This document shows positions 1 to 64,000 of a DNA stretch of 64,000 bases, in pieces (position 1 is the stretch's first letter; each line of letters begins with the position of its first letter). Made by a program: the position numbers and the translations under genes. The DNA comes from Arcobacteraceae bacterium (GTDB lineage Bacteria; Campylobacterota; Campylobacteria; Campylobacterales; Arcobacteraceae), in NCBI GenBank assembly GCA_028375605.1, contig JAONGR010000005.1:1-64000 (forward strand), in the 5' to 3' direction. The notes beneath the pieces are model-generated. The model made no database searches, was not told where the DNA came from, and saw only the letters and a program-made list of their open reading frames with translations.

Positions 1-1
1 T

Positions 2-784
2 GATATAAATAAGATAATAGATTGTTTTTATAATAGATTAATCAATAAATATTCAAATACTAAAAATGTAGGATCATTGGTTCATGAACTAATTGAAAAT
101 AGAATAAAGAGTTTGGACAATGATACGGCTATTTTAGTGAAAGAGGAATTTGAAAAATCTTTTTTTAAATTTTCACAAGCATTTAAAACTTTAATTTTAA
201 ATATAATAAATAATACTATTGAATTAACAAAAAAAGATACAATTCAATTTAAACTAAATTTTAAAGAACAAAATAAAATATTTCCATTAAAAGATAATAC
301 AAGTATATTGGTTACTAAAATACAATATACCATTAAACAAGCACTTCAAAATATTCAATACACAGATGAAATAAAATATAATAACTATACTAATATTATA
401 GAAAATAATTTATTATATATTTGGGTTCAAGCTTTATTGAAAGGAAGTAGAAAAAATATTTATAAATCATTTTTTTACTTACTTGATTATCACACATTAG
501 AAAAAATAAATTCTAAAGAAGTTATTAGCGATTTATACTATAGTATTATAGCTGGCTATAAATTTTATACAGTACATACTAACCAAAATAAATTTGAAAC
601 TATTGTTATGATAGTAGTATCTTTTTTAGATGGAATAAATGCTCAAGATGAAAAGAGATATGAAAATATCAAAAATCTATGTACTGCAAATTATGATACA
701 GGTAAAGATTGTCAAATAATGGATAGAAGAACTTTTGATAAATATTATGAATCATTTAAATCAATAGAAAATTTAGTAATATAA
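2..784 (+). CDS. hypothetical protein, 5' truncated by window edge
   Basis: Frame stays open upstream of the listed start at 77 to the window edge (DINKIIDCFYNRLINKYSNTKNVGSLVHELIENR...). Confidence 0.6.
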   Translation, partial: DINKIIDCFYNRLINKYSNTKNVGSLVHELIENRIKSLDNDTAILVKEEFEKSFFKFSQAFKTLILNIINNTIELTKKDTIQFKLNFKEQNKIFPLKDNTSILVTKIQYTIKQALQNIQYTDEIKYNNYTNIIENNLLYIWVQALLKGSRKNIYKSFFYLLDYHTLEKINSKEVISDLYYSIIAGYKFYTVHTNQNKFETIVMIVVSFLDGINAQDEKRYENIKNLCTANYDTGKDCQIMDRRTFDKYYESFKSIENLVI

Positions 785-1016
785 AACTTAAATATAACTT
801 GATATAGTATAAGTTAAATCATCATACAACCCTTATTTATCAACTTAATCAATATTTCATATTAACCTACATACAAAGTGTAAATTTACTTACAAAAGCC
901 TCTTTTCAATGTAGGTGTTTACCTAATATAATTCATTTATGTGCAACTTAATCTATAAGCTAAATGATTAATATTAAAAGTTGTATCTTGAAGCTTTAAG
1001 TAAAAAAGAAAGAAAG

Positions 1017-1223
1017 ATGAGTAAAAAAGAATTAAACAAGTTACAGGTTAAAAAATATTATCGTGCAAAAGAACTAAAAGAGCTTTTAGGTGTTGGACTC
1101 AGTACAGTATGGCTATATGCAAAACAAAGAAAAATAACACCAATAAAGTTGAGTGAACGAGTTACAGTATTTTCTATTGATGAAATAAACAAAGTGTTTA
1201 ATTTAAATACAGAGGTATTATAA
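1017..1223 (+). CDS. small helix-turn-helix protein, AlpA/excisionase-like
   Basis: YYRAKELKELLGVGLSTVWLYAKQRKITPIKLSERVTVFSIDEINKVF is typical of MerR/AlpA-type HTH; ATG at 1017 preferred over the listed TTG at 981. Confidence 0.7.
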   Translation: MSKKELNKLQVKKYYRAKELKELLGVGLSTVWLYAKQRKITPIKLSERVTVFSIDEINKVFNLNTEVL

Positions 1224-1486
1224 TGGATAAGTACTTTAAAAAACAACTGTATAAATGGACTTATGACAAGCTAAAAAACAATCCTGAAAAATTTGGTGCT
1301 GATGGGTGCAATGCTTTATATATGAAAACATACTTATTTGAATCATATGGAATTGATGTATCAATAAGTGCAATGAAAACAATTTCAACAATATCAAGAA
1401 TTAAAAGTTATGTGTTATTGAAGAATCCACAATTTGATAAAAGGGTAAAAGATAGACCTAAAAAGAGAAAAAAGAAAAAGAACTAA
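1223..1486 (+). CDS. hypothetical protein coupled to HTH gene
   Basis: ORF overlaps upstream stop; basic C-terminus. Confidence 0.5.
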   Translation: MDKYFKKQLYKWTYDKLKNNPEKFGADGCNALYMKTYLFESYGIDVSISAMKTISTISRIKSYVLLKNPQFDKRVKDRPKKRKKKKN

Positions 1487-1544
1487 AATAGTATATAAAA
1501 GATTAGAGTATAAACCCTTTAATCTTTTTTTTAAGCTTTGAAAA

Positions 1545-1606
1545 TATACCCCTTATGATATGTATCAAGGTAGTCTAAGCATTGATACATATTAAAGAGG
1601 GGTATA
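1545..1606. repeat. large imperfect stem-loop (two stacked stems)
   Basis: TATACCCCT (1545-1553)/AGGGGTATA (1598-1606) and ATATGTATCA (1558-1567)/TGATACATAT (1583-1592), 15-nt apical loop. Confidence 0.8.
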
Positions 1607-1612
1607 ATAGTA

Positions 1613-1661
1613 TAAGCCTTTATATAATGGTACTTTGTGAGTGTTATTATACAAGGGCTTA
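1613..1661. repeat. second large stem-loop
   Basis: TAAGCCTTTATATAAT (1613-1628) pairs with ATTATACAAGGGCTTA (1646-1661) with one wobble and one mismatch. Confidence 0.75.
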
Positions 1662-1696
1662 AGTTTAGTGTTTCTTAATGTAGGGGTTAAAAGTAT

Positions 1697-2368
1697 ATGA
1701 ATGTATTACAAGAAGTAGAGAATTATATCAATGAATATAATCAATTAATAGATGAAGATTTAGAGATAGATAGTATAAGAATAGAGTTCAGTAAACAATA
1801 TAAAAAAGAACATTTAGAACAGTTAGGGAAGTGGAATAAACTACAAAAGAACTCAAACATATTATACAAGTTAAAAAATAGATTACAAGATGATGAGGTT
1901 ACCAGTGTAATGAGATTAGAAAAATATAATATTTATTACTACAATACAAACAATGATAAACCAAAGTATCGTAAAGCTACTATGATAATATTTGGATTAA
2001 AACAGTATCACAAAGATCCGCCACCTAAACATATTGTAAATGAAATAGTATCACTACTTAATGATATAACTAATATTGATTTATGTTTGGATATGAAACA
2101 AAAGCCAAACTTAGAAGCCCTTAGTAGATATTTTACATTAAAGCAATATGTAGAGCCAAAAAGTAAAAAGCCAACAGATACTTATTATATAAACGATACT
2201 AATATTTTGATGATAGATAAAATCACTATTTATAATAAGGCACTCAAAAACTCTTTAGATGGTATTTTATGGAGAGTAGAGGCATTGATACAAATACCAA
2301 ATATAAAATATTTAGCTTTACCACTTCAAGAATTTAAAGAAGTGATAGACATAGCAAAAGGTAAATAA
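1697..2368 (+). CDS. possible replication initiation-like protein of a mobile element
   Basis: C-terminal 'DKITIYNKALKN...LWRVEALIQ' resembles the 'yDKa..n....RvE' motif of phage/plasmid Rep proteins; adjacent tandem stem-loops. Family call is inference. Confidence 0.4.
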   Translation: MNVLQEVENYINEYNQLIDEDLEIDSIRIEFSKQYKKEHLEQLGKWNKLQKNSNILYKLKNRLQDDEVTSVMRLEKYNIYYYNTNNDKPKYRKATMIIFGLKQYHKDPPPKHIVNEIVSLLNDITNIDLCLDMKQKPNLEALSRYFTLKQYVEPKSKKPTDTYYINDTNILMIDKITIYNKALKNSLDGILWRVEALIQIPNIKYLALPLQEFKEVIDIAKGK

Positions 2369-3029
2369 TGACTAAAGAACAAATAGAAAAAAAGATTAAA
2401 GAGATATTATCAAAAGATAAAAGATATGCAGGTGCAACTGTAAAGATAAATTATAAAGATAAAAATAAATCATAATAACATTAGACAAAGAACAGATAAA
2501 GACATTTAATTTTTATTTAAAAGTAGGGGCATATACGACACATTTAAATATTTCTTAAGTATTTTAAATCCTTGTATGAAACTGAATCAATAGAATATAA
2601 ATTAAGAATCATTAAAGAGTACGATTTTAAATCGCAAGTTGATTTTAAATCCACATTAGTATAACACCAGGAACATCTATAAAAGAGTTACTAAAATAAA
2701 AAAGGTACTGTAAGCGATTAAAAAAAAGAGCATGAGTCGTTGATAGCACGTACTCACTCTATCTTTGAATAATTGAAATTTAGGTTAACTTTTTGGTTTT
2801 AAAAACAGTAAAATAGTAGTTAATTTATTAAAAGTATACTAATCGAATAAGGATAGATTTTATAAGAGGTTAGAGCCATTTTATTAACTAAAATTTAAAC
2901 CACTTTTTTGGTTAACAAAATATTGAAATACTTTTATAGATAAATGTATAAAAGATTAATGACATATAATAATTATATTTACATTATTAGTCTAATATGG
3001 TACAATCATAAAAAAGATAAGGGGTATTT

Positions 3030-3236
3030 ATGCAAACTGTTAAATTAGAAGTTGAAGATAGTATTTATAATGATATGTTAAAAAGTGGTATAAATATTCA
3101 AGAAGAACTAAACAAAGTACTAAAAAAAACAATCTATCATAAAGAGCATAAAATAGCGAATGATATTATAATAGGACTTGAAGAAATACAACAAGGAAAA
3201 ACAAGACCTATTAAAGATTTATTTAGTGAACTTTGA
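3030..3236 (+). CDS. antitoxin of RelE/ParE-type module
   Basis: 68 aa, small, directly upstream of and overlapping a RelE-like ORF. Confidence 0.65.
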   Translation: MQTVKLEVEDSIYNDMLKSGINIQEELNKVLKKTIYHKEHKIANDIIIGLEEIQQGKTRPIKDLFSEL

Positions 3237-3546
3237 AACTGTAACGAGATTTGATAAAGAAGTAAAAAAACTATCTAAGAAATACAATCTAATCAAAGAA
3301 GATTTAAATAACTTTGTTTTAGATTTTGATACTATTCATCAAGAAGCTACAACGATAAAAAACAATCTTTATAAAGTAAGATTATCAAATAGTAATAAAA
3401 ATAAAGGTAAACGAGCAGGTTATCGAATATACTATTATTTAAAAGTAAATGATACAGTATATTTATTGACTATCTATGATAAATCACAAATAGAAAGTAT
3501 TAATGAAAATACACTAAATCAATACATAGAAGAACTTAGTAAATAA
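3226..3546 (+). CDS. RelE/ParE-family toxin
   Basis: FDKEVKKLSKKY...NNLYKVRLSNSNKNKGKRAGYRIYYYL...VYLLTIYDKS; GTG start at 3226 inside the antitoxin 3' end. Confidence 0.7.
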   Translation: MNFETVTRFDKEVKKLSKKYNLIKEDLNNFVLDFDTIHQEATTIKNNLYKVRLSNSNKNKGKRAGYRIYYYLKVNDTVYLLTIYDKSQIESINENTLNQYIEELSK

Positions 3547-3641
3547 TCGTTATAGAATTACATTATGTTACCCCCCCTCTATTTGTTACTTTACAATGTA
3601 TAGTACAATATGATACAATCATAAAAAAATAAAGGGTATCT

Positions 3642-3947
3642 ATGAATTTAACAGAAACTAAAAAATTAGATTTTATAGCTACCATAAAAGATAAATTATC
3701 TCAATTTTCAGAAATCAATAAAATTATACTATTTGGTTCTTTTATAAAAACAAATAATCCAAATGATATAGATATAGCAATAGTTCAAAATTCAAATGAT
3801 AATTTTTTAACACTATCTTTAAAATATAGAAAAGTATTAAGAGAATTATCAAAAAATATTCCACTTGATATAGTTCCTATTAAAACAAATGCTAAGGGTG
3901 TATTTTTAGAAGAGATAAATAAAGGTCAAATAGTTTATGAAAGATGA
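3642..3947 (+). CDS. MNT-type nucleotidyltransferase
   Basis: LFGSFIKTNNPNDIDIAIV (GSX8-10DXD motif). Confidence 0.8.
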   Translation: MNLTETKKLDFIATIKDKLSQFSEINKIILFGSFIKTNNPNDIDIAIVQNSNDNFLTLSLKYRKVLRELSKNIPLDIVPIKTNAKGVFLEEINKGQIVYER

Positions 3948-4329
3948 AACTAAACAATGGCTAAAGTATGCTGATGAAAATTTACAATCATCTAAGATAT
4001 TATTAGAAAGTCATCTTTATAACCCATCATTACAAAATGCACAACAATCTATCGAAAAAAATATAAAAGCTTATTTTATTGAAAAGGGCTTAAAACTTCA
4101 AAAAACACATAACATTTCATCATTAAATGAGACACTTATACAGAACAATATATTTTTAAATATAACAGATGATGAAATTGATTTAATAGATACTATATAT
4201 TTATCTTCAAAATATCCTTTTGGTTCTGTATTGCCTGATTTTGAACCTGATAAAGATATTTGTTTACAATGTATTGATATAGCTTTTAGAGTTCAAGAGG
4301 ATATACAAAAATATCTAAAAAAAGTATAG
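3937..4329 (+). CDS. HEPN-domain protein
   Basis: Overlaps the MNT gene; WLKYADENLQSSKILLES..AQQSIEKNIKAYFIEKG..KTHNISSL is HEPN-like. Confidence 0.75.
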   Translation: MKDETKQWLKYADENLQSSKILLESHLYNPSLQNAQQSIEKNIKAYFIEKGLKLQKTHNISSLNETLIQNNIFLNITDDEIDLIDTIYLSSKYPFGSVLPDFEPDKDICLQCIDIAFRVQEDIQKYLKKV

Positions 4330-4344
4330 ACACTTTGTCTTTTT
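4328..4344 (+). terminator. short intrinsic terminator after HEPN gene
   Basis: AGACA ctt TGTCT followed by TTTT. Confidence 0.45.
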
Positions 4345-4561
4345 GTTACCCTATATGTTACCTTGAGTTTATATCCTTGATTATAAATGCCTTATATAAA
4401 GGCTTTATAGCTATTAAGTAGTTATTTGGGAGGAGTACTAAGCTTCTCTGTGAAAACAATCAAAAAAATTCATTATATTAAAATTTAAAATTAGCTAGAA
4501 TTAATCTATATTGATACATTATTATAATAAGTAAATAAAAGAAATTAATAGGGATATTTAG

Positions 4562-5266
4562 ATGAAAAGATATAAAATTATGTTTTTTTTAAAACTTTTG
4601 AAAAAAAAGAATATATGATAGATTTTTTAAATGGTAAACTATATTTAAATAAATTATATTATTTTAGAAAGCTAGAAGAGAAGTCACAAAATAATCGTGC
4701 GGATGAAAAAGAAGCTTTAAGTTTAATTTGTCAAGCAGATGATGTTAAGTTAGAATTTAATGGTTATCAATTAAAAGATCTTGTTGGTCAAGTAGAAATG
4801 AGAAATCCTTCAATGGATAATAAACATGTACTTTGCTTATTTGCTGGTGCTACTAATGAAAGTAATGTTATTGAAGATAATATATTTAAAAAAAATAAAT
4901 TAGATCAGATTATGGAGGACTTTAGTATATCCGAAGAGTTTAAAAACCTTGGTAAGTATTGTGTTTTAATACATAATACTCCAGAATTTATGGAAAACTA
5001 CTGAAGAACTAAATTATTATGGACATGCAGGTTTAGTAAAGTATTATGATAAGAATAAGGTAAATAGTTCATTTTCAAATGTAGATGCTCTTTTCAATAA
5101 AGGAAACGAATATAAGTATCAAAAAGAATATAGGTTTGTAGTCGATACAAATAATATTATTAATGAACCCCTAATCCTTGATATAGGAAATATAGAAAAT
5201 ATTGCAGTTAATATTAATTTATCTGATATAAAATGGGAAAATCATAAAATTTCTAACAACACCTAA
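4562..5266 (+). pseudogene. doubly frameshifted ORF (unknown family)
   Basis: ATG at 4562 (MKRYKIMFF...) joins the 4615 frame (KTFEKKEYMIDFLNGKLYLNKLYYFRKLE) near a T8 run; after 'ENY*' at about 5000 another frame continues TEELNYYGHAGLVKYYDKNKVNSSFSNVDALFNKGNEYKYQKEYRFVVD...ISNNT*. Confidence 0.65.
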
Positions 5267-5386
5267 TCTAGAGATTATATAGATTAATCAGTCTTATAAT
5301 AGAATAGAAAATCATCAAAAAAAAATATAAAAAGTTTTGTTTAAAATATGTTATAATCAAAATATAAATATAGGAAAGGTTTAGTT

Positions 5387-5689
5387 GTGTTAGATAAAGA
5401 GGATATAGTATCAAAATTAAAGGAACTAAAGCCTAGATATGCAGATGAGGGATTGATTCTTTTAGGATTGTTTGGTAGTTATGCTAAGGGTAACCCAAAT
5501 AACTTTAGTGATATTGATATTGCATATAAACTTGACTATGATAAATTTTCACAAAAATATAAAGATGGATTTTCAAAGCTTTTGAGAATAGATGATATTA
5601 AAAATGAACTACAAGAAACATTTAAAACTAAGATTGATTTTGTTCCTGATTCTAATAAAAAGCTATTAAATGGGATAGTATATGTCTAG
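5387..5689 (+). CDS. MntA-like nucleotidyltransferase antitoxin
   Basis: LFGSYAKGNPNNFSDIDIAY = GSX10DXD motif; GTG start. Confidence 0.85.
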   Translation: MLDKEDIVSKLKELKPRYADEGLILLGLFGSYAKGNPNNFSDIDIAYKLDYDKFSQKYKDGFSKLLRIDDIKNELQETFKTKIDFVPDSNKKLLNGIVYV

Positions 5690-6038
5690 CGCTATAAATA
5701 AGCTTGATAAAGTACTTGAATCTATTGATAATATAAACTTTATTCTAGAAACCAAAGATATAAAAGTAACTCAAGCTATAGAAGATAAACTTATAAAACC
5801 TGCTATACGAATGAATATAGTTCGTATTGCAGAACAATTTTCAAAACTAAAAGATGATAATGAATTTAAAATACTTGAAGAGTTTTCAAGTAATGATTTA
5901 AAAGGCTTAAGTGCAGTTAGAAATTATATAGCTCATGATTATGATAGCACAGATGATAATATCATTGAAGATGTTATTAGATATAATTTGCCTGTATTAA
6001 AAAATACAATTGATACAATAATAAAAGACTTAAGTTAA
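5682..6038 (+). CDS. HepT-like HEPN ribonuclease toxin (DUF86)
   Basis: RNYIAHDY = RX4HXY motif; overlaps the MNT gene. Confidence 0.85.
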   Translation: MSSAINKLDKVLESIDNINFILETKDIKVTQAIEDKLIKPAIRMNIVRIAEQFSKLKDDNEFKILEEFSSNDLKGLSAVRNYIAHDYDSTDDNIIEDVIRYNLPVLKNTIDTIIKDLS

Positions 6039-6166
6039 AATACTTTTGACTTAACGAAAAAATAAGAAAAGAAAGCATTGATAATTACCTTAGATATAGA
6101 GGTAGATTGCCTTTATGGTACATTCATTGGTACATCAAGGAAATTTATTTACATTTTCTAATGATT

Positions 6167-6262
6167 TCATTTTCACATCATTTACGTTGCTTATAATTAC
6201 ATCACGAAATAGATAATGATAATAAACTTATACGGATTTGTCCTCCTATTGAAAGTTTATTG
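6167..6262 (+). ncRNA. sibling sRNA unit A (promoter + predicted transcript about 6204-6261)
   Basis: TCATTTTCACA/TCATTTACGTT 11-bp repeats (6167-6188), TATAAT 6192-6197, ACGAAAT at 6204; AATAAACTT (6221-6229)/AAGTTTATT (6253-6261) stem with TCCTCC in loop. Confidence 0.5.
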
Positions 6263-6307
6263 ATAAATCAGAGTTTGTTTTATAGTTTAATATAAAAAGA
6301 GATGTTT

Positions 6308-6400
6308 TCATTTTCAGCTCATTTTATTCTTTCTAATTAAATTCCGAAATTTAATAATAGTTAGTATATAAAAACCTACATCCTTTTAGGTTTTTATATA
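6308..6400 (+). ncRNA. sibling sRNA unit B (predicted transcript about 6344-6400)
   Basis: 11-bp repeats 6308-6329, TCTAAT 6332-6337, CCGAAATTTAATAAT, perfect 14-bp hairpin TATATAAAAACCTA (6365-6378) CATCCTTT TAGGTTTTTATATA (6387-6400). Confidence 0.6.
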
Positions 6401-6445
6401 AAATACGAAAACAACCTTCAAAATAAAAGTAAATAGTATACAATT

Positions 6446-6541
6446 TCATTTTCACATCATTTTCATTTCTTATAATTACTGTACGAAATTTAACAATAAT
6501 AATAAAATATAGAGGCTTGTCGTCCTTTTCAAGTTTTTATA
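6446..6541 (+). ncRNA. sibling sRNA unit C (predicted transcript about 6483-6540)
   Basis: TCATTTTCACA/TCATTTTCATT (6446-6467), TATAAT 6471-6476, ACGAAATTTAACAATAATAAT, hairpin GCTTG TCGTCCTTTT CAAGT TTTTAT. Confidence 0.65.
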
Positions 6542-6622
6542 TTACAACTTCCAATAGAAAATCAAAATACAATTTTTATAATAACTGAAAATAAAGAATA
6601 GGTTTTTAAATCGAATGGTATT

Positions 6623-6654
6623 AATTAAGAGGAAGAAACCTCTTAATTTTTATT
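6623..6654. terminator. hairpin at the lctP 3' end, T-run on + strand
   Basis: AATTAAGAGG aagaaa CCTCTTAATT TTTATTTT. Confidence 0.6.
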
Positions 6655-8341
6655 TTAGTAGTGGATCGGTAACCCCAAGTACATACATACCTATAAGTCC
6701 TAAGATACCTGCAACTAAACAGTAGTAAAGAGTAGGAATAATAGTTCTTCTTAATGTCTCACCTTCTTGATCTAAAAGACCAACAGTAGCAGAGGCTGCT
6801 ACTACATTGTGAATAGCTATCATATTTCCAGCAGCTGCACCTACAGCTTGAAGTGCAATCATAAATGCGGTTGATAATCCTAGCGCATCTGCAACACCAA
6901 ATTGAAATTGTGATAGCATCATATTCGATACAGTATTAGAGCCTGCAATAAATGCACCCAAAGCACCAACCATAGGTGCAAATAATGGAAAAATATCACC
7001 AACAGAAGTAGCAACAAAGTTTGCCATTGCTACAGGCATAGAATCAAACCCTGATGCATTAACACCTGAATTTATAAGAATTCTAACTAGTGGAATAGTA
7101 AACATAAGTACAAATCCGGCACCAATCATAACTTTTGAAGACTCACTTACTGCTGCTTTTAATTCTTTGAATTCCATTTTGTGAAAGAAAAAAGTAATCA
7201 GAACGACAAATACTAAAATACCACCAGGTAAATATAAAGGTGTAATGGTATATCCTAACCCTTCTCCTAAAATATCTTTAAAAGGGATAACCCAAGACTT
7301 AACAAATGCTTTTGCTTCATCCGATACTCGTGTAAGAACTAATATGGCTGCAACTAAAACATAAGGAATCCATGCTTTTGTTAAAGACATAGGTACTTTA
7401 TCTGTCATAGCATCTAATTTCATCTCAAATTTACTTACCCATTCTATAGGCCACTCTTCTTTTGGTGCAAAATCCCATTTATCTTTAGGGATTAAAAAAC
7501 CTTTTTTAGCTGCAAATACTACTATTGGAAGACCTATTAACGCACCTATTAAAGATGGAAATTCTGCTCCTAAAAATACACCAGTTAAAGCGTATGGAAT
7601 TGTAAATGCTAGACCACCAAAAATCGCGAATGGTAAAATAGATAGACCTTCAAACCATGATTTATTTTTTCCAAAAAATCTTGTCATCATCATTATCATA
7701 AATAATGGAATTAATGTTCCTGTAATTGCATGGACAATAGCTACTTCAGATGTAATGATTTGTAAATAAACATCCCAACTAGAACCCATTGAACTTAACG
7801 TAGCTCCAATTCCTTCAGAATCAAGACCTTTATTAACCCCTATTAAAATAGGCGTACCAACTGCACCAAACGATACTGGTGTGCTTTGTATCATCATACC
7901 AATCATAACAGCTGCCATTGCTGGAAAACCAATCGCCACCATAAGAGGAGCTGCTATAGCTGCAGGTGTTCCAAAACCAGAAGCACCTTCAATAAATGAA
8001 CCAAATAACCATGCAATGATTATAACTTGAACTCTTCTATCTGGACTTACATTATTAAATCCTTGTCTAATTGTTGTCATTGCACCTGAATGTTTTAGTG
8101 TATTGAGTAATAAAATAGCACCAAATATAATCCATAATACTGCAAGAGTAATAAGAAATCCTTGTATAGATGACGCTAGTACTCTGTTTAAACTAACCTC
8201 CCATACATATACTGCTACAGTTGCGGTAACAAGAAACACAATAGGCATTGCTTTTTTTGCGGGTAATCGTAAACCAATTAATAAAACTGCTGCCACAAAT
8301 ATAGGTAACGCTGCAAAAAGAGCTTGTAAACTAATATCCAT
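6650..8341 (-). CDS. lctP: L-lactate permease
   Basis: 563 aa, multi-[23 protein letters not shown] motif of LctP family. Confidence 0.93.
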
Positions 8342-8490
8342 TTTTTTCCTTTTAGTTATAAATTAGTGCTATCTTAGTCTTAATTTATAATATTGATATG
8401 ATATTTTGATAATCATTTGGAGTAGGGTATTTCTTATGAGAGGATAGATTAGATTAATCTAAATGACTTTTTAATAGTAGATAGACGATT

Positions 8491-8566
8491 TCATTCTTAA
8501 TTCATTTTCGTTACTTATACTTACAACATGAAATCAATAGTGGAACTGAATCATCACTATTTATTT
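8491..8566 (+). ncRNA. sibling sRNA unit D, divergent body (predicted transcript about 8528-8566)
   Basis: TCATTCTTAAT/TCATTTTCGTT (8491-8512), TATACT 8516-8521, ATGAAATCA, hairpin AATAGTG (8536-8542)/CACTATT (8555-8561). Confidence 0.45.
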
Positions 8567-8599
8567 TAAAATTATAAAACGAATATGAACTGTTTTATT

Positions 8600-8700
8600 T
8601 CATTTTCATTTCATTTTCGTTATTTATAATTAGATTACGAAATTTAACAATGATAATCTAAGATATATGGATTTGTAGTCCTTTTCAAATTTTTATATTT
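8600..8700 (+). ncRNA. sibling sRNA unit E (predicted transcript about 8637-8698)
   Basis: TCATTTTCATT/TCATTTTCGTT (8600-8621), TATAAT 8625-8630, ACGAAATTTAACAATGATAAT, hairpin ATTTG TAGTCCTTTT CAAAT TTTTAT. Confidence 0.65.
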
Positions 8701-8742
8701 TTATCAACTTCAAAATCACGTCTTAATCTCAAGATAATACAT

Positions 8743-10716
8743 TTACAATTTTTTTATTTTATCTATCTCATCACGAAGTCGTATTGCTTCTTCAAAATTT
8801 AGGTCTTTTGCTGCTTGGTTCATTTGTTTATTAAGTTCAATCAACATCTTTTTTCTTTCAGCTGCAGGCATTTTATTGAGTTTATCCATTTTTAAAGCGA
8901 TATCATCATACTCTTCAACTTTCATATCTTCATCTAAACGTCGAATAGTTGTCGTTGGTGTGATACCATGCTCTTTATTGTGGGCTTCTTGTATCTCTCT
9001 TCTTTTTGTCGTGGTATCTATAGCAAACTGCATACTATCTGTGATGCGTTTATGAAATAAGATAACTCTTCCGTTACTATTTCTAGCGGCTCGTCCCATT
9101 GTTTGAACTAACGCTGTACGACTCCGTAAAAAGCCTTCTTTATCTGCATCTAAAATAGCCACAAGTGAAGCTTCTGGTATATCTAAACCTTCTCTTAAAA
9201 GATTGATACCAATAAGTACATCAAATTTTCCAAGGCGAAGTTGTCTGATGATTTGGTTTCTTTCAATGGCATCTATCTCACTATGAAGGTATTTTACTTT
9301 GATACCTAAATCACTATAATAACTAGCTAACTCTTCTGCCATTTTTTTAGTAAGAACGGTTACTAAAACTCTCTCATTTTTTGCAACTACTTTTTTTATC
9401 TCATCGTGTAAAAGCTCAACTTGAAATTCACTATCTTTTAACTCAATGATTGGATCTAAAAGCCCAGTAGGTCTTATGATCTGGTGTGCCACTTCACTAC
9501 TCATATCAAGTTCAAGTTCATTTGGTGTCGCACTCACAAAAAGAAAATTTGCTTTTTTGTTGATATATTCATCAAATTTCAGAGGTCTATTATCTAAAGC
9601 AGATGGTAACCTAAAACCATAATCAACCAAAACCTCTTTTCTACTTCTATCAGCTGCGTGCATTCCTCTAAACTGTGATAAACTTACATGTGATTCATCT
9701 ACGATTAAAAGATAGGGTCTATCCATCGCTTCAAAATAATCGATAAGTGAATAGGGTGTTTCTCCTGGTTTTTTATCTGTAAGTAGTCTTGCGTAGTTCT
9801 CAATACCTTTACACATACCAGTAGCTTCAATCATCTCTAAATCGAACTCTACTCTTTGTTTGAGTCTTTGGTATTCGACATGCTTTTCTTCTTTTTGATA
9901 GTAAGCTAGTCTTTCGTCGAGTTCTTTTTCGATAGACTCTACAGCTTTTGCTAATCTATCTTGAGATACCACAAATGGATTTACACTATATATGGTTACC
10001 TCTTTTATCTCTTCATTTGTTTTATTTGTCATATATTCTAGTTTTGCGATGGCTTCTATCTCATCCCCAAAGAACTCTAAACGGATGAATTCATCTTCAC
10101 TATATGCAGGAAATATATCTAAAACATCTCCATTTACCCTGAACTCTCCACGATCAAAAAACTTATCGTTTCTTTTGTATCCCATCTCGACTAGTTTAAG
10201 AAGCATTGCTCTTTGTGAGTACTCTTGACCTAGTTCTACTTTTTGTACATTTTTTTTATATTCTTCTGGATTACCAAGACCATAGTTTGCAGATACTGAA
10301 GCTACACAAATAATATCATCAAAACTTAAAAGCGATGAAGTGGTACTTAGTCGCATACGCTCTAACTCACTATTTATCGAACTATCTTTTTCTATAAACA
10401 GATCACTTCTAGGTATGTACGCTTCAGGCTGATAATAATCATAATAAGAGATGAAATATTCTACATGATTATCAGGAAAAAATCCTCTAAATTCTGAGTA
10501 TATCTGAGCTGCCAAAGTTTTATTATGAGTCATGATAAGTGTAGGCATCTGAGTAGCTTCTATAACTTTAGCCATAGTGTAGGTTTTACCTGAACCTGTC
10601 ACTCCTAAAAGAGTGTTGTATTTATTACCACTAACTATACTAGCTGTTAGTTTTTCTATCGCTTCTGGTTGGTCTCCTGCTGGAGAATATTCTGTATGTA
10701 CTTTAAATGGTGTCAT
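8743..10716 (-). CDS. uvrB: excinuclease ABC subunit B
   Basis: 657 aa; [49 protein letters not shown]-terminal UVR motif. Confidence 0.98.
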
Positions 10717-10861
10717 GGTAAAGATTATATCAGATTATCATAAAGGCTTTAGTAAATATTGCTTTTTGTTATGTATTTACAAGGTGACTGCCTATAGACT
10801 GCCGACTTTTTTATGAGCTTATCAATGAGTTTATTTTATATAGCACTAAATCTGAATGATT

Positions 10862-11398
10862 TTATCTATAGTACCATTCAATATTAATATCTTTATAGCC
10901 TTGAAAATCTTGGTCATTAGTTAATATTTCAAGCTTATTATGTATCACAGTATCGGCAATTAGAACATCATTAAAATCTAAATTTGTATTTTCCGTAAAT
11001 TCGTCCAAAACATTAAATTGTTTAAAGTCATCATCAATTTTATCACAAATTTTTAAAATTTGTTTTAATTGAACTAAAATTGAATTCAATGTACATTTAT
11101 ATGGTTTACTCCCCCTATAGTCTTTTTTGAAATCTTTATCATCGTTTTTATTGAAATTTTTATTAAAATCTAGTTTCAAACTAACATTAATAAATTCAGA
11201 TATGACAATTGAATTAATATATAGTTTACTTTTATATTCCATTAATAGACCTAATACCTCAGAGTAAGTTTCTTTTTGTGTATCATATTCTCGGGACATT
11301 GAATATGGAGAAAAAAGAAAAATAAGAATATTCGTATCAATGAAAACTTTTTTTTCTTGTTTAATATTATATAAGATAGATAGATCTAATTTTTTCAT
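10862..11398 (-). CDS. PIN-domain protein
   Basis: VFIDTNILIFLF, ISEFINV, FNDVLIADTVIHN, ILTNDQDF fit PIN acidic residue spacing; 4-bp overlap with upstream gene. Confidence 0.8.
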   Translation of the reverse strand: MKKLDLSILYNIKQEKKVFIDTNILIFLFSPYSMSREYDTQKETYSEVLGLLMEYKSKLYINSIVISEFINVSLKLDFNKNFNKNDDKDFKKDYRGSKPYKCTLNSILVQLKQILKICDKIDDDFKQFNVLDEFTENTNLDFNDVLIADTVIHNKLEILTNDQDFQGYKDINIEWYYR

Positions 11399-11739
11399 TT
11401 TCTTAAAACTTCTAATTCTAAACGTTCACTTCTCTCAATATCTAAAAAATGATTTTTAGCTGTGGGGATTACGGTAGTGGTAATTAAATCATAGTCGTCT
11501 TGTTCTATATCTTGATATGTAATTGCACTATCTAATTCTTCCCAATTCTCAAATTTTTCATATAATTTACCAATAGATTCATTTAAAACATGAGAAATAA
11601 TTATATCAATACCTTTAAAAGATAATTCAACAGTTTTCCCATTTTTTAATGTTTCATATAGAATGTCAAATAGTTTTTTTCCATCTTCGCTGGACATTAC
11701 AATAGAATTATCTGTAATATCAAAAATTATAATTTTCAT
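11395..11739 (-). CDS. STAS-like domain protein (DUF4325-like)
   Basis: VELSFKGIDIIISHVLNESIGKLYEKF resembles STAS-like DUF4325; 4-bp overlap with both neighbours. Confidence 0.65.
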   Translation of the reverse strand: MKIIIFDITDNSIVMSSEDGKKLFDILYETLKNGKTVELSFKGIDIIISHVLNESIGKLYEKFENWEELDSAITYQDIEQDDYDLITTTVIPTAKNHFLDIERSERLELEVLRK

Positions 11740-12644
11740 TTTTTTTCCTCTTTTAAATAGAAGTATTTATCTTCACTTGCATTTAATTCGACGCTAACTA
11801 TTGTTCCTAAAAAAGGTTTTGCTAATAGCTTTGTTCGTTTACCACTTTTTCTTCTTGCATAATATCCGTTATTTGATATTATTTCAAGAGCACCGTCACT
11901 TTTTTCAACTAAATCAATTAATAATGAAAGTCCTAGTCCTCCTCTTCCTGTTGAAGAATGACTATTTTGTATAGCCCATTGAATTGATTGATGTCCATTT
12001 AATATTTGATAGTTGGACTGCTTCATTTCTAATAGTTTTTTATCATCTTTCACTTGAGAAATTAAATAATTATTAACATTTTTGTCTATCCCAACACCAC
12101 AATCTACAATAGTAAAATTAAATTTTTTATTATTTGGAAAAAATTGCCCTGAACAGATAAGACCTAATTCACTTTGACTATGTCTAAAAACATTTGAAAA
12201 AATTTCTAATATTTTTTTAAATATTATTTTTTGCAAAGCAATAGAATGATTACCCATGTGCTTTTGAAGTCTTTTTGTAAAATATGAATAAAGTTTGGTG
12301 ATTTCATTACTATTATCTGTTAATGGCACATGAGAATAAGGAATCATAGTTCCATGAATATCTTTCTCTTTTTTTGTATTAGTACAATATTTTGAAAAAA
12401 ACCCGATATTTGCTAATGCCCTATTTACTTTAATATTTAATGACTTTTTTACTATGATTTTCTTTTTTGAATCCTTAGCAATCTCAATGCCCATTCCAAC
12501 TATTGATATAAAGTTATTTCTAATAAAACTTGCATTTTTAAAGTCTATAACTATTGTATCCTTGTCATTATTGATAATTAGATTATGGTAAAAAATAGCT
12601 TGATGTATCGAGTTAATGGAAGTTATTTTTATACTATTATTCAT
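11736..12644 (-). CDS. GHKL/HATPase_c ATP-binding protein with STAS-like N-terminus
   Basis: N box EIFSNVFRHS, FTIVDCGVGID, STGRGGLGLSLLIDL. Confidence 0.75.
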   Translation of the reverse strand: MNNSIKITSINSIHQAIFYHNLIINNDKDTIVIDFKNASFIRNNFISIVGMGIEIAKDSKKKIIVKKSLNIKVNRALANIGFFSKYCTNTKKEKDIHGTMIPYSHVPLTDNSNEITKLYSYFTKRLQKHMGNHSIALQKIIFKKILEIFSNVFRHSQSELGLICSGQFFPNNKKFNFTIVDCGVGIDKNVNNYLISQVKDDKKLLEMKQSNYQILNGHQSIQWAIQNSHSSTGRGGLGLSLLIDLVEKSDGALEIISNNGYYARRKSGKRTKLLAKPFLGTIVSVELNASEDKYFYLKEEKK

Positions 12645-12775
12645 CTATATAGTCCTTCAATATAATTATTTTGGAATACTATTACAAATCCAAAAAGTAA
12701 AAAATATTATTGTAAAATTAAGATATATACATTATCATATAATTGGATTACAGATATTTTTATTATTGTATAATA

Positions 12776-12803
12776 AAACTGTCACAAAAGTTGTCACAGT
12801 TTT
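12776..12803 (-). promoter_or_regulatory. putative operator/promoter of the HATPase-STAS-PIN operon
   Basis: On - strand: AAAACTGTGACAACTTTTGTGACAGTTTTATTATACAAT; repeated TGTGACA next to a TATACA/TATAAT-like -10. Confidence 0.45.
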
Positions 12804-12837
12804 AGAATCATTATAAATTCACCAAATTCTCATAAAA

Positions 12838-13605
12838 TTATTTTATAGGTAAAATCAAAATGACAGGAGATGTCATTTCCGAAACTATACCATTGATATC
12901 AATTGATTGTATCCTATATTCGTATGCAATTCCTCTTTTTATATCTTTGTCTTCAAATATTAGACTTCTTATATTTGATAATTTAATTTCATTTGAGAAA
13001 AACCAATTTTTCTTTGAAGTTTTATAAATATTGTATGCTACTATATTATTATTATCTTCACTTGACCATTTTATAATAAACTTATCATCTGTTGTCATAG
13101 CAAGGGTAATTACTGGCATGATTGGTTTAGTTTGATTAGTAGAATTTTCTTGCATAATCAGAAAACTTTGTTTAACTTCCTTTGCTTCGTGAGATAAAGG
13201 GTAAAAATCGATTAATTTTTCAAAGAGAATATCTCTATTATATATATCACCAAGTTTTTCATATGATAAGGCACTATGTAAAAGTAGTTTTTGTAAGAAG
13301 TGATTGTCGTCATCTCTTTCTAAACTTTTATGAAAATAAAACAGTGCATCTTTATATTGATTATTAAAATATTCAATTTCACCTAAATAAAAATTAGATT
13401 CGGCTTGATGAGAGTTTGTACTAATTAAATGTTTAAATATAATTTTTGCATCAAAAAATTTCTTTTTGTTAAAATATCTTTTCCCAACTAACAAAAATTC
13501 CTCATTAGTACTATATTCATTATTTTTTATATCAGTTTTAGTTCCATTAGCATATGAGGATATTACAAACAATATACTAATAAATAATATTTTTACTTTT
13601 AACAA
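12838..13605 (-). CDS. secreted TPR-repeat protein with Fn3-like C-terminus
   Basis: Signal peptide; TPR-like LLVGKRYFNKKKFFDAKIIFKHL..; C-term ITLAMTTDDKFIIKWSSEDNNNIVAYNIYK. Confidence 0.6.
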   Translation of the reverse strand: MLKVKILFISILFVISSYANGTKTDIKNNEYSTNEEFLLVGKRYFNKKKFFDAKIIFKHLISTNSHQAESNFYLGEIEYFNNQYKDALFYFHKSLERDDDNHFLQKLLLHSALSYEKLGDIYNRDILFEKLIDFYPLSHEAKEVKQSFLIMQENSTNQTKPIMPVITLAMTTDDKFIIKWSSEDNNNIVAYNIYKTSKKNWFFSNEIKLSNIRSLIFEDKDIKRGIAYEYRIQSIDINGIVSEMTSPVILILPIK

Positions 13606-13667
13606 CTATTTTCCTTTTATATATTCTACTCTAGTGTACCTTACTCATATATCGAATATAATACATC

Positions 13668-13898
13668 ATGGAAAAAGAATCAAATAAACTAATCAAATTA
13701 AAGAAGTACAAAGTCATATATCATAAAGGTACTGCAAATGATAGGATGTATTATATTGCGTATAAAAATTCTAATGGTAATTATAGTAGATATAAAGTAG
13801 GGCTGAAGTCATCAGGTATTACCGCGCTGTGGAGTTATGAACTTAGTAATGAAAAGAAAAATAAATCAAATATTATTAAACTATATTTTATCATATAA
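13668..13898 (+). pseudogene. N-terminal fragment of a tyrosine-type integrase
   Basis: KYKVIYHKGTANDRMYYIAYKNSNGNYSRYKVGLKSSGITALWSYELSNE resembles integrase arm-binding N-termini; no catalytic domain follows. Confidence 0.5.
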
Positions 13899-14084
13899 AT
13901 ATCTAATACCAACTGCTATAGCAAAAGCAACTGTTGCGATACTTGTAGCTACATCATCATTTTGTACATCTGTACTAAGTCCAATAAAAAAGTTAAAACC
14001 TATCACAATCAATGTTGCAATAAGCATGATGGCAAATAAGGACAATGCTAAGATAAGTATGTTTTTTATGCTTGTGTTTTTCAT
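13881..14084 (-). CDS. small two-TM hypothetical membrane protein
   Basis: 67 aa hydrophobic ORF. Confidence 0.4.
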   Translation of the reverse strand: MKNTSIKNILILALSLFAIMLIATLIVIGFNFFIGLSTDVQNDDVATSIATVAFAIAVGIRYLYDKI

Positions 14085-14085
14085 G

Positions 14086-14190
14086 ATTTATTACCCTCTA
14101 TGATACTTATATTTAGTTTCTCTATAGCTTTTGATTGCTCTCCTTAAGGAGTATATTCTGTATGTACTATAGGATGGATTATATCAGATT
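14086..14190 (-). pseudogene. truncated duplicate of the uvrB 5' end, including promoter -10
   Basis: - strand translation VHTEYTP*GEQSKAIEKLNISIIEGNK vs Uvr[28 protein letters not shown]; shared AATCTGATATAATC upstream; start codon lost. Confidence 0.88.
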
Positions 14191-14248
14191 CTTACTGATT
14201 AGGTGGATTTAGATACAATTAAAGAACAAATTTTAAAGAGGTATTATT

Positions 14249-14455
14249 ATGTCGATAAATGAAATACTAGATAGTGCATTAGAGTTACCTATAGATGAGC
14301 GAGTTATTATTACAGATTTATTGACTCAAAGTTTAAATACTCCAAATAAAGAGATAGAAGAAAAATGGCTAGAAGAAGTTCGTAAAAGATTAGCATTATT
14401 AGACGAAGGGAAACTAGAAACGATATCCTATGATGAGTTTTTTGATGAAAATTAA
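14249..14455 (+). CDS. addiction module antitoxin
   Basis: ILDSALELPIDERVIITDLLTQSL..EEKWLEEVRKRLALLDEGKLETISYDEFF: addiction-module component family. Confidence 0.85.
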   Translation: MSINEILDSALELPIDERVIITDLLTQSLNTPNKEIEEKWLEEVRKRLALLDEGKLETISYDEFFDEN

Positions 14456-14735
14456 GTTCTCAAAGCTTGCCAAAAACGATTTTGATGCATCTGTTTTGTA
14501 CTATAAAAAAGAAAGTGAAAACTTAGCGTCAAGATTTAAAAATGATATTAAACAGTCCGTAAAGAGGATTGAAACTTTTCCAAAATTGTATCCAAAAATA
14601 GATAATCAGATTCAAAAATGTGTCGTGTCAAAATTTCCATTTACAATATATTATACGATTAAAAATGATACTATTTATATATTAGCTGTTGCTAGTCATT
14701 ATAGAGATTTAGAAGAATATTTAAAACGATTCTAA
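14445..14735 (+). CDS. ParE/RelE-family toxin
   Basis: KIKFSKLAKNDFDASVLYYKKESENLASRFKNDIKQSVKRIETFPKLYP..FPFTIYYTI..ILAVASHYRD. Confidence 0.85.
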   Translation: MKIKFSKLAKNDFDASVLYYKKESENLASRFKNDIKQSVKRIETFPKLYPKIDNQIQKCVVSKFPFTIYYTIKNDTIYILAVASHYRDLEEYLKRF

Positions 14736-14823
14736 TACTAATAGAACTGATTAGAAAACTTTTTAACTCATAAACTATCTAATTTTCGATACTATTCCTA
14801 AAATCTATTTCGGAGAGTAAAAT

Positions 14824-15123
14824 ATGGCACAATTTATAAAAATACAAATGGAAGAAACTTATCAGATTCCTGATGAGTGGGAGTTAGTTACAAATGCAGA
14901 AGGGATAACAAAGATAAAAGTAAAAGAAAATGAATTTTACGATTTTGGAAGTATGCCTTATTGTTCATCTTCAGTAGAAGCTGATGAAGAGATGATGTTA
15001 ACTCCCGAAGAGTTTTTAGATTTACAATCAAATGGACTTGAAATATTAGTAGCAAATACAAATATCTCTAAAATTGAGAATGAAGATGAGATTAAAGAGA
15101 TTTTAGAATTTGATGATGAGTAG
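14824..15123 (+). CDS. hypothetical acidic protein
   Basis: 99-aa ORF with RBS-like ggagag. Confidence 0.5.
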   Translation: MAQFIKIQMEETYQIPDEWELVTNAEGITKIKVKENEFYDFGSMPYCSSSVEADEEMMLTPEEFLDLQSNGLEILVANTNISKIENEDEIKEILEFDDE

Positions 15124-15148
15124 ATAGAGTATATGTATAAATGATAAT

Positions 15149-15691
15149 CTAAAATTTATACATATAATTTATGAGTATAATATCTATACCGTCATTAGGT
15201 TCTTTAATACTACCATTAGAATAATGAAAATAGTCAAAACTTAATTTATGTTTCTTATAAAGTACTCCAAGACCTATTCTATCTTCAAATTGAAAATGTG
15301 TTGAATATTGTTTATTATCAGCCGATGTCTTGGAAATATATGTGACTCCAATACCTGCATGTATAAAAGGGCTTAGGTCTTTTATCTTTGTTTTAAAATA
15401 ATATTCAAAAACTGGAGAAAATGCCAAACCATATATTTGAGATTCTTTATAGTCCCATTTATTAAGTGATAAATCATAAAAACCTTCTAAATAACCATTT
15501 CTATTTTCATAAATTTTGGAAGTAAAATCTTTCTGTAATCCTAATTTAAATACATTTTTATTTAATTTATTTTGTCCGAATCCAATCGAAATAGAATTTA
15601 TAAGTTTTGTATCTTTTACTTCTGATGCAAATATAGAGTATGCTGTTAATAGAAAATATATTATTATTTTTTTCAATTTTAACCTTTCCAT
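15149..15691 (-). CDS. PagL-like lipid A 3-O-deacylase / acyloxyacyl hydrolase
   Basis: Signal peptide, beta-barrel pattern, C-terminal FDYFHYSNGSIKEPNDGIDI. Confidence 0.75.
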   Translation of the reverse strand: MERLKLKKIIIYFLLTAYSIFASEVKDTKLINSISIGFGQNKLNKNVFKLGLQKDFTSKIYENRNGYLEGFYDLSLNKWDYKESQIYGLAFSPVFEYYFKTKIKDLSPFIHAGIGVTYISKTSADNKQYSTHFQFEDRIGLGVLYKKHKLSFDYFHYSNGSIKEPNDGIDIILINYMYKF

Positions 15692-15814
15692 TCAATAAAG
15701 ATAATACTTAATAATAAATATTATAATAACTATTTTATTAAAATTTAATAAAATACTATGAAGTTTGATTTGAATATAAATATACTATAATGCAAAAAAA
15801 TTTAAGGACTAATA

Positions 15815-16093
15815 ATGCCAAATATAAAAAATGAATTGAAACAAGTTATAGTAAAGACAATGATTCCTGAGACTGAAGATTATTTAGAAGAGTTACATGA
15901 GGGATATGAAACTAAAACGATATCCGATGAGGACAAAGAGACGATGAGAGATATGGAGTCTTTTTTAGTTGAACTTCAAAATATTTTACAATTAGTCGAT
16001 GAAGATAAAATCACAGATGAAGAAGCACAAGATGTTCATGAAAAAATTACTGCAATGTTACATGAAAGTGATGAATCAAATCATTCATCATAA
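15815..16093 (+). CDS. hypothetical protein
   Basis: 92-aa acidic ORF. Confidence 0.5.
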   Translation: MPNIKNELKQVIVKTMIPETEDYLEELHEGYETKTISDEDKETMRDMESFLVELQNILQLVDEDKITDEEAQDVHEKITAMLHESDESNHSS

Positions 16094-16205
16094 ATAAAGG
16101 GTGTTAATGAGTATATATTTTATATGTAATTCGTTATAATTAAAAAAGCGTACTATAGTTATAAGTAATCATTATTTAAACATACCCAATTTATAGAAAG
16201 AAATC

Positions 16206-18629
16206 ATGCCTATATCCAAAATATCTCACTTTGCAAAACTATTTATTTTATTGTTTCTTTTTCAAGCTATTTGTTTTGCAAAAATAGATTTAACTATTAA
16301 AGAAAAACAATTTTTAAAAGATCATCCAATAATAACTTTAGGTATAGGAAAAGGTTGGATACCGTATATCATAGAAAACAATGAAGGGGTACTAACTGGT
16401 CATAATATTGATATAGTAAATGAAATAGAAAAACACAGTGGATTAAAAATAAAATTTCATTCTGATAAATGGTCAAAAGTTTTAAAAGAAGCAGAGCTTG
16501 GAAATATTGATGGTTTAGCTATGAGTGTAGCACACAAAGAAAGATCAAATAAATTTGATTTTACAAATATGTATGGCTCAATGCAAAAACTTATATTTAC
16601 AAGAAAACAAGATGAAAAAATTTCTACCCTCAAACAACTCGAAGGAAAATCTTTAGCAGTTTTAGAGAGTAACTTATTAGAGTTAAAAATAGCAAGAAAA
16701 CTTGAAAATGTTAAGATAGTATTATTTACTAGCTATATAGAAGCAATAAAAGCTGTTTCTTTGGGTACGGTAGATGCTATGATTGGAGAAGTAGGAATAC
16801 TTCACGTCAGCAATAAAATAGGAATGCCTTACTTAGAACCATCAATATTTTTAGAAGACAAATTGAATATGGTTTTTAGTATTAGAAATGATTGGCCAGA
16901 AGCTACTAGTATAATAAATAAATCTCTTAGAGTAATGGGAGAAGTAGAGCTATTGGAGATTCAACATAAATGGTTTTTAAAAAATCCCAGTAAACATAAA
17001 GGTTCTCATCCTTTGAGTTTAGAAGAAAAAGGGTATTTAAAAAAGAAAAAAGTTGTAAATGTATGTATTGATCCAAATTGGATGCCTTTTGAGGCGTTTG
17101 ATGAAAATGGTAAACACATAGGTTTATCCTCTGATTATTTTGATAAATTTAGAAAAGAGCTTGATATTCCTTTAAATATTATCAAAACAGACAGTTGGCA
17201 TGAAACATTAGAATTTACTAAGTCAAGAAAATGTGATGTTATATCTTTAGCTATGAAAACAGAGCAAAGGTCAAAATATTTAAACTTTACACAGCCTTAT
17301 TTAAAAACACCATTAGTATTAGCTACGAAACTTGATAAGAGTTTTGTGAATGATTTTAATACTTTATCCAATCAAAAACTTGGAATACCAAAGGGGTATG
17401 CATTTGTAGAGTTACTAAAAAAATCATATCCAAATTTAAATATTATTGAAGTAGATAATATTCATGAAGGATTAGAAAAAGTTATTGATGGAAAACATTT
17501 TGGATATATTGGAACTTTAAATTCAATAGGCTATTTATTTCAAAGAGAATTTGCAGGTGATCTTAAAATTGCAGGTAAGTTTGATGAAAAATGGGAGTTA
17601 GGTACAGCAGTAAGAGATGATGATAAAATTTTGTTAAATATCTTTAATAAACTTATATCAAATATCGATGAGAAAGAAACCCAAAAAATTTTTAATAAAT
17701 GGATTACTCTGAAATATGAAGAAAAGGTAGATTATAGTTTACTAATAAGATTTATATTATTTGCATTTATCATTATACTTATATTTGTATTTTGGAATAA
17801 AAAATTATCTTCTTTAGTAGATGAAAAGACCAAGGAATTACAAGATATAAATCAAAATTTAGAAAAAAGAATTATTGAAGAGGTTACTAAAAGTAAAAAG
17901 ATAGAGCAAAAACTATTTCAAGAAGAAAAAATGATAAGTATAGGCGAGTTAATCGGAAATATCGCTCACCAATGGAGACAACCACTCTCTATTATATCGA
18001 CATCGGCTAGTTCTATGGAGGTAAGTAAGGAATTAGGATTATTATCTGATAAAGAATTTTATTCATCATGTAAATCTATTAATAATAGTGCTCAGTATCT
18101 TTCCAAAACAATAGATGACTTTAGAGATTATATAAAAAAAGACAAGAAAGAAACTAGATTTTATTTACACAAAGATATTGAAAATTTTTTAAATCTAGTT
18201 GATACAATTATTGTAGAAAACAATATAAATATTATTAGTACTTTAGATGAAAAAATTCAACTTAATGGATTTGAAAATGGGTTAATACAATCACTAATTA
18301 ATATATTTAATAATTCAAAAGATGCATTAATAGAAAATGAAATAAAAAATAAACTAATATTTATATCCACAATGATAGAGAATGATTATGTGGTTATTAG
18401 AGTAAAAGATAATGGAGGAGGAATTCCTACAAATAACTTGACAAAAATATTTGAGCCTTACTTTACGACTAAGCATAAATCTGTCGGTACAGGACTTGGT
18501 CTTCATCTTGCTTATAATATTATTGTAGAATCAATGAAGGGTACAATTGAGGCTGTAAATAAAAAATATACTTATGAAGGTATAGAATATAAAGGCGCAG
18601 AATTCGTAATTACATTGCCAATAAAGTAA
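16206..18629 (+). CDS. sensor histidine kinase with two periplasmic SBP_bac_3 domains
   Basis: Two solute-binding-like repeats, TM, ELIGNIAHQWRQPLS H-box, GTGLGLHLAYNII. Confidence 0.88.
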   Translation: MPISKISHFAKLFILLFLFQAICFAKIDLTIKEKQFLKDHPIITLGIGKGWIPYIIENNEGVLTGHNIDIVNEIEKHSGLKIKFHSDKWSKVLKEAELGNIDGLAMSVAHKERSNKFDFTNMYGSMQKLIFTRKQDEKISTLKQLEGKSLAVLESNLLELKIARKLENVKIVLFTSYIEAIKAVSLGTVDAMIGEVGILHVSNKIGMPYLEPSIFLEDKLNMVFSIRNDWPEATSIINKSLRVMGEVELLEIQHKWFLKNPSKHKGSHPLSLEEKGYLKKKKVVNVCIDPNWMPFEAFDENGKHIGLSSDYFDKFRKELDIPLNIIKTDSWHETLEFTKSRKCDVISLAMKTEQRSKYLNFTQPYLKTPLVLATKLDKSFVNDFNTLSNQKLGIPKGYAFVELLKKSYPNLNIIEVDNIHEGLEKVIDGKHFGYIGTLNSIGYLFQREFAGDLKIAGKFDEKWELGTAVRDDDKILLNIFNKLISNIDEKETQKIFNKWITLKYEEKVDYSLLIRFILFAFIIILIFVFWNKKLSSLVDEKTKELQDINQNLEKRIIEEVTKSKKIEQKLFQEEKMISIGELIGNIAHQWRQPLSIISTSASSMEVSKELGLLSDKEFYSSCKSINNSAQYLSKTIDDFRDYIKKDKKETRFYLHKDIENFLNLVDTIIVENNINIISTLDEKIQLNGFENGLIQSLINIFNNSKDALIENEIKNKLIFISTMIENDYVVIRVKDNGGGIPTNNLTKIFEPYFTTKHKSVGTGLGLHLAYNIIVESMKGTIEAVNKKYTYEGIEYKGAEFVITLPIK

Positions 18630-18751
18630 ACTTCTTTTAATATTAACGACTGACTATATTTTCTTAATTGAATATAATTTATACATATGGGTTAAATATC
18701 TATTATGTAATTAAGATAAAATATAATAAGAAATCATTAAGAAGGATTTAC

Positions 18752-20383
18752 TTGAGTATTGTAAAAAAAAGAAATATTTATTATCTTTTAACTATTATTA
18801 CTTTATCAATCTTCTTTATTATATCTAGAGATATTGTGTGGAGAGGCTCTACTACTCTTCATACTATAATGGAAGTTATCGCAACAATTCTTGCTATAAT
18901 TATTGGTATCTCTTCTCTTGTCCGTTTTCATGCAAAACGTGATGAGGTATTATTTCTTTTTATTGGAGCCGGATTTTTAGGAACAGGTTTTTTAGATGGA
19001 TATCATGCAACTGTAACTTCAGAGTTTTTTAAAAACGTGTATCCTTCTCCTCCTGAAAGTCTGATTCCTTGGAGTTGGGTTGCTTCTCGATTATATTTAT
19101 CGATTTTCTTTTTTATTGCATATTATAAGTGGAAAATACATCAAGACACAAATACTAATTTAGTATATTTCATTACATTTATAACAACAATTAGTGTGTT
19201 TTTATTTTTTGCTTTAGTTCCTTTACCCTCAGCTTATTATCCTAATCTATTTTTTCATAGACCAGAAGAGTTTCTACCCGCTGTATTTTTTGGTATAGCA
19301 TTATATGGTTTCTATACTAAAGGGGAATGGAAAAAGAATATATTTGAACATTGGTTAATTTTATCTTTAATAGTTAATTTTTTATCGCAAGTATTATTTA
19401 TGTCGTTTTCAGTTAGGCTTTTCGATTTTGGATTTGACATTGCTCATTTATTAAAAAAGCTAAGTTACATTGCTGTTTTGATTGGGGTTTATCTCAGTAT
19501 GTTAGCTTCTTTTAAAAGAGAAGTTCTCTTAACTAATAATTTGAATAGGGAAATAAATAATACAACTAAGGCATTAAATAAAAGTAAAGAAGATCTTCAA
19601 AAATTGAATACAACTTTAGAACACAGAATAAAAGAAGAACTTAAAAAAAATATAGAGCAAGAGCGTCAAATATTCGAACAATCAAAATTAGCATCGATGG
19701 GAGAGATGATAGGAAATATAGCACATCAATGGAGGCAACCATTGTCTGTAATAGCTACAGGAGCTACAGGTATGCAAATGCAAAATAATTATAATTTACT
19801 GAATAAAGAGATGATTGATACTACATGTGATTCTATTAATAGAAATGCACAATATTTATCTAATACCATCGATGATTTTAGAAATTATATTAAGGGAGAT
19901 AGTGTAAAGAAAGTCTTTAGTTTAACCAAAGAGATTACTAGCTTTTTACATTTAATTGATAGCACAATTAAAAGTGTTCACATAAACGTGATATTGAATT
20001 TAAAAGATGATATTATGCTTTGTGGTTATCCTAATGAATTAATTCAATGCCTTATAAATTTATTTAATAATTCTAAAGATGTTTTAACCATACTAGAAAG
20101 TGAAAGATTAATATTTGTCTCAACATTTATTGAAAATAAAAATGTGATTATCTCATTTAAAGATAATGCAGGTGGGATACCAGAGGAAATATTACCTAAA
20201 ATTTTTGAACCATATTTTACAACAAAACATAAAAGCCAAGGAACTGGTCTCGGGCTTCATATGACTTATAATTTAATAGTTGATGGTATGAATGGAACTA
20301 TAATGGCGTCAACCGTGACATATAATTATGAAGATAATGAATATACCGGTGTAGAATTTATTATATCTTTGCCGATTAGTTAA
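18752..20383 (+). CDS. membrane sensor histidine kinase (MASE-like N-terminus)
   Basis: Multi-TM N-terminus, GEMIGNIAHQWRQPLSVIAT, GTGLGLHMTYNLIVDGM; TTG start with aaggat RBS. Confidence 0.8.
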   Translation: MSIVKKRNIYYLLTIITLSIFFIISRDIVWRGSTTLHTIMEVIATILAIIIGISSLVRFHAKRDEVLFLFIGAGFLGTGFLDGYHATVTSEFFKNVYPSPPESLIPWSWVASRLYLSIFFFIAYYKWKIHQDTNTNLVYFITFITTISVFLFFALVPLPSAYYPNLFFHRPEEFLPAVFFGIALYGFYTKGEWKKNIFEHWLILSLIVNFLSQVLFMSFSVRLFDFGFDIAHLLKKLSYIAVLIGVYLSMLASFKREVLLTNNLNREINNTTKALNKSKEDLQKLNTTLEHRIKEELKKNIEQERQIFEQSKLASMGEMIGNIAHQWRQPLSVIATGATGMQMQNNYNLLNKEMIDTTCDSINRNAQYLSNTIDDFRNYIKGDSVKKVFSLTKEITSFLHLIDSTIKSVHINVILNLKDDIMLCGYPNELIQCLINLFNNSKDVLTILESERLIFVSTFIENKNVIISFKDNAGGIPEEILPKIFEPYFTTKHKSQGTGLGLHMTYNLIVDGMNGTIMASTVTYNYEDNEYTGVEFIISLPIS

Positions 20384-21029
20384 ATAATCTCTTTAACTCT
20401 TCAATAATATCATCAGGCTCGGCTCTTGTACGATAATCTACATCTAAATAACGCCAGACAACAACTCCTTGTTTTGATATAATAAATGTTGCAGGTATAG
20501 GGATGATATTTGCATTTCCATTATTTATTTCTTCAAGATTTAGATTTCGATCATTTTTCATGTGTTCTAAAAGAAATTCAGGAACTTCCCACGCTACACC
20601 ATAGTTTGATGCTGTTTGTGCATTTTGATCAGATAGAATAATAAAGTCCATATTATCAATATCTGTTTTACTAAATGACTCATCAGGAACTTCTGGACTT
20701 ATTGCTACAAGTTGGGCACCAAGAGCATGTATATCTGAAAGTTTAGATTGTAATGCTTTAAGTTGTAAATTACAATATGGACACCAGCTTCCACGATAAA
20801 ATGTCACTATCAAAGAACCTTCTTTTAACAAATCAGTTAACGATACTAATTCACCTTTTGCATTTGGCAAATTAAATTCAGGAGCTATTTTTGTAACTTC
20901 GATTGCATTTTTCCCTTCCTGAAAAACTTTTGCTTGAGCTATAATTTCATCTACACCTTTCATGAAATCTGGATTTGCTTTTCTTCCCATTTCGACTTTT
21001 TCTTCTGTTTGTTCTTTTAAATTTTTCAT
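20376..21029 (-). CDS. peroxiredoxin-like AhpC/TSA family protein
   Basis: VTFYRGSWCPYCNLQLKAL. Confidence 0.9.
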   Translation of the reverse strand: MKNLKEQTEEKVEMGRKANPDFMKGVDEIIAQAKVFQEGKNAIEVTKIAPEFNLPNAKGELVSLTDLLKEGSLIVTFYRGSWCPYCNLQLKALQSKLSDIHALGAQLVAISPEVPDESFSKTDIDNMDFIILSDQNAQTASNYGVAWEVPEFLLEHMKNDRNLNLEEINNGNANIIPIPATFIISKQGVVVWRYLDVDYRTRAEPDDIIEELKRLFN

Positions 21030-21125
21030 CTAGTTCCTTTTTTGATTATTTATTTTATAATAAATAAACTTAAGTTTTAGAATAATTGTTCTATAATTTA
21101 AATAATGAGAAAAAAGGTAAATAAT

Positions 21126-21842
21126 ATGAAAAAAATAATTTTAGCAGTGATGATGATATTAGGATTAGTGACTACATTAAATGCAGACATCAATAAAGAA
21201 AAAATAAAAATTGATATTGTATCTGATGTTGTATGTCCTTGGTGTGCTATTGGGTATAAGAGATTAAGTAAAGCAATAGAAGAGTTAAATTTAGAGAATC
21301 ATGTCGAAGTAGTATGGCATCCTTTTGAGCTTAATCCAAATATGCCAAGTCAAGGACAAAATGCAAATGAGTATCTTATGAATAAACTTAGACTAAGCAA
21401 AGGTGGTTTGATAAAAAAAAGACAAAGTGTGACCGCTCTTGGTGCCGAAACTGGATTTAAGTTTGATTATTTTGCAAAAATGAAAAAAGTGAATACATTT
21501 AATGCTCATGTGTTATTAGATTATGCAAAAGAATTTGGAAAACAAACAGAACTCAAAGTACGATTACAGCAAGCATATTTTGGAGAAAGAAAAGATATAA
21601 ATGATTTTGATGTTTTATATAATGAGTTGGAACGAGTAGGATTAAATGCAAGCGAAGCTATGAAAAGACTTGATGATAAAAAATCTATACAACGTGTTAA
21701 GGATGAAGAAAAATACTGGAAAAGTAGAGGTGTATATGCAATTCCTACTATGGTATTTGATAATAGTATAGTTCGTCAAGGTGCAAATCAGGTGGAGGTT
21801 TATAAAGAATTATTAACACAGTTAATGGATAAAAGAAAATAG
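21126..21842 (+). CDS. DsbA-family (FrnE-like) oxidoreductase with signal peptide
   Basis: IDIVSDVVCPWCAIGYKRL; N-term MKKIILAVMMILGLVTTLNA. Confidence 0.85.
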   Translation: MKKIILAVMMILGLVTTLNADINKEKIKIDIVSDVVCPWCAIGYKRLSKAIEELNLENHVEVVWHPFELNPNMPSQGQNANEYLMNKLRLSKGGLIKKRQSVTALGAETGFKFDYFAKMKKVNTFNAHVLLDYAKEFGKQTELKVRLQQAYFGERKDINDFDVLYNELERVGLNASEAMKRLDDKKSIQRVKDEEKYWKSRGVYAIPTMVFDNSIVRQGANQVEVYKELLTQLMDKRK

Positions 21843-21967
21843 TTTATAGTGAAAATATGAGAATAATAGTTAAATTCTATTAATTTCTATTTGTTTAGAG
21901 TCTAAAATTTATCAAAACTTTATTCTATTTAGTATAAAGTTTAATTATATTAAAAGAAAGGTTTATC

Positions 21968-23146
21968 TTGTCATTTGATTTTTTAAAAATAAACGAATGT
22001 GATTCTGCATTATTAACATTATTAACAGATAAACTTCCTGATATGCTTTGGGTAAAAGATTTAGAGGGGAAATATCTGTATGCCAATCAAGCCTTATGTG
22101 ATGGTTTACTTATGGCGAAAGATATTTCAGAACCTATTGGAAAAGATGATGTTTTTTTTGCACTTAGAGAAAGAAATTTACATAAAGATAATTCGCAATG
22201 GCATACTTTTGGTGAATTATGTTTTGATAGTGATAAAGTTGTTATTGAAAATAACAAAGCAATGAAGTTTGAAGAGTATGGAAATGTAAAAGGTCAGCTA
22301 TTATATTTAGAAGTCAATAAAACACCTTATTATGATAAAGAGGGAAATATCATAGGTACTTTAGGTTCTGGACGAGACATAACTGAGTTAAAAAATACAC
22401 AGCTGAAACTTGAGCAACAATATGAAACAATAAAAGAGCAAGCTACCCATGTCTCTATGGGTGAAATGATAGGAAATATTGCACATCAATGGAGACAACC
22501 TCTTTCTATTATATCTACAGCAGCAACTGGTATGAAAGTTGAAAAAGAGTATGGTTTTTTAACAGATGAACATTTTTATAAATCATGTGATGCCATTAAT
22601 AATAATGCACAGTATCTTTCTCAAACAATAGAAGATTTTAGAAAATTTATTAAAGGTGATAGAATCAAAAAAGTGTTTAGTTTAAAAAAAGATATAGATA
22701 GTTTTTTAAATTTGGTAGATGGAACAATTAAAAATAATAATATCAACATTGAACTTGATATAGAAAAAGATATAGAGATAAATGGTTATGAAAATGAACT
22801 TATCCAATGTCTCATTAATATCTTTAATAACGCAAGAGATGCTTTATTGGAAAATAAGATAGTTAGACCATATATATTTATATCAATTGAAGAAGAAAAT
22901 GATTATGCAATTATTAAGATAAAAGATAACGCTAGCGGGATCAAAAATGATATCTTGTCTAAAATATTTGATCCATATTTTACAACTAAACATCAATCAC
23001 AAGGAACAGGATTAGGTCTGCATATGACATATAATCTAATAGTAGATGGTATGGATGGAGTAATTATAGCTCAAAATACAACTTTTACTTTTAAAAATGA
23101 TACATATAAAGGTGCAGAGTTTATAATACGGTTACCTATAAAATAG
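21968..23146 (+). CDS. PAS-domain sensor histidine kinase
   Basis: PAS-like N-term DMLWVKDLEGKYLYANQALC; GEMIGNIAHQWRQPLSII. Confidence 0.88.
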   Translation: MSFDFLKINECDSALLTLLTDKLPDMLWVKDLEGKYLYANQALCDGLLMAKDISEPIGKDDVFFALRERNLHKDNSQWHTFGELCFDSDKVVIENNKAMKFEEYGNVKGQLLYLEVNKTPYYDKEGNIIGTLGSGRDITELKNTQLKLEQQYETIKEQATHVSMGEMIGNIAHQWRQPLSIISTAATGMKVEKEYGFLTDEHFYKSCDAINNNAQYLSQTIEDFRKFIKGDRIKKVFSLKKDIDSFLNLVDGTIKNNNINIELDIEKDIEINGYENELIQCLINIFNNARDALLENKIVRPYIFISIEEENDYAIIKIKDNASGIKNDILSKIFDPYFTTKHQSQGTGLGLHMTYNLIVDGMDGVIIAQNTTFTFKNDTYKGAEFIIRLPIK

Positions 23147-23157
23147 ATATTTAAATG

Positions 23158-24147
23158 TTATCTATTTTTATGTAATTTTTGGGCTAGTTGGTGTACTGCC
23201 ATTGCATAATATGCACTATGATTGTATCTTGTGATTACATAAAAGTTTTTTGCTGCATACCAAAGCTCATCATATGATTTTTTACTTAATTTTATAAGTC
23301 GTACTTTATCAAAGTATTCCCATCTTCCCTGCTTAGGTTTGATGCCACTTAACTCTTTTCTATGATATTTTGTGTTGTACCCTGTTTTGAGTTTTTTAAA
23401 CCTTTTCCCTTCATACGATACTCTTGTGGCTATCTCTTCCCCTTTTTTCCAACCATTTTCTTTGAGATAGTTTGCGATACTTGCAATTGCATCGTGTGGA
23501 TGCTGTAGGCTTACTTTTCCATCATTATTGAAATCTACTCCATATCCTTCGTAACTACTTGGCATAAATTGTCCCAGACCAATTGCTCCTGCATATGAAC
23601 CTTTTACTTTTTTTGGATTGAATTTTTGTTTGTAAGATAATCGAATAAATTTTGTTAACTCTTTAGTGAAAAACTTACTTCTTCTATTTTCTTCAAATGC
23701 CAATGTAGCTAGTGTATCAAAAACAGGGTATTTCCCCACATTTCCTCCGTATACACTTTCTATCCCTATAATCGCAGCGATATATTGTGCTGGAACTCCA
23801 TATTCTTTTTCTACTTTTTTAAAAACTGAATTATACTTCTGAAGAAAGTACTTGCCTTGGTCTATTCTTTTTTCAGTGACTTTGTATTTAACATAACGAT
23901 CCCATGCCCCATGGATAGGATAGTTTTTTTTCTCTGTTACAGTAGGTTTACTTTTTTTTATGGAAAATATTTTTAAAGGTGTTTTTTGTACCGTTACATC
24001 AGAGAATAGTTTTTGTAAATATGATGGTTTGTAATTGTATTGTGTTTCCATCATTTTAATAAAGGCAATAGTTTTTTTATTTTGGTTATAGTTTTTAGCT
24101 TCTACTGTAATAATAAATAGTAGAAATATAGTAATTATTTTCATCAA
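23158..24147 (-). CDS. mltB: lytic murein transglycosylase B-like
   Basis: VPAQYIAAIIGIESVYGGNVGKYPVFDTLATLAF...GAIGLGQFMPSSY. Confidence 0.9.
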   Translation of the reverse strand: MMKIITIFLLFIITVEAKNYNQNKKTIAFIKMMETQYNYKPSYLQKLFSDVTVQKTPLKIFSIKKSKPTVTEKKNYPIHGAWDRYVKYKVTEKRIDQGKYFLQKYNSVFKKVEKEYGVPAQYIAAIIGIESVYGGNVGKYPVFDTLATLAFEENRRSKFFTKELTKFIRLSYKQKFNPKKVKGSYAGAIGLGQFMPSSYEGYGVDFNNDGKVSLQHPHDAIASIANYLKENGWKKGEEIATRVSYEGKRFKKLKTGYNTKYHRKELSGIKPKQGRWEYFDKVRLIKLSKKSYDELWYAAKNFYVITRYNHSAYYAMAVHQLAQKLHKNR

Positions 24148-24947
24148 AATGTAAAATCTTTTAGGTTTCTAATTTCAGGGTATTTTCCTATTTTTTCTCG
24201 AATTAACATAGTCATTCTATCATTAGTATATGCAACATCAAATGCTTCTAGTGCTTTGATTAAATCACCTAATTTATTAAATCCATGATTAATAGGCGAA
24301 AAGGAAGAGTTTTGTTTGATATAAAGCCCTATATCTTTAACATCACTCCAGTCATTGTCTTCACTTGTTTGATGTACTGCATTTAAGATAAACTTTTTGA
24401 GTTTAGTGTCTTTTTTAATATCATAGTTTTTCCCTCGATATGCTGTCGTTGAATTATATTCTTCCTGAGCGGAGGTATCTAACTCTTCTATTTTTTGAGT
24501 TTTGACTTTTGTTGATAAGTTTTCTACATAAATAAATTGAGAACAGGCATTTGTAAATGCACTTGGAGTTTTTTCTTCTCCGTATCCATATACAGTAAGT
24601 CCATCTGATAATATTCTTGTGGCAATAGGCGTAAAGTCACTATCACTCGTTACCAAAGCAACTCCAGTTAACTCTTTTGTATAAAGGAGATCCATTATAT
24701 CTATAATCATCGCTATATCAGTAGCATTTTTCCCTTGTGTGTAAGAAAATTGTTGAATTGGTTGAATATTATATTGTTGTAATAATTTTTCCCAACCGAT
24801 TAGTTTTTTATCTTTCCAGTTACCATAAGCACGTCGTATATTTACTGTACCATATTTTGAGATATCATTAAATATATCTTCAGCATATTTATAGCTTACA
24901 TTATCACAATCAATTAAGATTGATATATTTTGTTGTTTATTATTCAT
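24144..24947 (-). CDS. NYN-domain protein with C-terminal OST-HTH/LOTUS-like domain
   Basis: ISILIDCDNVSYKYAEDI..GKNATDIAMIIDIMDLL..VALVTSDSDFTPIATRI; C-term GFNKLGDLIKALEAFDV. Confidence 0.85.
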   Translation of the reverse strand: MNNKQQNISILIDCDNVSYKYAEDIFNDISKYGTVNIRRAYGNWKDKKLIGWEKLLQQYNIQPIQQFSYTQGKNATDIAMIIDIMDLLYTKELTGVALVTSDSDFTPIATRILSDGLTVYGYGEEKTPSAFTNACSQFIYVENLSTKVKTQKIEELDTSAQEEYNSTTAYRGKNYDIKKDTKLKKFILNAVHQTSEDNDWSDVKDIGLYIKQNSSFSPINHGFNKLGDLIKALEAFDVAYTNDRMTMLIREKIGKYPEIRNLKDFTF

Positions 24948-24967
24948 AGTTTGGTTATGTCTTTCTT

Positions 24968-25186
24968 TTACTTTGATAGCGTGAATATTTTTTGAAGTAT
25001 TTTATTATCATGTTTTTTTGCTAGTTTGAGTTCACAAATGACTTTTCCTAATGCAATTCGCATCTCTTGATTATCTAATTCGGGAGAATTTTTTCGGATT
25101 TCTTGTATATGTTGTTTTGTTTTTTCTATAATTATATCTTTACTAGTATTGTTCATATTTTCCCCGTAATTAAGAGATTTTAGCAT
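24968..25186 (-). CDS. hypothetical protein
   Basis: 72-aa ORF upstream of the NYN gene. Confidence 0.4.
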   Translation of the reverse strand: MLKSLNYGENMNNTSKDIIIEKTKQHIQEIRKNSPELDNQEMRIALGKVICELKLAKKHDNKILQKIFTLSK

Positions 25187-25308
25187 AAGGAATTCTCAAT
25201 GTCAATTATTATTTAATAAATTAATCAGATATAAAATGATAAAATTATTTTAGTACCATTAGAGTATTAAAGAACTATATAAAGTCGAAATTAAAGGGTA
25301 GTACAGAT

Positions 25309-27261
25309 ATGTTTACAAAGTTATTTAAAAAAAATTTTACAAATGACAATTTTCTGCATGAATTATTATCCGAGAGACCTAAAGAAGAATGGTTAGATGA
25401 AGCTTTAAAAAGTGGTATGGTAGATATAAATTACAAAGATGATAATCAAAATACCTTTTTAATGAATAGTTTAAAAAAAGGCAATTTTAAATCTGCTGTT
25501 TGGTTAATAAAAAATCATGCTGATCCTTCTATTCTTGATAAAGATCATAAAGCTGCAATTGATATTGCAATACAAAAAAATAAAATTGTTGTAGTTGATG
25601 AGTTACTAAAATTAAAAGAAGTAGATATAAACCAGAAAGATGAATATGGTAGAAGTATTCTTCAAAATGTGATAGTCTCAGGTAATTTTATGATGGCAAA
25701 AGCACTTATAAAAGGTGGTGCTAATATAAATACTCTTGATAACAAAGGAAAGCATATTGTATATGATGCTTTGTCTTTTGGTGACCACTCTTTTGTTAGA
25801 CACTTGCTTACCTATGATGGGATAGAATTAAATGATATAGATAAAGACGGAAATACTTTAATGCAACATCCTCAAATTGAACAAGATGATACTCTTGCAA
25901 AAGATCTTCTTATTGCAGGTGCTGATCCGACGATATTAAATTCTAAAGGTGAATCATACTTATACAAAACTGCATTAAGAGGTAGTGAAGTTCATCCTAT
26001 AATAGATATTGCTTTATCTCATGGTGCGAATGTAAATGCCCAAACTACTACAGATAATACAATTATGATGGAGCTTGTTTTAAAGGCATCAGAGGTCCCT
26101 TCTTCAAATGGTAAATATAGAGAATCATTATTAGCTACAGTAAGTAAAATGCTTGATCATAAAGGAGATATAAATGCCTTAGATGCAAACGGAGAATCAG
26201 GATTGTTTAATGCTGTAAAAATTAGAGATTTAAAACTTATTCAATTTTTACTATTTGCAAATATCGATACAAATATTCAGAATACAAAAGGGGAAACGGT
26301 ATTAGAATTACTTGTATATACAGGAATGGAGTATTCTAATATTATCAAATTATTATTAACTCATGGACTTGAACCTAAACTAAAAAATAAAAAAGGTCAA
26401 ACTATTTTTGAGGTACTAACAAATCTTATTTTACACAAAGAGGGTAATTTAGAATTGGAAGATGAAACATTATTACCTTTGTTTGATCAAGATGCTTTAT
26501 ATATAAATTTGGCACAGATATTATTGGAAAATGAAAATATATTAGAAAATCATAAATTTATTTTGGAAGTATTAGATTCAGAAGGTAATCCTTTATTTTT
26601 CAAACCATTAATATATGATAATTTTGCATTATTTAATTTATACACAAAGTATGAAATTAATATACATCAGCTAAATAAACAGAGTCATAATATATTTTTT
26701 GCATATGTTTCACGAGTATTTGAGAATAACAATGCAACATCTTCTATCTGTAAAAACTTTCAAAATAATATTAGTAGTTTGATAAGTAGAAAAATTGATA
26801 AAGATTTTAAAGATGCATTAGGTTGGACGATATTACATAAAGTTGTTTCTACTGAATGTAATATCAAACTTTTTAAAATATTAACTGATGTTGTACATTT
26901 TGATTATAAAATTTCCGATAACTTAGGAAGAACAGTGATCCATAATGCGGTTTGGAGAGAAAACTTTGATGTAATTAAAATGGTACATCGTCAATCACAT
27001 GAAGTTATTAACCAAGAAGATATTTATAATATACCTCCAATATATTATGCCGCTTTATTGGGTAATCAATTATTAGTAAGTCTGTTTTTTGATTTGGGTG
27101 TGTCTATATCAACAAGTAAGGATATTAGTTTAAAAGCAATTAAAAAATTTAAACCGATGCTAAAAAATCTTATTAAATTATGTGAAAATATAGAAGATCT
27201 TTCGTTAGAACAACGAATGAAATCACTTAAAGAAGAGATAGAAACCAAATTTAAAGGTTAA
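25309..27261 (+). CDS. ankyrin-repeat protein
   Basis: Repeated units such as VDINQKDEYGRSILQNVIVSGNFMMAKALIKGGANINTLDNKGK. Confidence 0.88.
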   Translation: MFTKLFKKNFTNDNFLHELLSERPKEEWLDEALKSGMVDINYKDDNQNTFLMNSLKKGNFKSAVWLIKNHADPSILDKDHKAAIDIAIQKNKIVVVDELLKLKEVDINQKDEYGRSILQNVIVSGNFMMAKALIKGGANINTLDNKGKHIVYDALSFGDHSFVRHLLTYDGIELNDIDKDGNTLMQHPQIEQDDTLAKDLLIAGADPTILNSKGESYLYKTALRGSEVHPIIDIALSHGANVNAQTTTDNTIMMELVLKASEVPSSNGKYRESLLATVSKMLDHKGDINALDANGESGLFNAVKIRDLKLIQFLLFANIDTNIQNTKGETVLELLVYTGMEYSNIIKLLLTHGLEPKLKNKKGQTIFEVLTNLILHKEGNLELEDETLLPLFDQDALYINLAQILLENENILENHKFILEVLDSEGNPLFFKPLIYDNFALFNLYTKYEINIHQLNKQSHNIFFAYVSRVFENNNATSSICKNFQNNISSLISRKIDKDFKDALGWTILHKVVSTECNIKLFKILTDVVHFDYKISDNLGRTVIHNAVWRENFDVIKMVHRQSHEVINQEDIYNIPPIYYAALLGNQLLVSLFFDLGVSISTSKDISLKAIKKFKPMLKNLIKLCENIEDLSLEQRMKSLKEEIETKFKG

Positions 27262-27344
27262 TAATTTTTGACCTTTTTTATTTTAAAGAACTTATTTCAG
27301 TAAATCATGTTAGTATACTAAGTTAATATAAGGAAGGTATATTT

Positions 27345-29252
27345 ATGAAAACTAATTATGATGTAAAAAAACTAATTAAATATATAAAAATATTACCTAT
27401 TGCTGTTGCATTACTTTTTTCTATTACAACTACATATCTTGTTCTTCATAATAATCTTGAAAAACATCAAGAAAATATTAAAAGTTTAAAAGAAGATTTT
27501 CTTTTAAAACAAAAACTTCTTATTAAAGATGAGGTGACTAGAACAGCAAGGCAAATAAAATATCAGAAAAATATAGCAGAAAAAAATTTGAAAGATGATA
27601 TAAAGAGAAGAGTAAATACAGTATATAAAATTATAAATAATATATATACCCAAAATCAAGAGAAATCAGAAAGAGAGATTACAAAGATCATTAAAGATGC
27701 TATAAGAACAATGCGTTTTAATGATGGTCGAGGGTATTTTTTCATTTATACATTAGCAGGGGATAGTGTTTTATTTCCACCTGCTCCTGATTTAGAAGAT
27801 GAAAATATGTGGGATTTAAAAGATTCTAGAGGTGAATATAGTATAAGAAGACTTTCCCAAATAGCAAAAGAACAAAGTGAAGGTTTCTTGACTTGGTATT
27901 GGTTTAAGCCTGCAAAAAATACAAAACTTGAAAAAGAGATGTCAAAAAAAATAGGATATGTAAAATATTTTAAGGAATTTGACTGGTTTATTGGTACTGG
28001 TGAATATTTAGAAAATTTTGAAGATAAAATAAAAAAGAATTTAATTCATGAGATACAAGAAGTAAGATATGGTAAAAATGGGTATATTTTTATTGACCAA
28101 TATGATGGTGTTACATTAAGCAATAGGGATAAAAAACTTATTGGTAAAAATAGATTAAACTTTCAAAACCAAAATGGTATATTTCCGGTTCAGGAGATGA
28201 TGAAGATATCAAAATCTGGAGAGGGTTATGTAGAATATTTAGGCTGTATTAACCCCATAACCAAAAAACCAGATGAAATGTTGTCTTATGTTTTAGGGTT
28301 TGATGATTGGCAATGGCAAATAGGATCAAGTACTTATTTAAGTGATGTAGATACTTTATTAGTAAAAAAAGAGATTGAATTTAAAGAAAAACTTTATACT
28401 TCAGTTGCTAGTATTTTAATCTCTAGTGTAATCTTAACATTGTTACTTATTTTTATTATGTTGAAGTTATTGACTTTAATTGAAAAAGAATTTGCTAAAT
28501 ATGAAAGGTCTTTACGAAACCATATAATAGAAAATAATAAAAAAGATAAATTATTATCAGAACAATCAAAACTTGCTTCAATGGGGGAAATGATAGGAAA
28601 TATTGCACACCAATGGAGACAACCACTTTCAGTAATTTCAACAGCATCTACTGGAATGAAAATGCAAAAAAAATATGACTGTTTATCAGATGACATTTTT
28701 TATGACTCCTGTGATGCAATAAATAATAATGCTCAATATTTATCAGATACAATTGACGATTTTAGAAACTTTATTAAAGGAAGTCATACAAAAGAAACTT
28801 TTAATGTGACAAAAGCGATTGAAAGTTTTTTACATTTAGTTGATGGCTCTGTGAAGAATCATGATATAAATATCGATTTACAACTAGATAATGAGATATC
28901 GATTTGTAGTTATGAAAATGAATTGGTACAATGTTTTATGAATATTTATAATAATGCAAAAGATGTATTAGTTGAAAGAGAAATAAAAGAAAGAAAACTT
29001 CTTATACGAACTTTTGTAGAAAAGCAAGAGCTTATTGTAGAACTAGGGGATAATGCTGGTGGAATTAAAGATGACATTATTCATAAGATTTTTGAACCAT
29101 ATTTTACAACAAAACATAAATCACAAGGTACAGGACTCGGTCTTCATATGACTTATAATCTTATAGTAGATGGAATGTCTGGAACAATAGAAGTTCAAAA
29201 TGATAAAGAGATTGGTGGAGCACTATTTATCATTAGACTACCTTTAAAATAA
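27345..29252 (+). CDS. Cache-domain sensor histidine kinase
   Basis: FNDGRGYFFIYTLAGDSVLFPPAPDLEDENMWDLKDSRG, GKNGYIFI; GEMIGNIAHQWRQPLSVIST. Confidence 0.88.
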   Translation: MKTNYDVKKLIKYIKILPIAVALLFSITTTYLVLHNNLEKHQENIKSLKEDFLLKQKLLIKDEVTRTARQIKYQKNIAEKNLKDDIKRRVNTVYKIINNIYTQNQEKSEREITKIIKDAIRTMRFNDGRGYFFIYTLAGDSVLFPPAPDLEDENMWDLKDSRGEYSIRRLSQIAKEQSEGFLTWYWFKPAKNTKLEKEMSKKIGYVKYFKEFDWFIGTGEYLENFEDKIKKNLIHEIQEVRYGKNGYIFIDQYDGVTLSNRDKKLIGKNRLNFQNQNGIFPVQEMMKISKSGEGYVEYLGCINPITKKPDEMLSYVLGFDDWQWQIGSSTYLSDVDTLLVKKEIEFKEKLYTSVASILISSVILTLLLIFIMLKLLTLIEKEFAKYERSLRNHIIENNKKDKLLSEQSKLASMGEMIGNIAHQWRQPLSVISTASTGMKMQKKYDCLSDDIFYDSCDAINNNAQYLSDTIDDFRNFIKGSHTKETFNVTKAIESFLHLVDGSVKNHDINIDLQLDNEISICSYENELVQCFMNIYNNAKDVLVEREIKERKLLIRTFVEKQELIVELGDNAGGIKDDIIHKIFEPYFTTKHKSQGTGLGLHMTYNLIVDGMSGTIEVQNDKEIGGALFIIRLPLK

Positions 29253-29260
29253 ATAGGAAA

Positions 29261-30280
29261 TTGAAAGTGAAAAAAACTATAATTGTAACAGGTGGAGGAA
29301 CAGGTGGGCATCTTAGCGTTGCCAAATCTTTTATAGACGAATTTTGTAATAGAGGTTACCATGTCATTTTTATAGGCTCAACAAAGGGGCAAGATAAACA
29401 ATGGTTTGAGGATTATCCAAATCTATATAAAACATATTTTTTAGATACAAAGGGTGTTGTAAATCAAAATTTTTTTGGAAAGTTTATCTCTTTATGGATG
29501 ATATTTAAGGCTGTTCTGAAATCAAGAAAAATTATCCGTGAAAATAATGTATCTAAAATTATTAGTGTAGGTGGTTTTAGTGCAGCAGCTGCTAGTTTTG
29601 CTGGTATTTTGACAAAAACAGATTTTTATATTCATGAACAAAATTCAGTAGTTGGACGACTCAATAAGATCACATCAAAGTATTCTAAAGAGCTATTTTC
29701 TTCATATTTAGAAACTTCAAAGGTAAAAGACTATCCTATTAGTGAAAAGTTTTTTGATATTTCAAGAGTAAGAAAAGATGTAAGTACTATTATCTTTTTA
29801 GGCGGAAGCCAAGGGGCAAGTGCTATTAATAATTTTGCGTTAGAGGTTGCACCAAAACTACAAAAGATGAATATCAGTATCATACACCAAACTGGTAAAC
29901 AAGATTTTGAATCAATTCAAAAAAAATATAAAGAATTAAATATCAATGCTGATGTTTTTGACTTCTCTAAAGAACTATTAAAAAAAATGGATAAAGCAGA
30001 TTTTGCAGTAAGCCGAGCGGGTGCTTCAACTTTATGGGAACTTGTAGCTGTTGGGATACCAACTTTTTTTATACCATATCCTTATGCTGCTGCCGATCAT
30101 CAATATCATAATGCTAAATATTTAGTAGATAATGATTTATGTTTTTTGCAAAATGAAAAAGAGCTTAGCAGTGAATATTTTTTTAAATGTTTAGAAACAG
30201 ATATTCTAAATAAAAGTAAAAGATTAATCAATACGATTCATCAAGATGCTGTAAAAAATATAGTAGATATTATAATTTAA
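29261..30280 (+). CDS. murG: UDP-GlcNAc:undecaprenyl-PP-MurNAc-pentapeptide transferase
   Basis: VTGGGTGGHLSVAKSF, IISVGGFSAAAAS, FLGGSQGASAINNF, AVSRAGASTLWELVAVGIPTFFIPYPYAAADHQ. Confidence 0.93.
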   Translation: MKVKKTIIVTGGGTGGHLSVAKSFIDEFCNRGYHVIFIGSTKGQDKQWFEDYPNLYKTYFLDTKGVVNQNFFGKFISLWMIFKAVLKSRKIIRENNVSKIISVGGFSAAAASFAGILTKTDFYIHEQNSVVGRLNKITSKYSKELFSSYLETSKVKDYPISEKFFDISRVRKDVSTIIFLGGSQGASAINNFALEVAPKLQKMNISIIHQTGKQDFESIQKKYKELNINADVFDFSKELLKKMDKADFAVSRAGASTLWELVAVGIPTFFIPYPYAAADHQYHNAKYLVDNDLCFLQNEKELSSEYFFKCLETDILNKSKRLINTIHQDAVKNIVDIII

Positions 30281-32058
30281 TGTGCGGAATCGTTGGAACA
30301 AACTTTAACCCAAATGTAGATTTTTTAAAAGTCACAGATATTATGAAAAATAGAGGTCCAGATAATACTTCTGTTCATCAAATAAAAAATAACTTTTTTG
30401 GGCATACAAGACTAAGCATCATTGATTTACAAGAAGAAGCAAATCAGCCGATGTTATTTGATGATATTTTAATAGTTTTTAATGGTGAGATATATAATTA
30501 CGATGAATTAATTGTATCTGAAAAGTTGGAGTGTAAAACTAGTAGTGATACAGAAGTTTTGATACGGTTGTATAAAAAATACGATGTAGATTTTTTAAAC
30601 TTACTTAATGGTGCTTTTTCTTTTTGTATTTATGATAGTACAAAAGATAGATATTTTTGTGCTAGAGATAGGTATGGTAAAAAGCCATTTTATTATTATG
30701 CCCAAAAAAATAAATTTATTTTTTCTAGTATGATTAAACCTATCATTAATATCTTGGGATTTACTCCAAAACTTAATAAAGTAGCGCTCTCTCAATATTT
30801 ACAATATTTTGTTCCACTTGCTCCAAATACCTTTTATACTGATATAAATAAACTTGATAGTGCTAGCTATTTACTCTATGAAAATAATAAGCTAAGTATC
30901 AAAAAATATTATAAAATTAAAACATATAAAAAAGTAACAGATGAATCAACAGCTTTAAAAAATATAGAAGATATTTTATATAATAGTGTTGAAAAAAGAT
31001 TAAAATCTGATGTAGAAGTGGGTACGCTTTTAAGTGGAGGAATAGACAGTAGTCTCATAAGTACAATATACTCACAAATTACAACTCACAAGATAAATAC
31101 TTTTAGTGTAGGCTATAAAACGCACACAAAATATAGTGAACTTCCATATGCCAAAATAGTAGCCAATAATATTAAAAGTAACCACACAGCTTTAGAAATA
31201 GAACAAAAAGAATATATAGAGTCTTTAGAAGATGTATTTGATAATCTTGAAGAACCTCATGCTGATCCAGCTTCGATTCCTTTATATCTTTTAACAAAAG
31301 AGATTAATAGACAAGGGATAAAAACAGTTTTAAGTGGAGAGGGGAGTGATGAGCTTTTTTTAGGATATGATAATTATGCTAAGTTTTTAAAGTATTATGA
31401 ATTTTCAAAGAGTTTAGATGAAAAGCAAACTACTTTTTTAAATGAAATTATATCATCGCTTGGCGGTAATAAAGAGGCTGAATACCTACGTAGAGTAGTA
31501 AAAAAAGAAAATATATATAATAGTTTTGGTGAAATTTATACTTCTAGTCAAAGAAAAAAACTTTTACATAAAGTGGCAAATTTTAAGTGCGAATCACCCA
31601 AAAAAGATCCCGTTGATTGGATGAGTTATATCGATACTAAAATATGGCTTGGTGAAGCATTATTAAGCAAAGTGGACAAAATGTCTATGGCTAATTCTGT
31701 AGAAACTAGAAACCCATTTTTAGATTTTCGTTTAGTTGATACTGCTTTTAGTATTAATAGTGATTTAAAAGTAGGGGATACAAATAAATATTTACTCAAA
31801 AAAATCGCTTCTAAATATATTCCACAAGAGATTATTCATCGGCAAAAAAAAGGTTTTAATAGCCCTTTTAATGAATGGATTTTCGACGAATATAAAGATA
31901 AATTACTACTAGATATTAAAAAAGTAAATGCTGTATCTTCTTTGTTTAAAGATGATTATATAACATTTATCTATGAAAATGCAAAGGGGAACAAACTCAA
32001 ACAACATTTTTATGCTCTTTGGCATTTTTGTAAGTGGTATAATAAAAATTACTTATAA
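30280..32058 (+). CDS. asnB: glutamine-dependent asparagine synthase-like amidotransferase
   Basis: MCGIVGTNF N-terminal Cys; SGGIDSSLIS; LSGEGSDELFLGYDNY. Confidence 0.92.
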   Translation: MCGIVGTNFNPNVDFLKVTDIMKNRGPDNTSVHQIKNNFFGHTRLSIIDLQEEANQPMLFDDILIVFNGEIYNYDELIVSEKLECKTSSDTEVLIRLYKKYDVDFLNLLNGAFSFCIYDSTKDRYFCARDRYGKKPFYYYAQKNKFIFSSMIKPIINILGFTPKLNKVALSQYLQYFVPLAPNTFYTDINKLDSASYLLYENNKLSIKKYYKIKTYKKVTDESTALKNIEDILYNSVEKRLKSDVEVGTLLSGGIDSSLISTIYSQITTHKINTFSVGYKTHTKYSELPYAKIVANNIKSNHTALEIEQKEYIESLEDVFDNLEEPHADPASIPLYLLTKEINRQGIKTVLSGEGSDELFLGYDNYAKFLKYYEFSKSLDEKQTTFLNEIISSLGGNKEAEYLRRVVKKENIYNSFGEIYTSSQRKKLLHKVANFKCESPKKDPVDWMSYIDTKIWLGEALLSKVDKMSMANSVETRNPFLDFRLVDTAFSINSDLKVGDTNKYLLKKIASKYIPQEIIHRQKKGFNSPFNEWIFDEYKDKLLLDIKKVNAVSSLFKDDYITFIYENAKGNKLKQHFYALWHFCKWYNKNYL

Positions 32059-32290
32059 CTAATAAAGTTATGATTATAAATAAATCTTATATTTAATAAA
32101 ATTAAATTATGACTATGATAAGTTAGTGTAATAACTTAAGAGTTTTTTTAAATTGTTTGCACTATACTTACACTGTGAAAATCACACTCCTTGAAAACTC
32201 AAATATTGCTTGAGTCGCATTTAAAGTTAGAGAAGATACAGCTTTAGCTTTAATGCATTACTTTAAAAACCCACAAATCAGGATCGAATT

Positions 32291-32491
32291 ATGAAAAATG
32301 AACCCACATTGGATCAAATAGACGACTATAATGATCAGGAATCACCAACAAAAAGAAAAACAGTAAAATTAGTAGTGTTATTTTGTATTGTAGTAGGTAT
32401 TGCTTACTCTGTTATCAAATATAACTATTCAACTCCTAGTGACTATATTGGAACAAAAGAACAGCCAGGTATAAATATAATTAATAATTAA
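32291..32491 (+). CDS. small single-TM protein
   Basis: 66 aa; TM VKLVVLFCIVVGIAYSVI. Confidence 0.55.
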   Translation: MKNEPTLDQIDDYNDQESPTKRKTVKLVVLFCIVVGIAYSVIKYNYSTPSDYIGTKEQPGINIINN

Positions 32492-32583
32492 TATATTATT
32501 GACTTATTATAATAAAAATGCTAAAATTCAATTATAAGTATGACTAATCATATTTATAATATAAATGAATTAAAGGATTTTAT

Positions 32584-33546
32584 TTGGAAATCGCCTCCCC
32601 TGTAAGTAGACTAAAAAATTTTCCTATTATGATGTATGCCATTGTAATGGGGATGAGTGGATTAACTATTACTTATCAAAAAGCAAGTGTATGGTTAGAT
32701 ATATCTTCTTTGTTTGGTATAGTTTTAATGTATATAACATCAATTGTGTTTGTAATTGTTAGTGTTTTATATGTAAGTAAATATATAAAATATAAATCAG
32801 CTGTAAAAAAAGAATTTTCTCATCCTATTAGAATAAACTTTTTTGCTGCAGTATCAATATCTCTTTTGATGTTATCAATTATATATAAAGAGTATAACCC
32901 TACAATAAGTCAATTTCTTTGGTATCCTGGAACACTTATTCATCTTTATTTAACTATGCACACAATCACATTTTGGATTAACCACAATCAAGAATTGGAT
33001 CATTCAAATCCTGCATGGTTTATACCAATTGTAGGAAATGTTTTAGTTCCCGTTGGTGGAGTTGGATTTGTAGATACTGGAATATTAATGTACTTTTTTA
33101 GTGTTGGTATATTTTTCTGGTTTATACTTTTTTCTATTATTTTTAATAGAATTATATTTCACAATCAATTAGCAAGCAAGTTCATGCCGACACTTTTTAT
33201 TCTTATAGCACCTCCAGCTGTAGGTTTTATTGCTTATTTTAAGATGTTTGGAGTGATTGATACTTTTGCAACTTTCCTTTTTAATATTGCAATATTCTTT
33301 ACGTTATTGGTTGCTTTTATGTATAAAAATTTTTTAAAGATAAAGTTTTTTATCTCATGGTGGGCTTTTGTATTTCCAATAGCAGCAATGTCAATCAGTA
33401 GTATGCTTATGTATCATGTTAGGGGTGGTTTTGGATTACTTTTATTATCCTATGTAATGATTACTGTGACAACGGTGATTATTTTAATTGTAATATATCA
33501 AACATTAAAGAACATAACAAATCATAATGTATGTGTGCAAGAATAG
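32584..33546 (+). CDS. TehA/SLAC1-family transporter
   Basis: About 10 TM, FPIMMYAIVMGMSGLTITYQKA, PAWFIPIVGNVLVPVGG. Confidence 0.85.
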   Translation: MEIASPVSRLKNFPIMMYAIVMGMSGLTITYQKASVWLDISSLFGIVLMYITSIVFVIVSVLYVSKYIKYKSAVKKEFSHPIRINFFAAVSISLLMLSIIYKEYNPTISQFLWYPGTLIHLYLTMHTITFWINHNQELDHSNPAWFIPIVGNVLVPVGGVGFVDTGILMYFFSVGIFFWFILFSIIFNRIIFHNQLASKFMPTLFILIAPPAVGFIAYFKMFGVIDTFATFLFNIAIFFTLLVAFMYKNFLKIKFFISWWAFVFPIAAMSISSMLMYHVRGGFGLLLLSYVMITVTTVIILIVIYQTLKNITNHNVCVQE

Positions 33547-34113
33547 ATGAAAAAGTATATATATACTTTTATTATTGTTTTTATTGGATATTTTATAGGT
33601 AATAGTATCTATATCGAAATGACAAAAGATAAAACACCTGGTAAAGCAAAAAGACTAGAATGCCAAAGAAAAGTGGTAACTTTTGAAAGAGGTTTTGGTA
33701 ATAAGGATATTTCATTATCTCAAAAACAAATAGAGTCTGGAAACAATCATTTTACATCAAGTGTTGAAAAAGCTGTTTATTCTCAATCTATACTATTTAA
33801 TTATATTTCACTCAATGATACAGATAAAGTTATGAAAAATTTACTGGATTCATATATACAAATAAAAAATGATAAAGAAAAGAATTATAATTATTCATAT
33901 TATATTTATGAAAATGATAAAAATGATCCGGGTAAAAAAACTAAGAAAAGTAAACTGTATGCTGGTTATATAGTATTTGAAGTAAAAAATAAAAATAATA
34001 AAACTATCTACAAAGTCCAAATAGACTTTATGGATAAACATGGTGCTGATATCGTAAGCTCAATTAATTGTATTGTTGAGTCATTTATGACGTATAACAA
34101 ATCAAAGGAATAA
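33547..34113 (+). CDS. hypothetical membrane-anchored protein
   Basis: ORF contiguous with preceding gene. Confidence 0.55.
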   Translation: MKKYIYTFIIVFIGYFIGNSIYIEMTKDKTPGKAKRLECQRKVVTFERGFGNKDISLSQKQIESGNNHFTSSVEKAVYSQSILFNYISLNDTDKVMKNLLDSYIQIKNDKEKNYNYSYYIYENDKNDPGKKTKKSKLYAGYIVFEVKNKNNKTIYKVQIDFMDKHGADIVSSINCIVESFMTYNKSKE

Positions 34114-34114
34114 A

Positions 34115-34504
34115 ATGAAACAATCAAACTTTATGGATAAATATCCAATTTATACAATAGAATTAGACAAAAAAGAGATATCTCAAAATTCAATAGAAGA
34201 GATATTAGAATATTTTAAAAATAAAATAGAGTCACATCCTGTTGCAACAATAATATCAACATTTGATAATTACACACATACAAAAAACATAGGTGGAGAG
34301 ATAACAGATGAAATACTTGATGTCAAAAATATCATATTTTGTTTTGGCACAACAATTCCTAATACTCAAATAACAGCAGTAAGACCAAGAAGTATAGGTA
34401 TATGTGAATTAAAAGATAAATTTTCAATTAATTTTTTAGAAGTTCCAAGAGAGGAATTAAATAATTTATTACAAAAATGGACAAAAGAGTTACTCCAGAA
34501 GTAG
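34115..34504 (+). CDS. conserved hypothetical protein
   Basis: 129-aa ORF contiguous with preceding genes. Confidence 0.6.
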   Translation: MKQSNFMDKYPIYTIELDKKEISQNSIEEILEYFKNKIESHPVATIISTFDNYTHTKNIGGEITDEILDVKNIIFCFGTTIPNTQITAVRPRSIGICELKDKFSINFLEVPREELNNLLQKWTKELLQK

Positions 34505-34570
34505 TATAAGCTATTGTATTCTATTCTTTAATTTAATAGCTTTTAATCAATATTTTAATACTATAAATTT

Positions 34571-35452
34571 ATGAATAATATTACAATAGCAATTAAAAAT
34601 AAAACAAATTTAACTCTTCAATTAGAAAAAAAATATAATATAGACTACTATAAAAAACCAAGCTTATTTTCGAAATTATTATTACAAGATGGAAAACATC
34701 CTGATATATATTTCCATAAAGGTTTTTTATCAAGTGATGCAGTAGATCTAATAGAAAAATCTCGTATTGTGATTGTGACATCAAATAAGGTAAAAGAAGA
34801 GATTGTTGCAAAAGTATCAGGTCTTGATATCTCAAAATTACATGTAATCTATCCCTATTTGCTGGAAAAACAACAATATGAAAAATCCATTAAAAAAAAT
34901 TTTAAAAAAAAATTTGATATTGCAAAAGAATCAAAAATTTTATTTTTTAGAGGAACAGATCTATCTCAAAGTGGATTAGCTGTTTTAACAGATGTGATAT
35001 CTAGAATGTACAAAGATAATTTTACACTAGTAATTGAATCAAATTTAAAACAGATAACACCCTTAAAGTTACAAATGGAAAGATCCGAGTTGAAGTTTCA
35101 GTATCTTTTATTATCAGATTATGAGGATTTAGCTGAGTTATTTATATCTTCGGATATATTTATTTTACCAACAAATCAAAAATATTTTTCAACAGATGTA
35201 CTAAAAGCAATGTATTATAGAAATGCTGTATTTGTAATGGAATCTAATCCTGCTTCTGAGTTAATTGATGTTTTTTCATTAATTCAAAGTGAAGAAGATA
35301 GAAGTGTATCCTTTAAAGTAGACTCTTTACTTATTAATAAAAATGAATTAAAAAAAATTCAAAAAGAAAATCAAAAGATTACAGATAATTATTCTTTAGA
35401 GAAAAGTTTTAATAAAATATCTGAAATTATAGAAAAAACTTTTGACATTTAA
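34571..35452 (+). CDS. glycosyltransferase family 1-like protein
   Basis: ILFFRGTDLSQSGLAVLTDVI...DLAELFISSDIFILPTNQKYFSTDVLKAMYYRNAVFV. Confidence 0.65.
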   Translation: MNNITIAIKNKTNLTLQLEKKYNIDYYKKPSLFSKLLLQDGKHPDIYFHKGFLSSDAVDLIEKSRIVIVTSNKVKEEIVAKVSGLDISKLHVIYPYLLEKQQYEKSIKKNFKKKFDIAKESKILFFRGTDLSQSGLAVLTDVISRMYKDNFTLVIESNLKQITPLKLQMERSELKFQYLLLSDYEDLAELFISSDIFILPTNQKYFSTDVLKAMYYRNAVFVMESNPASELIDVFSLIQSEEDRSVSFKVDSLLINKNELKKIQKENQKITDNYSLEKSFNKISEIIEKTFDI

Positions 35453-35596
35453 TTGGTTTTTCTATATAATGCTGTTAATTAAGAGTATTTAGTAGGGAAA
35501 TATTGGCATTTATGTTAGTATTGGCATTTAATTAATTAGATGTTTACGCTATCCGAACAGACTTTTAAAAAAATAAATTATTACAAGGGTTCTACT

Positions 35597-35911
35597 ATGA
35601 ACAAAATTTTAATCTTAATGGTTGCTATGGCAACTGCTGCATTCGCTGCTGATGGTGATGTTGCTAACGAAACTTTAAAAGCTTACTCAGTACTTGCTGC
35701 TGGTGTTGGTCTAGGTCTTGCTGCACTTGGTGGTGCTGTTGGTATGGGTAATACTGCTGCTGCAACTATTGCTGGTACAGCTAGAAATCCAGGTATGGGT
35801 GGAAAACTTATGACTACAATGTTCATTGCATTAGCGATGATCGAAGCTCAAGTTATTTATACACTTGTTATTGCTTTAATTGCATTATATGCAAACCCAT
35901 TTTTAGGGTAA
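35597..35911 (+). CDS. atpE: F0F1 ATP synthase subunit c
   Basis: LKAYSVLAAGVGLGLAALGGAVGMGNTAAATIAGTARNPGMGGKL..EAQVIYTLVIALI; ATG at 35597 preferred. Confidence 0.95.
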   Translation: MNKILILMVAMATAAFAADGDVANETLKAYSVLAAGVGLGLAALGGAVGMGNTAAATIAGTARNPGMGGKLMTTMFIALAMIEAQVIYTLVIALIALYANPFLG

Positions 35912-35930
35912 TCAATACAATTGATTAAAA

Positions 35931-35961
35931 AAGTCAAGCATTTATGCTTGGCTTTTTTTTT
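35931..35961 (+). terminator. intrinsic terminator after atpE
   Basis: AGTCAAGCA ttta TGCTTGGCT followed by a long T run. Confidence 0.88.
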
Positions 35962-35975
35962 GTTTAAGGAAAAAA

Positions 35976-36395
35976 ATGAATCAAGAAAAAATGGATAATA
36001 TTAAAAATATTCGTATACTATATGTCGAGGATGATCTTGAAATTCAAAAGGTCTTTTCTTCTTTACTAAAATCTATTTTTGATAATGTAACAATTGCATC
36101 TAATGGACGTGAAGGTTTAGATTTTTTTCAAAATAAAGATTATAAATTTGATTTTGTTATTTCTGATATAGAGATGCCAGAAATGAATGGCTTAAGTATG
36201 CTAGAAGAGATTAAAAAGATTGATCCTGTTATACCATGTATATTAGCAACAGCACATGGAGAATTTGATTATTTTATGAAAGCTAATGAGTTAGGTGTTT
36301 TTCGGTATATGCAAAAACCATTAGATATAAAAGAATTATTAGAAGCCGTTAATGACTTCCAAAATGGACTAGAAGTTAAAAAAATAGATTTATAA
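35976..36395 (+). CDS. CheY-like response regulator receiver protein
   Basis: ILYVEDDLEIQKVF, FVISDIEMPEMNGL, ATA, MQKPLD. Confidence 0.93.
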   Translation: MNQEKMDNIKNIRILYVEDDLEIQKVFSSLLKSIFDNVTIASNGREGLDFFQNKDYKFDFVISDIEMPEMNGLSMLEEIKKIDPVIPCILATAHGEFDYFMKANELGVFRYMQKPLDIKELLEAVNDFQNGLEVKKIDL

Positions 36396-37308
36396 GTTTT
36401 AACATCTCTTTAGGATCAGTTATATGGTTTACTTGATCTCTAAAGTTATTTGCTCCATCATATCCTTTTGAATAGGTATGTAGATGTTTTCTAAACATTA
36501 CAACACCATAATCATTATAATGTTTAACCATTTTTGTTAAATGCTCAATTATAATTTCTTTTTTAAGTTCGTTTGTAATTGTGTCATTCTGAGATGATAT
36601 TTGGTGAAAAATCCATGGCTTACCAATTGCTCCACGTCCAATCATAATTCCATCAGCCTTAGTATGATTTAGTACGTATTTTGCCTTCTCTAGGTCGGTG
36701 ATATCTCCATTTGCCATAACAGGAATACTCACTGTTTGCTTTATAGCTGCTATTGCATCATAATCTACAGCCGCTTTATAAGCACCTTTTTTTGTTCGAC
36801 CATGCACCGCAATAAAATCAATCCCACAATCCTCAATAGCTTTAGCTATATCAACAGGTATCTTCTCATCTACACCAATTCTTACTTTGCATGTAGTGTA
36901 TTGTTTATTAGAGTATTTTTTGATTGTTCGTAGCATCGTTTGAAGTCTTGGTAAATCGCCTAATAAATTTGAACCACTTCCATGATTAAATACTTTAGGT
37001 GCAGGACATCCACAGTTTAAGTCAATACCTGCGATACCATCAAGTTCATTTATTTTTTCAATAGCAGCAATTAAAATTTCTGTTTTGTTACCTGCTAGTT
37101 GGATAAAGAATGGATCTTCGTTAGGTGATTTTTCTAGCATTTTTATCGTTTTTTCACTATTGTATGCTAATGCATTTGAGCTAATCATTTCACTTACTGT
37201 GTAATCAACACCAAAATTTTTAACGACAGATCTAAATGGAAGATCTGTATATCCTGCTAATGGCGCTAGGGCAATAACAGGTTTTGAAAAGTCTATAGTT
37301 TTATTCAT
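36376..37308 (-). CDS. dus: tRNA-dihydrouridine synthase
   Basis: ALAPLAGYTDLPFRSV, GIDLNCGCPAPKV, VHGRTKKG, VMANGDI, GIMIGRGAIGKPW. Confidence 0.93.
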   Translation of the reverse strand: MNKTIDFSKPVIALAPLAGYTDLPFRSVVKNFGVDYTVSEMISSNALAYNSEKTIKMLEKSPNEDPFFIQLAGNKTEILIAAIEKINELDGIAGIDLNCGCPAPKVFNHGSGSNLLGDLPRLQTMLRTIKKYSNKQYTTCKVRIGVDEKIPVDIAKAIEDCGIDFIAVHGRTKKGAYKAAVDYDAIAAIKQTVSIPVMANGDITDLEKAKYVLNHTKADGIMIGRGAIGKPWIFHQISSQNDTITNELKKEIIIEHLTKMVKHYNDYGVVMFRKHLHTYSKGYDGANNFRDQVNHITDPKEMLKLINLFF

Positions 37309-37311
37309 ATA

Positions 37312-38334
37312 CTATTTTTTATAACTTAATGCATCTATAGAATAAGTTGTTTTACCAGCATCTTTAAGGTCTACAAGTGCTTTAAATATAAGATATTCAT
37401 CAGTAGCACTATTTACTAAAATATCTCTCATTTTATCAATCATTTCATACTCAGCTAATACATATAAATATGCAGTAGTATATTCTTCTTTTTCTGAAGA
37501 CAAATCTTCAAAAAGTTTGATTATTTGATCTGGAGTCATTAGTTTTTTATAATTTTTAATAATAGTAATTAGCTCTTCATTTGATAATTCAACTTTTTTT
37601 ACTGTACTTATAATAGTTTCACTATTCATAGAAAATTCAGCTTTTTGTTCACTATCTTTTTTTAATAAAGCGTTAACCATCTCTCTATCTAATGTTAATT
37701 CTGGTAGTACTTTTTTTATAGAAGTCATAGATTTTGATTGTAATGCTTTTAAGAATGCATATTTAATAACATCTTGAGTACTTTTAAGTGGGCTTTTTAA
37801 AATTTCTAATGCAAAATTATCATCAAGATCAATTCTATTTTTTGTATTGTTAATCATTAATGGATTTTCAGGATCTAATTTTAAATCTTTTGATGAGATA
37901 TATTTACCTGATTTTATACTAAATGCTTGTTCAACTGTTTTAGTGATTTCTTTGTCATCTGTACTAAAATTACTATCTGATGCGGTAACATCTAGTTGTT
38001 TTAAAATTGAACCAAGCTCTTTAAAATTTTGATTTTGAAAAGTTACATTTGATGTTTCTTTTAATAATCTTTTATTAATTAAAGAAATCATACTTTGAGA
38101 GTCTTTTGTTACGGCTTTAGTATTAAAATAGTTTTTTAATCCATAAAATGAGATATGAATAATTGTCAATACTAGTAAAAGAACCATTGGTAAAATAACC
38201 CATATAGCAATAGGTAAAATGATTGTAAAATCAACTATCTGTAATCTATAATCACCTGCAGCAATACTAAAAGTATAACCAAATATAATAATTGCTAATA
38301 GCAATGAACCTACAATGTATTTTTTTAATCCCAT
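37312..38334 (-). CDS. conserved hypothetical membrane protein
   Basis: Two N-terminal TM segments, helical C-terminus. Confidence 0.6.
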   Translation of the reverse strand: MGLKKYIVGSLLLAIIIFGYTFSIAAGDYRLQIVDFTIILPIAIWVILPMVLLLVLTIIHISFYGLKNYFNTKAVTKDSQSMISLINKRLLKETSNVTFQNQNFKELGSILKQLDVTASDSNFSTDDKEITKTVEQAFSIKSGKYISSKDLKLDPENPLMINNTKNRIDLDDNFALEILKSPLKSTQDVIKYAFLKALQSKSMTSIKKVLPELTLDREMVNALLKKDSEQKAEFSMNSETIISTVKKVELSNEELITIIKNYKKLMTPDQIIKLFEDLSSEKEEYTTAYLYVLAEYEMIDKMRDILVNSATDEYLIFKALVDLKDAGKTTYSIDALSYKK

Positions 38335-38351
38335 ATTTTAATCCTTATAAA

Positions 38352-38708
38352 TTAGTTACTGTTATTTTCGTGAATTTCTCTACAATCAGTACAGAATTTT
38401 GCAAATGGTTTTGCTTTTAGTCTTCCGATGGCAATTTGCTCATCACACATTTCACAAATACCATAAGTTTTATTTTTAATACTCTCTAAAGCTTCTTTAA
38501 TCTCTTTTAATTCTTGCTTTTGTTGATTAATGATTATACCTGATGTAAAACTATCACTACTAGCCTCTGCAAAATCTAATTCATCTTTGCAATCTAGATT
38601 ATTTAATTTGGAAATATTATCTATTCCGTCTGTAATATTACTTTCGATTGTAATTTGTCTTTGTTCTAGCATGATTTCTAATTCGTCTATTTGTTTACTT
38701 GAAGCCAC
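38352..38708 (-). CDS. DksA/TraR C4-type zinc finger protein
   Basis: TYGICEMCDEQIAIGRLKAKPFAKFCTDCRE. Confidence 0.88.
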   Translation of the reverse strand: MASSKQIDELEIMLEQRQITIESNITDGIDNISKLNNLDCKDELDFAEASSDSFTSGIIINQQKQELKEIKEALESIKNKTYGICEMCDEQIAIGRLKAKPFAKFCTDCREIHENNSN

Positions 38709-38759
38709 TTCATATTCCTAATTTATATAATTTTAAGAGTATATCCAATTTTGTCTAAA

Positions 38760-39224
38760 TTATTTATGATAAGGATGATTATTTAATATACACAATGACC
38801 TAAAAATTTGCTCGCATAAAACTATATTTGCAATCTTATGTGCATAGGTTAACTCACTTAATGAAATAGACTTATCACACTTGGCTAAGAAGGCTCTATC
38901 AAAACCATAAGCTCCTCCAATATAAAAATTTATTGTAATTTTATCTTCAAGAAGTTTACTAAATTTAAAGCTATCAAGTTTTTGTCCTAACACATCTAAT
39001 GCGATGTTATACCCTGTAGATAATTTAGGAATATAGAGCTCATTATATGCTTGTTGTGATTCTCTTTCTCCTAGTGTTTGGGCTTTTGAAATTTGTTTGT
39101 TAAATAAACTATGAACTTCCACTTTTGCCCATCTTGATGACATTTTAATAAACTCTTGCACTAATGGTTCAAAATTATCGTTAGATTTTTTTACTATTTG
39201 ATAAATATTTATTTTGCAGTTAAT
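38760..39224 (-). CDS. rlmH: 23S rRNA (pseudouridine1915-N3)-methyltransferase RlmH, apparent AUU start
   Basis: FYIGGAYGFDRAFL..ISLSELTYAHKIANIVLCEQIFR..NHPYHK; frame extends upstream of the listed ATG with conserved-type N-term KINIYQIVKKSNDNFEPLVQEF; aaggat RBS then ATTATT. Confidence 0.8.
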   Translation of the reverse strand: MNCKINIYQIVKKSNDNFEPLVQEFIKMSSRWAKVEVHSLFNKQISKAQTLGERESQQAYNELYIPKLSTGYNIALDVLGQKLDSFKFSKLLEDKITINFYIGGAYGFDRAFLAKCDKSISLSELTYAHKIANIVLCEQIFRSLCILNNHPYHK

Positions 39225-39281
39225 AATATTATCCTTAATTTGTTTTGGATATTATACCAAATTAGATTAAAAGGAATAGTT

Positions 39282-40106
39282 ATAAATAAGAATACAATAA
39301 CAAGTATTGCAATAGGTGGTTTTGATGGTATGCATTTAGCCCATCAAGAATTATTTAAAAAATTAGATAACAATGGTGGTATTATTGTTATCCAAACTAC
39401 CTATGCAAATATTTCTCCTTTTAGATATCGAGAATTACATACTAAATATCCTATATATTTTTATCCATTAGAAAATATAAAACATTTATCTGGAAAAGAA
39501 TTTGTTAATTTAATTAAAGAAGAATTTCCGAATCTTAAAAAAATTGTTGTTGGATATGATTTTCATTTTGGGCATAGAGCTGCTTATAATAATGAAAATT
39601 TAATGGACTTTTTTGGTGGAGATGTTGAAATCGTTCCTGAATATAAAATTGATAATGTGCCAGTTCATTCTCGTATTATACGTTCATATTTGCGAGATGG
39701 AGAGATCTCATTGGCAAATAAATTCTTAGGTTATAATTACCAGTTAAGTGGACTTACAATTAAAGGTCAAGGACTTGGTAAAAAACAATTTGTACCTACT
39801 ATTAATATAAATGTGAGAGATTTTTTAATACCAGAAGCAGGTATTTACATTACAAAAACACAGCTTAATGAAACTATTTATTGTTCGGTAACATTTATTG
39901 GTCATAGGGTGACTACAGATGGTCAATTTGCAATTGAAACACATCTGTTAGACGAAGATTTTAAACAAGATGTTCCTAAGAGTGTGCGAGTTGAATTTAT
40001 ACATAAAATAAGAGATAATAAAAAGTTTGATAAGTTTGAAGATTTAAAAAAACAAATTGTAGATGATATAAATTATACATTATTATGGTTTGAAGGAGAA
40101 AAATGA
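39282..40106 (+). CDS. ribF: bifunctional riboflavin kinase/FAD synthetase, apparent AUA start
   Basis: ITSIAIGGFDGMHLAHQELF, GYDFHFGHRA, VHSRIIRSYLRDGE; AAAAGGA then ATA (39282) giving MNKNTITSIAIGGFDG. Confidence 0.85.
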   Translation: MNKNTITSIAIGGFDGMHLAHQELFKKLDNNGGIIVIQTTYANISPFRYRELHTKYPIYFYPLENIKHLSGKEFVNLIKEEFPNLKKIVVGYDFHFGHRAAYNNENLMDFFGGDVEIVPEYKIDNVPVHSRIIRSYLRDGEISLANKFLGYNYQLSGLTIKGQGLGKKQFVPTININVRDFLIPEAGIYITKTQLNETIYCSVTFIGHRVTTDGQFAIETHLLDEDFKQDVPKSVRVEFIHKIRDNKKFDKFEDLKKQIVDDINYTLLWFEGEK

Positions 40107-41839
40107 AAAATGTAGTGAAATTTATAGAATCAAAAGATATAACAACATTAGATATTTATGCACAGTTAAAGTGTAATGTTGAAGAAGTGAAAATTTTACA
40201 ACATCTAACAAAACAATATATTTTAGCAATTGATACTTTACTCGTAATAGATATATTATCTGAATTTTATGATTTAAAAACATATGAGCATTTAGATAAA
40301 ATATATATATTAAAAAATTTACTTGAGCTTGGTTGGATCGTTCAAAGTAATTTTTCTGCTACTAAAGTTAGTGATTTATCTCAATTAGAGCTTATCAATA
40401 CACCAGTTAAACTAAGTAGCTCATTTTTGAAACTATTAGAAGTAGGCTCATTAGATTTAGTATTACCTGAAGTAAAAGAATATAGTGATCATTTAGAGTA
40501 TTTACAAGACCAATTCTTTAAAATAGAACTTGCACAGCAGTTAAATATTGTAAAGCATAATTTTGACGAAAATTCACCAAATGCCAATAGATTAAGAAGT
40601 AAACTACTATTACTTGAAAATAGAATCAAAGAAAGAGTTACGACCACTAAAACTCCTATTATGCTAGAAGAATTTTTTAAAGACAATGAATTAAAAGAGC
40701 AAGAGCAGATGATTTTTCTTTCTCTTTTAAAAGAAGAATATGCTGGTAGTGATGAATCTATTCGAGATATGAATTCTTTAATTGCATTGGTTTCTTCTGA
40801 TGATTATGAGAAGATAAAATATAGAAGTTTACTAGAAGAAAGTGGAACTCTTATTGCTAATAATTTGATTGATTATGATGAGATGTTAACTCCTTTTGGT
40901 GGAATAAATAGGAATTTTTATATTCCTGAACAAATTCTGTATCAAATTTCTCATCCTATTAAAAAAGAAACACGACAAAGAAAAATTAAATTAGATATGT
41001 TGATTGGTGAGCAAGAGCTATTTGAATTAATTGAACCTAAAAAGTCAATGGATGATGTAGTTTTAAATGAAAAAACAAAAAATACTCTTAATTTATTATT
41101 GAAGCAAGTAGATAAAAAAGTAATTGATAAGTTGAAAAAATGGGGTATTAAGGATAAAAAGAAAAGTATCGATGCTCGTATTATATTTTATGGAGCAGCT
41201 GGTACTGGTAAAACTATTACCGCTTTAGCTCTTGCAAAATCTCTTAAGCGTCAAGTATTGAGTTTTGACTGTAGTAAAATTCTCTCTATGTATGTAGGTG
41301 AAAGTGAAAAAAATGTACGGAGAATATTTGATGATTATAAAGAATTATGTATTAAAACAAAATCACAACCTATTTTATTACTTAATGAAGCGGATCAATT
41401 TTTAAGTAATAGAGTGAGCGGTCAGATTAGTGGTAGCGATAAGATGCATAACCAAATGCAAAATATTTTTTTAGAACAAATAGAGAATTTTGATGGGATA
41501 CTCATAGCAACTACAAATTTACTCGATAGTATTGATAAAGCATTTTCACGTAGATTCAATTATAAAATTGAATTTTTAAAACCAGATGAAATTCAACGAA
41601 AAATATTATGGGAAAAACTACTTCCTGATACTTTGCCTTTATCTGATGATTTTGATTGTGATAAATTATCCCTTTCTAATTTAACAGGTGGACAAATTGA
41701 ATTAGTGATAAAAAATACTGCTTATAAATTAGCTATCGAAGATGAACCTGTATTTACTACAAATGATTTCATTGAAGAAATTTTAAAAGAAGAAAAAAGT
41801 ATGTTTGATAAAGATAAAAAAATGGGATTTTTTTCGTAG
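40103..41839 (+). CDS. AAA+ ATPase
   Basis: IIFYGAAGTGKTITALALAKSL, QPILLLNEADQFL, ATTNLLDSIDKAFSRRF. Confidence 0.88.
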   Translation: MKNVVKFIESKDITTLDIYAQLKCNVEEVKILQHLTKQYILAIDTLLVIDILSEFYDLKTYEHLDKIYILKNLLELGWIVQSNFSATKVSDLSQLELINTPVKLSSSFLKLLEVGSLDLVLPEVKEYSDHLEYLQDQFFKIELAQQLNIVKHNFDENSPNANRLRSKLLLLENRIKERVTTTKTPIMLEEFFKDNELKEQEQMIFLSLLKEEYAGSDESIRDMNSLIALVSSDDYEKIKYRSLLEESGTLIANNLIDYDEMLTPFGGINRNFYIPEQILYQISHPIKKETRQRKIKLDMLIGEQELFELIEPKKSMDDVVLNEKTKNTLNLLLKQVDKKVIDKLKKWGIKDKKKSIDARIIFYGAAGTGKTITALALAKSLKRQVLSFDCSKILSMYVGESEKNVRRIFDDYKELCIKTKSQPILLLNEADQFLSNRVSGQISGSDKMHNQMQNIFLEQIENFDGILIATTNLLDSIDKAFSRRFNYKIEFLKPDEIQRKILWEKLLPDTLPLSDDFDCDKLSLSNLTGGQIELVIKNTAYKLAIEDEPVFTTNDFIEEILKEEKSMFDKDKKMGFFS

Positions 41840-41858
41840 ATTAGATAAATTATATAAA

Positions 41859-41887
41859 AATATTTTGAGCTAAAAGCTCAAAATATT
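41859..41887. terminator. bidirectional terminator
   Basis: AATATTTTGAGC taaaa GCTCAAAATATT between convergent genes. Confidence 0.85.
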
Positions 41888-41895
41888 AAATGTTA

Positions 41896-42114
41896 TTACA
41901 GTCCTGTAACGTTTTCTGCTTGAGGACCTTTTTGACCTTCACCAACTTCATAAGTCACTTTTTGACCTTCGTTTAATGTTGCTCTTTCATAACCATTACT
42001 ATTGATTTGTCTGAAGTGTACGAATACATCTTTTCCACCATCTTCTTGCTCAATAAAACCATAACCTTTTTCACTATTGAACCATTTTACTGTTCCGTTT
42101 ACTAAATCTGCCAT
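41896..42114 (-). CDS. cold-shock protein
   Basis: [29 protein letters not shown]. Confidence 0.97.
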
Positions 42115-42413
42115 GCAAATTCCTTTTTGTTTAAATACACCTCAAAGAGGTGGTTGAAAATCTAATATAAAGTTGTCTTTTATTTAACCTTTTTAATATT
42201 TTTGTGATATTAAATGGTATTAAATATTAAGATGTAACTTGAATCATCTTTCGTTAGTATTATTATAACAAATCTTTTCTTGGTTTACTCTGTATAAAAA
42301 TAGTAAACTAATAAAATTTATTACATAATTTTAAAGGAGAGTATTTTTGTTACAAAATGAAACTAATTTTTATGATAAATTAGCTCAAATTATAAGTTAG
42401 TGTATAAAAGTAA

Positions 42414-43100
42414 CTAAACTTCCGATCGAGAATTTTTTTCTTCTATTCCACTTATTCCAAATCTTCTACTTATTTCCTGTTTAATTCTATCTGGAGAAAC
42501 ATTTTTTGATGCCATTGCAACTAAACAATGGTACATTAAATCCGCACCTTCATATATTATTTCTTCTGTGTCATTGTCTTTTATAGCAAATGTAAACTCT
42601 CCCGCTTCCTCTACTATTTTTTTAAGCATTGAATTTTCTTTACCTTGGAGTAGTTTAGCAGTATAAGATTTTTTTGGATCATCATTTTTTTTCTCTTGAA
42701 TAGTATGATATAAAGTATCAATTACTCCATATGCTGCAGTTGTATCGATCTCTACATCACTTGAAATTTCATTTGTTGTTAGTTCTGTAAAGAAACAGCT
42801 TTTTCTTCCTGTATGGCAAGCTACACCATTTTGGATAATCTTTAAAAGCAATGTATCATTATCACAATCTATTTGCATAGATTGTATTTCTTGTGTGTGA
42901 TTAGAACTCTCCCCTTTTTTCCAAATTCGTTGTTTACTTCTACTAAAGTAATGAGCATAGTTCGTTTTTATAGTTAGCTCTAATGCTTCTTTATTCATAT
43001 ATGCAAGCATTAATACTTCATTTGTTTCATGATCTTGAGCAATTACGGGTATAAGTCCATCTTGTTTATCAAAGTCTACGTTATTGATTATATTTTGCAT
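42414..43100 (-). CDS. hisIE: bifunctional phosphoribosyl-AMP cyclohydrolase/phosphoribosyl-ATP pyrophosphatase
   Basis: LMLAYMNKEALELT, GESSNHTQEIQSMQIDCDNDTLL, HTGRKSCFF; C-term EEAGEFTFAIKD. Confidence 0.95.
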   Translation of the reverse strand: MQNIINNVDFDKQDGLIPVIAQDHETNEVLMLAYMNKEALELTIKTNYAHYFSRSKQRIWKKGESSNHTQEIQSMQIDCDNDTLLLKIIQNGVACHTGRKSCFFTELTTNEISSDVEIDTTAAYGVIDTLYHTIQEKKNDDPKKSYTAKLLQGKENSMLKKIVEEAGEFTFAIKDNDTEEIIYEGADLMYHCLVAMASKNVSPDRIKQEISRRFGISGIEEKNSRSEV

Positions 43101-43112
43101 CTTTATTGCCTT

Positions 43113-43526
43113 TTAAAATTTTTGATTGTATTGCAGTCCAAAACCTGTAATTTCATTTTCATTATCGAGTGTGATATTTGGTGTTAGGTTTTGTTTTAAA
43201 GAAGTTTCATTATTTTCATTTATTAATGGATTTATATCCATTGGTAAATTTTTTGTTCTATTATTATCTTGTATAAAATTTTGATTATTATATTTTATTT
43301 TCATTAAGGCTAATGACTCTTCAAGTGAAATGATTTTATCCTTGAGTTCTTCATTTTCTATCTGTAATAGTTCTAATGTATCTTTAGTTTTTTGGTGTTT
43401 ACCTAAACTTTGTGTGTTGTTATCTAGTAATGAAGATGAGATGTTTTGATAGTCTAATAATTGTTTATATAACATTCCTATTATGATTAGAAGAATAATT
43501 ATAATTATGTATTTGATTTTTTCCAT
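43113..43526 (-). CDS. hypothetical coiled-coil membrane protein
   Basis: N-terminal TM and coiled coil. Confidence 0.5.
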   Translation of the reverse strand: MEKIKYIIIIILLIIIGMLYKQLLDYQNISSSLLDNNTQSLGKHQKTKDTLELLQIENEELKDKIISLEESLALMKIKYNNQNFIQDNNRTKNLPMDINPLINENNETSLKQNLTPNITLDNENEITGFGLQYNQKF

Positions 43527-43539
43527 AATAAAGGATATC

Positions 43540-43566
43540 GTAAAAGGGAAATCTTTTCCCTTTTAC
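43540..43566. terminator. perfect 12-bp hairpin after SPFH gene
   Basis: GTAAAAGGGAAA tct TTTCCCTTTTAC. Confidence 0.6.
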
Positions 43567-44664
43567 TTATCTGATTGATGAATCTCTAGATTTGTCTTTT
43601 GTATCTACCCAAATATTTGGAGTAGAACCACCAGGTGTTAAGAATATTTTAGCATCTTTATTAGTGCTAAGTGCTTCATTAAATTTACCTTGTACTTTAA
43701 TTTGTTCTAATTGTAAAAGTTTAGTAGTTAATGATTGCGCTACTAACTTATTTGCTTTTGCTTGTGCATCTGCTTCAATAGTAACAGCATCTGCACGACC
43801 TTGTGCTTCAATTCTGTTTGCTTCAGCATCACCAGTAGCTTTAGCCGCTCTTTTTTCAGCTTCTTGTTTTGTTCTTAAAACTTCGTATTTTACTCTTTCT
43901 GATTCTTGGTTTGCTATTTGAACTCTTTCGATTTGTTCTTTAATTTTTGTAGGAAGTACGATCTCTCTTAATTGAACAGATTCGATTGATACTGGTTTCC
44001 CTTGTAACGCTTCTATTTCAGTTCTAATACCATTTTCAATCATAACAGCTATTTCAGTTCTTTTTGTAGGTAATGCTTCCGCATTAAATCCACCAACAAC
44101 ATTTCTTACGATATTTCTTACGACAGGATTTACAATTTTATCTTCCCATGAAAGTCCCCAAGTAGAGATAGTTAAAGGTGCTCCTGATGGTAAAAGTTTG
44201 TATTGAACAGTTAATTCAATAGAAACAGGTAATCCTCTCGCATCAAGAATATTAATAGCTGGATTGATTTTAATTCCAGCACCCATTCCACTCATATCTT
44301 CTAATGATTTATAGTTAATAAGTCTTACTTTTGTATCTACAGTAATAACTTTTTGAATTACTGGAATAAAAAGGTGAAATCCTGGTTGTAATGGTTCTGT
44401 TTCATATTTACCAGTAGTTACTTTAATACCAACTTCACCAGAGTTAACAATAACATAAGGTTTTGTCATGAATAAACCTATCGCTATAATTATAATTGCA
44501 TATATAATTCCTGATTGTTTGTTGAAATTTTTAAACATTTCAGGTGCTTGAAATGGTGGTTCAAATCCACCACCGTTTCCTCCACCACCGTTATTGTTTG
44601 ATTGGTTATTTGAACCTTTTTTCTCTTGTTGTCTATTTTTAAAATAGTCATTATCTATTGGCAT
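43567..44664 (-). CDS. SPFH/band 7 (prohibitin-like) protein
   Basis: VIVNSGEVGIKVTTGKYETEPLQPGFHLFIPVIQKV...ESERVKYEVLRTKQEAEKRAAKATGDAEANRIEAQGRADA. Confidence 0.88.
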   Translation of the reverse strand: MPIDNDYFKNRQQEKKGSNNQSNNNGGGGNGGGFEPPFQAPEMFKNFNKQSGIIYAIIIIAIGLFMTKPYVIVNSGEVGIKVTTGKYETEPLQPGFHLFIPVIQKVITVDTKVRLINYKSLEDMSGMGAGIKINPAINILDARGLPVSIELTVQYKLLPSGAPLTISTWGLSWEDKIVNPVVRNIVRNVVGGFNAEALPTKRTEIAVMIENGIRTEIEALQGKPVSIESVQLREIVLPTKIKEQIERVQIANQESERVKYEVLRTKQEAEKRAAKATGDAEANRIEAQGRADAVTIEADAQAKANKLVAQSLTTKLLQLEQIKVQGKFNEALSTNKDAKIFLTPGGSTPNIWVDTKDKSRDSSIR

Positions 44665-44734
44665 TGTATTCCCTTTTTTGTTTATTATTTGCAATAATAT
44701 ATTATTGCACTTTATATTATCTTAACTCTTTATT

Positions 44735-45655
44735 CTAATTAATGTATGTTAAATCTTTTATATATTTTGGATTTTTACCTGCAACAACATCAAAGTATGC
44801 AGATTGTAGTTTTTCCGTAATTGGTCCGCGACTTCCAGATCCAATTTTTCTTGCATCTACATCTCTAATTGGTGTAACTTCTGCAGCTGTTCCTGTTAAA
44901 AAACATTCACTACAAATATAAACTTCTTCTCTAGTGATTCTTCTTCTTACAACTTCGATACCCATATCTTGAGCTAATTCAATAACTGTAGCTTGAGTAA
45001 TAGACTTTAATGAGTTGTCATTTGGAGGAGTGATTAGTTTTCCATCTTCTACCATGAAAAAACAAGCTCCACTCGCTTCTGCAACATAACCTTGGTCATC
45101 TCTCATTAGTGCTTCATCATATCCAGCTTCTACAGCTTCATATTTTGCCATTTGTGAGTTTAGATAATTTGCAACAGCTTTTGCTTTTCCCATTCCTGAA
45201 GTGTTTCCACCTCTGGTCATTGAAGATATTTTTAATCTAATACCATTTTTTAAACCATCTTCGCCTAGATATGCTCCCCATTTCCATGCAGATATTGATA
45301 CATTTACAGGAGCATCTTTATGATAAAGTCCCATAACTCCATATCCTAAATATACTAGAGGTCTAATATATGCACCCTCAAATAATTCATTTTCTTGAAG
45401 AAGTTTAATTTGAGCAGCATTTAATTCTTCTAAGGTATATGGAACATCCATTAGTGTCATTTTTGATGAATCTAAAAGTCTTTGTGTATGTTCTTTTAGT
45501 TTAAATATAGCACATCTACCATCTTCTGTTTTATATGCTTTTGTACCTTCAATAGCACCGTTTCCATAGTGAAGAGTATGTGTTAGAACATGAACTTTTG
45601 CTTCGTCCCAAGGTGTGAGCTTACCATCCATCCAAATATATTTTGCTTTTTCCAT
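44735..45655 (-). CDS. ilvE: branched-chain amino acid aminotransferase
   Basis: KYIWMDGKLTPWDEAKVHVLTHTLHYGNGAIEGTKAY. Confidence 0.95.
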   Translation of the reverse strand: MEKAKYIWMDGKLTPWDEAKVHVLTHTLHYGNGAIEGTKAYKTEDGRCAIFKLKEHTQRLLDSSKMTLMDVPYTLEELNAAQIKLLQENELFEGAYIRPLVYLGYGVMGLYHKDAPVNVSISAWKWGAYLGEDGLKNGIRLKISSMTRGGNTSGMGKAKAVANYLNSQMAKYEAVEAGYDEALMRDDQGYVAEASGACFFMVEDGKLITPPNDNSLKSITQATVIELAQDMGIEVVRRRITREEVYICSECFLTGTAAEVTPIRDVDARKIGSGSRGPITEKLQSAYFDVVAGKNPKYIKDLTYIN

Positions 45656-45731
45656 TTAACTATTCCTAAATTTATATTTAATTTTATCAATTATTTTATC
45701 CAAAAAGAGTTTAAAAACGTTATAATAATAT

Positions 45732-47306
45732 ATGAACAAAGAATTAACTATATCGGATATTGATAAAATTTTATCAAGTAGAATACAAGATGATGCTTTT
45801 AAAACACTCAAAAGTATACCAACCCCAAATAAATTTAAAGATATGTCGAAGGCGACGAATAGAATAATTCAAGCTATTGAAAATGATGAAGTGATTAACC
45901 TTGTAGGAGATTATGATGTTGATGGTGTGACATCAACATCTATTATGGTTACTTTTTTTAGTGCGTTAGGTATTGAAATAAATCATATTATTCCTAATAG
46001 GTTTGAACATGGTTATGGATTAAGTCCTATTATTTTAGAACAAATTTATGATGGTATTATTATTACTGTAGATAATGGAATAAGTGCTGTTGAAGCTGCG
46101 AATATTTGTAAACAACGTGGATTAGATTTAATTATTACAGATCATCATACTGTAGGGGACATTTTACCAAATGCCTTTGCAATTGTGAATCCAAAACAAG
46201 AAAATTGCCCTTTTCCTTTTAAAGAAATTTGTGGGGCACAAATCGCTTGGTATTTATGTGCATCGATAAAAAAAGCACTTAATTTTGAATATAATTTAAT
46301 GGAATTATTTGATCTACTTAGTTTAGCAATTGTTGCAGATATTATGCCTATGGTGAGTTTGAATAAAACAATGGTAAAAGCTGGATTAAAAGCGCTTGCA
46401 AGTTCAACTCGACCAGCTATAGTTGCTTTACGACAAAGATATAATTTGGTTGATGTAACTGAAGAGGATATTGGTTTTAAAATTGCTCCTCTTATCAACT
46501 GTGCAGGAAGAATGGCAGATCCTTCTATTGCTTTAGAATTTTTATTATCTTATGATGAATTTGAAGCAAATATGCAATTAGACTATTTAATAGAATTAAA
46601 TGAATCGAGGAAAGAAGATCAGTTAAAAATGTTCAACGAAGCAAAAGGTCAAGTTGATACAAGTTTACCTGTTGTTGTAGTTGCTAGTGAAAACTGGAAT
46701 GAAGGAATTGTTGGTATTGTTGCTTCCAAATTATGTGAAAAATATAAAAAACCATCTATTGTATTTAGTATTAATAATGATGTTGCAAAAGCAAGTTGTC
46801 GAAGTACTTCTTCTGTAAATTTATATGAATTAATTAAAACTTGTAGTTCTTTACTTAATGGTTTTGGTGGACACAAGCAAGCAGCTGGATTAAGTATTCA
46901 AACAAATAAATTAGAAGAGTTTACAAGGCAAATAAATAAAAATATAACTGTATTACCTAAGCTTGCGGAAGATAAAAGTACCCATAGTTTAGGATTATTT
47001 AACATCTCAAATGTTTCATCTTCAGTATATGAGCTAATAGAATCTTATCGTCCATTTGGAATAACAAACCCTTATCCTATTTTAACTTTTCTAGATGTTG
47101 AAGTTCTAAATATTATTAAAATGGGTAAAAATAAAGAATTTACGAAGTTAACAGTAGGTGATACTTTTCAAAGTATAGAAGTAGTGATTTTTGTAGATTT
47201 TGAAGGGGTAGAGATAGAAGATAAGATTAGTTTTAATGCCACGATATCAAAAAATGAATTTCGTGGTGAGATAAAATTTAATCTTATGTTTAAAGAATTA
47301 TTATAA
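45732..47306 (+). CDS. recJ: single-stranded-DNA-specific exonuclease RecJ
   Basis: VGDYDVDGVTSTSIM, ITDHHTVGD, GFGGHKQAAGLS. Confidence 0.95.
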   Translation: MNKELTISDIDKILSSRIQDDAFKTLKSIPTPNKFKDMSKATNRIIQAIENDEVINLVGDYDVDGVTSTSIMVTFFSALGIEINHIIPNRFEHGYGLSPIILEQIYDGIIITVDNGISAVEAANICKQRGLDLIITDHHTVGDILPNAFAIVNPKQENCPFPFKEICGAQIAWYLCASIKKALNFEYNLMELFDLLSLAIVADIMPMVSLNKTMVKAGLKALASSTRPAIVALRQRYNLVDVTEEDIGFKIAPLINCAGRMADPSIALEFLLSYDEFEANMQLDYLIELNESRKEDQLKMFNEAKGQVDTSLPVVVVASENWNEGIVGIVASKLCEKYKKPSIVFSINNDVAKASCRSTSSVNLYELIKTCSSLLNGFGGHKQAAGLSIQTNKLEEFTRQINKNITVLPKLAEDKSTHSLGLFNISNVSSSVYELIESYRPFGITNPYPILTFLDVEVLNIIKMGKNKEFTKLTVGDTFQSIEVVIFVDFEGVEIEDKISFNATISKNEFRGEIKFNLMFKELL

Positions 47307-47879
47307 AGTCATTGGTTGATAAATCAATGGCTTATTTACAACAACTTCATTTGAATCTACTATTTCTTGTGTTAAATTTGCACTATATGTTGAAGATGCA
47401 AGAATTAAACCATCTCTAATATTAATAAACTTTAAAAATAATAATAATTGATTTTTTGTTATGGTATAAGTACCAACTACTGCATATCTTGAGTTGATTA
47501 CAGTATTATTAATATTTTTAGAATTACGAGTTAAAACTTTAAATCCTTCATCCCCAAATCTAAAATTTTTTGATAACTCAATTTCTCTTACTGTATAACT
47601 ATATTTTGATACAAGTTTATTTTTTAAAGTGTCTGAGAGTATAAAACTTAGTCTAGTATTACTTTTTAGTGTTGTAGTTTCTGCAAAGTTTGGAACAATA
47701 AGTATCTCATCCATTCTCATATTTGGAAAAATTTGATAAGAAGCTTTTTGTAATAAATTGGAGATTATTTTATCATAGTCAGTATTCTGGAGCTCATGAT
47801 TGTATCTAAGTGTTGGTATACTACACGCAGTAAAAAGTATCATTACAGCTATTAAACTAAGTAGTTTTATTTTTCTCAT
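47301..47879 (-). CDS. FlgO-like lipoprotein
   Basis: Lipobox FTACS; C-terminal YAVVGTYTI..LLLFLKFINIRDGLILASS. Confidence 0.7.
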   Translation of the reverse strand: MRKIKLLSLIAVMILFTACSIPTLRYNHELQNTDYDKIISNLLQKASYQIFPNMRMDEILIVPNFAETTTLKSNTRLSFILSDTLKNKLVSKYSYTVREIELSKNFRFGDEGFKVLTRNSKNINNTVINSRYAVVGTYTITKNQLLLFLKFINIRDGLILASSTYSANLTQEIVDSNEVVVNKPLIYQPMTL

Positions 47880-48319
47880 TGATTTGACTCCATCTCTTTT
47901 CTTCTATTCTCGATATCGATTGACCATTGTTCTAGTCTTTCTGAAAATCTACCTTTTCCATTTAATTTTGCAAATTCTCTCTCTTTATCTGTAAATTCAC
48001 AATTTTGTCTGGCTTTTAAGTTAATGAGATAACTGAATCTATCATCAATCTTATTTCTACTTTCACTTGCATTTATTTGATTTATAACTCCTCCAAGAGG
48101 TAAAAAATACCATAATGCTAAACTAGGTTTTTCTAGACCTGTATTTAGATTCACTTCATTATTTATATTCATAAGTTCTGCAATTTTACCAGTTAATTTT
48201 CGACAGTTTAAAAGTTCATCTTCTTGTTGATATACTATCACATCTTTAGGAGTACATGCACTCAATAAAAGTGCAGTTAAAATAAGTAAACTAGCCTTTT
48301 TAAGTCTATTTAAAATCAT
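47876..48319 (-). CDS. lipoprotein
   Basis: Lipobox LLLSACTPK; coupled to neighbours. Confidence 0.65.
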   Translation of the reverse strand: MILNRLKKASLLILTALLLSACTPKDVIVYQQEDELLNCRKLTGKIAELMNINNEVNLNTGLEKPSLALWYFLPLGGVINQINASESRNKIDDRFSYLINLKARQNCEFTDKEREFAKLNGKGRFSERLEQWSIDIENRRKEMESNQ

Positions 48320-49105
48320 CTAGTTATCTTCTATAATCATAATTGGTGTTTTATTTTCTGGTTTTATTTTTCTAGGTGTTCTTTGCGGTTTAAGAGTTCT
48401 GGAAATTTTTGATTTTACTATGTTCTTTTTTTCACATATATCAAATAGCGAACAATCTTTTGGTTGGTAAACAACTCTAGCTGATGAGAATACATTTCCT
48501 GAGATAGAATCTAAAATTCTAGCATTAATAAGAAGACTTTTGTTCTCAAATTTAACATACGTACCAACAAGAATATATTCAACTGCATCAACAATATCCT
48601 TTAACTTTTCAACATCTCTTGTGATGTGAAATTCTCCATCTTTATTTACTGATACATTTTCTTTCCCACGGAAATCGGTAACTAAAAATTTTCTAATGTG
48701 AAGTTCATTAAACATACTTTCACTCACTAATCTACCAAATGTAGATGTATTTTCTAAGTCATTTAAATCTACAAATGAAGTAAGGATAACTCTAGATGGG
48801 TTTTTTTTATTTGATTTACTATCAAATAATTGTTCTGCGATACTAATAATTGTATCATTTAAATTAGAATAAACATGTTCTTTTTTTAGATTGTATCTTG
48901 TCAGAAATTCATTATATTCTTTTTTCTTAGCAATAGCAATAGCTGCTTTTTCTTTTTTCTTAGCAAGAGCAATGGCCGCTTTTTCTTTTTTAAAAGCAAG
49001 AGCGCTAGCTGATTCTTCTTGACTAGATTTTTCTGATTGATTGATATTTGTTAATGTACATCCAGTTATGAATACAGAAATAAGAAGTGGTAGAATAAAT
49101 TTCAT
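48320..49105 (-). CDS. FlgO-like lipoprotein with internal K/E/A repeat
   Basis: Lipobox VFITGCT; AVEYILVGTYVKFENKSLLINARILDSISGNVFSSA. Confidence 0.75.
   Translation of the reverse strand: MKFILPLLISVFITGCTLTNINQSEKSSQEESASALAFKKEKAAIALAKKKEKAAIAIAKKKEYNEFLTRYNLKKEHVYSNLNDTIISIAEQLFDSKSNKKNPSRVILTSFVDLNDLENTSTFGRLVSESMFNELHIRKFLVTDFRGKENVSVNKDGEFHITRDVEKLKDIVDAVEYILVGTYVKFENKSLLINARILDSISGNVFSSARVVYQPKDCSLFDICEKKNIVKSKISRTLKPQRTPRKIKPENKTPIMIIEDN
48920..49010 (-). repeat. about 33-bp tandem repeat (11-aa K/E/A unit)
   Basis: Encodes AFKKEKAAIAL-AKKKEKAAIAI-AKKKE. Confidence 0.8.
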
Positions 49106-49257
49106 ATAAGCCTCAATATTTAATTTTTATTATCAAAATAATACTACAATAATTTGGGTAAATTAAAGTTTAAATTAATATTTTTTCTTATTAACCAAGC
49201 TATAACCAATTTTAATATACAATTCAAAAATAATAGATAATAATTTTAGGAGTTTTT

Positions 49258-49599
49258 ATGGACTGGGGTAAAGTAATTTATATATTCTTTTCATTGATGA
49301 GTTTAACAACAACAGCAGGGTTTTTATATGAACAAAATGAGATAGCTTTATTTTTAGCAGCAGGCGTAAATGTAATATCAACAATTTTAAAAATTGGTGT
49401 TCGAAATTTATTAGCTGCTGAATTATTAGCAAGTTCTTTGGTTGCAGATTTACATCTTATTCCAGCTTTTATTGTTTTTACATTTACTGATAATGTTGAC
49501 TTAGCTATTGCGCTTGCAATTGGGGCAGTCGTAGCAAATGTTTTCTCAATAGCACTAGCATTGATAGAGAGTGCAAAAACTCAAGATAAGGAATATTAA
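49258..49599 (+). CDS. conserved small membrane protein
   Basis: 113 aa, multiple TM, directly upstream of leuS. Confidence 0.7.
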
Positions 49600-49601
49600 A
49601 A

Positions 49602-52064
49602 ATGGAATACAACCCATCTGCCATAGAAGAAAAATGGCAAACTTTTTGGAATGAAAATAATACCAATGAACCACTAGATGAAGATTGTGGAAAAGAAAAA
49701 AAATTTATTTTGAGTATGTTCCCATATCCAAGTGGACGAATACATATGGGGCATGTAAGAAACTATTGTCTTGGTGATGCATTTGCTAGACACTTTAGGA
49801 AAAATGATTTTAATGTTTTACATCCAATTGGTTGGGATAGTTTTGGAATGCCTGCTGAAAATGCGGCAATCAAGCATAAGTCGCATCCAAAAAAATGGAC
49901 ATATGAAAATATAGATTATATGAGGAAAGAGCTTGAAGGTTTAGGTTTAAGTTTTTCTAAAACAAGAGAGTTTGCTACAAGTGATGAACTTTATAGTAAA
50001 TGGGAACAAGAATTCATTATAAAAATGTATGAAGATGGTCTTTTATATCAAAAATCTGCAACAGTAAATTGGTGTCCACATGACTTAACAGTTTTAGCAA
50101 ATGAACAACTCGAAGAGGGTTGCTGTTGGAGATGTGGAACTGAAGTTGTACAAAAAGAGATGCCGGGATATTATATAGCTATTACAAAATTTTCACAAAC
50201 TCTTTTAGATGATTTAAAAGATTTAGAAGGTCAATGGCCATCACAAGTCTTGACTATGCAGAAAAACTGGATAGGAAGAAGTGAAGGTTTAGAGTTTGAT
50301 TTTTCTTTAAGTGATAGTTCAAAAACAAAGCTAGCGAATAATTTTGATAAATATACAGTATTTACAACAAGACCTGATACAGTGTATGGAGTTAGTTATT
50401 CTGCTCTTGCACCTGAGCATGAGATCGTTACATATTTAATCGAAAATAATCTTTTAAGTGACGAAAAAATTGAAGCTATTAATGCTATGAAAAAAGTAAC
50501 TGAGAGAGATAGAGCGACAGAAGAGAAAACTGGTTTAGACTTAGAAATCACTGTAATTCATCCTTTAACTGGAAAAGAAGTACCTGTATGGGTTGCTAAC
50601 TTTGTTTTAGCTTCTTATGGAGGAGGTGCAGTTATGGCTGTACCTGCACATGATCAAAGAGATTTTGAATTTGCTAAAAAATATGATTTACCTATAAATG
50701 TAGTAATCGAAAATGATACTGATATGTCTGAAGCCTTTACTGGTGAAGGTAAACTTATTAATAGTGATAAATATGACGGACAAAAGAATACAAAAGCTAA
50801 AAAAGGTATTTTGTATGATTTTGAGCAAGAATCATTAGGTAAAAAACAAATCAATTATAAACTAAGAGATTGGGGTGTTTCAAGACAAAGATATTGGGGA
50901 GCTCCGATTCCTTTTGTACATTGTAATGATTGTGGTATTGTTCCTGAAAAAATTGAAAACTTGCCAGTTGCTTTACCTGAAGATGTAGAGATTACAGGAG
51001 AAGGGAATCCTTTAGAAAATCATCCTACATGGAAACATACAAGTTGTCCTAAATGTGGAAAAGATGCTACAAGAGAAACTGATACATTAGATACTTTTGT
51101 ACAATCTTCTTGGTACTTTTTACGATATGCTACAAATCCTAAAAAATGGAATGATGTTGGTATCGATAAGAATGATACTGATTATTGGATGGATGTAGAT
51201 CAGTATGTTGGTGGAATTGAACATGCAATCTTACACCTTTTATATGCTAGATTTTTTACAAAGGCATTAAATCAACTTGGTTATACAAATTCTAGTGAAC
51301 CATTTAAAAATCTTTTAACACAAGGAATGGTTTTAAAAGATGGGGCAAAGATGTCAAAATCTAAAGGAAATGTTGTAGATCCTGATGCTATTGTTTCAAA
51401 GTATGGAGCTGATACTGCAAGATTATTTATGATGTTTGCAGCACCTCCAACAAAAGAACTAGAATGGAATGATAGTGCGGTTGAGGGAGCATACAGATTT
51501 ATACGAAGATTTTATGATAAAAGTACGGCTTTAAATCCTGATAATTTTAAAGGACTAGATTCGATTGTTCATAGTGAATTATCAAAAGATGAAAAGGAAG
51601 CAAGAAAAAAAGTATATGAAGCTTTAAATAAATCAAATGAAGTGATGAACAAAACGCATACTTTTAATACTCTTATCTCTTCTTGTATGGAAGCTTTAAA
51701 TGCTTTAAATACTCAAAAAAATGAGCAAGTATGGTTTGAGGGGTATTTCATAATGTCAAATATTTTAGAGCCTATTATTCCTCATGCTTGTTGGGAAATT
51801 GCTGATCGATTATTTGAGAGAAAAAACTTTGATAATATTATTAAAGTCAAAGATGAAGTATTTACTCTTGACAGCATTATTTTAGCTATTACAATTAATG
51901 GTAAAAAAAGAGGAGAAATTGAAGTTTCTCCAGATGCTACAAAAGAAGAGATTTTAGATTTAGCAAAAGCAATGGAAGTTACGAAGAAATGGATTGATGG
52001 AAAAGAGATGGTTAAAGAGATAGTTGTTCCTAATAAATTAGTTAACCTTGTAGTAAAAGGATAA
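49602..52064 (+). CDS. leuS: leucyl-tRNA synthetase
   Basis: [17 protein letters not shown] (HIGH-like), KMSKSKGN (KMSKS). Confidence 0.99.
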
Positions 52065-52066
52065 TT

Positions 52067-52573
52067 ATGAAATTTTTATTATCTTCTTTATTATTATTTG
52101 TATTGTTTTCTGGATGTGGGTATAAACCAGCTTCTTATTATGCAAAAAATGCAATAGAAGGTGCTGTATATGTTGATTTAAAAGTTGATATAGATAATTC
52201 TGAAAATTCAGTATTTGTAAAAGATGCAATGAATGAAATGATTTTAAATCAATTTAAAGTCAATTTAGTTGAAGATAAAGCAAAAGCTGATACTTATGTA
52301 ACGGTTGCTCTTTCAAGTGTTAGTCATTCTTCGATTAGTACTGATAGTGATGGATATGTACAAAGTTATAGAACAACAGTAAATATAAAAATGACATATC
52401 AAAAGATAGATGAAAAAATGAAAACAATAAATGTGAATGATTATTATGATTATACTGTTGATAGCGATTCTACTATTACAGATCAGAAAAAGAAGCTTGC
52501 TATTAAGTCTGCTTCAACAAAAGCCTTAAATAACGTTTTCTCAAAAATTGCTGTTAATAGTATGAAGGATTAA
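52067..52573 (+). CDS. LPS-assembly lipoprotein LptE-like
   Basis: Lipobox LFSGCGYKPASYYAK; located between leuS and folC. Confidence 0.7.
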   Translation: MKFLLSSLLLFVLFSGCGYKPASYYAKNAIEGAVYVDLKVDIDNSENSVFVKDAMNEMILNQFKVNLVEDKAKADTYVTVALSSVSHSSISTDSDGYVQSYRTTVNIKMTYQKIDEKMKTINVNDYYDYTVDSDSTITDQKKKLAIKSASTKALNNVFSKIAVNSMKD

Positions 52574-52575
52574 TT

Positions 52576-53712
52576 ATAAATAACTTAGAATCTTTTTTAG
52601 ATTCTAAGGGTCTCTATTATGATAAGATAGATTATACAGTAGTTCGAGACTCTTGGAACTTATTATCTAAACATGTGGCCTTACCATACATTATACACAT
52701 TGTTGGAACTAATGGTAAGGGTAGTACTGGTCGTTACCTTTCTTCATTATTATTACAATTAGATCAAAAAGTGTTACATTATAGCTCTCCTCATATTTTA
52801 AAATTTAATGAAAGAATTTGGATTGATGGAGATGATGTTGATGATGAAACTTTAAATACTTCTCATAAACAGTTACAAAAAATTTTATCAAAAAAGTTAT
52901 TAGAAAGATTGACTTATTTTGAATACTCAACACTTCTTGCTTTATATCTAAGTAGTGGAAAAGACTATCTCGTTTTAGAAGCAGGTCTTGGTGGGGAATT
53001 TGATGCAACAAATGTTGTAAAGAATGATTTAACAATAGTAACAGCAATAGGTTTGGATCATCAAAATTTTTTAGGTGATACTGTATCTTTAATTGCAGCA
53101 ACTAAAATGAGAAGTTGTGATAAACGATTTATTTTGTCAAATCAGGTGTTTGAAGAGGTAGATACTATAAAAAAAGAGATATTAAAAGATAAAGAAGAGA
53201 TAATAAAAAAAACTTTTGAATTGACTTCAGAAGGTAAAAATTTGCCTATTTATCTGCAAAATAATTTAGAGGTAGTTTTATCAGTTTTAGATTATTTAGG
53301 TTTTTCAAGTTTTAAATATAAATTACCAAAACTATTTGGTAGATATCAACAACTCAATAATAACATTACTATTGATGTAGGTCACAATCCTTTAGCAGCT
53401 GAAGCAATTGCAAAAGAGCTTAAAAAAGAAAAGAAAAAATTTATTTTAGTATATAATAGTTTTAAAGATAAAGATTTTAAAAAAGTTCTTAGTATTCTTT
53501 ACCCTTATATTTCTGAAGTACAAATTATTCATTGTGATGATAATCGTATAGTAAATAAAGTTATTTTAGAAGAAACTATACGCGGTTTAACTTTAGATGT
53601 AAGTGATTTTGATATAATGAATATGCAAAAGAAAAATTATTATTTTATATTTGGCTCATTTGCAGTGATAGAAATGTTTTTAAAAGGGTACACTGAATAT
53701 GAAAAAAGATAG
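52576..53712 (+). CDS. folC: folylpolyglutamate/dihydrofolate synthase, apparent AUA start
   Basis: IIHIVGTNGKGSTGRYLSSLL; frame extends to ATA at 52576 (MNNLESFLDSKGLYYDKIDYTVVRDSWNLLSKHVALP) with AAGGA 6 nt upstream. Confidence 0.85.
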   Translation: MNNLESFLDSKGLYYDKIDYTVVRDSWNLLSKHVALPYIIHIVGTNGKGSTGRYLSSLLLQLDQKVLHYSSPHILKFNERIWIDGDDVDDETLNTSHKQLQKILSKKLLERLTYFEYSTLLALYLSSGKDYLVLEAGLGGEFDATNVVKNDLTIVTAIGLDHQNFLGDTVSLIAATKMRSCDKRFILSNQVFEEVDTIKKEILKDKEEIIKKTFELTSEGKNLPIYLQNNLEVVLSVLDYLGFSSFKYKLPKLFGRYQQLNNNITIDVGHNPLAAEAIAKELKKEKKKFILVYNSFKDKDFKKVLSILYPYISEVQIIHCDDNRIVNKVILEETIRGLTLDVSDFDIMNMQKKNYYFIFGSFAVIEMFLKGYTEYEKR

Positions 53713-54595
53713 TTTAGTTATTACGATTTCAGATATAAATAGTTCTAAATCTTTTAGCGTAAATAAAATTATTAAAAAAGTTATTTTATGGACCATTTTA
53801 TTAACTTTGTTTGTTGTTACAGTAAGTTTTTTTATCATTTCAAAATTAAGTACCAATGTAAATAATTTATCAATAGAAAAAAATAATCTAAAATCTAAAA
53901 ATAGTGTTTACAGTAAACAAATAGAAACTAAAATCACTCAAATAGAAAGCTTGAGTTCACAAATTGAAGAGCTAGGTTCTCAACTTGATGATATTGAAGA
54001 GATTATTGGTATAAATAAAGAAGATGATGTATCTTTGATTCAAAGAGCTACCTTGGCTAAATTGTCATCATCAGAAAAAATATTTATGCTCCATACGATA
54101 CCAAGTGAATGCCCACTACCTACTTGTATTACTACTTCAAAATTTGGTTGGAGAACTCATCCTACCACACATAAAAGACAATATCATAATGGATTAGATT
54201 TAAGAGCAGCAAGAAGAACTGACGTAAAAGTTACAGCTGATGGAGTAGTTAGGTATGTTCAAACCAAAAATGAGGGTACTCTTGGACGAGTAGTAATTGT
54301 TTCTCATAATTATGGTTTTGAAACAATTTATGGTCATTTACGCTTTGTTAATGTTAAAGCTGGTGATGTTGTAAGTAAAGGTCAAATTATTGCAAAAAGT
54401 GGGAATAGTGGAAGAAGTAATGGTCCTCATTTACATTATGAGATAAAGCATGCAAATAAAGTTCTAAATCCAGTACATTTTACTACTTGGAATATGAAAA
54501 ACTATGAAGAGATATTTGAAAAACAAAGGAGAGTTAAATGGGAATCTTTAATAAAACTGATAAAAAACCAACAAAAAAAACTGGCACAACAGTAA
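53699..54595 (+). CDS. M23-family peptidase (Csd-like cell-shape hydrolase)
   Basis: FGWRTHPTTHKRQYHNGLDLRA, GPHLHYEI. Confidence 0.88.
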   Translation: MKKDSLVITISDINSSKSFSVNKIIKKVILWTILLTLFVVTVSFFIISKLSTNVNNLSIEKNNLKSKNSVYSKQIETKITQIESLSSQIEELGSQLDDIEEIIGINKEDDVSLIQRATLAKLSSSEKIFMLHTIPSECPLPTCITTSKFGWRTHPTTHKRQYHNGLDLRAARRTDVKVTADGVVRYVQTKNEGTLGRVVIVSHNYGFETIYGHLRFVNVKAGDVVSKGQIIAKSGNSGRSNGPHLHYEIKHANKVLNPVHFTTWNMKNYEEIFEKQRRVKWESLIKLIKNQQKKLAQQ

Positions 54596-54951
54596 TAAAT
54601 ACAGGTACAACAATGAAAGGGATGATTGATACTAAAGGTTCAATTTTCATCGATGGGAAGTTTGAAGGTATTATTGTCGCTACTGAGGATGTTACTATAG
54701 GTAAAAATGGTGAAGTATTAGGCGAAATTTGTGCAAAAGTATTAATTGTTAATGGGATGATTGATGGTTTATTTGATGTTGGACAAGTTAATATTTTAGG
54801 ATCGGGAAGGGTTGTAGGTAAAATAAAATATGATGATTTAATAATTGAACAAAATGGAATTTTTGAAGGTGAAGGTAAAAAAAAGAATTCTACGCTCAGT
54901 AGTCAATACAATAAATTAGAAGTAACTAAAACACCTCAAATAGAATCATAA
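54538..54951 (+). CDS. bactofilin / CcmA-like polymer-forming protein
   Basis: KGMIDTKGSIFIDGKFEGIIVATEDVTIGKNGEVLGEICAKVLIVNGMIDGLFDVGQVNILGSGRVVGKI. Confidence 0.92.
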   Translation: MGIFNKTDKKPTKKTGTTVINTGTTMKGMIDTKGSIFIDGKFEGIIVATEDVTIGKNGEVLGEICAKVLIVNGMIDGLFDVGQVNILGSGRVVGKIKYDDLIIEQNGIFEGEGKKKNSTLSSQYNKLEVTKTPQIES

Positions 54952-55048
54952 AGAGTAAGTACTAAGCTCCTTTTTAAAAATAACTTATAGAGAAACTAAA
55001 TAATATTTGGCTATAATTAAGTGTAATTTAATAGATTGAGGAAATATT

Positions 55049-56422
55049 TTGACATTTAAAAAGAATAAAAAAAGTCCAATTGGAATATTAATTGGTTTAC
55101 TACTAATAGCAGTAGGATTAGCCTACGTATATTTATCACCTGCATTTGAACAAAATAAACCAACTATAGAATCACAAAATAGTATTTATTGGAATTTAAA
55201 ATCTAAAGTACAAATTAAAATTAAAGATGATACTGGAATAAAATATTATAAAATCACATTTAAAGATGGAGATAAAAATATTGTTTTAGATCAAAAAGTA
55301 TTAGATAGCACTTCAAAAGAGCTTACTCTTGATATTATTCCTCCTAAACTTGATATGTTTTACAAAGGTAATCAAAGTCTATTAGAAATAGAGGTAGTTG
55401 ATAATAGTAAATGGAATTTTTTAGAAGGTAACAAATTAATTAAAACTATTGATGTTAAAATTGATACAAAAAAACCTATAGCAAATGTATTGGGTAACTC
55501 TCGATATATTCAAAGAGGTGGTAGTGCAGTTGTTGTTGTAAAAGTAAAAGATGACAATTTAAAAGAAGCTTTTATCTCTTTTAATGATACTGAGAAGTTT
55601 TCATTGACACCTTTCTATAAAGAAGATTATTTCATGGCTTTAATCGCTTGGCCAATGGATATTACAATGTTTGACAGAGTAAATTTGGTTGTTACAGATA
55701 AAGCAGATAATAAGACGATTACTAAAGTTCCTTTGTATATTCAAAAGAAAAATGTTAAAAATGACAATATAAAACTATCAGAAAAATTTATTAAAAATGT
55801 TAGTTCAAATGTTTTAGAACAAAGTTTTGAACCGATTCCAAATGATATTGAAGATATTTTCATTTATTCAAATACCAAACTAAGAGATAAAAATGTTCAA
55901 ACTATAAAAGATACAGTAACAAAAAATTCTTCATCCGAGAGAATAGATTCTTTTAATATAAAACCCTTTAAGCGCCTTCGTGGATCTAAGACTGTTGCTG
56001 GATATGGTGATCGAAGACATTATTATCTCAATGGTGAAAAAATAAATGAAGCATGGCACCTAGGTATTGATTGGGCAAGTGTTAAAAAAGCACCTATTCG
56101 AACTAATAACGATGGAATTGTAATATTTAAAAATTATCTTGGATTATACGGAAACTCAATTATTATTGATCATGGAATGGGATTATCTAGTTTATATGCA
56201 CATACGAGTTCTCAATATGTTGATGTTGGAGAAGATGTTTCTGCAAATACAAAAATAGCAAATACAGGTTCAACTGGTGCAGTATTCGGAGATCATTTAC
56301 ATTTTGGAATACTTATTCAAGGTATTGAAGTAAATCCAATAGAATGGATGGATAAAAACTGGATTAAGGTAAGAATTACAGATATTATTAAACAAGCTAA
56401 AAAAAGCATTGATGGTAAATAA
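55049..56422 (+). CDS. M23-family peptidase (Csd-like)
   Basis: YGDRRHYYLNGEKINEAWHLGIDWAS, GDHLHFGILIQG. Confidence 0.88.
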   Translation: MTFKKNKKSPIGILIGLLLIAVGLAYVYLSPAFEQNKPTIESQNSIYWNLKSKVQIKIKDDTGIKYYKITFKDGDKNIVLDQKVLDSTSKELTLDIIPPKLDMFYKGNQSLLEIEVVDNSKWNFLEGNKLIKTIDVKIDTKKPIANVLGNSRYIQRGGSAVVVVKVKDDNLKEAFISFNDTEKFSLTPFYKEDYFMALIAWPMDITMFDRVNLVVTDKADNKTITKVPLYIQKKNVKNDNIKLSEKFIKNVSSNVLEQSFEPIPNDIEDIFIYSNTKLRDKNVQTIKDTVTKNSSSERIDSFNIKPFKRLRGSKTVAGYGDRRHYYLNGEKINEAWHLGIDWASVKKAPIRTNNDGIVIFKNYLGLYGNSIIIDHGMGLSSLYAHTSSQYVDVGEDVSANTKIANTGSTGAVFGDHLHFGILIQGIEVNPIEWMDKNWIKVRITDIIKQAKKSIDGK

Positions 56423-57318
56423 TGAAACAAAGAACTATTAAAAAAAGTGTAGAAATTGTTGGTATAGGTTTACATAAAGGTGTTCCTGTAAAGATGGTAC
56501 TTGAACCCTTAGATGATGATATGGGAATCGTATTTTATAGAAATGATGAAGCAGTTACTATTCCTTTGACTCCTGAATATGTTATCGATACGAAAATGGC
56601 AACGGTTATTGGAAAAGGTGATGTTGTAGTTTCAACTATTGAACATCTTTTATCTGCAATTTATGCCTATGGTATTGATAATTTAAGAGTAGTTCTTGAT
56701 AATGATGAAGTTCCTATTTTAGACGGTAGTAGTAGTGGTTTTTGTATGTTATTAGATGAAGTTGGAATAAAAGAACAAACAAAAAGTAAAAAAGCTATAC
56801 GTATAAAAAAAGAAGTTGAAGTAAGTATTGATAACAAATTTGTAAAAGTACTACCTTCAAATCATATAATCTATGATTTTTCAATTGACTTTGATCATCC
56901 TGCTATTGGAGAACAATCTTTTAGATTTGATTATTCAATTGATGAGTATAAAGAAAATATAAGTAGAGCTCGAACTTTTGGTTTTTTACATGAAGTACAA
57001 TATTTAAGAAGTATAGGTCTAGCACAAGGTGGTAGTTTAGATAATGCAATTGTATTAGATGACCAAAAGATTCTTAATCCTGATGGATTACGGTATCAAG
57101 ATGAGTTTGTAAGACATAAAATACTAGATGCTATAGGGGATATGTCTTTATTGGGATATACCATGATTGGTGAATATAATGCACATGCAGGAAGTCATCA
57201 ATTAAATCATCTTTTAACAAAAAAACTACTTGAAAACCCAGATAATTATGAAATAGTTGATCTAGACATGGTAAAAGATGAAGTTGTTTCTTTAGAGAAA
57301 GCATATGCAACAATCTAA
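56422..57318 (+). CDS. lpxC: UDP-3-O-acyl-N-acetylglucosamine deacetylase
   Basis: VEIVGIGLHKGVPVKM, STIEHLLSAIYAYGIDNL, HKILDAIGDMSLLG, AGSHQLNHLL. Confidence 0.97.
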   Translation: MKQRTIKKSVEIVGIGLHKGVPVKMVLEPLDDDMGIVFYRNDEAVTIPLTPEYVIDTKMATVIGKGDVVVSTIEHLLSAIYAYGIDNLRVVLDNDEVPILDGSSSGFCMLLDEVGIKEQTKSKKAIRIKKEVEVSIDNKFVKVLPSNHIIYDFSIDFDHPAIGEQSFRFDYSIDEYKENISRARTFGFLHEVQYLRSIGLAQGGSLDNAIVLDDQKILNPDGLRYQDEFVRHKILDAIGDMSLLGYTMIGEYNAHAGSHQLNHLLTKKLLENPDNYEIVDLDMVKDEVVSLEKAYATI

Positions 57319-57775
57319 TATTAAAATATTAGTAATATCTATTTCCAATCCTATCTTAATAGGTGTATATGAGAATGATGTACTAATTAATACTGTTTCA
57401 AAAGATGGTAAAACTAGTGATGTTCTGCCTTCTTTGTTTGAAGAGTTATTATCGTTATATAAAATAAATGAAATATTATATGTAAACGGACCAGGAAGTT
57501 ATATGGCAATAAAAATTGCATATATCTTTTTAAAGACAATTTCTATTGTAAATAAGATAGATCTTTATGCAGTAAGTGGATTTGATTTGAATAATAATTC
57601 TCCAATTAAGGCATTAGGGAAAAAGTATTTTTTTAGAAATACCATAGCAGTAGAAGAAATAACAATAGATTTTTTAGGAGATACTATAATTGAAGAATTT
57701 AGATTACCTTCAAATTTAGATAATATTAATTTAAAAAATGAAACGTTACCAGATTATAATTTACCGGCAGTATAA
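57305..57775 (+). CDS. tsaB: TsaB-like protein (short)
   Basis: LYVNGPGSYMAIKIAYIFLKTISIV fits TsaB GPGSFTGLR region; only 156 aa. Confidence 0.6.
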   Translation: MQQSNIKILVISISNPILIGVYENDVLINTVSKDGKTSDVLPSLFEELLSLYKINEILYVNGPGSYMAIKIAYIFLKTISIVNKIDLYAVSGFDLNNNSPIKALGKKYFFRNTIAVEEITIDFLGDTIIEEFRLPSNLDNINLKNETLPDYNLPAV

Positions 57776-57797
57776 AAATTAATAAACAAGGAATAGA

Positions 57798-58679
57798 ATG
57801 AAAATAAGTGTACCCGCAACAAGTGCAAATCTTGGACCAGGTTTTGATACATTAGGATTAGCATTAAATATTAGAAATCATGTGATTATTAAGCCAGCTA
57901 AATTTCACAGTGTTTCATTAAAAGGTGAAGGATCAAATAATCCTAAATTAAAAGATAACAACATGTTTATCTCAACTTTTAATGATTTTCATCATAACTT
58001 TAGTAATAGTAATCAACAGTTTAGATTTGAATTTCACAATGAGATTCCATTGTCTCGTGGATTAGGAAGTAGTAGTGCTGTAATTGTTAGTGCGATTGCT
58101 TCAGCATATGCAATAGAAGGAATTGAACTAAATGATAAAAAGCTATTGAATTTAGCTTTGAGTTATGAGTCACATCCGGATAATATTACACCAGCTGTTA
58201 TGGGTGGATTTACTGTATCAACAATCCATGAAAATGAAGTTTTTTTCTTAAGAAAAGAGATACCAAAATCTTTAAAAGCAGTTGTTGTTATACCTAATCG
58301 TGCTATCTCAACTAATCTATCACGTAAGGCACTACCATATAAGTATAGTAAAGAAGATCTTGTATTTAATGTGTCTCATAGTTCTTTATTAACTGCTGCT
58401 TTTATGACTGAAGATTTTAGAATGTTAAAAAGAGCATCTAAAGATAGAGTTCATCAATACTATAGAATGAAGCAAATGCCAGAACTGTTTGCTGTACAAA
58501 AAGTTGCTTTGCGAAATGGAGCATTAATGAGTACATTATCAGGAAGTGGTTCGACATTTTTTAATTTAGCATATGGAAAAGATGCTGTTAGATTGTCAAA
58601 AAAACTTGAAGAAAACTTTCCACACTTTAAAATCTTAATCTGCGATTTTGATAATAATGGTGTGATTGTAGAAGATTAA
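57798..58679 (+). CDS. thrB: homoserine kinase
   Basis: VPATSANLGPGFDTLGLALN, PLSRGLGSSSAVIVS. Confidence 0.96.
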   Translation: MKISVPATSANLGPGFDTLGLALNIRNHVIIKPAKFHSVSLKGEGSNNPKLKDNNMFISTFNDFHHNFSNSNQQFRFEFHNEIPLSRGLGSSSAVIVSAIASAYAIEGIELNDKKLLNLALSYESHPDNITPAVMGGFTVSTIHENEVFFLRKEIPKSLKAVVVIPNRAISTNLSRKALPYKYSKEDLVFNVSHSSLLTAAFMTEDFRMLKRASKDRVHQYYRMKQMPELFAVQKVALRNGALMSTLSGSGSTFFNLAYGKDAVRLSKKLEENFPHFKILICDFDNNGVIVED

Positions 58680-58695
58680 GAGAGTTTTAGATAAA

Positions 58696-58944
58696 ATGTT
58701 AAAAATATCGATAAGAACCTGTGTTGTTTGTAGAATTAAAATGGCACAAAAATTATTGAATAGATTACAATGTAAAGACAAAAAGTTAATTGCTTTTTCT
58801 GGAATAGGAAGAAGTTTTTATATTTGTGATTCTTGTTTAGAAGATGAAAATAAACTTGAAAAAGCATTATACAGACATTGTAAAAATAAAGATGAATATA
58901 TCGTACAACTAAGGGAGATATTAGCGAATGGAAGACAAAGTTAG
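58696..58944 (+). CDS. YlxR-family protein (DUF448)
   Basis: [21 protein letters not shown]; immediately upstream of infB. Confidence 0.88.
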
Positions 58945-61690
58945 GGTATTTGAAATAGCAGAAGAAGCTGGTTCTACAAGTACAGAAGTAATTAAAAAAG
59001 CAGCAGATTTAGCAATAGTTCTAAAGTCACCACAAAGTACAGTTTCTTTTGAAGAAGCCGAAGAGATTGCTGGATACATAATGACTGGTAAAAGTAAGTT
59101 ATTAGTAGAAAAGAAAAAAAAGCCAACAATTAAAAAAGCTGCACCTAAAGAGAGTGACACTGTAGAAGAATCAACTCCAGTAGAAGCTATTCCAGCTGAA
59201 AGCGTAACTGAGAAAAAAAATGCAGTTAAAAAAGTTGAAACTAAAAGAATGCCATTAAAAAGAAATGAACTTAAAATTGTTCAAAAGAAGAATGTTCCAA
59301 TTCCAGAAAAAAAGATTGAAGAGCCTAAAATTGTTACTGAAGCGACACCTGTTAAAGAAGCTGTAAAAGTTGAAGAGAAATTAGCTCAATCAGATGTTAA
59401 AGAGAGTGATGCAAAGAAAACTGAGACAGAAGTTGTAAAAGCTCCTGTAACACCAACTACACCTCAAAATGAACCAGAAAAGAAAATAACTCTTAAAAAA
59501 AGAGGTTTAACTATTGTTAAGAAGAAGCGACCAGTAATAGAAAATACTCCAGCTACTCCTCAATCAAAAAAACAAAAGCTAGCTTCTATGAGTGAGTTAT
59601 TTGGTGCTGGCGCTGACTTAAAAGAAGAATATACACCAAGACAAAAGAAAGCTAAACCTAAGCAAGCTGCTAGAGCACAAGCTCATGGGACAAAATTAAA
59701 AGTTGATGGTGATAGTGATTTTAAATCATCTGGAGAATCAATTTTAGGAGAAGAAGTAGTATTATTAGATATGGGTCTTATGGAAACATCAAAATTCTTA
59801 CAAGATGCACCTAAACCTAAAAATATTAGAACTACTAAACCTAGTGCTTTTGGTAACCAACCAAGAGGTATTAAAAGAGGTGGTAAAAAGAAAAAGTATA
59901 AACAAAAAGTTGAAGAGATAGAAATAACTGAAGTTACTATTCCTGAAGATTGTAGAGTTTATGAATTTGCTGAAAAAATTGGTAAAACTGCAGGTGATGT
60001 AATAGGTAAACTATTTATGCTTGGTATGATGGTTACTAAAAATGATTTCTTAGGAAATGATGAAATTGAAATTTTAGGTGAAGAGTATGCTATTGAAATT
60101 ACAATTAAAGATGAACTAGAAGATGTTAACTATGTTGAAGATTATGCTGAAGATGAAATTGATAAATCAAACTATGTTTCAAGACCACCTGTTGTAACAA
60201 TTATGGGTCATGTTGATCATGGTAAAACTTCACTTCTAGACAAAATTAGAAGTTCTAGAGTTGCTGCTGGGGAAGCTGGTGGAATCACACAACATATTTC
60301 AGCATACACAGTTAATAAAAATGGTCAAGATATCACTTTTGTTGATACTCCAGGACATGAAGCTTTTACATCTATGAGAGTAAGAGGGGCAAGTGTTACT
60401 GATATTATTATCTTAGTTGTTGCAGCTGATGATGGTGTTAAGCCACAAACAATTGAATCTATTAAAGCTGCAAAAGCAAGTGGAGCTCCAATTATTGTAG
60501 CTGTTAATAAAATAGATAAAGAAACTGCAAACATGGATATGGTTAAAGCTGGAATGGCTGAACATGAAATGAGTCCAGTTGATTGGGGTGGAGATATTGA
60601 ATTTATCGGTGTTTCTGCTTTAACTGGTGCTGGTATTGAAGAGTTATTAGAAAATATTATTATTCAATCTGAACTTTTAGAATTAGCTGCAGATCCAACA
60701 GCATTAGCAAAAGCTACTGTTATTGAGTCTTCTCAAGTTAAAGGTAAAGGTGCAGTAGCAACTGTAATCATTCAAAATGGTACACTTAAAGTTGGTGACA
60801 ATATCGTAGCTGATACTACATTTGGTAGAGTAAAAGCTTTATTAGATGATCAAGGTAAACCTGTAAAAGAATTAGGTTTAAGTAGAACAGGACAAGTTGT
60901 TGGACTAGGTGATGTTCCTATTACAGGTTCAGCACTTGTTGCACAAAAAACTGCAGCAGAAGCAAAAGAGATTGCAACGACTAGAGCAGAACACTCAAGA
61001 GCAAAAGAATTAAGTGCTTCAACTAAAGTATCTTTAGATGAGATGGCTGCATTAATTGCTGAAGGTAAAATCAAAGCATTACCAGTTATATTAAAAGCTG
61101 ATGCTGGTGGATCTTTAGAAGCAATTAAAGGAAGTTTAGAATCAATTAAAAATGATGAAGTTAAAGTAAAAATAATTTCTTCTGGTGTTGGTGGAATTAC
61201 AGAAGCTGATATTGCACTAGCAAGTGCAAGTGATGATTGTATTATTTTAGGATTTAACGTTAGACCTACAGGTGCTGTTAAAACTAAAGCTAAATCTGAA
61301 GGTGTTGAGATTAAGACTTATAGTATTATCTACGCATTATTAGATGATATTAAAGCTACTTTATCAGGTATGATGAGTGCTATTGTTGTTGAAGAAAATA
61401 CAGGTCAAGCACAAGTTCTTGAAACATTTGTTGTTCCAAAAGTTGGTACAGTTGCTGGTACAAAAGTTACTGATGGTAAAGTTGTACGTGGTGGACTTGC
61501 TCGTGTTATTAGAGATGGTGTTGTTGTATATACAGGTGCAATTAAATCACTTAAGAGATTTAAAGACGATGTTAAAGAAGTTTCAAATGGATACGAATGT
61601 GGTATTATCTTTGAAAGCTTTAATGACATAAGAGTAAATGATTATATTGAAACATTTATTGAGCATAAAGAAGAGCAAAAAATAGATTAA
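58928..61690 (+). CDS. infB: translation initiation factor IF-2
   Basis: [38 protein letters not shown]. Confidence 0.99.
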
Positions 61691-62061
61691 TGAAAAATAA
61701 AAGTGTAAACTTACAAAGAACAGAGTCTTTGTTAGAAGAATTAATTCCTGAAGCATTAAGTTCTCTTAATGACCATAGAATTGTTTCTTTGACAATTACA
61801 GAAGTTGATTGTAAAAATGGTAAATATGATGCAAAAGTTTATTTTGATGCTAGTGATTTTGACAATGCTGAATTAAAAGAAATAAGAGCCGCTTTAAGAA
61901 AAGCTAATGGTGCAATCAAATCATATATTTTAGGTGCAACATCATGGTATAAATGTCCTGATTTTACATTTTTAGTTGATAATATGTTAGAGAAAAGAAC
62001 GAGAATGGATGATCTATTTTCACAAATTTCAAAATCTAAAAAAAATGAAGAGGAAGATTAA
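61690..62061 (+). CDS. rbfA: ribosome-binding factor A
   Basis: Position after infB; VSLTITEVDCKNGKYDAKVYFD. Confidence 0.93.
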   Translation: MKNKSVNLQRTESLLEELIPEALSSLNDHRIVSLTITEVDCKNGKYDAKVYFDASDFDNAELKEIRAALRKANGAIKSYILGATSWYKCPDFTFLVDNMLEKRTRMDDLFSQISKSKKNEEED

Positions 62062-62064
62062 TTC

Positions 62065-62505
62065 ATGGAATTAGAAGAATCTATAAAATTAGCTGTTGAA
62101 GGTTGTGGTGTTGACTTATATGATATCCAACAAACAAAAGAACATAAAATAAATATTTTAAGAGTTTATATTTCACACAAAGATGGTGTAAATTTAGATA
62201 AATGTGCTCATGTAAGTAGAATGATCTCTCCTTTATTAGATATTGAAGAGCCGATGAATGGTAAATATACATTAGAAGTTAGCTCTCCTGGAATTGAGAG
62301 AAAACTAAAAACATTACATCATTTCAAGTGTTCTATTGGATCAAAAGTAAAGATTAAAAACTATCAAACTGAAACAGTTAAAGGTACAGTTGTATCTGTT
62401 AGTGATGAAGGTTTAGTAACATTTAATGATCTTGATAATAAAAAACAAGAAATACAATATGAGGATGTATTATCTGCATCTACATATTTTGATTGGAATA
62501 ATTAA
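62065..62505 (+). CDS. rimP: ribosome maturation factor RimP
   Basis: ILRVYISHKDGVNLDKCAHVSRMISPLLD..YTLEVSSPGIERKLK. Confidence 0.95.
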   Translation: MELEESIKLAVEGCGVDLYDIQQTKEHKINILRVYISHKDGVNLDKCAHVSRMISPLLDIEEPMNGKYTLEVSSPGIERKLKTLHHFKCSIGSKVKIKNYQTETVKGTVVSVSDEGLVTFNDLDNKKQEIQYEDVLSASTYFDWNN

Positions 62506-62511
62506 AATAAA

Positions 62512-63531
62512 ATGTTAAATAAACATAGCCAATATATGAAATTGGCTATTGAAGAAGCTTGGAAATACCAGCTTCTTACCTATCCAAATCCTGCTGTAGG
62601 TGCTACTGTAGTTAGAAACAATAATGTTTTATCTGTAGAGGCTCATCAAAATGCAGGTAATCCACATGCTGAAGTTTTAGCTTTAAAAAGCGCTTATCTA
62701 TCAACTTATCCAAATTCAGACCTAAAAGATATTACAAATTCACATGAAATTCATAATTATCTGATTTCTAATCATAATAACTATTTTTTAGACTGTGATA
62801 TATATGTTACTTTAGAACCTTGTAATCATATCGGTAAAACACCAGCTTGTGCTTTTTTATTGGAAAGAGTAGGTATTAAAAAAGTTTATATAGGTAGTTT
62901 AGATCCAAATGCAGAAGCAAGCGGAGGTAAACAATATCTTGAAGGCTGTAATATTGAAGTAGAAGTAGATATATTAAAGAAGGAAACCGATAAGTTACTA
63001 TACCCTTTTTTTAAATATCAAAGTGGTCACTTTTGTTTATTTAAAATTGCAATGAGAGAAGATGGAACAATTGATGGAGGATATATTACAACGCAAGATA
63101 GTCTTAATTTAGTTCATGAGATAAGAACAAAAATAGATCTAATGGTTATGGGTGGGAATACTATTCGGACAGATAGACCTACACTAGATTCAAGGTATTC
63201 AAAAGAGAAAAAATCTCCCGATATTTTAATATATTCACATAAAAAAGAGTTTGATAAGAAGATACCATTATTTGATGTTTTAAATAGAGAAGTAACCATT
63301 TCCGACTCTTTTAAAAATATTAAAAAGAAGAATTTTGTAATGATTGAAGGTGGTTATCAATTTTTAAAAATTTTATTAAATGAGATAGATTATTTGATGG
63401 TTTTTATCTCTCATAAAAAAAACTTGAAAAATTTTTTTTCAATAGATGAATCAATATTTTCTATTGAGTATTCCTACTATATAAATGAATATGATGAAAT
63501 TTTATATTTAAAAAAAATTAATGATAAATAA
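62512..63531 (+). CDS. ribD: riboflavin biosynthesis protein RibD
   Basis: YPNPAVGATVV, HAEVLAL, VTLEPCNHIGKTPACAFLL; reductase-like C-terminus. Confidence 0.93.
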   Translation: MLNKHSQYMKLAIEEAWKYQLLTYPNPAVGATVVRNNNVLSVEAHQNAGNPHAEVLALKSAYLSTYPNSDLKDITNSHEIHNYLISNHNNYFLDCDIYVTLEPCNHIGKTPACAFLLERVGIKKVYIGSLDPNAEASGGKQYLEGCNIEVEVDILKKETDKLLYPFFKYQSGHFCLFKIAMREDGTIDGGYITTQDSLNLVHEIRTKIDLMVMGGNTIRTDRPTLDSRYSKEKKSPDILIYSHKKEFDKKIPLFDVLNREVTISDSFKNIKKKNFVMIEGGYQFLKILLNEIDYLMVFISHKKNLKNFFSIDESIFSIEYSYYINEYDEILYLKKINDK

Positions 63532-63608
63532 CTAAGTTAATCTTTAAACTATTTTAAACGACTTTTTAGATAATATAATAATACTTAATAAACTATAAAG
63601 GTAATTAG

Positions 63609-64000
63609 TTGGATAAATATTATTATGAGCTTACTATTAAGCCAAATTTATATTATGAATTGTTTTTAGATCTTGCTGCTAGTTTAACAAATGATGCACT
63701 TGAAGAATTTGATGAGACCATAATTATACGAAGTGAAGAGACTTTGGATGATGTAGAATCTGGTGTAATAGAGTTTGCAAAAGAATTATCAAATGCATTT
63801 AGCACAGAGATTTCATGTGAAACATATTTAGAGAAAAAAGAAAATCAAGATTGGATCAAATTATATCAAGAGAGCGTTCAGCCTATTGAGGTTGGAACTT
63901 TTTATATACATCCAAGTTGGTCCGAACCAATGGCTGGATTGAACAATATTTTAATTGACCCAACGTTGGCATTTGGTTCTGGACATCACGAAACAACCAA
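63609..64000 (+). CDS. prmA: ribosomal protein L11 methyltransferase, 3' truncated by window
   Basis: TTG start MDKYYYELTIKPNLYYELFLDLAA...; PTLAFGSGHHETT motif. Confidence 0.92.
   Translation, partial: MDKYYYELTIKPNLYYELFLDLAASLTNDALEEFDETIIIRSEETLDDVESGVIEFAKELSNAFSTEISCETYLEKKENQDWIKLYQESVQPIEVGTFYIHPSWSEPMAGLNNILIDPTLAFGSGHHETT

Follow-up and report, generated by a model that had tools for sequence, protein, structure and literature searches.

Intergenic units on the plus strand of the window (the whole stretch of 64,000 nucleotides of Arcobacteraceae DNA analysed here; its genome is G000) probably encode sibling small RNAs (sRNAs) that are driven by a two-component system and repress a porin of the Campylobacter MOMP type through a seed and a hairpin loop. 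In the circuit that we propose, an envelope-sensing two-component system, made up of a response regulator of the OmpR/PhoB family and its kinase, both encoded elsewhere in the genome (G000:C90), would act on trans-acting sRNA genes of ∼60–75 nt each; the regulator would bind an 11-bp direct repeat before each promoter and switch the sRNAs on. Each sRNA would expose the 5' seed ACGAAAUUUAACAAU and end in a terminator hairpin with an anti-Shine–Dalgarno (anti-SD) loop. The seed would pair with a 14-nt stretch (from about −36 to −22) in the leader of the major porin mRNA. The loop could pair with the SD sequence of the same mRNA; the ribosome would thus be kept off, and porin synthesis would fall while the envelope sensor is active. 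Because every component (regulator, promoter box, sRNA and target) is specified to the base, the whole predicted circuit from envelope sensor to porin is testable.

Organization of the units

The units span positions 6164–6262 (A), 6306–6402 (B), 6444–6547 (C), 8489–8570 (D) and 8598–8704 (E), all on the plus strand, and follow a common plan: the box TTTCATTTTCANNTCATTTTC, a TATAAT-like −10 element, ∼7 nt, the seed ACGAAATTTAACAAT, a spacer of ∼10 nt, a hairpin with a UCCUU loop and a U-rich end. The box is an 11-bp direct repeat in which TTTCA recurs every 11 bp; it occurs five times in the window against 0.28 expected from shuffles, and the seed three times against 0.34. Each unit has its own −10 element and terminator-like hairpin, and no open reading frame of at least 50 amino acids lies within the units. 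The flanking genes, both on the minus strand, are lctP (L-lactate permease, 6650–8341), which is outside the system, and uvrB (8743–10716), named from its sequence. Unit A is adjoined by a plus-strand pair of an MntA-like nucleotidyltransferase and a HepT-like HEPN protein (5387–6038), a toxin–antitoxin candidate that scores below the family cut-offs.

Unit C has its box at 6444–6464, TATAAT at 6471–6476 and a predicted sRNA at 6483–6547, with the seed ACGAAATTTAACAAT at 6483–6497 and the hairpin at 6506–6543. Unit E carries an exact box, TTTCATTTTCATTTCATTTTC, at 8598–8618, TATAAT at 8625–8630 and a predicted sRNA at 8637–8704 with the same seed, its hairpin core lying at 8671–8690. In unit B, the box (6306–6326) is followed by a predicted sRNA at 6344–6402 with the seed CCGAAATTTAATAAT (6344–6358) and a hairpin at 6365–6400. 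Units A and D have altered seeds. Unit A, with the direct repeat TTTCATTTTCACATCATTTAC (6165–6185), TATAAT at 6192–6197 and a predicted sRNA at 6204–6262 (seed ACGAAATAGATAAT), appears to be a divergent sibling. Unit D keeps the box (8489–8509, two mismatches) and promoter; its hairpin (8528–8570, stem AATAGTG/CACTATT) has no anti-SD loop and is a weak model match (33 bits), so that the unit would be either a copy that has degenerated or a sibling put to a different purpose.

The initial annotation, which was concerned with the hairpins, described them correctly. Hairpin B has a perfect 14-bp stem (6365–6378 and 6387–6400) around the loop CATCCTTT (6379–6386). Hairpin C is formed by GCTTG (6515–6519) and CAAGT (6530–6534) around TCGTCCTTTT (6520–6529), can be extended by G–U pairs to 14 bp and has a predicted folding energy of −11.9 kcal/mol; in hairpin E, ATTTG (8671–8675) and CAAAT (8686–8690) enclose TAGTCCTTTT. 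As claimed, UCCUUU is found in the loops of B, C and E (3/3) and UCCUCC in that of A. Hairpins with a TCCTTT loop and a stem of at least 9 bp number two in the window, compared with a mean of 0.4 in Markov windows. The statement that AAAAGGA is the usual ribosome-binding site (RBS) of the window was too strong: the motif is present in only 12% of 334 start regions and AAGGA in 35%, so it is common and no more. The conserved unit, at ∼100 bp, is larger than the hairpin described earlier, and its conserved unpaired 5' end, which is the discriminating element for the target, the two-component regulator box and the major porin mRNA as target are additions to that description. Judged from the sequence, the hairpins are the 3' ends of predicted small RNA genes.

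Predicted pairing with the porin mRNA

The first DNA search of the window's own genome gave a weak match (E = 7e-5) on another contig, the opposite strand of which is the porin leader ATAATTGTTAAATTTCGGAATTTAAAAATAAAAGGACTAAAATG. The porin belongs to the family Campylo_MOMP (PF05538), and its leader contains 14 nt complementary to the seed. This complement lies 21–24 nt upstream of the start codon of the major porin in each of the four sRNA-bearing genomes in which that porin was found. An exact 13-mer search over eight genomes found, outside the sRNA genes, one site each in G000, G003, G001, G015 and G084 and two in G085; six of these seven sites sit 21–24 nt before a porin ATG, one per genome in six genomes. 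When the seeds of B, C and E were scored against 334 start regions from ∼370 kb of the genome including the window, a part of the whole, the porin ranked first, at −16.0 to −16.9 kcal/mol, about twice the value of the runner-up (−8.5 to −8.8 kcal/mol). The best of 500 shuffled seeds reached −12.4 kcal/mol on the porin leader, and cofolding gained −10.6 to −16.1 kcal/mol with the cost of both structures paid. Complementarity of a conserved seed to a distant mRNA start region, as seen here, is the mark of a trans-acting sRNA. The seed also overlaps the self-complementary AAATTTCGAAATTT of the leader, and part of the match could therefore reflect a motif common to both. The site is absent from the two other MOMP-type paralogs of the window's genome, and in neither G002 nor G022 did we find a porin target. 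For the altered seed of unit A the porin ranks only 15th; this unit may have moved to another target.

The loops match the same mRNA. The porin SD stretch AAAAGGACTA, present in three of the 334 start regions, is the exact complement of the unit E loop UAGUCCUUUU; the match to this SD is 10 nt for E and 8 nt each for B and C, while loops of other genomes match the G000 porin leader over 5 to 7 nt. Against their own porins, the loops match over 9 or 10 nt in G003, 9 nt in G084 and 8 nt in G015, where the matches of G003 and G015 are not specific to the own porin and these latter loops fit some neighbours' leaders equally well or better. The apparent co-evolution of loop and SD is thus clear for G000 and only suggestive elsewhere. 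A target search with the loop by itself did not discriminate, as the porin ranked between 8 and 62 of 334. The translational repressor role proposed in the initial annotation is still the best reading of an outward-facing anti-SD loop, but the loop alone singles out no target.

In the mRNA the seed site comes before the SD, and in the sRNA the seed comes before the loop; the two contacts have the same 5'-to-3' order and therefore cannot form a single ordinary nested duplex. Both contacts at once would give a pseudoknot-like complex, for which the spacer and stem of the sRNA may be long enough. It is conceivable, though on balance unlikely, that this arrangement defines a two-contact sRNA with a permuted antisense order, in which the seed would hold the leader upstream, the terminator loop would form a kissing contact with the SD of the same porin mRNA, the loops would co-evolve with the porin RBS of each genome, and the 5' end of a TonB-receptor mRNA would carry the seed in related genomes where the sRNA is absent. 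Were this so, one outer-membrane mRNA could regulate another (TonB receptor acting on porin) in relatives that lack the sRNA.

We consider it improbable that the sRNAs are broad anti-SD repressors, the loops of which capture many AAGGA sites while the 5' end is incidental. Almost every member does preserve the UCCUU loop despite changes in the stem, and the loops reach −12 to −17 kcal/mol on many start regions; however, the 5' seed is conserved above the stem and matches the porin leader far above all else, and the loop flanks vary, in G000 towards its own porin SD.

The porin leader element

The leader element, with AATTGTTAAATTTCG invariant, is kept in 12 genomes, and the sRNA was found in four of these; the 12 include six genomes of genus g7, G001 and G085, all without an sRNA found. 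The element is wider in distribution than the sRNA and therefore either serves some purpose beyond this sRNA or is acted on by other seeds. In porin leaders of ∼100 nt (L160, L161, L162 and others), a pairing of ACATTGTG with CACAATTG recurs with and without the sRNA, and AAATTTCGAAATTT stands just before the SD in genomes of both kinds.

The seed CGAAATTTAACAA also occurs in leaders of TonB-dependent receptor genes, where it has the sense orientation and directly follows a −10-like element; the genes, all on the minus strand (L186 at ∼1752 in G009, L189 at ∼1966 in G082 and L079 at ∼1245 in G085), belong to genomes where no sRNA was detected. These copies either point to mRNA–mRNA pairing or caution that the motif has some other role. 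In one such role, CGAAATTTAACAA would be an operator in the DNA, or a general element at the 5' ends of the leaders of several outer-membrane genes, instead of a pairing seed, and the hairpin would be no more than a terminator. Its place at the beginning of the likely TonB-receptor leaders, in the same orientation, and its inclusion in the palindrome AAATTTCGAAATTT in porins would suit this reading, which we nevertheless hold to be quite improbable: the porin copy has the opposite orientation and lies inside the likely transcribed leader, the complementarity of 14 nt goes beyond the palindrome (CAAT versus ATTG), and the loops match the same porin mRNA too.

Upstream of a porin on the opposite strand in G077:C277 (L167, minus strand, ∼1795), we observed TATAAT, CGAAATTTAACAAT and then the short hairpin AAGGTAATACCTT; together these may form an sRNA that shares the seed but uses a different promoter and terminator.

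Homologs and covariation

A DNA search and two models located unit homologs in six genomes of the window's family (G000, G002, G003, G015, G084 and G022), with 11 copies in addition to the weak unit D. Five of the six carriers are uncultivated metagenome-assembled genomes (MAGs) labelled Arcobacteraceae, Campylobacteraceae or Campylobacterales; the genome of the window is 62% complete. Across 12 members aligned by fitting to the structure, pairing is kept in 97.5% of the cells of the 12-bp stem, and nine of its 12 pairs show two-sided compensatory changes; none of 500 shuffles reached any of these measures, and slid versions were likewise far off. One pair occurs as G–C, U–A, C–G, A–U and G–U. 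The paired stem changes noted in the window are thus borne out among homologs. A MAFFT alignment of five sequences, not fitted to the structure, showed the same variable pair in four Watson–Crick forms, with the other measures weaker.

No Rfam family matched the window or four porin loci at gathering score. The RNA family therefore appears to be new and previously undescribed in marine Campylobacterota, although the kind of system is known. The structured model found no sRNA in genera with the porin element but without the kinase. A degenerate promoter-plus-seed pattern gave no match over the contig database, although the kinase query reached the same contigs, so that either the pattern or the scan was too strict. 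Weak sequence-model matches in G009 and G083 were rejected as sRNAs, as they fall on the porin leader, read from its antisense strand.

The regulator box and a probable two-component system

Within one mismatch, the box has 17 matches in 107 family genomes, compared with one for a reversed control. The kinase is present in 12 of 14 box genomes (Fisher p = 3e-12, in which independence is overstated as the genomes are related), and all six sRNA-bearing genomes carry it at ∼60% identity or more. The sRNA lies directly behind an OmpR-type sensor kinase gene in G003, G015, G084 and G022, and behind a broken copy of the kinase gene in G002. The box stands 40–70 bp before eptA in G008, G114, G115 and G119, and precedes operons for PepSY–response regulator–kinase, PAP2 and sulfatase proteins in other genomes; the window's genome has a three-mismatch box before murB–response regulator–kinase, and a Sulfurospirillum MAG an exact one before sulfatase–response regulator–kinase. 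Behind the kinase in G008, G061, G114, G119 and Sulfurospirillum, the box is present and the sRNA absent. Because the box precedes the eptA, PepSY and sulfatase operons and the sRNA follows the kinase gene in five genomes, it is very likely that an OmpR/PhoB-type two-component system drives the sRNAs, and the hairpins of the window would be part of a regulon for lipid A and envelope remodelling. Several unit copies share one response-regulator box, as sibling sRNAs would.

Two further box-bearing arrangements were noted. In two Campylobacteraceae MAGs (L204, 4301–4346; L205, 2386–2431), the box comes after the kinase gene, and what it precedes is an operon for a membrane protein and a phosphatase rather than an sRNA. 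Near G003:C10:37514 (L026/L041), a terminator (AGCTCTACTTTTTAGTAGGGCTTTTTT) and a stretch reading UUUCCUU come after a box-driven promoter that has no seed; this locus may specify another RNA under the control of the regulator.

It is very improbable that the units are only repeated promoters and terminators (attenuators or a repeat element) with no regulatory RNA function; tandem intergenic copies and the loopless unit D would fit, but the neighbourhoods differ between genomes, often lying behind a kinase gene, and promoter, seed and loop are kept while the stem covaries. That the minus-strand transcript acts as a CsrA sponge through AGGA-loop hairpins is scarcely credible: its loops read AAAGGA or AAAAGGA, which CsrA sites resemble, but the orientation of the −10 element, the regulator box, the seed and the U-rich tail is that of the plus strand.

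Comparison with known systems

In enterobacteria, OmpR-type two-component regulation feeds the Hfq-dependent sRNAs MicF, OmrA and OmrB, which lower outer-membrane proteins. The physiological logic is alike, but their seeds are different, and we know of no sequence relation to the sRNAs of the window. In the literature searched, we found neither an sRNA that targets a porin nor a system of sibling sRNAs under two-component control for Arcobacter relatives.

RepG of Helicobacter pylori, in the same phylum, acts through a terminator loop rich in C and U, which pairs with a homopolymeric G-repeat of the tlpB mRNA leader; its gene adjoins the response regulator gene hp1043, a further resemblance (PMC8295292). 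The initial annotation had invoked this sRNA; the pyrimidine-rich terminator loop is common to both, but RepG is only a loose analogue, as its target is a G-repeat and it has no comparable 5' seed (PMC8295292). The porin leaders contain no G-repeat. On the side of the regulator, PmrAB/eptA regulons likewise combine an OmpR-family regulator, an 11-bp direct repeat and a phosphoethanolamine transferase gene, the Acinetobacter PmrA box being TTTAAG-N5-TTTAAG (PMC10927774). The half-site here is instead TTTCA, and the regulator, despite its association with eptA, falls below the NCBIfam PmrA equivalog cut-off (187 versus 330 bits).

The mechanism appears closest to that of two-component-driven sibling sRNAs such as LhrC and the csRNAs. 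The csRNA1–5 of Streptococcus pneumoniae are five similar sRNAs under one response regulator (CiaRH) that pair in the SD-to-AUG region of their target, but differ in sequence and target comC (PMC4507080). LhrC1–5 of Listeria monocytogenes are likewise multicopy siblings under one envelope-stress two-component system (LisRK), and they contact the target mRNA through their loops, among them that of the terminator; this Gram-positive system is unrelated in sequence and targets lapB, a cell-wall adhesin (PMC4132741). Compared with LhrC1–5, the sRNAs predicted in the window have one short hairpin, a 5'-terminal seed and a porin as the target.
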